Below are positions 1-64,000 of a stretch of 64,000 nt of DNA, one piece after another. Within the stretch, counting starts at the first letter, position 1; each line of letters starts with the position of its first letter. The position numbers were made by a program, and so were the translations under genes. The stretch is taken from the NCBI GenBank assembly GCA_029706075.1, contig JAINUG010000193.1, forward strand, positions 370,001-434,000. Reading direction: 5' to 3'. The notes below the pieces were generated by a model. It had not been told where the DNA came from, did no database searches, and saw nothing but the letters and a program-made list of their open reading frames with translations. Source of the stretch: Aldrovandia affinis (taxonomy: Eukaryota; Chordata; Actinopteri; Notacanthiformes; Halosauridae).

Positions 1-54
1 CATGCCCAGTTGAACACCTCCAAGATCAACAAGCACAGCTTTGTCTGCTCCAAG
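1..54 (+). CDS. possible partial exon ending in a splice donor, unidentified
   Basis: Frame 1 is open through base 54 and uses codons that mostly end in G or C (AAC ACC TCC AAG ATC AAC AAG CAC AGC), as vertebrate exons often do. It is followed by a good donor, AAG|GTCAGT. The readable peptide ends NKHSFVCSK and I do not recognise it. The opposite strand is also open here and would join in phase to the candidate minus exon at 652-769, so the strand is uncertain. The piece is cut by the window edge. Confidence 0.3.
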
Positions 55-651
55 GTCAGTAATTACTCTTATCAACCGTAAAATAATGTTATGCTGTTGT
101 TATCAGATGTTAGCTGGTTAACCTAAATTATCGTAAGGTTCGTAGCTATCCGTGGCGCTAGCAAGCTTAGCCAGCGACGCTAACGTGGCTACGGTCTGGA
201 TATACAGCTCCGGGTTGCAACGTTGGTAAAGTTAGACTAAATGTTAGCTTTGTTATTCGTGATCCAGGCAGCTTGCTAATGTTAAGATGTTACTATCATT
301 ACTATTTCAGCACTTTGTCAATGGGCGCAGAAACCTGTGGAGCTAACCAGAGTAATGTCGTTACAGCACAGGCTACTAATGTTACGTTAGTTAGCTAATG
401 CTAGCTAACTTACTACTGAATGTAACGTTATATAGGCCTACTGCTTTTGCTTTTTAATGATTGTAATAGTGAATAAAGTGAATAAAGACCTACCCAGCTT
501 TACAGGAACAGTGTTGCTCCTTAATGTTGTTGTCCTCTGTCTCAATCGCCAGGTGATTAACTTTTACTTTGTGATCTGTAGGCTATCCCTTCTATCCTAA
601 TTTTTTTTGCATAATTTTTTTGCAGAGTAATTGTGATATCCTGGATATAAC

Positions 652-769
652 CTTCGAAAGCATACTGTAGGCTCTTCTGTCTGGTTCTATCGGAAATCTC
701 TTTGTCTATTTTCCAAAAATTGGATAACATTTCTCCAGGGAGAGCAGTTAGCGACAGTGGGAGCGCCAT
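652..769 (-). CDS. possible first coding exon of an unidentified gene
   Basis: An ATG at 769 in good context (GCCAGCATGG) opens 39 codons, beginning MALPLSLTALPGEM and ending SLQYAFE. A possible donor GAAG|GTTATA follows, leaving phase 1. The sequence upstream has a GC-box-like stretch (CCACGCCCCCC) near 815, as in a promoter. If the ZBTB11-like gene continues past 888, this exon lies inside or just beyond its next intron. I do not recognise the protein. It may be a chance reading frame. Confidence 0.3.
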
Positions 770-887
770 GCTGGCTCCGAAAGCTTGACGGATTTAGCAA
801 CAATAACTAAGGGGGGCGTGGTTTAGCGAAGGGTCAATTGGCCAAATTGGGAGGAAAACAAAAATGAAATAAAAAGAGGAGCCATAC

Positions 888-2456
888 CTTTGGTGGATCG
901 GTGCCCTTGGCCCTGCGCGGCCGGGGCAGGGGGGCTGTGTGAGGGCGGTCCTGCCCCCCCCCGCCCCCCTGCGCCCGGCGGGACGCGCCTCTCCTCTGCG
1001 GGGGGCCCTGCGGGGCCCGGTGGGGGGGCTCCTGGGGGGGCGACACGCAGCGCGTCAGGCTGATGTGCACGCTCTCCTCCTCGCGCTTCACCCCCGGCCG
1101 GCAGAAGAACAGGAAGCCGGGGTCCAGCAGCCTCACCGGGGGCTTGCTCTGCCGCTTGGCCCGCGCGGGCGGCACGGCGACGGGGTCCGGCGTCACAGCG
1201 ACGGGGTCGGCCGGCTCCTCCTTGATGTGGAGATTCCGCCCGGTACCGGCCTCCCGCCACGAGGGGGCGCTGCTGCTCGCTCTGCCAACGCCGGCTCTGA
1301 CGGAGAGCAAGGGCTCCCCCCGGTGGCGAGCGTGAGCGCTGCGCGTGGGGGGGGCGACGGCGAAGGGGGCCGGCTCCCTCTTGACCCTCCTCCTGGAGAC
1401 GCAGGGCGAGGCGGCGTCCCTCCGGGCGCGCAGGCGCGGCACGGCCAGCAGGGGGCGGTCACGAGCGCGCAGGCGCGGCACGGCCAGCAGGGGGCGGTCT
1501 CGGATCCTGACCGAGCGCCTCAGCTCCCTGCGCTCGGGGGCTGGGGGGGCCCCACGCCCCCTCCCCCCTCCCCCCGCCACGGCCAGCGGCTCCGGGGGCT
1601 CCGCCTTTATGGGCCTCGCCGGGGGAGGGCCGGGGGCCGGGCCTGGCGGGGGCAGGGGGCGGGGCGTGCGGCGGGCGGTCAGCGAGTAGCTGCTGACCTT
1701 CGGCGCGCGGAGGCGTCTCTTCTGCCGCCAGCCGGCCGGCTGCAGTGGGGCGGGGCCCAGGCTCCTCCTCTGCAGCCCCAGCACGCCCAGGAGCCGAACC
1801 TTCTCCTGCATGAGGGGGCTCTGCACCTCCTCCTCCACCGGCTCCTCCTTCACCAGGACCACGCCCACCCCCGCCCCCGCCCCCGGGCCCGCCTCCACCA
1901 AGCTCAGCCTCTGATTGGAGGAGGAGGAGGAGGAGCTGGAGGCGGGGGCAGGCCCTCTCTGGGCTGCTCTCCCTCGTGAGGGGGTGGGCCGCTCCTGGGG
2001 GAACGTGGAGCCGGATCGCAGGACACGGGGGCCCGGCGGGGAGACAGCGCCCCCTGGTGGGGAGGAGGAGGGAGCGCGGGGAGGGCCGGGCGATGCTTTG
2101 GTCTTGCTGGACGGGGATTTGAAGTCCATCAGCTTGAGGCGGCGGGCGGGGCTGCAGGGGAGCCCGTTCCCCCCCGAGCCGTGGGGCGGGTCACAGCTCT
2201 CGCTCGGGGGGGGGCGCGGTGGCCGTTTCCGGGACGACCCGGCAGGCTCCGCCCCCGGGGGGGCGCTCCTCTCACGCTTCCTCTTCCTGTGGAGCCCCCC
2301 CCCCCTCGCTCCGGAGCGCTACGCAGGCGTCCACCGCGGCCCACATGCGGAGGTGACGCGCCATGGCTGACACCTCGCCCAGAATCCCGGCCCGCAGCGA
2401 CAGCGTGGAGCTGTAGGAGAACTCGAGCAGGGGCAGGAACGCCTCCTCACTGAAGC
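888..2456 (-). CDS. zbtb11-like: ZBTB11-like exon 4 (end of BTB domain, basic linker)
   Basis: The exon opens with GFSEEAFLPLLEFSYSSTLS and AMARHLRMWAAVDACVAL, the C-terminal half of the BTB fold. That frame runs into 11 G (plus-strand C at 2295-2305) and then stops. The frame one base away continues as HRKRKRE, PARRLKLMDFKSP and about 400 more residues to the donor CCAAAG|GTATGG. A run of 10 or 13 G would make one frame, so a base-count error or a real frameshift is present. The linker is rich in P, R and G and holds five SUMO-type psi-K-x-E motifs (VKEE, IKAE, VKRE, IKEE, VKRE). It also carries a 39-nt tandem duplication encoding DRPLLAVPRLRAR twice (about 1430-1505). Confidence 0.75.
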
Positions 2457-4444
2457 CTGCAGGAGAGGGAGGGAGGGAGACACGGGGTGCGCGGTGAGGC
2501 AGCCTCAGGGCAACACCAAGCGCTGATCAACCTCATCACGCTCTCCACAGACTAGTTCAATAATCCTTTACCACCTTGGACAAGATGGCAGTCCAGAAGT
2601 TCCAGGAATCCATTTTCTCATTCTGGATAGACTAAACTAAACTAAACTAAAAATAGGCCTATATACTCCCGACTCATTTTACCGCCCGTGTGTTCTTTAA
2701 ATGCCTCAGTTTACATCAAAGATTCGCGACGAGACGAAACCGTTTTAGAACGTTGCAGAGAAAAGTTGCAGAAGAGTCCCAATATACATGATCTGCAACT
2801 TTCTGAAACGAGCCGTTTACATCAAAGCGCTGAAGCAGAGACAGTTTACCGTTTCCACAACAACCACGCTCTCTACGTCCGTGCTGATACCGGCTTTACT
2901 GGTGGTTGGTGCATATTTTCTATCTGAAAAAATGGAAGATGACAGTGACCGAGAGTTGCTTACTGCAACTGTAACTGTATTGTTGATTAAACGCCGCAGA
3001 GGCAAAAAACACGCAGATCAAGGATTTGGAGCCGACCATGGGTGCTACAGCGACAGAGTCAAGGGGCCTACGCAAACTTATGTTGTGAAATGGAGACTGG
3101 AGATGTACCATCTTTTAGTAATTTCTCGCGTCTATTCCCGGAGTACTACCGTCGTCTAGAACAGTGGTTCTCAAAGTGGGGGTCGCAAGATCATTTCAAG
3201 AATGGGAGGAAAAAAATGTGACAATAAAATGCTATTTTTTTTAACCATAATTGCATTTAGGCACAACATAAAAAAAACAGGCCTACAATTCATGTGTTGG
3301 CCTATCATTTATTTTAACAATCAGAGTATGTAGCCAACAAGGCCTCCCGCGTAGTCCAGTGGTTACAACGTCCGACGCTGGCCACGGAGACCGGGGTTCA
3401 ATTCCCCGTCTCGCCAAGTGTCGGCTCTGGCCAGGAGTGCCACCAGGGGGCGGCGATTGGCTGTCCGCCCCAGGGAGGGGAGGGGAGCCGACGTGACGTT
3501 CGCTGCGTAGAGTGGCCCTGTAGTACCGGGTTACGGTCGACGGCCTGCGGGTGCCGTCTCGTAAGAGGCGTCACTTCGCTTCGTCACTACCGGTCGCAGG
3601 ACTACGGCAGCGAACTCACATTACTAGGGGGGGATTGACGTAAAAATAGCGGGTCTAATTGGCTACCAAATTGGGAGAAAAATGGGATAAAATCAGAAAC
3701 AAATTTATAAAAGAAAATAGTATGTAGCCAACAATATTTTGATTCTCAAACTTTTCAGCTTGTGACTCCCGGTAGAGACGCAACCCCACGCCCCCCCTTC
3801 CCCGAGGTGCTTACGACAATTTGGATCGAGTGCTCTGCTTGCAAGAGCTCTCTGTGTATAATATAGTGTATAAAATGAATGTGATGTGCTCCTTGTAAGA
3901 CTCTTGCCTTCAGTCCTGTCTTTTTACCCAATATTGGCGAGCACTGCCCATTTGGTGCCCAGCTTTTTGAAAATGCCATTGCTTGTACAAGTTCTCTATC
4001 GCAGTGCAAACGCATGTCGTCCTCACTGTTTCAAGCTCACTTGGTTTATCAGCACAAGAGGGATAGATGGCTTTTCTGAATGAAATTCATCGGTCGCTTC
4101 AGAGTGACCTGTCAATATGAGTAGCGCCTAAATGTATTAATGTTAACAAGCATTTTCCCAGTAGCCTCGTCTGACCTGTAGTAACTTTATTTACGACATG
4201 TCAGTTACTGTACATTTACAGCGCAACACCAAATGTACTAGCCTACAAACTGCCTTGTGTGTGCATAATTTATTTTTGCAAGCTAGCTAACGTTAATCTG
4301 CAAAATGGAACGGTGGTTAATCCGTAAAAACAAGGACACAGCAGATATCGAGATTGACAACAGTCGCCCTGAAGCAATTCATGAAATAAAAGGGAGAGAG
4401 ACAAAGAGAGGCCGAGAGAGAGAGACAGAGATGAGATGAGAAGG

Positions 4445-4475
<31 letters not shown>

Positions 4476-4524
4476 GAGGAACGGGGGAGTGGTAAAGAGA
4501 AACGGAGAGAAACGGGGAGAGAGA

Positions 4525-4557
<33 letters not shown>

Positions 4558-5549
4558 GAGAGATGAGAGATGAGAGATGAGAGATGAGAGATGAGAGATG
4601 AGAGATGAGAGATGAGAGATGAGAGATGAGAAGGAGACGGAGAGGCAGATCTCACCACTGAGGTCGATGTCCGCACACGGGTTGGAGGTGGAGTCCATCT
4701 CTGCGAAGATCTCGTGGAAGTACTCGCTGACGGCCGCCAGCACGGCCCTGTGGGCGGGGAAGGAGCGTCCGCTGGTCCTCAGGGTGATGTCACAGAAGAG
4801 CCCCGCCTCCCGCTGGCCGCGCAGCTTGCTGAGCACGCTGTTGCCGTGGGACGCGAGCGTTCTGGAGACCCGTGGCTCGGGAGTGGCCTGCTCCGGACAC
4901 ACACCCAAAAACAAACCTGACGATCCAACAACCGCGGCTTCCGCCCACTACACAAATACATGGAGAATAATGGGGCCTCCCGGGGGGTCTAGCGGTTACA
5001 ACGTTCAGCACATTTCATCTGAGGCCACTTTCTAAAGCTACATTTCTGCACACCAGCTTAAACAGCTGGACACTCACCAAAGCCCCACCTGGGGCTCCAA
5101 CCTGCAACAGTTGCCTGGCCACTACATGGCTGTGCTCTCTCTCTCTCCCTCCCTCCCTCCCTCCTCCTCCCTCCTCCCTCTGTCTCTCTCGGTCTCTGTG
5201 TCTCTCTCCCTCCCTCCCTCCAGGGCTCAGTTCTTACCTTGTGTCTCTCCTGCTGTGCTTGGCACTCCTGGCATCCCAGAACATACTCTCGGATGTTGAA
5301 GTACATTCCTGAAGAGAGAGAGAGGGAGAGAAAGGGGGAGGGAGAGACAGAGAGAGAGACACAGAGAGAGGGAGAGTGAGAAAGGGAGTGGGAGAGGGAG
5401 AGACAGAGAGAGACACAGAGAGAGGGAGAGTGAAAGAGGGAGAGGGAGAGACAGAGTGAGAGAGAAAGGGGGTGGGAGAGGGAGAGACAGAGAGAGAGAC
5501 ACAGAGAGAAAGAGAGAGACACAGAGAGAGGGAGAGGGAGAGAGGGAGA

Positions 5550-5585
<36 letters not shown>

Positions 5586-8157
5586 CACAGAGAGAGGGAG
5601 AGAGAGAGACAGAGTGAGAGAGAGAGAGAGAGAGACACAGAGAGAAAGAGAGAGACAGAGGGGAAGAGAAAAAGAGAGAGAGAAACCACAGCATCACGGG
5701 AAGCCCTCTCATCCGTGTTGGTTCAGGCATTTTAAAACCAGGACAGCTGCATATTGGGAGTGCCATTCCCACCCCCTGCGTGTTGATTGATTGATTGATT
5801 GATTGAAAGGATTGAGCAAAACTGGCCACTTCTCTGTACTGTGTGTGGCGCTGGCTCTGCAACAGAACCCCCCAAATATTCTGCATAATCAAAGGGACAC
5901 GCTCAGCTGTAATGACATTCAGACGATGGCTTTCAGGGCGTGAAACAGATATTTCTGTTCAAACGCCTTTTTCTGAGAAACCGGTGAAAGAGGTGGTAAC
6001 CTTTTCTCAAAAATCTATTTTTTAAAAAGATCATCAACAATTTTGATCACAACTTAAGAGTGAGTTCACTCCACTTTCAGTGAATAAAGTACAGGAAGTA
6101 AGAGAGACTCCCAGTTCAAATACACAAGAGTAAGCTAGATAATGTAGGCTATACCATTCAAAGCAGAATTCCATCAAATAGATTACAACAGAGCCCCCCC
6201 CAAGACAGAAAACAGAAGAGGGGGTCATTTCTCACTCGGTTGATCCCACCCCTGAAGCTGAACAATTTCAATTTTCACTTCACCTTTAAAATAGAATATT
6301 CTTATTTGCCGTGTTACACGAGGTAATTGGAATGTGTCTCTTCACATATCTCTCCTAAAACAGGTCAGAGCGCAGGGTCAGCCATAGTACGGCGCCCCTG
6401 GAGCAGTTTAGGGGTTCAGTGCCTTGCTCAAGGGCACTTCAGCAGTGCCCCAGGAAGTGAACCAACAACCCTCTGGTTTCCAATTCATTGTTTTTTCTTT
6501 TGGCCTTCCTGGGATTTGAACAAGCAACCCTCCGCTTGCCAGCCTGTGTTGCTAAGCACTGAGCCATGTCCACCCTCTTTTATTGAGTTGGCTAACTTCC
6601 AATCTCCAAGGCTCCAATAACTTTGCAAAATGTTTTCTTTTTTTTGTGAGAATAGAGGTCACTGAGCCACTCATGGCACGGCCAGACCACAGAACGTTCA
6701 GCCCCCGCCCCCCTCCTCCTCCTCCTCCTCCCCTCCTTATCTAAGAAAACACCAGAAGTGGATCACTCTGTTCTTCTCTCTATCTGCCATCTACAGAAAT
6801 CAATCTGCCTTTGATTCATTTTAAGTGAAAATGTGCTTTCAGTCGGCAAAACATTAGCCTGCGTTTCATCGATGTGATGCATTGTATTCAGTTCATTATT
6901 TAGAGCGAGAGAGAGAGGTGCCATCAGCTATCTGCTAGTAGATGCTATCAAACTAGTAAATTAAATCAAGGCTTTTTTTCTCACGGACAGAAGCAGAACA
7001 ACAAGGTTGTGCAAAATCAAATCTTGTCTTCACACGCGCACCTTGCCAGTGCAATGTTTTACTTTTTGAGGTTGTTGAGCAAATTGTTCCCAGAATTTTT
7101 AAAATGTGCCTATCCAACCAACTCAACCCATGTAACTTCAAATACACACGGAGTCGCTACAAAGTAACGTCCTTTACCTTTGTAATTCACACTTTAATTA
7201 TTCAATACGCAGCCTAAATACAAGAATAAACAGCCCATTTAAAGGGCACTGCTTCCGCACATGGCCGTGATGTGCATGCCATCCCCAAAGCGGCATTTTT
7301 GCATTTCACTTCATCTTGATTTGTGCTTTTCCCTACCAATTCAAATCTCCTGTTTAACAGGGCGATGCTGTAAGATACCCAAGCTCCATCGCATTTCTTA
7401 TGACGTCCTATTACACATGCGAAGTGTGGATGGAGGTCGCCTGCTGGATACGAAACTGCGCTACAGTATAGTACACTACAGATGCCACCGCTGGCAGACA
7501 CGTATATTCTGAAACAGTCGCCGCAGAAAGTGCGAAGAGGGGAAACAGTTGACACTTGTCGTCCAAACGAAATATAAACTTTGCACAACAATAAACAATC
7601 GTTATTAAAACTCTAGTTAGCTTGCGAGCCACAGAAGCTAGCGGGCTAGCTAGCGTTGATATTGGGAGGCAGGGCGCATTTTCCCTGCTCATCGTTTGCA
7701 GAAGCAGCTCACATGGAAGCACAGGAGATGCGCGTGGAGTAGCTACATTACTCCGGACTTCACAGCTCCGATAATCACACACGACCATCGCGAAACACCT
7801 ACCCTCCCACCAGTAGTTTTCTGCAACAAATCTGTAGGTGTCCTCCAAGGTGTGGTGGTGTCCCTTCCCCTTCCGATGGGACGTGGCGATGGCGTGGAGC
7901 CGGCGGTCCTGGTCCAACACCTCTCTGTGAATGGTGTGCCCGTTCTCCAACTTTCTGCGGTACAGCAGTCCGTCGATCACTTCGAAATAGGGCGAATCCG
8001 CCGCCACCGGCACGCACGTCGATGCGCTCGCCTGCCCGGCGTCACCGAGGCCGCCGCGAGAGCCCCGCGGGAGCCCCTGCCCTTTGCCCAACACATGTGT
8101 GGCGCAGAAAGTGTCCTCGTTAACGCGGCGCGTGCTGTAGATGCAGTCTCCGGCCAT
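888..8157 (-). CDS. zbtb11-like: ZBTB11-like gene: HHCC integrase-type domain + BTB/POZ + long SUMO-motif linker (partial, four exons)
   Basis: Four exons join in phase: 8157-7803, 5308-5238, 4887-4656 and 2456-888. Residues about 94-134 form an HHCC zinc-binding module of the retroviral/Ty3 integrase type (H94, H101, C131-x2-C134, with the YWW signature before the third ligand). Residues about 156-265 form a BTB/POZ domain (FCDITL, PAHRAVLAAVSEYF, FLPLLEFSYSS). HHCC followed by BTB is the layout of vertebrate ZBTB11, a nuclear C2H2 transcription factor of about 1050 residues, and the BTB core resembles it closely (DLSGF..SFLPLLEF). About 740 residues are encoded here. The C2H2 finger exons expected after 888 are not in the window. 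The linker contains an apparent frame change at a G run (see exon 4). A ZBTB11 paralogue is an alternative to the orthologue. Confidence 0.75.
2457..4430. other. ZBTB11-like intron 3: SINE and otherwise unremarkable sequence
   Basis: This intron holds one complete SINE (3341-3718, separate entry). A short TAAAC run lies near 2630-2650, and an imperfect duplication of a ~20-bp motif at 2700-2825 includes the string GTTTACATCAAAG twice. I see no convincing exon in the rest. Confidence 0.5.
3341..3718 (+). mobile_element. SINE family A, full-length copy with 16-bp target duplication
   Basis: A tRNA-like head has an A-box-like CAGTGGTTA and a B box GGTTCAATTCC. The body includes GGCGATTGGCTGTCCGCC and the tail is AATTGGCTACCAAATTGGGA. 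The flanks AGTATGTAGCCAACAA at 3325-3340 and 3719-3734 are a perfect 16-bp target-site duplication. About twelve other copies of this family occur in the window. Confidence 0.85.
4431..4650. repeat. GA-rich and GAGAT tandem repeats just inside the exon 3 donor
   Basis: (GA)n tracts at about 4448-4475 and 4518-4556 are followed by about ten copies of AGAGATG (about 4556-4630). The block begins a few bases inside the intron from the donor at 4655. Confidence 0.85.
4656..4887 (-). CDS. zbtb11-like: ZBTB11-like exon 3 (N-terminal half of BTB/POZ)
   Basis: This is a 232-nt exon with acceptor GGAGCAG|GCCACT and donor CTCAGTG|GTGAGA. It encodes NSVLSKLRGQREAGLFCDIT and PAHRAVLAAVSEYFHEIF, the conserved first helix, strands and second helix of a BTB/POZ dimerisation domain. 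It leaves at phase 1, which joins exon 4 to restore DLSGF, as in ZBTB11. Confidence 0.85.
5238..5308 (-). CDS. zbtb11-like: ZBTB11-like exon 2 (C-x2-C of the HHCC module)
   Basis: This is a 71-nt exon with acceptor CTTCAG|GAATG and donor CACAAG|GTAAGA. It reads MYFNIREYVLGCQECQAQ. The C-x2-C completes the zinc-binding HHCC module begun in exon 1. It enters at phase 1 and leaves at phase 0, matching both neighbours. The acceptor's pyrimidine tract merges into a CT-rich repeat (5311-5690). Confidence 0.8.
5311..5690. repeat. (GA)n-rich minisatellite abutting the exon 2 acceptor
   Basis: Nearly pure purine sequence of GAGAGA and GACAGAGAGAG units begins two bases from the intron end. On the coding strand it is a CT-rich tract of about 380 bp that forms the pyrimidine tract of the acceptor at 5309-5310. 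The long serine-leucine frames read from it are repeat artefacts. Confidence 0.85.
5700..7802. other. ZBTB11-like intron 1: SINE-like block, otherwise nothing recognised
   Basis: This intron contains a short GATT run (about 5785-5805) and a tRNA-like dispersed repeat around 6385-6600. That repeat includes TTGCTCAAGGGCACTTC and a reverse B-box-like end, seen in many fish repeats. The rest shows no exon I can support. Confidence 0.45.
6385..6600 (-). mobile_element. tRNA-like dispersed repeat fragment
   Basis: The phrase GTGCCTTGCTCAAGGGCACTTC, followed by GGGATTTGAACAAGCAACCC and CTGAGCCATG, has the look of a reversed tRNA-derived head (B box TTTGAAC...). The ends are not clear and I cannot see target duplications. 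Confidence 0.45.
7803..8157 (-). CDS. zbtb11-like: ZBTB11-like exon 1 (start codon, first two HHCC ligands)
   Basis: The ATG at 8157 (MAGDCIYSTRRVNEDTF) opens 118 codons plus one base. The donor is GAGG|GTAGGT. The exon holds the peptide FEVIDGLLYRRKLENGH, then the paired histidines of the HHCC module and the aromatic VAENYWW just before the splice site. The exon is GC-rich and the 5' flank to about 8300 is also GC-rich, fitting a CpG-type promoter. Confidence 0.75.
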
Positions 8158-9216
8158 TTTCGCCGGCTGTTCCTGTTTACAGACGCCCTGTGTGCCTTGC
8201 TGGTTTCCGTCCTACCCCCCACCCCCGCTTGTCCCTCCGACCTGCGAATGCGGTAGTTAAAGCCTTTCACCTCAACCGAGCCCCAGGGATCCGAGTGATG
8301 CGCGCTGTGGTTGCCAGTCTTGGACGTCCGTGGCGGACCGACAACCCCCGGACACTGATCGGACTCGCTTAACGTTACAGTTTAAATAATATTAAACCTG
8401 GTCTAGTGTTGCTGTACTGAATTACCCCTTTAACAGGTAATTGTTGCTGGAAGCCATCTATGCGAATCTACGTGACAATGAAAAACTATTTATCTTTATT
8501 AAAATATCCTGCCGAGACGGCATTCAAGAAGTTGCAAACATGAGAAATGAGAAGTTATCGCGTTTGGCTAGCGTTGGGTGTTCAAGGCAAGATGATCATC
8601 CAGAATCTACTACTGCTACATCTCGACGTAAAACCAGCCACTGTAAACACTGTAAAGTTTTAACAGATCATGATGCAAACATATGAGTTGTGTCCAGCGT
8701 TAAGATCAATACATTACCCTCTGATCCAAACAGCGAACTCTGGATACCTTTCTGTGGATATAACATTGTCTCAGTACTGTACCGGTCAACTGAATTCATA
8801 TCTAACAAATTTAGCCAAATGATTTGATCAACGTTGTTATATTGATTATTTCAGCGCAGTTTAAATAAGTTTATTTAGCAGCTAGAAAATGTAGCCAGCT
8901 ATATATGTGTTGGGGTGTTACCTAGTTAACTATTAGCTAAAATGTTATCTTGGGTAAATGCAGAATACCATGATGCAGATTATAGCCTATACAAATCCAC
9001 CACGGATGCACAAACTAGGCTGTCATGCAATGGACATCGAAATGGAAAAGCAAATCATTAACAACCATCATCTATAGTTGTTGTTTCTGGACAGACGAAT
9101 GTAAACAATGTATTGTAATAGTAGAATGTCCTTGTAGCTAGCGTGTCACCAGACATAAATTTACCCTTAAGGAAACCTAACAAATATTCTCTGATCTGCT
9201 AATCGACTTGCTTGCC
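8158..9216. promoter_or_regulatory. 5' flank of the ZBTB11-like gene
   Basis: GC-rich sequence of about 100-150 bases upstream of the ATG at 8157 suggests the transcription start region. The DNA then becomes AT-rich, with many GCTAGC/AGCTAG words. No TATA box stands out and no gene is recognised to 9216. Confidence 0.35.
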
Positions 9217-9422
9217 GCTGCTGCTCCTCTCCAATAATTTACGGTATTCTTCAGACCGCTAGCAAACTTGCTGCTCCTCTCCAATAACTTACGGTATTCT
9301 TCAGATCGCTAGCAAACTTTCTGCTCCTCTCCAATAACTTACGGTATTCTTCAGATCGTTAGCAAACTTGCTGCTCCTCTCCAATAACTTACGGTATTCT
9401 TCAGATCGCTAGCGAACTTGCT
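9217..9422. repeat. 50-bp tandem repeat, four copies
   Basis: Four adjacent copies of a 50-bp unit contain CTGCTCCTCTCCAATAA, TTACGGTATTCTTCAGA and CGCTAGC. They differ at only a few positions. The block lies between genes. Confidence 0.85.
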
Positions 9423-10334
9423 ACCTGGCATAGCTGGCCGGCTAACAGCTAGCTTGTTGACTGGCTGGCTGCGGCGCATCGAGTCAAACAAGGTGAAGAG
9501 CGGAGGTGCCTTCCTGGAACCACGGAACAATTCAGTGCAATAAAGTCACGGTTTGAAATACATAGATTCCCGTCACCACCGTCGCATTCAATTCGGATCT
9601 TTCTCCTTTTGCGTAGTCATATGATCCAATTCTTTAACTCGTAACCTTCTGCTGCTAGTTGCCACATGACAACCTAGCTTCATTCAAACATCCGCGACGC
9701 CCCCCCCTCCACCTCCTCCGTCAATGCCTATTAGCGGACTCTTTTAAGAATTTACCACCCAGGACAATGCGATTGGTGGTTACAACTGTCACTCAATTCT
9801 GTATGGTTCATTTTTTTCTACGTCAGATAGGTTGCTGACATCAGCGTTGTCTTTCTGTAGTGCGCGTTAGCTGACAAGTTGATTGTTGTTAAACAACAAA
9901 CAATGTGCAAGTACCCTCTCGAATACACTTGCATTAAATGATCACCCTCACGCCACCTGGTTTAAAACAATATCATTACAAACAAAATGATTTAATATAA
10001 TTACAATTAAAACCCACCTATTCACAAAGATAGACTCAGTCGGACAGGCATGCTTTAGTGTTTTCAAAGAAGCTTGCTGTTTATAAATTTTAGCAATGTA
10101 TTTCATATGCGCAATTAAAACAAATTCGAGAACATTCAATTATGAGTTCCTGATGATACAGTCACATATTTTACTGTTAAGCCAGTACAGGGCTGTGTAG
10201 ATTCTTGTTGGAAATGAAACAACATGTTCAACATTTAGCAAAAAACTGCACAACAAAATATTGCATTCTATCTAAATTAATTTAGTGACAATAGAGACTT
10301 ACAGGCATATGCAGGTATATATACATACATATGT
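9423..10334. other. intergenic, nothing recognised
   Basis: No reading frame, repeat family or RNA gene that I can support. It is AT-rich after about 9900. Confidence 0.4.
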
Positions 10335-10490
10335 ATATGCCACTTAGCAGTTGCTTTTATCCAAAGCGACTTACACTAGTGAATGCATACATTTTACAAT
10401 ATATGTGGTCCCAATGGGAATCGAACCCGCAACCTAAGTGTTGTTAACGCCATGCTCTACCTACTGAGCCACACAGAATCACATATACAC
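10335..10490 (-). mobile_element. SINE family C copy, seed of the adjacent 39-bp minisatellite
   Basis: Read on the minus strand it has an A-box-like GGCTCAGTAGGTAGAGC, a B box GGTTCGATTCC, and an L2-like tail TAAGTCGCTTTGGATAAAAG ending GCCACTTAG-like. The same family occurs at 26938-27075 and 55928-56080. The head runs directly into the tandem array at 10490. Confidence 0.75.
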
Positions 10491-11067
10491 CACCTCTACC
10501 TACTGAGACACACAGAACCACATATACACCACCTCTACCTACTGAGACACACAGAACCACATATACACCACCTCTACCTACTGAGACACACAGAACCACA
10601 TATACACCACCTTTACCTACTGAGACACACAGAACCACATATACACCACCTCTACCTACTGAGACACACAGAACCACATATACACCACCTCTACCTACTG
10701 AGACACACATAACCACATATACACCACCTTCACCTACTGAGACACACAGAACCACATATACACCACCTCTACCTACTGAGACACACAGAACCACATATAC
10801 ACCACCTCTACCTACTGAGACACACAGAACCACATATACACCACCTCTACCTACTGAGACACACAGAACCACATATACACCACCTCTACCTACTGAGCCA
10901 CACAGAACCACATATACACCACCTCTACCTACTGAGACACACAGAACCACATATACACCACCTCTACCTACTGAGCCACACAGAAACACATATACACCAC
11001 CTCTACCTACTGAGACACACAGAACCACATATACACCACCTCTACCTACTGAGACACACAGAACCAC
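10490..11067. repeat. 39-bp minisatellite built on a SINE head (about 15 units)
   Basis: Units read CCTACTGAGACACACAGAA plus CCACATATACACCACCTCTA. On the minus strand each unit contains TGTGTCTCAGTAGGTAGAG, the A-box part of the neighbouring SINE, without its B box. Because 39 is a multiple of three, the array reads as a false 13-residue repeat protein. Confidence 0.9.
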
Positions 11068-11109
11068 AGGTAGGTTTTCTGAATTGGGTGTCTGGTTTCA
11101 TATAAAACA

Positions 11110-11315
11110 AAAAACAAACACTAACCTTTTCCTTCCCAGTGTTACAGGTATGGTATGCAGCTGCCTGCAATGATGTCTATCGCTGTATTACTGCACTGAT
11201 CTTGTGCGCTAACTATGATTGTTCCTACCATGTATTAATGCACATGTTGTAAGTTGCTCTGGATAAGAGCGTCTGCTAAATGCTTAAAATGTAAATGTAA
11301 ATGTAAAATGTAACG
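11110..11315 (+). mobile_element. L2-type LINE 3' end
   Basis: The block ends with AAGTTGCTCTGGATAAGAGC, GTCTGCTAAATGCTTAAAAT and short GTAAAT repeats. It matches the 3' end of the longer LINE fragment at 12046-12888, so it is a heavily 5'-truncated copy. Confidence 0.75.
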
Positions 11316-12045
11316 CACAATCAAAAAGGCTAAAGAAAATCCTCTCTGACCCCTCTCACCCTGCTCACTACCTCTTCCAGCCGACGCCCTCTGGGGGGCG
11401 CTACAGGTTTGTCCACCAAGTCATCCCGTTTCAAAAACAGTGTCTTTCCCACTACAGTAAGGACTCTTTTCATGAACCCTGACAGATGCACCTGCACATA
11501 TTGTCTGTGAATACTGTCTTGTGACTGTCTGTGAATATTGTCTGTCTTGCTAGTCAGTGTGTCTAGTATGTATCTGATGTCTGTCTGTGTCTGATGTTGT
11601 TGATGCTGAACTGACCTTGTCCACCATGCTGTACCGAAACTAAATTCAACCGACTTCGGTCGTGTGCTCATTAGAGAGATTGGATGCTTGAAGCAGAATT
11701 AGACAAACAATTTCTTAATGAAAGAGATGTTCACGCACTGCCTTCTAATACAGGACATACACTGCTGGGGGCTTCATTCTCAGCCAGCGGGCGCTACAGA
11801 AAAATTAGGCTTTTGTGCTTTTAAAGGTCTTTGAAAGGTGCTTTAAAATACAGAGCATTACATTTAAAACCAAAATAATAAATTATTCATAAAGTTATAT
11901 TTATCCTGGCTGCCCATGGAGAACACCATGTCTTTTATTTTCTTCCAGACGTGGGATTTTTGTCACAACGCGTACATAATAACATACTCGCATCACAAAA
12001 AAATTAAAAAACTAAAACAAAGCAAGATTAAGAAAGGCAGGTTGC
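11316..12045. other. intergenic, nothing recognised
   Basis: I see no supported gene. A short run of (TGTCTGTGAATA)-like words lies at about 11500-11545. Confidence 0.35.
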
Positions 12046-12888
12046 CCTTCTAAGAACTCACAACAGGAAATGACCTCATTCTGGCTGGGGGGCACGAGGA
12101 CGTGCATTTTAGCCCACTCTCAAGCTCTGTTGCACCAGTGCCAGGAGCTGAAGGAATGGAAGCTGGATGCTGGAATGGATGACTACTGCAATTCCCTGCT
12201 GGCAGGCTTACCGCCTGTGCCATCAAGTCACTGCAACTGGTGCAGAACACTGCCACACGTCTGGTGTTCAACCAGCCCAAGTTTACACATCACCCCTCTA
12301 CTCTCCTCTCTGCACTGGCTCCCCACGCATCAACTTTAAATCACTGGTGCTGGCTTATCAAGCGGCTCGAGGAACTGCTCCCTCCTACCTCCAGACACTC
12401 ATCACACCCTACACCCCAGCCAGGCCTCCTCTGGCAAACTGACTGTCCCATCCCTCCAGGCGCCCGGCAGCCGCTCTCCTCGCGGTCTCGCCTCTTCTCT
12501 GTCCTGACCCCTCGCTGGTGGAATGATCTTCTGCACTCAGTCAGGATCGCGGAATCACTGGCCATCTTCCGCAAGAGACTCAAAGCCCACCTCTTCAGAC
12601 TCCACTACCACTGACTCTGTACATTTTACTCACTGTCATCACCACTGCCTACATGTGTAATATTGCATTTTGTAATATCTATCTGTGTTGAAGACTGTCC
12701 AAAAAAAAAAATCTACTAACTTTTCCTTCCCTGTGTAACAGGTACAGTATGCAGCTGCCAAGGATCTTGTCTATCACTGTATGACTGCACTCATCTCTAA
12801 AACTATGATTGATCTTACCATGTATTAATGCACACCTTGTAAGTTGCTCTGGATAAGAGCGTCTGCTAAATGCTTAAAATGTAAATGA
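12046..12888 (+). mobile_element. 5'-truncated L2-clade LINE: end of ORF2 and 3' tail
   Basis: Reading in more than one frame gives DYCNSLLAGL, QLVQNTATRLVFNQPK, LSSLHWLPT, SYLQTLITPYTPARP and PRWWNDLLHS...IFRKRLKAHLFRLHYH. These are the conserved end of the reverse transcriptase protein of L2/CR1-group LINEs. The 3' tail (TAAGTTGCTCTGGATAAGAG, GTCTGCTAAATGC) ends in a GTAAATG repeat. Frame breaks show it is an inactive fragment. The same tail is carried by SINE family B. Confidence 0.85.
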
Positions 12889-12929
12889 AGCTTTGGGCTG
12901 TTTGTTCAGAGATCGCTCTTCTTGATGAG

Positions 12930-13240
12930 TCTTTTCTACTTTCTTGCCAGAGCTGGGGACTCGAGTCACAGTTTTGATGACTTCAGACTTGACTTGCAAA
13001 AAAATTAAAGTACTTGAGACTTGACTTAGACTTGCATGTCTATCACTTGGGACTAGACTTGGACTTGAGCTGGATGACACGAGAGACTTGTTTTTGGGTG
13101 TGACTTGAGGACTTTGACACCTGAAATTTGTGACTTGTGACTTGACTTGACCTGAACATGGTGACTTGGGACTTAACTTGAGACTTACCATTCATGACTT
13201 GGGGCTTACTTGAAACCTGAAGGTTAAGACCCGAGACTTA
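12930..13240. repeat. degenerate GACTTG-type tandem repeat
   Basis: Repeated short words such as GACTTGAGACTTG, ACTTGGGACT and GACTTGACTT fill the block, with many variants and no fixed period. Confidence 0.7.
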
Positions 13241-14470
13241 CCTATGATTTGCACAACAGTGACTTGGTCACAACTCTGCTTTCTTGACTCACACACCTGG
13301 TCCTGTAATGGGGATGTTCAAGACCAGGCTTGTTACAGTGCTAGACCAAGAGAGGGCTATTTCATTCATGGAGGGTGTGACATCGCACATTTAAATTACG
13401 CGCCAGTATCGGCTCTGGCCGGAAGTGCCACGAGGAGGTATATAGTGCCACTATAACTGGATACATAAATGTGTTATGTGTGAGGCATGTATGTAATGTT
13501 GTTTTAGTCTTGTCTGTTTTGTAATGTTGCTAGTCTTGTCTTGTCTCTTGTTTTATTCTTATGTTGTAATATTGTATATGTTTGCTTCAGTTTTGTCTGT
13601 ATGAGTTCAATGTGATGTTTGTCATGTGCAATGTTGGAATGTCATGTTGCCTTGTCACTTGAAGCTGTTTGACGACCCCAGGAAGAATAGCTACTGTAGT
13701 TGCAGTAGCTAATGGGGATCGAAATAAACTAAACTACACTATAACTGGATACCAAAAATGTGGAGAAAAACTGCAGAAAAATAAAATAGAAGAAAAAAAT
13801 ATTCTCTCAGCAGATTTTCAAGGAGCATTTCCATCTGAACCGAGGGACACAACCGAACGGCTTCTCTCTAAATATGCCTGCAGAAGCTATGGCTAAAACA
13901 ACACCCCAAAAACACAGACATGTGTGCCAATGCAATACAGTACATATACCCCCCAATAACACAATGGGGTTTCTGAGTATGGACCGCTCATTCATCCGAA
14001 TACATGGGCCTGAGACTCAAACCACAGCCTGCCCCTGTTTACACTGTATAACTAACAATCTGCCACAGGAAATGACATCACCGATGGGGGACTGGGTAAC
14101 AATCTGTCACAGGAAATGACATCACAGATGGATTATCTTTTATATATAAACAAGGGTCAGATGAATTATTTTTTATATATAAACACACACAGCTTCCATA
14201 ACCTTATTTATGCATGAAAATGACAATGATTCGATCTGCACTAGATCTCGTTCAGATGCACGTGGAACATTGTTGCGCTGCACTGGCGACATCGGCCCTG
14301 TCTGCAGGAACAGCCTGTGTACACACCACTAACAGATAAGCCATTGTGATTTTTAGTTATCATTTGTGTAACAGAATTTGAATAGAATTTGGGTGCTGCA
14401 TTCTGTGCGGCAGCGTGGGTGAGCTAACTTTCGGTTTGGCGTTGGTTCACCGGCAGGAGTGTGTGCGGTG
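13241..14470. other. intergenic, no gene recognised
   Basis: The segment 13670-13735 (CCCAGGAAGAATAGCTACTG, AATGGGGATCGAAATAAA) looks like the 3' end of a common fish retroposed repeat. The direct duplication of CACAGGAAATGACATCAC at about 14065 and 14110 is short. No exon is supported. Confidence 0.4.
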
Positions 14471-14473
14471 TAT

Positions 14474-14828
14474 GCATAAGTGTGTGTGTGTGTGTGTGTA
14501 TGTGTGTTGTATTTGTGTGTGTGTGCGGTGTGTATTTGTGCCTGTGTGTGCATGTGTGTGTGTGTATGTATGAGTGTGTGTGTGTATGTGTGTTGTATTT
14601 GTGTGTGTGTGGTGTGTATTTGTGCATGTGTGTGTGTGTATGTATGAGTGTGTGTGTGTGCGGTGTGTATTTGTGCATGTGTGTGCATGTGTGTGTGTGT
14701 ATGTATGAGTGTGTGTGTGCGGTGTGTATTTGTGTGTGTGAGTGTGTGTGTGTGTGTGTATGTGTGATGTGTGTGTGTGTATGTGTGTGTGTGTGCGGTG
14801 TGTATTTGTGTATGTGTGTGTGTGTGAC
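14474..14828. repeat. (GT)n-rich compound microsatellite
   Basis: Tracts of GTGTGT are interrupted by GCGGTGTGTATTTGTG and TATGTATGAG in a larger irregular period of about 50-70 bp. The long frames on both strands come only from the repeat. Confidence 0.9.
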
Positions 14829-15126
14829 TGTGGAACTCACCTCACTGTGGCTCGAGGGGGTACTGGGTGCGCTTGTTCCCATGGTGATGCGAACGGTTCC
14901 ACGCGGGTCCGTTTCCATGGTTTCCCCACATAAACGTGCGCATGCACACAGACCACACAAACATATCACACAAATATAAAAGTATTTTATTATTAATCCA
15001 TGTGGGCTTAATGGAAATCTCTAGCTGCGCAGAGCGGCTGGTTAAGTTACATGGTTTAGCAGACCTACAGCTTTAAGACTTGTAGGGACTCAGTCTTCCT
15101 ACTGCTGGACAGGGTGGACATTCACT

Positions 15127-15262
15127 GGCCTCGAAGGAGCACAAGCTTGTCTGGACGAGCATGGAGGGGCCAGGGAGAGCACAAGCTTGTCTGGACGAGC
15201 ATGGAGGGGCCAGGGAGAGCACAAGCTTGTCTGGACGAGCATGGAGGGGCCAGGGAGAGCAT
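15127..15262. repeat. 41-bp tandem repeat, three copies
   Basis: Three near-identical units contain CACAAGCTTGTCTGGACGAG and CATGGAGGGGCCAGGGAGAG. Confidence 0.85.
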
Positions 15263-15347
15263 CAAGGTCTAATCATTCAGACCTGCTGCTGTATCAGTAA
15301 CACACTGAGTTTTGGGCCATCGCGCAGAGCGATAAGCAGGGACAATA

Positions 15348-16175
15348 AAGGCCTAAATATACTTCACTTAATCACGCGTACCCAACGTGAGAGCATTGTT
15401 CACATACTGCACTGCGTACTTTGTGTCTGTCTGGATGTTTAAAAGCTATATCCACTAGGGGGCAGGTCAGAGCTGTGGGGCCAAAACGAAGTTGTCTCTG
15501 GCCGGCATACTTCGACAACTACTTCCGATTCTGCACAACAAGGTTGTTTTGATGTTTATCTTGAGAAGACGGCAGAAACAGCAGCAGCAGCGCCAACATG
15601 TACATCGGGATGTAACCATGTAGCGTCTAAAAGTGAAATGTCAAATAAACTAAACTAAACAACAGAGATGGTATAGATGCTATTAGACCATTAAATGTAT
15701 CCCGGTGTAACGACGGAGAGTATGTTTCTCTCATTCTACCAACGAGAGAGATTAACAATGAAAAGCATCATCAGTATTTCCGTTTGTCCGCCAGGACATT
15801 TGATGACTTGCTTGGTCAGGTGTCTCCGCTCATTACACATGTAAACACACGCAGTGAGCCAGTGGGTGAAGCAGAGCGGCTTGCCATCGCCTTCCGCTCT
15901 CTTGCTGCCCCCACCATTCATGTCGAGGCAGCAGTGTGGTATAATGGTTAGGGAACTGGGCTTGTAACGTTAAGGTTGCAGGTTCAATTCCCAGGTGGGA
16001 CACTGCCGTTGTACCCTTGAGCTAAAGGTACTTCAGTTAATATCCAGCTGTATAAATGGATTGTAAAGAAATGGAAACTGTAAGTCGCTCTGGATAAGAG
16101 CGTCTGCTAAATTCCTGTAATGTTATGGTATTGCACCTTGCGTGCGCGTATTGAAAGTGAAGTATATTTAGGCCT
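15348..16175 (+). mobile_element. PIF/Harbinger DNA transposon remnant carrying a SINE
   Basis: The plus strand at about 15750-15905 reads YFRLSARTFDDLLGQVSPLI and EAERLAIAFRSLA, the N-terminal part of a Harbinger (HARBI1-like) transposase. The ends share the inverted repeat AGGCCTAAATATACTTCACT at about 15348 and 16175. The catalytic part is missing and a SINE (15925-16130) lies within. A TWA target duplication is not evident. Confidence 0.7.
15925..16130 (+). mobile_element. SINE family B (tRNA head, L2-like tail) inside the Harbinger remnant
   Basis: The head GTGGTATAATGGTTAGGGAA has an A box and GGTTCAATTCC is the B box. The tail is TAAGTCGCTCTGGATAAGAG then GTCTGCTAAATTCCTGTAAT, the same tail as the L2 LINE at 12046-12888. 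Other copies are at 29530-29725 and 62962-63185, both reversed. Confidence 0.85.
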
Positions 16176-16649
16176 GAAGTCTCCATGCAAACTTCTCCAC
16201 TGAGTCCTTCAGTTCCTTTGGTCACTTAACAATCAACAGACGAACTTGAAGGTGGAGACGTGGAATGGCGGTCTCAAAGGGGTCGGCGCTGAGAAGTTTA
16301 CTCAGCATACATGGTTATATAGAAGGATATGTGAGAACGTGGAGAGAATATTAATAATGCTGTGTGTATGGCACAGTGTACAGGGCTAACAGGAATTATA
16401 TATTTGTTGAAAGAATGTTTATGAAAAAAACTCCTATAAACTTAAAAGACATTAACGTCACATCTCACCAATATATGAACTATAAGAAAATAAATCAGAA
16501 ATAGCATGGCATGATTGTGGAATATATTTCAGTTAAGCTTTTTGTCTTGAGTGCTTTGCAAATTTTCAGAAACATAAGATCAATGAAATAAAAATGTATT
16601 AATAATGAAAGTATTATTATTATAATATATTTTTTCCATTTGTCTCAGA

Positions 16650-16930
16650 TCTTTTCCAGTTTTTCTCCCAATTTAGTGGCCAATTACACCCTCTATTTAT
16701 TTAGATTTACTGTCCCCACACGAACTCACCGCCCATCTCTACGAGGCAAGCTAATTCTCAGAGGGCAGCGAACTCTGCTTGCTTCAAGATGGAATTCGCC
16801 CACCCATGTTCTTGCGTGCTACATTAGTCCCTGGGGCGGACAGACAAACGCCGCCCCCGATCGGGGCTCCCCACAAGGGCGGGTCTGGCAGAGACGGGTT
16901 TCGAACCCCGACCGTGATAGGCAGCTCACA
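16650..16930 (-). mobile_element. SINE family A copy, reversed
   Basis: It begins with the reversed tail TCCCAATTTAGTGGCCAATT, then CACACGAACTCACCGCCCAT, GGGGCGGACAGACAAACGCC and GGCAGAGACGGGTTTCGAAC. It is an older, diverged copy. Confidence 0.8.
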
Positions 16931-17154
16931 CGTGAAAGTAGTATTATAGCCAGTATAATACACAAAATGTAAAAAAATTTAAAAGTCATACATTCAGTTT
17001 TGTAAAAAAAACGTTTTTTTAAAAAGCATGTAGCTTAACGTAGCCAAAAACAAAAACAGCAAAAGCAAAAAGGTAAAAGTGAGACACACTGCTGCTCCAC
17101 TCCCCCTGGTGGTAAGAAGTGAAGGTTCCTGCGGTGCGTCTGTGTGGCTCCGGC

Positions 17155-17287
17155 CTAACTGATGCCATCCAGGAACTGGTCCAGGATCTCGTCGATCACG
17201 TTGCTCTCGTAGTTGACCTGATCCAGGTCCAGCTCGGGGATGACGGTCACCAGGATACGGCTGACATTGAGCCGCAGGTTCCGCAGC
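17155..17287 (-). CDS. morc3: morc3a exon 16 (C-terminal segment and stop)
   Basis: The exon reads [20 protein letters not shown] then [18 protein letters not shown] and GIS, ending in TAG. It matches the MORC3 C terminus (human [20 protein letters not shown]). The acceptor is TTGGAAG|GCTG. The exon has 133 nt, exactly the size of its counterpart in copy b (47681-47813). Confidence 0.93.
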
Positions 17288-20200
17288 CTTCCAAACACAG
17301 GCACGCACAGCGTGAGAACACAGGCACGCACAGAGCACAGGCACGCACAGAGTGAGAGCACAGGCACACACAGAGAGAGAGCACAGGCACACACAGAGAG
17401 AGAACACAGAGAGAGAGCACAGGCACACACAGAGAGAGAGCACAGGCACGCACAGAGTGAGAACACAGAGAGAGAGCACAGGCACGCACAGCGTGAGAAC
17501 ACAGAGTGAGAACACAGGCACACACAGAGAGAGAACACAGAGTGAGAACACAGAGTGAGAACACAGGCACACACAGAGTGAGAACACAGAGTGAGAACAC
17601 AGGCACACACAGAGTGAGAACACAGAGTGAGAACACAGGCACGCACAGAGTGAGAACACAGAGTGAGAACACAGAGTGAGAACACAGGCACACACAGAGA
17701 GAGAGCACAGAGAGAGAGCACAGGCACACACAGAGAGAGAGCACAGGCACACACAGAGTGAGAACACAGAGTGAGAACACAGGCACACACAGAGAGAGAG
17801 CACAGGCACGCACAGAGCACAGGCACACACAGGCACGCACAGAGCACACACAGAGCACAGGCACACACAGGCACGCACAGAGTGAGAACACAGGCACACA
17901 CAGAGAGAGCACAGGCACACACAGAGTGAGAGCACAGGCACACACAGAGTGAGAACACAGAGTGAGAACACAGGCACGCACAGAGAGAGAGCACAGGCAC
18001 ACACAGAGAGAGAGCACAGGCACACACAGAGTGAGAACACAGAGTGAGAACACACAGAGAGAGAGCACAGGCACACACAGGCACACAGGCACACACAGAG
18101 TGAGAACACAGGCACACACAGTGATCACCCGTACTGGAAAACACAGGCATTCACACGCAGGTGCTTAACTCCCCTGTTTTACTGTTACATTAGTTACTCT
18201 AAATATTATGTTATTCTGCTGTGTTGGCTGCTCAAAATCCACTGTTGTTCTCTGGTTGGTTACTCTATACTATATATATCTTTTTTAAATTTGTTCCCAA
18301 TTTTTTTACATTTTTCTCCCAATTTGGTAGCCAATTATACCCTCTATTTATTTAGATTTACCCTCCCCACACGAGTCCACCGCTCGTCTCTACCAGGCAA
18401 GCTAATTCTCAGAGGGCAGTGAACTCCGCTTCCTTCGAGATGGAATTAGCCCACACCCACGTTCTGGAGACTCCCTTACGTGCTTCACGGCGGACCCGAG
18501 CCGGCTCACTCTCCCCCCTCCCCCTGGGGCGGACAGCCAAACGCCGCCCCCAATCAGGGCTGACGACCAGGGCTGGTCTGGTAGAGACGGGTTTAGAACC
18601 GCGTCCCTGACAGGCAGCGCACACTCGTATCGGACCAGCCAAGATACGAGTGCGTTAGACTGCTACGCTATCGGCCGCCCGTTTCAAACTCCTACTTTTG
18701 TGCTGTGCTGGTTGTGGAGAGCCACTGGCTCACATAAGAATGTAACAGCTGTGCTTCAACATCGTAGCACTCGCTAACTTGACCTGCCACAGTCTGTGAC
18801 AGATTGCTATTATCAGAACATTTAAATATTAATTGTTTCTCAAGGTGAAAATGTTATAACCTATAAAAAAAAAATACCTTTGAAGAGAAAGCATTAGCCA
18901 AGAAAATAAACAAAAACGAACTTCCAAAATGAAGAAAGTGCTTGCACTGTTTCCGCGGACTCATTGTCCCTACCGCTGGGTCTCATTGGAGGAGCCGCTG
19001 GCCCTGCTGCCTGCGCTCAGCGCCCTCTCTGCAGGGCTGCAGCCGCTGGCCGCGCTCTGGGTCCCTCTCGTCACAGCCTCCAGCTCCCTCTTCAGCTGCT
19101 CAACCTGAGAGGAGAGACCCCCCCTCTCCACCTCCAGGCTCTCCAGCTGCCCGGGGGAACACACAGAAGCGTGGGGTCGGAGGGGGTAGAGAGCATGGGA
19201 GGAGACTGAGAAAATGTGAAACATGCATCACAAATAAAACAGCCAGATAGAGGTTGTGATAGAGGAGGTTGTGATAGAGGAGGTTGTGATAGAGGAGGTT
19301 GTGAGAGGGCAGGTTGTGAGAGGGCAGGATGTGATAGAAGAGGTTGTGAGAGGGCAGGATGTGATAGAGGAGGTTGTGAGAGAGGGGCAGGATGTGAGAG
19401 GGCAGGTTGTGAGAGGGCAGGTTGTGAGAGGGCAGGTTGTGATAGAGCAGGTTGTGATAGAGGAGGTTGTGAGAGGGCAGGTTGTGAGAGGGCAGGTTGT
19501 GATAGAGGAGGTTGTGAGAGGGCAGGTTGTGATAGAGCAGGTTGTGAGAGGGCAGAGGAGGTTGTGAGAGGGCAGGTTGTGATAGGGCAGGTTGTGAGAG
19601 GGCAGGTTGTGAGAGAGGCAGGTTGTGAGAGGGCAGGTTGTGAGAGGGCAGGTTGTGAGAGGGCAGGTTGTGAGAGGGCAGGTTGTGAGAGAGCTCACCT
19701 TGCTCTTCAGCTCGTCGCGCTCTTTGCTGGTGCGCTGCAGGTCTCTGCGGATGGAGGTCACCTGTAGGGAGAGGCCTTCACCCTCCTGCCCCTCCGTCTC
19801 ACATCTCTCCTGCATCACGCTGCTGGCCTTAAGCTCACAGCTCAGCTGGTCCACCTGTTTCTTGTATCTGTCTCTCTCCTGATTGGCTGTCTCCACCTGC
19901 TCCCTGTACCTGTCTCTCTCCTGATTGGCTGTCTCCAACTGCTCCCTGTACCTGTCTCTCTCCTGATTGGCTGTCTCCACCTGCTCCCTGTAACTGTCTC
20001 TCTCCTGATTGGCTGTCTCCACCTGCTCTCTGTACTTGTCTCTCTCCTGATTGGCTGTCTCCACCTGCTCCCTGTAACTGTCTCTCTCCTGATTGGCTGT
20101 CTCCACCTGCTCTCTGTACTTGTCTCTCTCCTGATTGGCTGTCTCCACCTGCTCCCTGTACCTGTCTCTCTCCTGATTGGCTGTCTCCACCTGCTCTCTG

Positions 20201-23200
20201 TACTTGTCTCTCTCCTGTGCAGCCTCCTGCAGCATCTCCAGAAGCTCGTCCTGCTGCTTCTGCAGGACTCTGAGCTGTGCGTGCTCCCCTCCCTCTGGGT
20301 CCACGCCCCGCCCCGCCTCCCCTGCCCCCTGCCCCGCCTCCCCCTGCCCCGCCTCCCCCTGCCCCCCTGCCCCCTGCCCCGCGCTCAGGGGCTCAGCCTC
20401 CGCCACGCTCCCATCCCTCTGCCACACGTCTTCCCCCTCCAGCTTCATCTCCGTCTGGGTGCCAGCGGACACCGGCTGGCGCGCAGGAGACGCAGGCGAG
20501 GCAGCCATCGCCATGGTTTCGGTTTCCATGGACCCCTCCTCAAGGGCCCAATCACTGGCGAGCGTCATCAATGGCGGACACAGATCCAGAGAAGCCGCGT
20601 CATCCACGTCCTCCGATATGCTGTTTTGTCGACTGTTCGTTCTTGCCCTTTTTTTTAGCCCCCTTCCTTGCCCCTAAAGGAAGGAGGAGGCACGGTGATT
20701 CACTAAGGCTGGGATAACCACCGTTATGTTTCAGTGCATTTTTAGTTATAAAATATATATTTAAATGTTTCATTTGTCAATTTATGGCGGGCAGCACTTT
20801 TGCATTCAATTTCACATCAGCATCCAGGTGAAATAGGCCTATAATTTGGACACTGCTGCGAAAAGGTATGACAGGCATGCAAGCAAACTCACTCTCACAC
20901 ACATACACACACACACACACACACCACACACACACTCAGTCCCTTCTGTCACTGTTCACTGAAACCTCATTTCTGGACAATAAACAAATACAGGAAATAC
21001 AGGAAAAAAACCTACACAATTACCAAATGACCTAGTGTTTTCCATTCATAGTAGTGTTTTACCATTGAGCACACGTTGGAGATGACAGGCAAGCCTTGGG
21101 AGGAATTGGTTCCTGCGAACAGAAAGATAACCCAGGTTCATATGATCTACCCTCCTCTGTGTGTGTATCAGTCTTGAACATTCAAAGTGTTTTCCATTTT
21201 TGTTTTACAAGCACATTAACATTGTTTTGAAATATGCATTAGTTGTGTATCATTTGAACACAAAATACCATTTTGAGAAGATAACATTGTTTTGAATGCA
21301 TAGTTACATTTTGCAGGAGATTTGTGGAGTTTTGCCTTTTGTGTGTGTGTTTTGGGATTTGTGTGTAGAGTTCTGAGAATATGAGGTATGCTTTCAGAAA
21401 ACGTGTGTAAACAATTGAGAAAAACTGTAATACTGCATTTTGTAATATGTATGTTTCTTGATCACTTACACACTATCACTGGGCCTATTAACTAAACATC
21501 CCAAACCAAGCCATCTACCAAAAGACAGACCCATTTCCCAAAACTATAAACACTATTCCCCCCATGTATTTTCACACATGATTCAGATTTGTTGAACTTT
21601 TGGGAAAAAACACAAATCACTTCATATATCACTGGCTGCACCATGTGCTCATCTAGAAAGCACTGGCATTCAATATCATTAACTCAAGTGATCACAACTT
21701 GAACCCAAGGAGGAAACACTAAGAGTCAAAATTGTTCACACACCAATCAGAACCTCAGGATTGATAGACAGATAAAAGGCCCATGGGTCAGTTCACTTGT
21801 TTTGGAACAATGGATCTACAAAGACCTGAAGGTAGAGGAAGAGGATGGTGCAAGTATGGTTTTTCATACTGTATCAAGTATTTGAGTACAGTTATAAGAA
21901 CATAAGAACATAAGAATACATAATGATGAGAACGGGCCGTTCGGCCCATCTTGGCTCATCATGTCCTAATCTAAAGAGCAGTATATACTGTAGTACAGGC
22001 AGAGATGGGCAGTATTTCTGTTACTTGTATTTCAAATACGTATTTCAATTACTTTTGAGTATTTTGTCATTTGTATTTGACAGGGCTGAAAAAATTCAAA
22101 TGTAATTTGTAACAAGATACTTTAGGGTGGAGTAATTTTGTATTTTCAAAATACTCAAAATACTTTATCCATGATTCAAAGAACATAAAAAAAGAACAAC
22201 AGTACACTTAGACACCCCCACACAGTGATTTTTAGACCCGCTCTCTGTCGGTTGGACAAGGTGAATGCGTTTTCTAAGTGGCGTTTTGAGAAAACGTGAC
22301 GTGAAAAGTTGGAAAATACGATTTCTCAAAACGCCACTTTGTGACTCCAGAAACACTAGCTAGCATGTACAATTCATGCTGATTTGTTTGTAAGTTTGTA
22401 CTGTACTATTTTCAGTATTTTTCTTTTATATACAAATAGCATCAAAGATAGGAAATTGGTTGTCAATAGCCAAAACAATCAAAATGGAGGGAGTAATTTG
22501 GGCAAACTAATTAGGAGATGCTAAAGATGTGATTGTGCCTCTAACACTTAACACACGGCGATAGCCTATGTAATTGTGTTTTTTTGCTCATATTCATAGA
22601 GAAAGGCAGCCACCTATTCATATGTTGGCCTACGATAGCCAATTGGAGACAAGTTTTTTTCCCTGTATTTTAAAAATACAAAATACATGTATTTTATCTG
22701 ATACATTTTCTGGCACCAGTATTTTGTATTTTATCTGATACATTTATTTGAGGGGTATTTTGTATTTTGTAACAAGATACATTTTGATGTATCTTTGCCC
22801 ATCTCTGAGTACAGGCTATATGATGGCCTACTTTTGTAGGCTTGTTTAGATATTACAGTTGAGGCTTGCCAAGGGTGGATAAGGCATGCAAGGGTTTTTC
22901 TCCCCCGCTGCCTGGCTAGGGCTAATATTGCCTGTGATGTTGATGAGAATCTCTGGCCTGACCCAGACCAGAGACGGGATGCTGAGGCAGAATAAATTAG
23001 ATTTCTTTCTTTATGTACAAACAGTTTTTTTTTGCATTGGTTTATATTGGTAAATACATGGAAATTATTTTACTGTATTCTACGTTCTTTATGTATCAGT
23101 TGCATATTTTTACAGTACATTTACTTTTTCACGCAATTTCAGTTTATTTTACTACAGTACATTGAGGAATTAAAAATTGTGCAAATGTATACATGTGTTG

Positions 23201-24331
23201 TGTCTTTATATTGTGTTCATCATGTAAAGAGGTTGTTCTGGGCGAAAACCATAAGCGCCATTATTCATTGCAGTACCAGGTTTTTATGGTAGTGTTTTTA
23301 ATTGATCTCACCAGTGTGTAATGGCTATTTTGTAGTGTATGTGTATTTGATGGCTTTTGTGTGATGTCTGAAGGCAAAGTTTGGTTTAGATGTAAGATGA
23401 CATGGTTTTGAGTGGAGAGTTTGGTTTTGACATGGAAGTTTGAAGTTTGTGAAGACGAGTGTGCAGTTATGCATTTGTGTTTAGAGTTTTGGGAAATGGA
23501 GCATAATTTCAAGAAATGTGTCTTAGCAATAAAAAAAAACTGTCATACTGTCTAAAAATAAAATCTAACTATACTAACCTTTTCTTTCCCAGTGTTACAG
23601 GTATGGTATGAAGCTGCCAACATTGATGTTTATCGCTGCGCGAACTATGATTGTTCATGTATAAATGCACATCTTGTGAATCGCTCTGGATAAAAGCGTC
23701 TGCTAAGTGCTTAAAATGTAAAAATGTAAAATGTAAAGAAGCCATGATGTAGGTTTACCATCTTGAGTTTCCTCCTCGACTGCAGAATCTACTGGTGTTG
23801 GTCCAGTGTCTCCAATGGTCTGTGGTATGTCAGACATACAAACACAGTATTATTACTGCCTGATAGCTGCTTTATTCCAAATGGGCTGGGAGGTTAAAAT
23901 CTGATGGCAATGCTTATAGATCAGGGGACTGTACACTATGGTTCATGAGGGGGCAACACAAGGTCTAATATGCTTTTGAGAACTGTACAGGGATTGAAAG
24001 CTTCTTCTGCAAATGCACAGTGTGAAATTCTGACTTTGGCAAATTTATGAAGCGTAGTTTCAATTGTTGCCCTAATCAATAATGAATGCATGAGACACAC
24101 AGCAGTGGAGACACATTGTTAAACCAGCTGTGCTCCTAGAAAAGGGTGCAGCACATCTCTCCACCCTGTTTGCCGCCAGCAAATCCATACGGCCCTTTCA
24201 CCACTTGGCCACACGGGGGCGCCACCAGCCTGCTCAACACTTTATCAGAGAGCCCTTCAGTCGGCACTGCTCTTTCTGCAGGAGGTTAGGCCGGGCGCTG
24301 CAGTCTGCCACCGAGTCTGCGTACATACACA

Positions 24332-24383
<52 letters not shown>

Positions 24384-27300
24384 CACATGTGCACACACAC
24401 ACACATACACACGCACACACACACACACACGCACGCACGCACGCACGCACGCACACGTGCACACACCCCACCTTCTGCTGCTGTTTCCTGTTCTTCTCCC
24501 TGCAGAAAACAGAAAATGTGTTTCAATGTGTTTCAAATATTGGGAACTTAGGGGCCTTGGGTGGCGTAACGGTCTAAGCATTCGCTCGGGAATGCAAGTT
24601 GCCTATCGCAGGATTGCAGGATTGCAGGATTGCAGTTCGAAACCTGTCTCTACCAGACCAGCCCTGGCCGGGAGCCCCGATCAGGGGGTGGCGATTGGCT
24701 GTCCACCCCAGGGGGAGGAGTTGCACACACACCTTGTTCGGCACTGCGTGAGTCGAAGGAGGTGACATAATGATACGAGAATCTTACTGCTGTTTGTAGG
24801 TCTTCTGATAGGGCTGCTCGTCCTCGGAGTCCTCCCGCTCCTCCTCTACTTGGCAGGACCTGCAGAGACAAAACTACTGAATACAGGAATGCACAAAGCA
24901 ACAGGGCCAGGAAGAACCCACTAACCAACTGAACAGGGCCTAAAAGAGCCCACTAACCAACTGAACAGGGCCTAGAAGAGCCCACTAACCAACTGAACAG
25001 GGCCTAGAAGAGCCCACTAACCAACTGAAGGACATAAAACCTGAAGCACTTCTAGTCGTGGGAAAGGGAGAGTGAGATCTGCAGTCCCTCCTACGGGGTG
25101 GGTAATGGGCGATTATGTAATATTATGTAATATAAAGGGATGACACCTGCACTGTGGACAGGGGCGGGGGCACTGGGTATCACCTGTACTGGGGACAGAG
25201 GGGGGGCACTGGGTATCACCTGTACTGGGGACAGAGGGGGGGCACTGGGTATCACCTGTACTGGGGACAGAGGGGGGCACTGGGTATCACCTGTACTGGG
25301 GACAGAGGGGGGCACTGGATATCACCTGTACTGGGGACAGAGGGGGGGCACTGGGTATCACCTGTACTGGGGACAGAGGGGGCACTGGGTATCACCTGTA
25401 CTGGGGACAGAGGGGGGGGCACTGGGTATCACCTGTACTGGGGACAGAGGGGGCACTGGGTATCACCTGTACTGGGGACAGAGGGGGGGGGCACTGGGTA
25501 TCACCTGTACTGGGGACAGAGGGGGGCACTGGGTATCACCTGTACTGGGGACAGAGGGGGGGCACTGGGTATCACCTGTACTGGGGACAGAGGGGGCACT
25601 GGGTATCACCTGTACTGGGGACAGAGGGGGGCACTGGGTATCACCTGTACTGGGGACAGAGGGGGGGGGGCACTGGGTATCACCTGTACTGGGGACAGAG
25701 GGGGGGGTATCACCACTGGGTATCACCTGTACTGGGGACAGAGGGGGGGGGGGCACTGGGTATCACCTGTACTGGGGACAGAGGGGGGCACTGGGTATCA
25801 CCTGTACTGGGGATCGGGGTTCAGGTGGCAGAACCACTCTTCGGGAAGCTTCTTAGAGTCAATTCCATCTGGCAGCTTCCTCCACTTCTGGCAGTTGTCA
25901 CACTTGACCCAGTTCTGATCCGGAGTCTTCCTGGAGCCAGAGATATATATACATACATGTGCATACAGTGGCGATTTTACCGTGGGTGCAGGGGGTGCAT
26001 TTTCAAATCAATGTCAAAAAACATGATTTCTGCCCATTGTAATATGGGCCCCTGTTTTAAACCCCTAAAATCGCCACTGTGTGTATAGATAGTACACACG
26101 TTTATCGGTATGATGATGAGGACATGGGTTTGTAACCGGATTTGTAACCGGATGGTGGCGTGTTTGAATCTTGGGCACTTCCGTTACACCACTAAGCAAA
26201 GTACAGTGCCCGAATTCTTTTTTTGTAATACATTTATTTCAGATTTTTTTCTGTTTTTCTCCCAATTTGTTAGCCTATTACACCCTCTATTTATTTAGAT
26301 TTGTCCTCCCCACACGAGTCCGCCGCTCGTCTCTATGAGGCAAGCTAATTCTCAGAGGGCAGTGAACTCTGCTTCCTTCGAGATGGAATTCGCCCACCCA
26401 CGTTCTGGAGACTCCCTTACGTGCTTCACGGCGGACCCGAGCCGGCTCACCTCCCCCCTTCCCCTGGGACGGACAGCCAAACGTCGCCCCCGATCGGGGC
26501 TGATGACCAGGGCCGGTCTGGTAGAGACGGGTTTAGAACCGCGTCCCTGACAGGCAGCGCACACCGTATCAGACCAGCCAAGATACAGTGCGTTAGACCG
26601 CTACGCTATCCGCCGGCCCCTGTGCCTGAATTCTGAAACCCTTAAACGCCTAATTAAATGTGCATGAATGGGTAATGTGTACAATGCAACGTTTGCCTGC
26701 GAATATTTCCGCGGGATAAGATATAGCCCAGCACACAGAGGACACACTGTATGACTACTCACTCAATATCCTCCACTGGCACGGTGCAGTCCTTCTTTCT
26801 AAAGTCCCTCTCCTTCCAGTACTCTTCCAGTTTCACCCCCAGGGTGTATTTTATCTTCCTGGAGACAAAGATTAACCACATTTGTCTGAACATTCAAAAG
26901 ACCAGAAAGGTGACCTTGCTACAATATATATATATATATATGCCATTTAGCAGATTATCCAAAGCAATTTACAGTAGTGAATTCATACATTTTTTTCAGT
27001 ATACAGTATGTGGTTCCAATGGGAATCGAACCCACAACCTAAGCATTGTCAGCGCCATACTCTACCTACTGAGACACACAGAACCACATATACACCACCT
27101 CTACCTACTGAGACACACAGAACCACATATACACCACCTCTACCTACTGAGCCACACAGAACCACACATATACACCACCTCTACCTACTGAGACACACAG
27201 AACCACATATACACCACCTCTACCTACTGAGACACACAGAACAGAACCACATATACACCTCCTCTACCTACTGAGACACACAGAACCACATATACACCAC

Positions 27301-30300
27301 ATATACACCACCTCTACCTACTGAGACACACAGAACCACATATACACCACCTACCTACTGAGACACACAGAACACTCTCTACCTACTGAGACACACAGAA
27401 CCACATATACACCACTACCTACTGAGACACACAGAACCACATATACACCACCTCTACCTACTGACCTCTACTACTGAGCCACACAGAACCACATATACAC
27501 CACCACTCTACCTACTCTACCTACTGAGACACACAGAACCACATATACACCACCTCTACCTACTGAGACACACACTGAGCCACACAGAACCACATATACA
27601 CCACCTCTACCTACTGAGACACACAGAACCACATATACACACACAGAACCACATATACACCACCTCTACCTACTGAGACACACAGAACCACATATACACC
27701 ACCTCTACCTACTGAGACACACAGAACCACATATACACCACCTCTACCTACACATATACACCACCTCTACCTACTGAGACACACAGAACCACATATACAC
27801 CACTACCTACTGAGAGACACAGAACCACATATACACCACCTCTGACCTACACACAGAACCACATATACACCACCTCTACCTACTGAGCCACACAGAACAA
27901 CATATACACCACCTCTACCTACTGAGACACACAGAACCACATATACACCACCTCTACCTACTGAGACACACAGAACCACATATACACCACCTCTACCTAC
28001 TGAGACACACAGAACCACATATACACCACCTCTACCTACTGAGACACACAGAACCACATATACACCACCTCTACCTACTGAGACACACAGAACCACATAT
28101 ACACCACCTCTACCTACTGAGACACACAGAACCACATATACACCACCTCTACCTACTGAGACACACAGAGCCACATATACACCACCTCCACCTACTGAGA
28201 CACACAGAGCCACATATACACCACTTCTACCTACTGCTCTACCTACTGAGACACACAGAACCACATAAAAATGTACATGAAAAAGTTCACGGTGGAAACA
28301 AAGGGGATTAAGTTGTGGTGGATGTTTATTTTTGCTTATTTATTTTTTATTAGGTCATCTAAACGGAGTGGGGGGGGGGACTAAGGACTGTGGGGAGGCT
28401 GTTTTATCAATGCCCCTTGGCCTAGTGGTGTTCTGGTGATAGTGACATTGTTTCACCAGCTTGAAGATTTCGCCCTGGTCCGAAATACATAACTTGTGGT
28501 CATAATGTGGTCCTGAAAAAAAAAATCATGATATTTTATAATAAATATAATATAATATATATAATATCCATACCGACATCATTGTTTTCACTCATTGTGG
28601 CACATCTAGTCTGAGCCATCTACAGAGTCGCAGTACAGACAAGTCAGGGTCTGATTACCTGTACTCCTCCGTGTCATCAAAGTCCTGCTTGTCGTGCGTT
28701 GGTTTGAGGAAGTCACACTGATAATGCCGATGATTCCCACACCCTTGGCCTGTTCACAAACAGAGGAGTGATAGAAAAACTTCTAAAAAAACGTTAAAAA
28801 ACTGCTGCGGCATCAACTGAACCACCAGCGCTAAAAATGCGCTACAGTTTCCCAAACCTATCAATAAAGTTTTAGATCTCTCTCACCCTCTGCTGGAAGC
28901 CGACGCGCTCGTATGCCCGTATTAGACGGTTTTTGTGGTACATCATCACACCGTAATGGTCCTTGTTTATTGGGTTGTACCCAAAGGTTATGCAGAGTCC
29001 CTTTTTCTGAAGAAAGAGTTCAGGACAACAAAACCGAAAGACGGAAAGACATATTGGAGGCCCAAAGAAAAGGGGTTATTTGACTTACTCTGCTTACCTG
29101 CATCTCTCTAAAGGGGAGTCAGTCTGTATGTGAGACATGACAAAGCCAACTATTAAACGCCCAGCTTATAACATGTCACACATATCACTCAAATCCAACC
29201 TGTTCATTATTCCGTGGTTTTGGCGACAAGTCTAGAATATTGGGAGTGCAATACATTCCCAAACGGACTTTGCTTGCTGTTCTGTGAGGTTGTAAATACT
29301 GAAATGTAGTGCGGGATAACTGACTGAAATGTAGTGCGGGATAACTGACTGAAATGTAGTGCGGGATAACTGACTGAAATGCTGCATGATTGAGAATTGG
29401 TTTCCCAGGATTGTTGAGAGACTGTACACGATGGTAACTCCTACTATTTAGTGCTTCGGTGTGTTACTCGTGAAATGCTCTGCACACAAAAAAAAATGGA
29501 CAAATGTAGAAACCTATCCAGTTTTTCACATTACATTACAAGCATTTTAGCAGACACTCTTATCCAGAGCGACTTACACAGTTTACATTTATTTACATAT
29601 AATCAATTTATACAGCTGGATATTTTTACTGAAGCAATTCAGGTTAAGTACCTTTAGCTCAAGGGTACAACGGCAGTGTCCCACCTGGGAATTGAACCAG
29701 CAACCCCAGTTCCCTAACCATTTTTAATTGTATAATTGCACAGGTAAGCTTACCATTCCCCTGCCAACATACACATCAAGAGTCACAATCACATGAGTTT
29801 TGCAGCAAACAACTGAGGGCACTCCAGGTTGAAGACTGAGTCACACAGCACTGTGGATGACTAACTGCTCTGGCACCCAGCGATGTAAACACTTGCACAA
29901 ATATATCGCAATCATTAGCTCCTTTTCCAGGAGAATGTCCTGATTGTCTAATTTACCTCGGTGTGCTAAATAAATCCCTGAAACACCCACCAAGACTGCC
30001 GTTTACAGAATGTTTTTTTGTTGGGGGAAAGAAGAATCACTGTTGCTAACGTATGACGTGGCCAAATTGGCCCTACGTCGACTACCAGAAGTGGCGCACA
30101 AGTGGATAAGCCTATGGCAGCCAGGGATTGGTACTTCATGATAGCCCAAAAATGATGTTTGTCAAAGAACAAATCACACTAAGGGCAAACGTGGATGATA
30201 TGTTTTGGGCTACTGCTCGAGGTCAACGTTGCACCATTCTTGTTGGCCCGTTGGGTGTCCAATAAGCAGACCTACCATTGGTCCACTGATAAAAACAACA

Positions 30301-31248
30301 TCAACGCCATCATTTGCCCAGCTGGGTCACACTTACTGGGTAGTTGTGCAACAGCATCATTACATACAAACAGCGTTCATTAAATACATTTTCCTGAACC
30401 TACCCTCGTTTCACAGGCAGAAATACCCACTGGGCACAGACAGCACCATGGCAACAACAGAAGGATACCAGGAATTTGGGCGTGTACCGGTCAATGTTGG
30501 TGTAGGCCAGACTTTTGGAGACCAGCTGAGTCCTCACCTTCTGTCCCCTGATGATGATCTGCATGCGAGGCCTCAGGTACAGAATGCTGCAGTACGCCTG
30601 AAACACAGCACAAACATTACAGCACACACATTACTGCAGAACGCCTGAAACACAGCACACACATTACTGCAGCACGCCTGAAACACAGCACACACATTAC
30701 TGCAGCACGCCTGAAACACAGCACACACATTACTGCAGCACGCCTGAAACACAGCACACACATTACTGCACAAACATTAACGCAGAACGCCTGAAACACA
30801 GCACACACATTACTGCAGCACGCCTGAAACACAGCACAAACATTACTGAATCAGTAAACAGTACGCCTGAATCCAAACACAGGGGGAGATAGAAAACCCT
30901 GACAAAGACTCATAAAGCCTGATATTCTGTCTGTGGCCTTTTGGGGCAGAAATACAGAAACAGAAATACTTCAGCATGCTCCTGTTCCAGAGGAGCTCCG
31001 GATGTGAACCCAGCATCTCCCTCCCGCCAGCCCTGGACCTGTCCACCCCCAGCAGTACTCACACACAGGGAGTAGGTACTTAGTGGGCCTCGATCCATGT
31101 TTGGGTCCGGCACATCGGCCAAGTCCATGCGCGGAATCCGAATGTCGTACCTGTCCGTCTCGAAATCGAATTCCGTCGGCTGTGTGGAGGTACTGGAGTG
31201 AGGGCAGACAGACAGACAGACAGACAGGGTTAACCGTTTTGAGACCAT

Positions 31249-31280
<32 letters not shown>

Positions 31281-33399
31281 CTGCAGGGGTTCCCCAATTG
31301 TGGGACGAGACGCAGCGGTGGGTCACTAGAGGGGGTTGAGGATAAACTGCATATACAGCACTCAACACTGCACTCAACACTGCACTCAACACTGCACTCA
31401 ACACTGCACTCAACACTGCACTCAACACTGCACTCAGCACAGGGCTCCCACTCAAATCACATTTCCAATTTCCATGACATTTCAATGACAAATGTAATGT
31501 TTGCAACTGACACAAAAATTGACTTTACTTTCATAACTTGCAAATACACATCTCATTGTGTGTGTGTGTGTGTGTGTGTGTGTGAACAGCTGTGGCAGGT
31601 GGCAACAACGGTGGCAGGGGAACAGACATTTTATCGTAACGTTATCGGAAAAGAAGAAACAAGTATATAACGTTACATGGAATCTGAAATTTCCATGACA
31701 GAATAATTTTCAATGATTTTCAAGGTTTTTTCCATGATGCGTGGGAACCCTGTTAACACTACACAATCACATACTATCCAAATCACTGAATTCAGTTTGA
31801 ATTTGTGCTGAATTGATATCTCATGTAGGAACCAATATCATATGCTTATGTTTTATTTTTTTTGTATGTGTAAATGATGTGTCATGGCAAGTGAGACATG
31901 CGAAATATTTCCCTGCTGGGATTAATTAGGTTTGGTTATGTGTTAACATATCTGAGTCTAACCTCCTCAATCATAAATTCCAAGCCTCAAACACACACCT
32001 TCATTCTCAGGGTCACGGGGGGCTGGAGGCTATCCCAGCATGCATTGGGCGAGAGGCAGGAATACATCCTGGACAGGTCGCCAATCCATCACAGGACACA
32101 TACACCATTCACTCACACACTCATACATACAGGCTAATTTAGACTCTCCAATTAGCCTAACGTGCATGTCTTTGGACTGTGGAAGGAAACCCAAGCGGAC
32201 ACGGGGAGAACATGCAAACTCCACACAGAAAGGCCCCCGGCCGGGATTCAAACCTGAGATCTTCCTGATGTGTGGCGGCAGTGCTATCTACTGCACCACC
32301 GTGCCACCCCCGTTGTCTGGAGGTCCAACACGCTGTTAGGGCCACAGAGCCCTACCTTCAAACACGCATATAATCCCTATTTAAGATCACAGCACCCTGA
32401 ATGTTTTACTTCTACTTACAATCCAATGGGGGCTTGCCAAGATATCTTTTAAGATACCCTTTCTCCTTTCTTTCACATTTAAAAAAATGTTTATTTTGTT
32501 AGGCCTAAATGGGTTTATAAACTGATTCTATCGAGCAGTTTTTGCTGAAGGCTATTTCAACGACATCTACAAGCGAGCGCTAGCCTTTTCACCGTTATTC
32601 CCGCTGGCACTGAGCAGCCTTTTCACCGTTATTCCCGCTGGCACTGAGCAGCCTTTTCACCGTTATTCCCGCTGGCACTGAGCAGCCTTTTCACCGTTAT
32701 TCCCGCTGGCACTGAGCAGCCTTTTGTCAGACACTCGTTTCCATCAGTTTTTTAAATGTTTTTTACATTTTCTATTTTCTCTTTCTGCTGTTTTTTCCCC
32801 ATTTTTTCTCCCAATTTAGTAGCCAATTATACCCTCTTTTTTCATGTCAATTATCCCCTCCCTCATATTGAGAGCTCGCTGCTGTAGCCCTGAGACAGGC
32901 AGTGACATGCGGCTGGGCCCCGCCTCCTCCGAGCCAGAACCCGCCAAGCCGTCACCGTAACTCCGGTACACACAGAGCCACTCCTATACGCAGCGAGCTC
33001 GTATCGGCTTCCCTCCCCCCTCCCTGGGGCGGACAGCCAATTGTCGCCCCCTAGTGGCACTCCTGGCCAGAGCCGATACTGGCGCGGCCGGTGGAATGGA
33101 ACCCTGTTCGCCGTGGGCAGCGCTGAACGCTGTGAGCGCTAGAGCCTCCGGGAGGTGGTACTGGGAGGTGGTACTGGTTTAGGCCTCACCTGCGCAGGTT
33201 CCAGATGATGATCCGGGTCCCAGTGGAGCCCTTGGGGTGGGTGGCGTCGATGGCCTCCAGCTCCCGGTGCAGGTCAGCCTCCGTCTGAAACAGCGAGTGC
33301 TCCAGGATGGCGTTCAGGCTGTCTGCATGCTCAGGCACGGCACTGAGTCGGGTCAAAGGTCAAGGAAGGGCAGGAACAGGACGACACTGGTCTGACATC

Positions 33400-33439
<40 letters not shown>

Positions 33440-34154
33440 GTTTCAGATTTTTTCCCCGTTTTTCCTCCCAATTTGGAAGCCAATTACACCCTCTATTTAT
33501 GGGGCAAGCTGTTCTCCTTCGAGATGGAACTCACCGACCCCCTTTTCTGGAGACACCCTTACGTGCTTCACAGCGAGTTCGTGCCGACCCCCCTCCTCCC
33601 TCCCTCAGGAGCGGACAGCCAATCGGGGCTGACGGCCAGGGCCGGTCTGGCAGAGACGGGTTTAGAACCGCATCCCTCGCTTTTCTTTATTTTAACCTAT
33701 ATTTAACCAGGCAGGTCAACTGAGAACTTCTATTTCTCATTTGTGGTGATGACCGCAAGGAATTGTGCAGCCAATCAGATGCAGGGGGAAAGCAGGTGGC
33801 CAGATGTAGAGACAGTTCCTTGTGGGATTTTCTTTTTGGTGAGAACCAGGGAACCTTTTAGGAGAACCAGGGAACCTTTCAGGCCATTTTGGGCTTCCGT
33901 TTTTCTCACTGGGAAAGGATATACTTTCCTTTGTCCGTTCCGTCTGGTCTGAAGGTGACGATGGGTACCACCACGTTCTGAGCCCGAATGGCCGCCAGGT
34001 AGGACTGGGACAGGAGGCCAATGGTCCTGGAGGCCTGGTCTTTGGAGAAGACGATGGCGTCCTTCCCCAGACGCATGGAGCCAGACTTGAACCCGTTTCC
34101 ATAGAGACCCACTGGGACATGGCCTTTAACTGAGCGTTTCTCACTGAACCCAAA

Positions 34155-34246
<92 letters not shown>

Positions 34247-37021
34247 GTTGTTTAACATATATATATAAACAACTTCTGGGAAAATTGGAACAAACTAAAC
34301 AAACAAAAACATGAGGATCTATTGATCCAAAATGGAGATGTATGGGTAAACCACTTCTCCAATCTCTTTGGCCCAATAGAGAAGAATAAAGAGCAAAAAC
34401 ACATACAAGATAAACTACAAAGGTTAGAGTCAACCATAAAAGACTATCAGAACCCGCTAAATTCCCCAATTACACTAAAAGAACTGCAAGACAAAATAAA
34501 ATCATTTAAAACCAAGAAGGCCTGCGGTGCTGACGGCATCCTAAATTAAATGATAAAACTCACAGACCTCAAATTCCAATTGGCTATATTAAAACTCCTT
34601 AACATTGTCCTTAGCTCAGGGATTTTCCCCCAATATTTCCAACCAAGGACTGATAATGCTGCTCCACAAAAGTGAGACAAATTTGACCCCAATAATTACC
34701 GTGGGATCTGTGTCAACAGCAACCTCTGGAAAATCCTCTGTACGATCATCAACCCCAGACTCACAGAAAATAATGTCCTGAGCAAACCCCAAATTGGCTT
34801 CCTACCAAACCATCGTACAACAGACCACATCTTCACCCTCAGCAGCCTAACTGACAACCAAATAAACACAAACAAAAGCAAATTATTCTCCTGCTTTGTT
34901 GACTTCCAAAAAGCATTTGATTCAATTTGGCACGAGGGCCTGCTGTACAAACTGTTGGAAAGTGGCATTGGAGGGAAAACCTATGACATCATAAAATCTA
35001 TGTACACTAACAACAGGTGTGCTGTGAAGATTGGCAAAAAAACACACAGACTTCTTTCCCCAAAGTTAGACAGGGATGCAGCTTGAGTCCAACCCTCTTC
35101 AACATGTACATCAATGAATTGGCAAAAACATTGGAACAAGCTGCAGCACCTGGCATCCCCCTAGTAGACACAGAAGTCAAATGCCTACTGTTCGCAGACG
35201 ATCTGGTGCTGCTGTCTCCAACCAAAGAAGGACTACAGCAGCACCTTGATCTTCTGCACACATTTCCCCAGACCTGGGCGTTGACAGTGAATCTAACCAA
35301 GACAAAAGTTATGATATTACAAAAAAGACCCAGCCTCCATCACCACAAACACAAATTCCTCATAGATACGATTGCCCTAGAACACACAAAAAAGTATACC
35401 TATCTCAGCCTAAACATCAACGCCACAGGAAACTTCAACCAAGCTGTGAACGACCTGAGAGATAAGGCAAGAAGGGCTTTTTACGCCATCAAAAGAACAT
35501 CAAGCTAGACATCCCAACTCAAATCTGGCTCAAAATATTAGACTCAGTCATAGAACCCATTTCCCTTTATGGTTGCGAGGTCTGGGGCCCACTTGCTAAC
35601 CAAGATTTTGCAAAATGGGACAAACACCAAATTGAGACTCTGCATGCAGAATTTTGCAAATCCATTCTCTGCATCCAACAGAAAACACCAAATAATGCAT
35701 GCAGAGCAGAATTAGGAAGATACCCACTAATTATCAAAATCCAAAAGAGATCATTTACATTTTATAAGCACCTAAAAGAAAGTGACCCAGACACGCTCCA
35801 TAACAAAGCCCTCAGCTACAGAGAGACTCTAGAGCAAGGGTGAGCAATCTTACCCTGTGTGGGCCGGTGTGGGTGCAGGCTTTTGTTCCAACTGAACAGT
35901 GACACACCTGATTCCACTAATCAAAGCCCTGATTGAAGACTTTGATTAGCTGATTAGTCAAATCAGGTGAGCTACTGCTCGGCTGGAACAAAAGCCTGCA
36001 CCCACACCGGCCCACACAGGGTAAGATTGCCCACCCCTGCTCTAGAGAGATGCCCCCTCAGCCAGCTGGTTCTGGGACTCTGCTCACAAACACAAGCAGA
36101 GCCACCAGGCAGAAACCCCACGGGACTAAACCAAATTATAAGAAAACAAAAAGAAAACTATCTGACACACTGGAAAGAGACAACCCAAAACCAGAGCAAA
36201 CTGGAATGCTATTTGGCCCTAAACAGAGAATACACAGCGGCAGAATACCTAGGCACTGTGACTGAGCCAAAACGAAGGAAATCCTTGACTATGTACAGAC
36301 TCAGTGAGCACAGCCTCGCCATCGAGAAAGGCCGCCACAGGCAGACCTGGCTCCCAAGAGAAGGCAGACTATTCACCCACTGCACACAAGACGAGGTGGA
36401 AACCAACCTGCACTTTCTAACTACCTGCCCACTGTACCAAGACATCAGAGACACACACTTTCCACAGATTGCAAACACCCAAAGAGAGTTTGAAAACATG
36501 ACTAATGACAAAAAACTTCCATATCTGCTGGGTGAAGTACAAAAATGTGCAAACACAGCAGCAAGATTTGTGAGCTGTTGTGACAGGAAAAGGACATCCA
36601 ATGGAATACAACCACCATAAAGACTGCCAATCATATGTGTATTCCTGCACTATCTGTACCGTACTGATCTCTGCACATAGACCTACTGTATATACAGAGC
36701 ACATACCTTTCAATACACTTGAAAAAATTGCTATTTTTTATACTAAGTATGTATATTCATATCTTAATTTTTTAAACATTTTTAACAGCAAAAGCACAAT
36801 TCTTCTGTTTATATTTTTCAGTTCGTTTTTAGATTTTCTACATAGTATATTTGATTGCAAAGTTGCACTGTGACACACCTCTGTACACATTTATTTATTC
36901 TAGTAGGCCTATATTTTAATTGTACATAGATTTCTTAGTTTTGATAAGTTTTGATTGTTTTAATTCACGCCTGCTTTGGCAATGTAAACGTATGTTTCCC
37001 ATGCTTGAAACCTGGGTATGT

Positions 37022-37118
<97 letters not shown>

Positions 37119-40100
37119 AATGAGAGAGAGCACAGTCAAATATTCATTAGTAGTCATTAATAGTAATTTCAATCCTGGTCGTGTCCATGCCATTTCATAA
37201 AGTTGGGCACATTCCTCTTCTCTGACTCCCTACGACTCCCTACTGACCTCAGCATCTTGTGCATTTTGTCATAGTCCATCCCTTTCCCGTTGTCCATGAA
37301 TATCAGGCAGTCCAAGTTCTTCGTCCGCGTCCAGTCAATCCAGAGGTGCTTGGCGTTGACGTCTGGGTCGTAGGCATTGTCTAGGAGCACAGTGATGAGA
37401 ACAGCAGCACAATCACCAGATTCTCCTTGTGTCCGAGTGTGAATTCAGACATTTTCATCCCAATTTGGGGGCCAATTAAATCCTCTATTTCTTTTGATTC
37501 ACCCTCCCCCAACGAGCCCGCTGCCCGTCGCTACAGGACATGCTAATTCCCCGAGGCCGGCGATGATCCGCCTCCTCTGAGACGGAACTCGCCCACATAC
37601 TTTACAGGGACGGCCTTCCGCTCCTCGGCGAGCCCGTGCCGGCTGTTTCCGCTGTTTCCGTAAACTCAAGTTGGCCATCAAATAAACTGAAAACCCACAC
37701 GTGTGCAGCATACTGCACACATCTTGAGCACCTGAAATAACTTTGATTTTATCCTGTTTTATGAATTTAAACCAGGTACACTGACCTAAGGTGAAAATGA
37801 AGTTATTCCACACAACACATTCTCACGTGCAGAAGCATTCATCACAAAGTAATAGAAACACACAGATGCATCATTTCATGTGAAAAGCATGTCTATACAG
37901 CAAGGTCACGTGGAGTCTTTTTCTTTTTTTGGTTGTTTTGCTTTTCTGAAAGTGACACATGATAAAAGTAGGTAAAAAACAAAACAAAATAAATCATTGT
38001 CATCGTCCTCTGTAATGAACCTGGTCCCAGGGCGTGAGAACCCAGCAGCGCCCGATGAGTTCCAGCACGTCGCCCTAATCAAACACACACCTCTGATCTC
38101 TACAGTCATACGTCCATGCCAAAATACCAACGCACCACTTCACCATTTCAACTTGGGTTATATAATCCGTTTGGTAGTCGACAACATAATAGCTTAAATA
38201 GTTGCTAATGGTTTCTGGTGATGTCAGTCAATAAGCACATTAACAGAATGAGCAGAGCATTTTAAATAGCGAGGACTTTAAAAGATTTTGTTTCAGATTT
38301 TTCCCATTTTCCCAATTTAGTAGCCGATTACACCCTCTCTTTTCATGTCAATCCCCCCCTCATATTGTGAGTTAATTGCCGTAGCCCTGAGACCGGCAGT
38401 GACAAAGGTGAAGTACCGCCTCCTCTGAGCCAGCACTCGCCAAGCCGTTGACCGTAACTCCAGTACACAGAGCCACTCCTATACGCAGCAATCTCATATC
38501 GGCTTCCCTCCACCCTCCCTGGGGCAGACAGCCAATTGCCGCCCCCTAGTGGCACTCCTGGCCAGAGCCGATACTGGCGCGGCCGGTAAGCCCCAGCTGT
38601 TTCTTTTGCAGTTAACGGGTCCCCCCTGTCCACCCAACATTACCCAACATAAAGACTACAGCCATTACCCAACATAAAGACTACATTACCCAACATAAAA
38701 GACTATATTACCCAACATTACCCAACAACATAAAAAGATTACCCAACATACACAGCCCATTACCCAACATAAAGACTACACCCATTACCCAACTTAAAGA
38801 CTACATTACCCAACATAAAGACTACAGCCATTACCCAACATAAAGACTACATTACCCAACATAAAGACTACAGCCATTACCCAACATAAAGACTACATTA
38901 TAAAGACTACAGCCGTTACCGCTGCACAGCTTCACTGCACACGTGGATGGCAAGACAGTGACATAACCCCATAATGTCTGTTTATGTCTAAAGCAGGTGA
39001 TTGGTTTAAACTTTTGGCGCCCTTTGCCACATGATGGCAAAGGTCAGCAGAGACGGGCGATGTGTTCTCCCGTCGTGAATCATCCAGTTAATGTTCACAC
39101 TGGAGCCGCAATGTTTTTGAGCGGGGAAATGCCGACACCGGTATCTGGTGACAGGAGATGGACAGGCCACCATAAATCTACGCACTCAAAGAAATATGGG
39201 TAGCTAAGCTTCAAAGACTTGACATAACTTTTTATCATCTTGTTAGCTCATTCTTTTTTTTCTTTTAAGTTAATTTTTTCTCCTTCATTTTCAAACACAA
39301 GCGAAATGCATTTGAAGGTGACGTGCCAAAGTTTTAAGCGCAAAGCAGTGTCCCGTTCTCTGGTCTATTTCTGACAGATAATAAAATGTGATACTTAAAG
39401 AGACTTATCTTTCTAAAAACAGGGAGATCACAGCCCAGCCAGCCTGAAAGGTTTCAATATCACGAGGGTGGAAAACCTAGACGGCTCAGATGTGTCCTCC
39501 AAAAATACACCGTCAACTCATTGTGTTAATAATTCACCTGCAATATCCACAGAGCAAGCAGCCCTGCCAAAGGAACAGGGCTAAGCAAACAAACACGCGA
39601 TGCCAACGGGAGGAGTGGTACAAGATTAGTGTTTCGGGGGAGAACCTGAAAGCAGCCCTTGGGTCCAGAGTTCACTGGACACTGGAGTTCAGAGGCTGAA
39701 ACTGAATGAATCCAGATTTAGATCAGAAGCTCCCCACATTTGTAATCTCAAGGACCTCTAAAATGACCACCTGCTAGCTGAGGACCCCTACCTCAATAAA
39801 ACGCTGTCGAATGCTGACACCTTTAGCCATACTCTGTTGGAACTTCATTGATTGATTGAAAGGATTGATTCCACGATAAACTCAATTTGCCCTCCCCCAC
39901 GAACTCACTGCCCATCCTCCGGGTGAAGCCATTTCCCAGAGGCCGGCGATGATCTGCCTCCTCCGAGCCGGAACTCGCCAACCTACCTCTGGAGACACCC
40001 TTCACGCTTCTCGGCGAGCTCGTGCCGGCTCACCCTCCCCCCTTCCCCTGAGGTGACCAGCCAAACGCCGCCCCTGATCGGGGCTCCCGGCCAGGGCCGG

Positions 40101-43100
40101 TCTGGCACAGTCAGTACCCCCCTGGGGAACCCGGGCCCCATTTTGGGACCCCCTGGAGTAGCTGTCCCAATCTGCCCGGTTAAAACTTAAAGGAGAAGAG
40201 ATTCCTGATTAATATCTTAATATTGCTGCTAAGTTGTTAGGCTACGTAGAGCATGGTAATTTACTGCCATTGTGAGTGAGTGAGTGAGTGAGTGAGTGAG
40301 TGAGTGAGTAAGAGAGAATTGTTTGGAAGAAAAGTATTGTTTGGATTGCTGTGTGTTCTGACCCGGATTGTTTGAGGACCCGCTTTGTGTACCGACTTGT
40401 GGACTGCCTGAGGAACCGAACTGGATTTGTGGACTGGATTACGGATAACGACGACGAGATAAGGATTGTGGACTTTATGTGTTTTGGATTCCCCCGAATA
40501 GCCATTTGTTTTGTTTGTCAAGATTTGTGTAATAAATTATTGTTTTGTTTATATTACTGCCTCCTCCGGGTTATTTAACTTGCCTACGCCCTCTGCAAGG
40601 TCTGTGCGTGTCGCCCAACCCCTAGGGACACCACAACTTATTAAGACACCGTGCTACAAGCGCCTCGATTGAAAAGCAGACAGGCCACGGACCGTGGGGA
40701 AGGACAGGCATCTTACTCACCGATCAGCTCGGCAAACGCCCCAAAGGGCCATTTGTGGCTGGTGGAGTTTGCATTTAAATACTGTGGGTTGACCTGCAAG
40801 GAAGAAGTGAGGAAATCAAACAGAACATTTCCATTTTCCATGACATGAAATTACATCTCAATTGCAAAACAGACGTTGCAAAACTGAGGTCGTTGATGTC
40901 AAAACATACTTCTGTACGTCATTCTACACATTTTTAAAAAACGACGCATATGGAGGGTTGTTGAGATGTTCTTTGTGAGCAGAGATCATTGTCTCATTTC
41001 ACCATACTTAACCATGCTGTCCAACATATTCACTGGCATTACCTGTACATTGGGTGTGTATTCACATTTCTGGGTTTCAGTAAATGACAGATCAGATTAC
41101 AGCCCCAGGCAGGTCAGTACATACCAGCTTCAGGTTTAAATCCAAATTCAAATTAAATTCAAATCCAATGGTGTCTGTGTTGGGGCAGAACTTGGTGTGG
41201 TATCTGTGATGGGGCAGGACTTGGTGTGGTATCTGTGATGGGGCAGAACTTGGTGTGGTATCTGTGTTGGGGCAGGACTTGGTGTGGTATCTGTGATGGG
41301 GCAAAACTTGGTGTGGTATCTGTGATGGGGCAGGACTTGGTGTGGTATCTGTGATGGGGCAGAACTTGGTGTGGTGTCTGTGTTGGGGCAGAACTTGGTG
41401 TGGTATCTGTGATGGGGCAGAACTTGGTGTGGTATCTGTGATGGGGCAGAACTTGGTGTGGTATCTGTGATGGGGCAGAACTTGGTGTGGTATCTGTGCC
41501 CGGGGCAGGACTTGGTGTGGTATCTGTGATGGGGCAAAACTTGGTGTGGTATCTGTGATGGGGCAGAACTTGGCGTGGCGTGGGTGGCTGATCCTTCGAT
41601 GGCAGGTTTTGGTCCTGAACCCACATGGCGCAACATGGACGAGAATCGAACCAAAGGTGAGCACACTTTGTAGGTCAGCATGATAAAACGCCTCCGTTAT
41701 GTGAAGATTAACTCTGAACAACTTCAGCTTTCACAAGAATAACACTGCTGAAGCTTGACAGCCTTTGTCTTGGCACAGGCATTAAATCGCAGTTTATATA
41801 TTATCCATTTGAACTGACAGTTTACTTGAACTTTCAAATAAATCTCAACTTTTTCCCCATTTAATTGATGAAGGTTGCACCTGTGTTTTTTTGTTTTGTT
41901 TTTAAAATCAATGTAAATTTGTAGAAAGTTGTCATGACACCACTAGATGAGTCTCTACTTCCTTCTTGAAGCAGTCAAGGGAATTGAGCTCTGACCGTCT
42001 ATAGAATGAGCCCAAATAGAGTGACGGGGATCAGGAAATGCTGTTAGCCTACATGTGGGGGAAATCTAAAAACTTTCAAAAGATATTCACACCATCTCCT
42101 CTGTGACACAATGCCAGTATCATATTCAAAATAAAAAAATAACAAATTAATACATTACAAGTTTATTCATAGAATATATTTGACAGTAGGGAAACTTAAA
42201 GGCGGCAAGTGAAACAGATGTTTGCTGGCATTGCAAAGAGGATAAAAGATAAAGACACATTTATACAGTAGACAAAAGAGATCATATAAAATAAACTCTT
42301 TTATACTCATAATGCTGAAAATTCCAAACCTAAAATACTAATACAATTGTTAAGAAAAACATATTTTTCCAGAAAACATCTGGATCACAATTATTCAAAC
42401 CCCTAACTATTATTTTAAATGTAATCCAACAAAAACAAATCTTCATAAATATACAACTTATTTGAAGTTCATTTGAAGGTTATGGAACTATACAGTGGCC
42501 TACAATACATTTATATATGCTGCCTGGAAATGGCCATAACTTAAATATTATATTGCACTATGGCTGGGCACACCTTATCCCAAATTCTAAATTAAAATGT
42601 ACCATTGGACCCTAAAAGATGTATTTTGAACTACTTTGAAGACACACAATGGTGAAGCAGGAAAAATTCAATTATATCCATTGATTGTATAAATTCCAAA
42701 CAACTGGAAAAATATTGACAACATCAATGTTGAAATGTTGCCTAATTCATACAAACAGACGTTATTGCTACAAAAATGTCCGATAACTTTCGTCAGCCCG
42801 ATCGGAGGCGGCATTTGGCTGTCCGCCTCCGGGGGAGGGGGGAGGGAGAGCCGGCACGAGTCCGTCGAGGAGAAGGTTAAGGAGTCCGTGGAAGAATTCC
42901 CGTCTCGAAAGAGGCGAGAACACTCGGCCAGGAATGTGTGTCTCGCTCCCGGAGGACGGGCGACGGACTCGTGTGGGTGGGGAATTGAAGTAAATAGAGG
43001 GTTTAATTGGCAACCAAATTGGGAGAAAAACTGGAAAAAATTATGAAAAAAAAGTTTTAAAAAATGTCCGATAACTTGAGAGATCTTTATTCAGGGGATC

Positions 43101-44070
43101 TGTAGATATGGATACTGAGGTGGTTGTGCTCAGAGCCAGCCTCGAGTTCCCCCAGCTCCCAGAGATGAGAGAACGCACTCGCAGTGTGCCAAACGTTTTA
43201 TTGAACCAATCTTTAAACAACTCCGCTGTGTTCAATTTAGTTTTATTTGTGTGCATCTTAAAATGTTTAATTAGTGTGCAATATGTTTCAGTGTTCTTAT
43301 TTATTGTCTTGGACAGCACCTCCTCATTTTTGTTCCTTTTAAAAGAAGCATGCTGTTTTTAAGTGTCTATTTATTTTTATGTAGTCCTATTGTTCAATTT
43401 AAATTTGTTATTTATATATATCTTGGATTTTTACAATTTAATATTTGTGTGCAACGTTTTTCAGTAGCTATTTCTTTGTCTATTAGTATATTTTCTTCAA
43501 ATAAAATGGGTGCCTATTGCGCCTGGTTACAACATTGGCACTTATTTTGCGTAGCCTCCCTGGGGAAGTGGAGACCATTTACAGCGAAACGAAAGTGAAA
43601 CTCGTCGCCTGGAGAAAAGACTGAGATTCTTGACATCGCCCGTGCGAAACTAAACCTCCCTGTGTGACGCTACTGGAATTAAATCTATTTAATGCAACCT
43701 TAAAACACACCACCTCACAACTCAACAAACAACCACACCAGTTCACAGGAAACGAATGCTGCGTGGTTACATATAATGCAATTATTTTTAGTATTTTACT
43801 TGGATCTTACGATGTGCATGTGCATTTTCCCTCAACAACCTTGTAAATAAATCACTTTGGTTATGAGCGTCAGTTGGTCATACCAGGTTTCACAACTTGA
43901 CGGCTTGTGGGTCGGGTGCGCAGCTGTCCTGGGCGAAAGCGGGCCAGACAGAACCAGTCCCCCACAGAACGCGAACCCAACCGCCACAAAGAGCACGACA
44001 TTCCGACGAACAGACTTTACATTTCACTTACCGCACTCAGGGGGATATTTCCACTGCTTTCTCTTGCCAT
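17155..44070 (-). CDS. morc3: MORC3 (copy a), complete gene: GHKL ATPase, CW zinc finger, coiled coils
   Basis: Sixteen exons join in phase from [13 protein letters not shown] (44070) to DQFLDGIS and stop (17155): 44032-44070, 40721-40793, 37248-37380, 33925-34155, 33190-33342, 31063-31192, 30469-30597, 28887-29006, 28659-28749, 26763-26858, 25802-25930, 24788-24859, 24472-24499, 19699-20673, 18974-19146 and 17155-17287. They give about 901 residues; human MORC3 has 939. Domains in order are a GHKL ATPase ([33 protein letters not shown]), an S5-like part ([22 protein letters not shown]), a CW zinc finger with four cysteines, a basic stretch (KKRARTNSR), coiled coil, and the MORC3 C-terminal segment. 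MORC3 is a nuclear-body chromatin ATPase whose CW finger binds H3K4me3. Human MORC3 also restrains retroelements and interferon induction. Exon 9 is one base short. Confidence 0.93.
17290..18125. repeat. minisatellite filling intron 15 of morc3a
   Basis: Irregular units of CACAGGCACACACAGAGAGA and GTGAGAACACAGA fill about 830 bp and run up to the exon 16 acceptor. On the coding strand they supply its pyrimidine/GT-rich tract. The Cys-Leu-rich frames through it are artefacts. Confidence 0.9.
18285..18685 (-). mobile_element. SINE family A copy, near full length, reversed
   Basis: Tail TCCCAATTTGGTAGCCAATT, middle GGGGCGGACAGCCAAACGCC and tRNA-like head ending CGTTAGACTGCTACGCTATC. This copy and 26216-26622 are the best for building a consensus. 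Confidence 0.85.
18974..19146 (-). CDS. morc3: morc3a exon 15 (coiled-coil end)
   Basis: The exon reads [20 protein letters not shown], then [32 protein letters not shown] and NETQ. It enters at phase 0 and leaves at phase 2. The donor is CCCAGCG|GTAGGG. From 18991 to 19149 it is almost identical to copy b (48643-48801). Confidence 0.9.
19256..19695. repeat. 15-bp minisatellite directly after the exon 14 donor
   Basis: About 29 units of AGGTTGTGAGAGGGC and variants start within ten bases of the donor at 19697-19698 (coding strand GTGAGCTCTCTCACAACCTG) and fill most of intron 14. Confidence 0.9.
19699..20673 (-). CDS. morc3: morc3a exon 14 (basic stretch, acidic linker, expanded coiled coil)
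   Basis: This exon has 975 nt, 325 codons, and enters and leaves at phase 0. It begins [18 protein letters not shown], a likely nuclear signal, then [17 protein letters not shown]-rich linker ([18 protein letters not shown]) follows. Then comes a coiled coil made of nine 14-residue units of the type [14 protein letters not shown], encoded by a 42-bp repeat (about 19868-20215). It ends [11 protein letters not shown]. Copy b has only one such unit. Confidence 0.9.
22000..22807. mobile_element. non-autonomous hAT-like element with 8-bp target duplication
   Basis: The ends are CAGAGATGGGCA and TGCCCATCTCTG, a 12-bp inverted repeat. Both sides carry AGTACAGG (21992-21999 and 22808-22815). The inner termini are rich in AAATAC/GTATTT words in inverted arrangement. 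No transposase is visible in 808 bp. Confidence 0.85.
23570..23740 (+). mobile_element. L2-type LINE 3' end
   Basis: CCAGTGTTACAGGTATGGTATG, read as two joined words, begins the block. It ends CGCTCTGGATAAAAGCGTCT, GCTAAGTGCTTAAAATG and AATGTAAA repeats. It is a short truncated copy like 11110-11315. Confidence 0.7.
24328..24465. repeat. (GCAC)n and (CA)n block after the exon 13 donor
   Basis: (ACGC)n and (ACAC)n runs of about 138 bp lie immediately intronic to the donor at 24470-24471. Confidence 0.9.
24472..24499 (-). CDS. morc3: morc3a exon 13, 28-nt microexon
   Basis: The acceptor TTTTCTGCAG|GGAGAAG and donor CAGAAG|GTGGGG flank 28 nt encoding [10 protein letters not shown] after joining. 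It converts phase 2 of exon 12 to phase 0 of exon 14, giving a basic stretch that runs into KKRARTNSR. No other small exon in the intron does this without a stop codon. Confidence 0.65.
24551..24765 (+). mobile_element. SINE family A copy, truncated at its 3' side
   Basis: The head GGGTGGCGTAACGGTCTAAGC, read as an A-box region, is followed by TTCGAAACCTGTCTCTACCA and GGCGATTGGCTGTCCACCCC. A small triplication of AGGATTGC lies at about 24610-24635. Confidence 0.75.
24788..24859 (-). CDS. morc3: morc3a exon 12 (fourth CW cysteine, acidic tail)
   Basis: This 72-nt exon reads [20 protein letters not shown] then YKQ. Its cysteine is the fourth zinc ligand of the CW finger. The acceptor is CTGCAG|GTCC and the donor CAGCA|GTAAGA. 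It corresponds to 61855-61929 in copy b. Confidence 0.9.
24885..25030. repeat. 32-bp tandem repeat in intron 11, about four copies
   Basis: Units contain CCACTAACCAACTGAACAGG and GCCTAGAAGAGC. The block lies just upstream of the exon 12 acceptor on the coding strand. Confidence 0.85.
25153..25801. repeat. minisatellite of duplicated 5' splice junctions (17 units)
   Basis: On the coding strand each unit of about 34-40 bp reads CCCCAGTACAG, then GTGATACCCAGTG, then a C run of variable length and TCTGT. The first part equals the last 11 bases of exon 11 and the second equals the start of its intron. I count 17 units, plus a more degenerate one at the far end, after the authentic donor at 25800-25801. 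Confidence 0.92.
25802..25930 (-). CDS. morc3: morc3a exon 11 (CW zinc finger)
   Basis: The exon reads [40 protein letters not shown] and QYR. It has the CW-domain pattern W-x2-C-x2-C-x2-W...W-x-C, and the last cysteine lies in exon 12. In human MORC3 this finger binds H3K4me3. It has 129 nt, phase 2 to phase 2, the same size as in copy b (62401-62529). Confidence 0.95.
25966..26079. mobile_element. 114-bp MITE, probably hAT type
   Basis: Perfect 14-bp ends, CAGTGGCGATTTTA and TAAAATCGCCACTG, are flanked by TGTGCATA and TGTGTATA, an 8-bp target duplication with one mismatch. It lies 35 bp upstream of the exon 11 start, inside intron 10. Confidence 0.85.
26216..26622 (-). mobile_element. SINE family A copy, near full length, reversed
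   Basis: Tail TCCCAATTTGTTAGCCTATT, body GGACGGACAGCCAAACGTCG and head ending GCGTTAGACCGCTACGCTAT. It is close to the 18285-18685 copy throughout. Confidence 0.85.
26763..26858 (-). CDS. morc3: morc3a exon 10 (end of S5 region)
   Basis: The exon reads [19 protein letters not shown] and [12 protein letters not shown]. It aligns with human ALGEKLNDYWNEM...PVEDIQ just before the CW finger. It has 96 nt, phase 2 to phase 2. The acceptor is TCTCCAG|GAAG and the donor ATTGA|GTGAGT. Confidence 0.93.
26938..27075 (-). mobile_element. SINE family C copy, seed of the second 39-bp minisatellite
   Basis: Reversed tail TGCCATTTAGCAGATTATCC, B box GGTTCGATTCC and A box CTCAGTAGGTAGAG occur in the same order as at 10335-10490. 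A (TA)n tract (26926-26941) adjoins it. Confidence 0.75.
27060..28266. repeat. 39-bp minisatellite built on a SINE head, second array (about 30 units)
   Basis: This array has the same CTACCTACTGAGACACACAG unit as at 10490-11067, but is longer and more disordered, with partial units, expansions and deletions between about 27290 and 27890. It fills most of morc3a intron 9. Confidence 0.9.
28659..28749 (-). CDS. morc3: morc3a exon 9, one base short
   Basis: The first half reads [10 protein letters not shown] in the frame set by exon 8. The second half reads [19 protein letters not shown] in the frame needed by exon 10. The frames differ by one base between about 28718 and 28722, where GAG is expected (human GIIECNFLKPTHNKQDF). 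The exon has 91 nt; 92 would fit the phases. Either the assembly lost a base or the gene is broken in this individual. The acceptor is GAACAG|GCC and the donor TACAG|GTAATC. Confidence 0.85.
28887..29006 (-). CDS. morc3: morc3a exon 8
   Basis: The exon reads [20 protein letters not shown] then [20 protein letters not shown]. It aligns with human [20 protein letters not shown]. It has 120 nt and enters and leaves at phase 0. The acceptor is TTCTTCAG|AAAAAG and the donor AGAGG|GTGAGA. Confidence 0.95.
29290..29390. repeat. 25-bp tandem repeat, four partial copies
   Basis: Units contain CTGACTGAAATGTAGTGCGG and GATAA, repeated in intron 7. Confidence 0.8.
29530..29725 (-). mobile_element. SINE family B copy, reversed
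   Basis: Reversed L2-like tail GCAGACACTCTTATCCAGAG and B box region CTGGGAATTGAACCAGCAAC. It ends near TTCCCTAACCAT. Confidence 0.8.
30469..30597 (-). CDS. morc3: morc3a exon 7
   Basis: The exon reads [20 protein letters not shown] then [20 protein letters not shown] and KFL. It is nearly the human MORC3 sequence. It has 129 nt, phase 0 to 0. The acceptor is GTGTTTCAG|GCGTACTGCAG and the donor TTCCTG|GTATCC. Confidence 0.95.
30598..30875. repeat. minisatellite of duplicated 3' splice junctions (six clear units, one degenerate)
   Basis: On the coding strand units of about 33-35 bp read GCTGTGTTTCAG, then GCGTxCTGCAG, then xAATGTGTGT. TTTCAG|GCGTxCTGCAG is the real acceptor and the first 11 bases of exon 7. 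The array lies directly upstream of the authentic acceptor. Confidence 0.9.
31063..31192 (-). CDS. morc3: morc3a exon 6
   Basis: The exon reads [38 protein letters not shown] and TYSLC. It matches human ATEFDFEKDKYDIRIP...YSLR. It has 130 nt, phase 2 to 0. A (CAGA)n microsatellite forms much of the acceptor's pyrimidine tract. Confidence 0.93.
31205..31585. repeat. three short tandem arrays in intron 5
   Basis: (CAGA)n at 31207-31229 and 31251-31279, a 12-bp CACTCAACACTG repeat of about eight units at 31349-31438, and (GT)n at 31556-31583. Confidence 0.9.
32005..32309 (-). mobile_element. V-SINE-like repeat, reversed
   Basis: It includes GGACAGGTCGCCAATCCATC, the core GAACATGCAAACTCCACACA, and a reversed tRNA head with the B box (GGGATTCAAACCTGAGA) ending GCACCACCGTGCC. 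A second copy is at 59950-60302. Assignment to the V-SINE/Mermaid group is from memory of the core. Confidence 0.75.
32575..32735. repeat. 34-bp tandem repeat, four copies
   Basis: Near-identical units contain CCTTTTCACCGTTATTCCCG and CTGGCACTGAGCAG. Confidence 0.9.
32790..33120 (-). mobile_element. SINE family A relative, reversed
   Basis: Tail CTCCCAATTTAGTAGCCAAT, body GGGGCGGACAGCCAATTGTC and CACTCCTGGCCAGAGCCGAT. It belongs to the subfamily of 3341-3718 and 38295-38590, with TCGGCTCTGGCCAGGAGTGC. Confidence 0.8.
33190..33342 (-). CDS. morc3: morc3a exon 5
   Basis: The exon reads [40 protein letters not shown] and [10 protein letters not shown]. It matches human [20 protein letters not shown] and [10 protein letters not shown]. 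It has 153 nt, phase 2 to 2. Confidence 0.95.
33398..33680 (-). mobile_element. (TTA)n tract followed by SINE family A fragment, reversed
   Basis: (TTA)n at 33399-33438 is the A/T-rich tail of a SINE with CTCCCAATTTGGAAGCCAAT and GAGCGGACAGCCAATCGGGG. It is shortened internally. Confidence 0.75.
33925..34155 (-). CDS. morc3: morc3a exon 4 (ATP-lid motif)
   Basis: The exon reads [60 protein letters not shown] and TFRPDG. It contains the GHKL G2-type motif GNGFKSG. It has 231 nt, phase 2 to 2. The donor GGAAA|GTATAT and next exon give N at the joint. The acceptor is CTCTCAG|CTTT. Confidence 0.95.
34158..34244. repeat. (GA)n microsatellite forming the exon 4 acceptor tract
   Basis: An uninterrupted 87-bp GA run begins at the acceptor dinucleotide, so the coding strand carries (CT)n followed by CAG|C. 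Confidence 0.95.
34260..36760 (+). mobile_element. 5'-truncated LINE with reverse transcriptase, carrying a MITE
   Basis: The plus strand encodes [32 protein letters not shown] (reverse transcriptase block), [14 protein letters not shown] and [11 protein letters not shown], with the catalytic FADD box. Later come [23 protein letters not shown], and a C-terminal C-x-H-C-like end [16 protein letters not shown]. Stops and frame changes break it into pieces: 34322-34549, 35017-35508 and 35967-36620. It lies antisense in morc3a intron 3. I do not assign the clade. Confidence 0.85.
35835..36039. mobile_element. 205-bp hAT-type MITE inside the LINE
   Basis: Inverted repeats of about 55 bp run from the ends CAAGGGTGAGCAATC and GATTGCCCACCCCTG. 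A perfect 8-bp target duplication CTCTAGAG lies at 35827-35834 and 36040-36047. Confidence 0.93.
37025..37112. repeat. (GA)n microsatellite
   Basis: About 88 bp of uninterrupted AG/GA lies in intron 3 and ends in GGGGGGG. It sits about 135 bp downstream of the exon 3 donor on the coding strand. Confidence 0.95.
37248..37380 (-). CDS. morc3: morc3a exon 3 (ATP-binding N-box and G1)
   Basis: The exon reads [40 protein letters not shown] and KML. It contains the GHKL N-box asparagine and the DNGKGM nucleotide-binding motif. It has 133 nt, phase 1 to 2. The acceptor is CTCCTAG|ACAA and the donor GCTGAG|GTCAGT. Confidence 0.95.
37440..37660 (-). mobile_element. SINE family A fragment, reversed
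   Basis: CATCCCAATTTGGGGGCCAATT in two words and ACTCGCCCACATAC mark the tail and middle. The head is missing. Confidence 0.65.
38295..38590 (-). mobile_element. SINE family A relative, reversed
   Basis: The copy has CCCAATTTAGTAGCCGATTA, GGGGCAGACAGCCAATTGCC and CCTGGCCAGAGCCGATACTG, closely like 32790-33120. Confidence 0.8.
38632..38910. repeat. degenerate minisatellite CATTACCCAACATAAAGACTA
   Basis: About 13 units of 17-27 bp contain ATTACCCAACATAAAGACTA in morc3a intron 2. Confidence 0.85.
38911..40720. other. morc3a intron 2, remaining sequence
   Basis: A SINE family A copy lies at about 39880-40110 and a (GAGT)n run at 40274-40310. The stretch 40163-40630 has LTR-like terminal words but no target duplication (see rejected list). 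No exon is seen. Confidence 0.5.
39880..40110 (-). mobile_element. SINE family A copy, reversed, 3' part diverged
   Basis: The copy has CCCCCACGAACTCACTGCCC, GTGACCAGCCAAACGCCGCC and CGGCCAGGGCCGGTCTGGCA near its ends. Confidence 0.7.
40721..40793 (-). CDS. morc3: morc3a exon 2
   Basis: The exon reads [20 protein letters not shown] then AELI. It matches human [23 protein letters not shown]. It has 73 nt, phase 0 to 1. The acceptor is CTTGCAG|GTCAAC and the donor GATCG|GTGAGT. Confidence 0.95.
41165..41580. repeat. 30-bp minisatellite in intron 1, about 13 units
   Basis: Units read CTTGGTGTGGTATCTGTGAT then GGGGCAGAA(A), with little divergence. The frames on the minus strand are repeat artefacts. 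Confidence 0.95.
41581..44031. other. morc3a intron 1, remaining sequence
   Basis: This AT-rich stretch has one SINE (42790-43059). Nothing else is recognised. The last 500 bp before exon 1 are less AT-rich. Confidence 0.5.
42790..43059 (+). mobile_element. SINE family A, 5'-truncated, 18-bp target duplication
   Basis: The body GGAGGCGGCATTTGGCTGTC is followed by the tail AATTGGCAACCAAATTGGGA. The flanks AAAAATGTCCGATAACTT occur at 42772-42789 and 43060-43077, a perfect 18-bp duplication. Confidence 0.9.
44032..44070 (-). CDS. morc3: morc3a exon 1 (start codon)
   Basis: ATG at 44070 opens 13 codons, [13 protein letters not shown], ending at GCG|GTAAGT. Human MORC3 starts MAAQPPRGIRLSA, the same length with the same LSA at the splice site, which supports both start and donor. 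Confidence 0.9.
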
Positions 44071-44300
44071 CTCCGGCGAGGCGTTAAGACCAAGGTGTTA
44101 ACAGCTAAGCGCCTTCCGTTCACTGTCAAAGCAGCTTCATTCTCACCGAGCAATCGATCTACGATAAGCACAGTCCCAGAATCCGCGCATGGTCAGTGGG
44201 AACACCCGGCTGCAACTTTCTGCACGACACCGGCACTTGTACAGCCCCACTCGTACGTTTAAACTTTCTAGTATGTTTATTGATCGGACAGGCTATTGAT
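44071..44300 (-). promoter_or_regulatory. likely morc3a promoter/5' UTR region
   Basis: This is the sequence just upstream of the start codon. No TATA box stands out. A solo LTR begins about 240 bp further on (44542), in the opposite orientation. Confidence 0.4.
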
Positions 44301-44541
44301 GTTAACATATCTTCACAAAAATGTTGTGTTAAATAATTACAAACATAGGGTGGCCCTGAAGTGAAAAACACTAGGTTTCCTAAAAAACAAACTCAAATTA
44401 ACGAGGTTTATATAAAGGACCATACATTTCCTCAGATTAATATGTAATTTTGACAAGATAGTCCTCTTTTTTAATTGGTCTTGCACTCGCAGGCAGCGCT
44501 GGGGAGTTTGTGTTGGGCTTAAGCTCTATCTCTAAACACAA

Positions 44542-45099
44542 TGTGGAAGGGAAAACAAGCGGAGTTTGCGCTCATGAGCTACCAGAATAAACCCAATTCC
44601 GTGATCTGTCCCTATACTTTCCAATAGATCTCTCATGTAACATAATATTTGCACTTGGGCAATGATAATAGAGGCGGTTGGTGAAAATTCATATAATTTA
44701 ATTCCTGTTGTGGAAGCGAAAACAAGAGGACTTTGCACTTATGAACTCCGTGTTCTGTCCCTATGTTTTCCAATAGATCTCTTATGTAACATAATATCTG
44801 CACCTGGACTAATTCCTGTTCATTTTGTTAACTTTGCCAGTAACATTCCGCATTTATATATAAATAAACCACCGTTAGCCTATTATCAGGATGACAAAAG
44901 ATATAAAAGAGGATGTATTCACAAATATAACAGAAGCTGCTTCGCGAACCAGCCCGGTTTCTTGTATGTAATCTCGCATCATATACAATAAACCCTATTA
45001 CATCAGACTCTGAAGATTGTGCTGTTTTTTGAAGAAGTATCCAGTGGTGGTGTAATCCCTCAGTCTAACTGGCCCTGGCTGGGGTCAGATTCTTCCACA
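44542..45099 (+). mobile_element. solo LTR, family 1, near the morc3a promoter
   Basis: It starts TGTGGAAG and ends CTTCCACA, perfect inverted termini. A 4-bp target duplication ACAA lies at 44538-44541 and 45100-45103. A TATA-like ATATAAAAG lies near 44900 and AATAAA near 44990. An internal tandem duplication of about 165 bp lies at about 44542-44805. It is a fossil of an LTR retroelement with no internal genes. Confidence 0.85.
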
Positions 45100-45121
45100 A
45101 CAATTTAAGATTAATTTGACA

Positions 45122-46174
45122 CAGGCACGTACACAGATGGGGCCCAAGGGGGGCTTGAGCCCCTGCCCTTTTGCCCTCAGAGGCAAAAAGTGCCCTTTTT
45201 TTGGCTGGTGTTAATTGTCTTTAATTTTTTCTTTATTTGTTATTGAAATTCTATCAAATATAAAGAGGGAAATGTATAGTAGTATCCACGAAAAAATACA
45301 CCTTATCAATTTAAAAAGTACTCCGCTCTCCAACCCCCCCACCCCTCCAAATGGTTTTGTCTCAATCAATCAATCAACGTCGCATCTTCCGACATTCAGA
45401 ATACAACTTGTCATGAAAAGCAGCCCCAGTTCGGTTACGGTGAATGATATCACTCAGGTAGGCACTGTTTTAATTATGAAACCACGATTAAACAACACTT
45501 ACTTACTTTTTGTGTTATATATCCATAAAAAAACAACTATGAAGTAGGTCAGTAGTACTTACCACCTTCACGCTGTAATTTTGTCATTACTAGCCTCGGT
45601 GAGCAAGTAAGCTAGTCTAATTATCATTAAAACGACATTATCTCCGTCATGCAGGACAACTTACAATTAATTTGCAATGCAATACATTTCTGAAGCAGGT
45701 AGTTACATATTGCATAGTTTTGTTAGTTTAGTGTAGTCGCCCCCTTTTCTTTATAGCCAATTTTCCAAAAACGTGATGTTTAAAAGTGTATTATTGTTTG
45801 GGCATGTATGTAGCAGTATATTTCCCTGTTAAAATAAATGTTTTTTGTTTGAATTCCATTAAATTGCATCCTTCCTAACTTTCTTTCTCAAAAAAATAAC
45901 CACTGATCTAATGTGACTGAATTGGTGTAAACAACTGAACACTGACTGACTGCATTACTTACACTGACTGACTTGCATTACTACATCAAATCTGTGGTTT
46001 CTGGAATAATGTGTTTCAGTAGAATTTAAACAGGTCCCATGTTATGAACATAGTGTGTGATTATGGATGGCGGCTGTGTGGCAACATCGGGGTGGGAATA
46101 GTGCGTGTCGGGGGGGTGAGTGCCCTTTTTTTTTGCTTGAGCCCCTGCCCCCAAAATGTCTGTGCACGGCCCTG
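45122..46174. mobile_element. 1.05-kb non-autonomous hAT-like element
   Basis: Imperfect inverted ends, CAGGCACGTACACAGA and TCTGTGCACGGCCCTG, with GCTTGAGCCCCTGCCC near both ends. A perfect 8-bp target duplication ATTTGACA lies at 45114-45121 and 46175-46182. No transposase is recognisable. Confidence 0.88.
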
Positions 46175-46479
46175 ATTTGACAGACAACCAGACACAATCC
46201 CTACTGGTTTACTACTTTGCATCAAACAATTGCACAGCGCAGGCACGGGGAAGATAATTTGTGAAACAAATGAAATGTTCCTGAACTTCTACATCTCCTA
46301 GGGAAATTGATGTCTGTCAAAAGAAAATGCGATTTCCAGTGTGATATACAAAATGAGATAATTAACATGATGGCAGAGATAAGTATAAGTATAAGATTAG
46401 TTGAATCAGGTATTTTAGTGCTGGTCTAAAAAAACCTAAAAAACAATTTTGTTAAATAATAGTTTTTTTTCTCCCAGTT

Positions 46480-47310
46480 TCTCTCCCAATTTGGGTAGCC
46501 AATTTAACCCTCTATTTAGATTCGCCCTCCCCTCACAAACTTCGCCGCCCGTCCTTCGGGAGAGGCCAGCGATGATCCGCGTTGTCTGAGACAGAATTCG
46601 ACACCCCTTTGCGCTTCTCGGCGAGTTTGTGCCGGCTCACCCTCCCCGAGGCAGACAGTGGAAGGAGTTCACACTCACGACACACTCATGATCGATCAGT
46701 ATGACTCCATAGCCATGATCTGCCATTATAGTTGTTATCTAACATTGTATCTTATTAAACTACTATTGTAGCCATTTAGCAAATAGCACTATCAGTACAT
46801 GCTATATATAGTGTGTAGTTAGGTCGGCTTAAGTGACCGTGTATTTTTTATATTAAAGAGTGAAGGACAAGGAAATAATGGTGGAAAAAGTAAACAGCTG
46901 TAGGGGCAGAATGGGAAACGATGGTGAATAGGAGAGATGTGACGTGAGCATGGGGAGGGGTTGGTGTGACTTTGAGCTCCGCAACAGGAGGGGTTAGGAA
47001 ACAGGATAAAAGAAGGATGCATTCAGAAATGTAACAGAAGCTGCTTCGCGAACCAGCCCGGTTTCTCGTATGTAATCTCGTATCACATACAATAAGCCCT
47101 ATTACATCAGACTCTGAAGATTGTGTTTGTTTTGTGTGTGGTGGGATTCCTCAGTCTAACTGGCCCTGGCTGGGGTCAGATTCTCCCACAACAGCCAAAC
47201 CCCACCCCCGATCAGGGCTCCGCCAGCGCCGGTCTGGCACAGTCAGGTTTCAAACGGTGACCGTGATAGGCAGCTCACACTCGTAAAGCGCTACGCTATC
47301 GGGAGGCCCC
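46480..47310 (-). mobile_element. SINE family A copy split by a solo LTR
   Basis: The SINE tail and middle lie at about 46480-46658 (CTCCCAATTTGGGTAGCCAA, CCCCGAGGCAGACAG). The head continues at 47191-47310 (ACAGCCAAACCCCACCCCCG, GCGCTACGCTATCGG). Joining the two at the duplicated ACAG restores the family's GGACAGCCAAAC. Confidence 0.85.
46659..47190 (+). mobile_element. solo LTR, family 1, second copy
   Basis: It starts TGGAAGG and ends CTCCCACA, with target duplication ACAG at 46655-46658 and 47191-47194. The last ~180 bp (AACAGAAGCTGCTTCGCGAA, CAGACTCTGAAGATTGTG, CTGGCCCTGGCTGGGGTCAG) matches the 44542-45099 LTR closely. The upstream part differs, so the two are diverged copies. It is a fossil. 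Confidence 0.82.
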
Positions 47311-47503
47311 CAGAACAAACGTTTTAAAGCTTTTAAAATATATTATATTATATTATACAGTATATTATTCACAAAACAGTGGAGGGCAACTCAATGAGCA
47401 CAACATTTTAAAAAACAAGTAAAAAAATTAAACAATTAATATGTCAAAAAAAAAGAAAGAAAAAAAACACACAGCAAGCAGCAGTTTTTAACTCAAAGCT
47501 TTG

Positions 47504-47509
47504 TTTATT
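47504..47509 (-). promoter_or_regulatory. polyadenylation signal AATAAA of morc3 copy b
   Basis: AATAAA on the minus strand lies about 175 nt after the copy b stop codon, preceded by a T-rich 3' UTR. Confidence 0.7.
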
Positions 47510-47680
47510 ACACTATACAAAAACTAAAAGCAGGATGTAAAAAAAGGAGAACAGAGTGCAGAGATGAGGGGGGGTGGGGTGGAGAGGGGGGGTGGGGTGG
47601 AGAGGGGGGGGGTGGGTGACGGCCTCTCTGGGTGGGGGGGCTGGTGGAGAGGGGGCTGGTGGAGAGTGGGGGTGGGGGTG

Positions 47681-64000
<16,320 letters not shown>

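Follow-up and report, generated by a model that had tools for sequence, protein, structure and literature searches.

Here we show that the 5' splice junction of the CW zinc-finger exon of a MORC3-family gene in Aldrovandia affinis has been copied in tandem within a minisatellite, which lays 17 extra donors beside the authentic one, and that use of any donor beyond the first would lead to the same immediate stop codon. We consider the array most likely to be a tolerated boundary-spanning minisatellite of the type named "mirages" in amphioxus, with splicing taking place at the first donor. By "the window" we mean the whole stretch of 64,000 nucleotides analysed, in which positions are counted from the first base; a caret marks a splice junction or its copy.

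The array-bearing gene is read from the minus strand, with placed exons running from 40793 to 17158. The window corresponds to C1035:370001-434000 of a 1.22-Gb assembly. When its exons were stitched together, they were matched best by the A. affinis protein AAFF_G00132360 (P0001), whose CW exon matches window positions 25929-25801 at 100%. A tandem neighbour, AAFF_G00132370 (P0025), extends from beyond 64000 to 47684; HATPase, Morc6_S5 and zf-CW were matched in both proteins using Pfam, and both tandem paralogues are MORC3-family proteins. The CW exon (25802..25930, minus strand; 129 nt, about exon 11, ending ...GATCCCCAGTACAG) was placed by spliced alignment of the annotated P0001 and by PDB and Pfam matches, MORC3 being the closest solved structure to its zinc finger (PDB, best E value 1.3e-20; Pfam zf-CW). 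The four conserved cysteines of the CW finger are zinc ligands; three of them are encoded in this exon, and the fourth (in RSC) comes from the next one (24788..24859, minus strand; about exon 12, starting GTCCTGCC; P0001 spliced alignment). Between the two lies an intron of 942 nt that starts GTGATACCC. Its authentic 5' splice site GT (25800..25801, minus strand) is in phase 2 (AG^G TGA), the last exon base being 25802 and the first intron base 25801, and in the annotation, as read from the spliced alignment, P0001 joins the CW exon to the next exon at this donor. The CW exon of the paralogue was placed, likewise by spliced alignment, at 62401..62529 (minus strand; end ...CCCCAGTTCAG). An apparent 1-nt frameshift was noted by eye in exon 9 of the first gene (28749-28659, minus strand), where P0001 is in another frame; it may be an assembly error or the mark of a decaying gene.

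The minisatellite over the CW junction (25144..25813, minus strand) comprises 18 steps of 34-43 bp with the common unit GTGATACCCAGTGC(n)TCTGTCCCCAGTACAG and a C-run of 5-11; Tandem Repeats Finder gave the same interval of 670 bases, with a period of 35 and 18.4 copies. Copied within it is the true junction, CCCCAGTACAG^GTGATACCC, in 17 extra copies, 16 of which are exact, as had been proposed in an earlier reading of the letters without database searches (hereafter the sequence-only reading), which described seventeen extra near-perfect donors beside this exon. The 20-base junction CCCCAGTACAGGTGATACCC occurs 18 times in the window (17 exact, one with one mismatch), on the minus strand only and between 25175 and 25812, corresponding to the authentic donor plus the 17 extra copies, and was absent from 100 dinucleotide-preserving shuffles. 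The first intron-like bases of the extra donors (25183..25766, minus strand) are 25766, 25726, 25683, 25644, 25609, 25575, 25539, 25504, 25466, 25432, 25395, 25361, 25325 (one mismatch), 25290, 25255, 25219, and 25183. At the exon-distal end of the array lies a further copy in decay, CCACAGTGCAG^GTGTCATCC (25133..25160, minus strand), in which the intron-like part begins at 25146. The exon stretch common to the units is 12 bases, TCCCCAGTACAG, followed by about the first 23 intron bases. The sequence-only reading was right that each unit joins the real exon end to the authentic intron start (12 exon bases and the GTGATA start are found in the units), and a check for units devoid of the last exon bases found these 12 bases in place; in detail, it had counted 11 exon bases, had placed the array at 25153..25930, of which 25814-25930 is exon, and had given stretches of about 34-40 nt, correct at the lower end, while the spacings reach 43 nt. 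C-run length, 5 to 11 where readable, is all that distinguishes 15 of the 18 units; the other three carry an insertion of about 8 bases, a substitution, and, in the distal one, decay. Such near-identical units with a decayed exon-distal end are as expected of minisatellite turnover. When a 91-base query of units was compared with the 1.22-Gb assembly, 8 matches were obtained among the best candidates scored, all within the CW array. A second minisatellite (24900..25029, minus strand; 32 bp x 4.1) occupies the same 942-nt intron, 40 nt upstream of the next exon.

Given that the junction is in phase 2 and the intron starts GTGA, read-through at every bypass donor gives AGG TGA, an arginine followed by a stop. 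Scripted translation confirmed that 18 of 18 bypass products (17 copies and the decayed one) stop right after the exon's last arginine, with 43 exon residues, although the extension is a multiple of three in 7 of the 17. The stop falls before the fourth CW cysteine, and Pfam zf-CW is covered over profile positions 1-39 of 47 without the next exon and 1-46 with it. The expectation that distal donors would mostly shift the frame after the CW finger consequently has to be replaced by an immediate stop inside the finger in all 18 cases. A graded frame switch is ruled out, since the position of the stop is common to all bypass donors, and only a choice between productive and unproductive products is possible. 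Among the 120 listed homologues, one predicted isoform from Paramormyrops kingsleyae (P0097) ends exactly at the junction arginine, and a grass carp protein (P0052) terminates at the junction codon, which there reads Ser, and so not by simple read-through. From these two annotated ends, truncation at the CW junction may be normal in teleosts.

Because conserved exon bases and the intron bases directly downstream stand together in the units, the unit arose across the exon-intron boundary. This origin, already proposed in the sequence-only reading, is upheld by the unit anatomy together with the exon end being conserved coding sequence: 109 of 111 pattern-matching homologues (120 tried, the best 120 of 1155) read DP-X-(F/Y)-R at the junction, a count in which the homologue end pattern itself favours such ends and which 9 of the 120 did not enter for failing that pattern. 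A genome search with the CW exon returned five matches, two in the window, one on C868 (L014), one on C58 (L015), and a weak one on C1602, in which the exon reads on past the junction point. L014 and L015 are array-free paralogues with the same junction (CCCCAGTTCAG^GTGAGGCCCCCCTTTGTCACCC and CCTCAGTACAG^GTGATCCCCAGCTCCCC, respectively). With the exon-derived tail of the unit included, the likeness of their intron starts to the unit was reached in 6 (L015) and 28 (L014) of 5000 shuffles. With the tail removed, likeness beyond +6 was reached in 67 or 264 (L015) and 254 or 124 (L014) of 5000 shuffles, and with the donor bases kept in 3 and 1 (L015) and 158 and 125 (L014), the paired counts differing by which sequence was shuffled. 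The intron starts of L014 and L015 were not alike (978 and 966 of 5000 shuffles). As the likeness drops without the exon-derived tail, it argues only modestly for the ancestral state of the intron half; birth across the boundary is unaffected, because it follows from unit anatomy. L015 repeats TACAG^GT, its GT at +28, and this short match is of a kind that could seed slippage.

The paralogue has a donor array of its own at the CW junction (62251..62400, minus strand). Here the junction CCCCAGTTCAG^GTGACGCGTG is followed by two extra copies reading GTTCAG^GTGACG(T/C)GTG across the boundary (GTGGTTCAG^GTGACG(T/C)GTG; first intron-like bases 62360 and 62304), and this array also reads AGG TGA. 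No kinship was detectable between its units and those of the first gene (1337 of 5000 shuffles; 1628 and 1573 once the exon-derived tail was taken off). Descent of both from one ancestral donor array was rejected, the intron starts being no more alike than chance, and the two CW donor arrays therefore look independent. Acceptors have been copied as well. In the first gene, the exon-7 acceptor TGTTTCAG^GCGTACTG (exon 30469..30597, minus strand) is preceded by seven near-copies TTTCAG^GCGTACTG, the outermost with ATTCAG (30598..30866, minus strand; first exon-like bases from 30644 to 30866, spaced mostly by 33 bp), and the exon-7 acceptor of the paralogue has two extra copies (array at L017, 2452-2553), the 33-bp unit being common to both paralogues. 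None of these three further arrays was noted in the sequence-only reading. Splicing to the acceptor copies would insert 33 or 66 nt in the paralogue, with the frame kept and open, and 47-269 nt in the first gene, in no case a multiple of three. By eye, the exon-7 DNA of both paralogues is very alike. The common 33-bp unit may reflect either shared ancestry or gene conversion.

Duplicated junctions were found at 4 of 74 tested (5.4%), comprising 50 in the window (24 donors and 26 acceptors), 12 of the paralogue upstream, 11 of L014, and one of L015. Left out of this count were, in the first gene, exon 1 and the donor of exon 4, whose positions were not fixed, and the annotated intron 20191-19827, which we read as a coding repeat; several second-gene junctions upstream of the window and one L014 acceptor whose string was not unique were also left out. 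For the exon-10 acceptor of the first gene the tested position was offset by 2 nt, and only one of the two extra copies in the paralogue donor array passed the 2-mismatch rule. By comparison, a near copy within 1.5 kb exists for 9.5% of complex 16-mers of the window (low-complexity 16-mers dropped, the junctions being unfiltered) and for 15.9% of all 16-mers, the values for complex 16-mers being 15.7% in the span of the first gene and 3.7% in that of the paralogue. Densities at seven other loci ranged from 0.8% to 26% (random-region stretches L019 and L020: 0.8% and 22%). Binomial tail probabilities for junction duplication were 0.86 to 0.998 (n = 49, with 50 window junctions listed). Enrichment of arrays at junctions is thus rejected, 4 of 74 not being above the local backgrounds, and no special force is needed. 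Given these rates, arrays at the same donor in both paralogues would arise by chance in about 4-10% of cases, which is suggestive only.

Several further repeats were observed in the window. A 42-bp coding minisatellite (19850-20217, minus strand; 8.8 copies) encodes a 14-residue coiled-coil-like repeat; in P0001 the greater part of it is treated as an intron (20191 to 19827), which is probably a mis-annotation, and the Anguilla homologue P0003 keeps similar repeats coding. A 15-bp minisatellite of 29 copies (19251-19691, minus strand) starts about 8 nt into the intron that follows the coiled-coil-exon donor AGCAAG^GTGAGC, whose GT is not copied. One 39-bp minisatellite is present at two places (10455-11068 and 27060-28236), near a UnaL2 LINE 3' element (10334-10387) at one and overlapping a tRNA-like match (27019-27076) at the other, and from these neighbours it may travel inside a transposable element.

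With a U1 duplex energy of -8.2 kcal/mol, the authentic CW donor is tied 10th-11th of 24 window donors of the two genes, and this middle rank rules out an unusually weak or strong donor. Its 11-base U1 site is identical in 16 of the 17 copies and differs at +7 in one (the copies not being energy-scored singly), and the decayed copy has an energy of -6.7 kcal/mol. In predicted accessibility the copies (0.24-0.36) bracket the authentic donor (0.33), with the decayed copy lower, at 0.14. Since the array donors are so similar to the authentic one in U1 site and predicted accessibility, the choice among them must rest on position and exon context. Among competing donors, SRSF1 is described as promoting intron-proximal and hnRNP A1 intron-distal ones (PMC5585400), so that the first donor would not win automatically. 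As judged from the DNA, it is nonetheless plausible that the first donor wins. Public muscle RNA reads of A. affinis (SRR5306085) and the transcript set GFJD00000000 are named in PMC5968573, a paper in which MORC is not mentioned.

Boundary-spanning minisatellites are already known, though rare, and the A. affinis CW array is a further case. In amphioxus, minisatellites spanning boundaries of Adh3 were named "mirages" and are also reported in globin genes; they are described at both 5' and 3' boundaries, vary in length between haplotypes, and, as RT-PCR suggested, leave regular splicing undisturbed (PMC3087553). Like these, the CW array has a unit comprising exon and intron of one boundary, and with the CW donor and exon-7 acceptor arrays both 5' and 3' boundaries are represented in both paralogues; the amphioxus cases (Adh3; BflGb6, BflGb9) are given as having steps of 10-72 or 150-160 bp, whereas A. 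affinis is a vertebrate with steps of 34-43 bp and 17 extra donors. A minisatellite at an exon end of the human IFI6 (6-16) gene is said to supply two downstream repeat units as donors and to yield three mRNAs (PMC4526556, citing Turri et al. 1995). In the CW array, too, each unit holds a donor (17 copies of CAG^GTGATA), but while the IFI6 repeat donors are reportedly used and encode isoforms, here downstream donors give no translatable isoform, 18 of 18 ending in Arg-stop. A VNTR of the human CBS gene is said to have been originally reported by Lievers et al. in 2001. This 31-bp repeat, c.1444_1467+7(16_21), joins the last exon bases to the first intron bases in 16-21 copies (PMC2630376, PMC1395315), and its architecture is nearly the same as that of the CW array, in which the unit likewise begins at the exon end and enters the intron; the CBS unit comprises 24 exon and 7 intron bases and is polymorphic, whereas that of A. 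affinis comprises 12 and about 23 and is taken from one assembly. In human segmentally duplicated genes, minisatellites with units averaging about 30 bp are reported at exon-intron boundaries, where they can alter splicing; they were sifted by transcript evidence and are described as forming novel introns, the likeness lying in minisatellites at boundaries of paralogues (PMC2812944). In the Rogers model of intron gain, as presented for ATP2A1 and a potato RdRp, tandem duplication of AGGT places splice signals at both ends (PMC4974935). The A. affinis unit also holds AG^GT, but the duplicated segment is not an exonic AGGT segment: it spans an existing junction, inside an existing intron. In literature searches on A. 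affinis and on subjects other than MORC, no report of such arrays in halosaurs or MORC genes came up; A. affinis appears once in PMC11600626, in relation to PRDM9.

The array would have begun with a tandem duplication of the last 12 CW-exon bases together with about the first 23 intron bases, the copies then presumably multiplying through slippage or unequal exchange until there were 18 steps, distinguished almost solely by C-run length. Splicing most likely takes place almost entirely at the exon-adjacent donor, the array leaving with the intron. Where an array donor was used, the computed Arg and TGA would end the protein inside the CW finger before the fourth cysteine, and the mRNA would be expected to undergo nonsense-mediated decay, such that the array would be tolerated rather than used, in a minisatellite-rich locus. 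Consistent with tolerance are the annotated protein, which uses the authentic donor, the lack of junction enrichment, and the RT-PCR analogy from amphioxus. Against it, the U1 match of the authentic donor is average, the donors are alike, and nothing in the donors themselves favours the first; furthermore, the downstream donors of IFI6 are reportedly used, P0097 and P0052 end at this junction, and an array also stands at this place in the paralogue. In a rival reading, the array donors would compete with the authentic one, copy number setting the wasted share of MORC3 transcripts and length variation acting as a brake on dosage. Every bypass would then give the same stop, whatever the copy or frame, from copies of which 16 of 17 keep the donor's U1 site at similar predicted accessibility; the tandem paralogue bears an array at this junction too, the Paramormyrops predicted isoform ends exactly there, and IFI6 indicates that repeat donors can be used (PMC4526556). 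We regard such a brake as unlikely, given that local minisatellite density would lead one to expect at least as many junction arrays, that the array-free paralogues L014 and L015 lack any such design, and that amphioxus mirages seem not to disturb splicing (PMC3087553). A brake of this kind, set by copy number through competing donors with the same stop, of which the tandem paralogue would in addition have evolved its own version, is slightly less likely still.

Three other explanations were judged improbable to differing degrees. The array, its copy number, or some of its bases could be products of assembly, given a single assembly, long error-prone C-runs, and an apparent exon-9 frameshift that may itself be an assembly error; we doubt this strongly, as the C-run lengths vary in irregular order, one unit has an insertion of about 8 bases, and related architecture is found at three further junctions. 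To the same low degree we would credit a dying gene whose splice sites are unconstrained and whose array is debris. The apparent exon-9 frameshift, with the annotated protein in another frame there, points in this direction, as does Morc6_S5, which was matched in two pieces, the better one covering profile positions 1-64 of 139. The other placed exons, however, keep open frames matching the annotated protein (the exon-4 donor not being fixed), and the paralogue, with a full Morc6_S5 (1-139), also has an array at the same donor. Least probable, and highly so, is a ladder neutral to splicing, in which units that open with GT, hold a C-rich tract and close with AG would let splicing into or out of them be mended by a second splice (recursive or re-splicing) that restores the junction. 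The common unit does start GTGATA and end in a C-run plus TCTGTCCCCAGTACAG, but another AG (CCCCAG^TACAG) lies 5 nt before the unit end and, being reached earlier, would leave an error of 5 nt, and an intron of only 942 nt needs no stepping.

The locus offers a natural experiment in 5' splice-site choice, having 18 near-identical and near-evenly spaced donors of which only the first gives the full protein, and a second, different row of donors at the same place in the tandem gene copy. From RNA reads of A. affinis one could learn how far donor choice is governed by position alone. Mirage-type boundary minisatellites are hereby recorded in a vertebrate, at donor and acceptor, in one gene pair.
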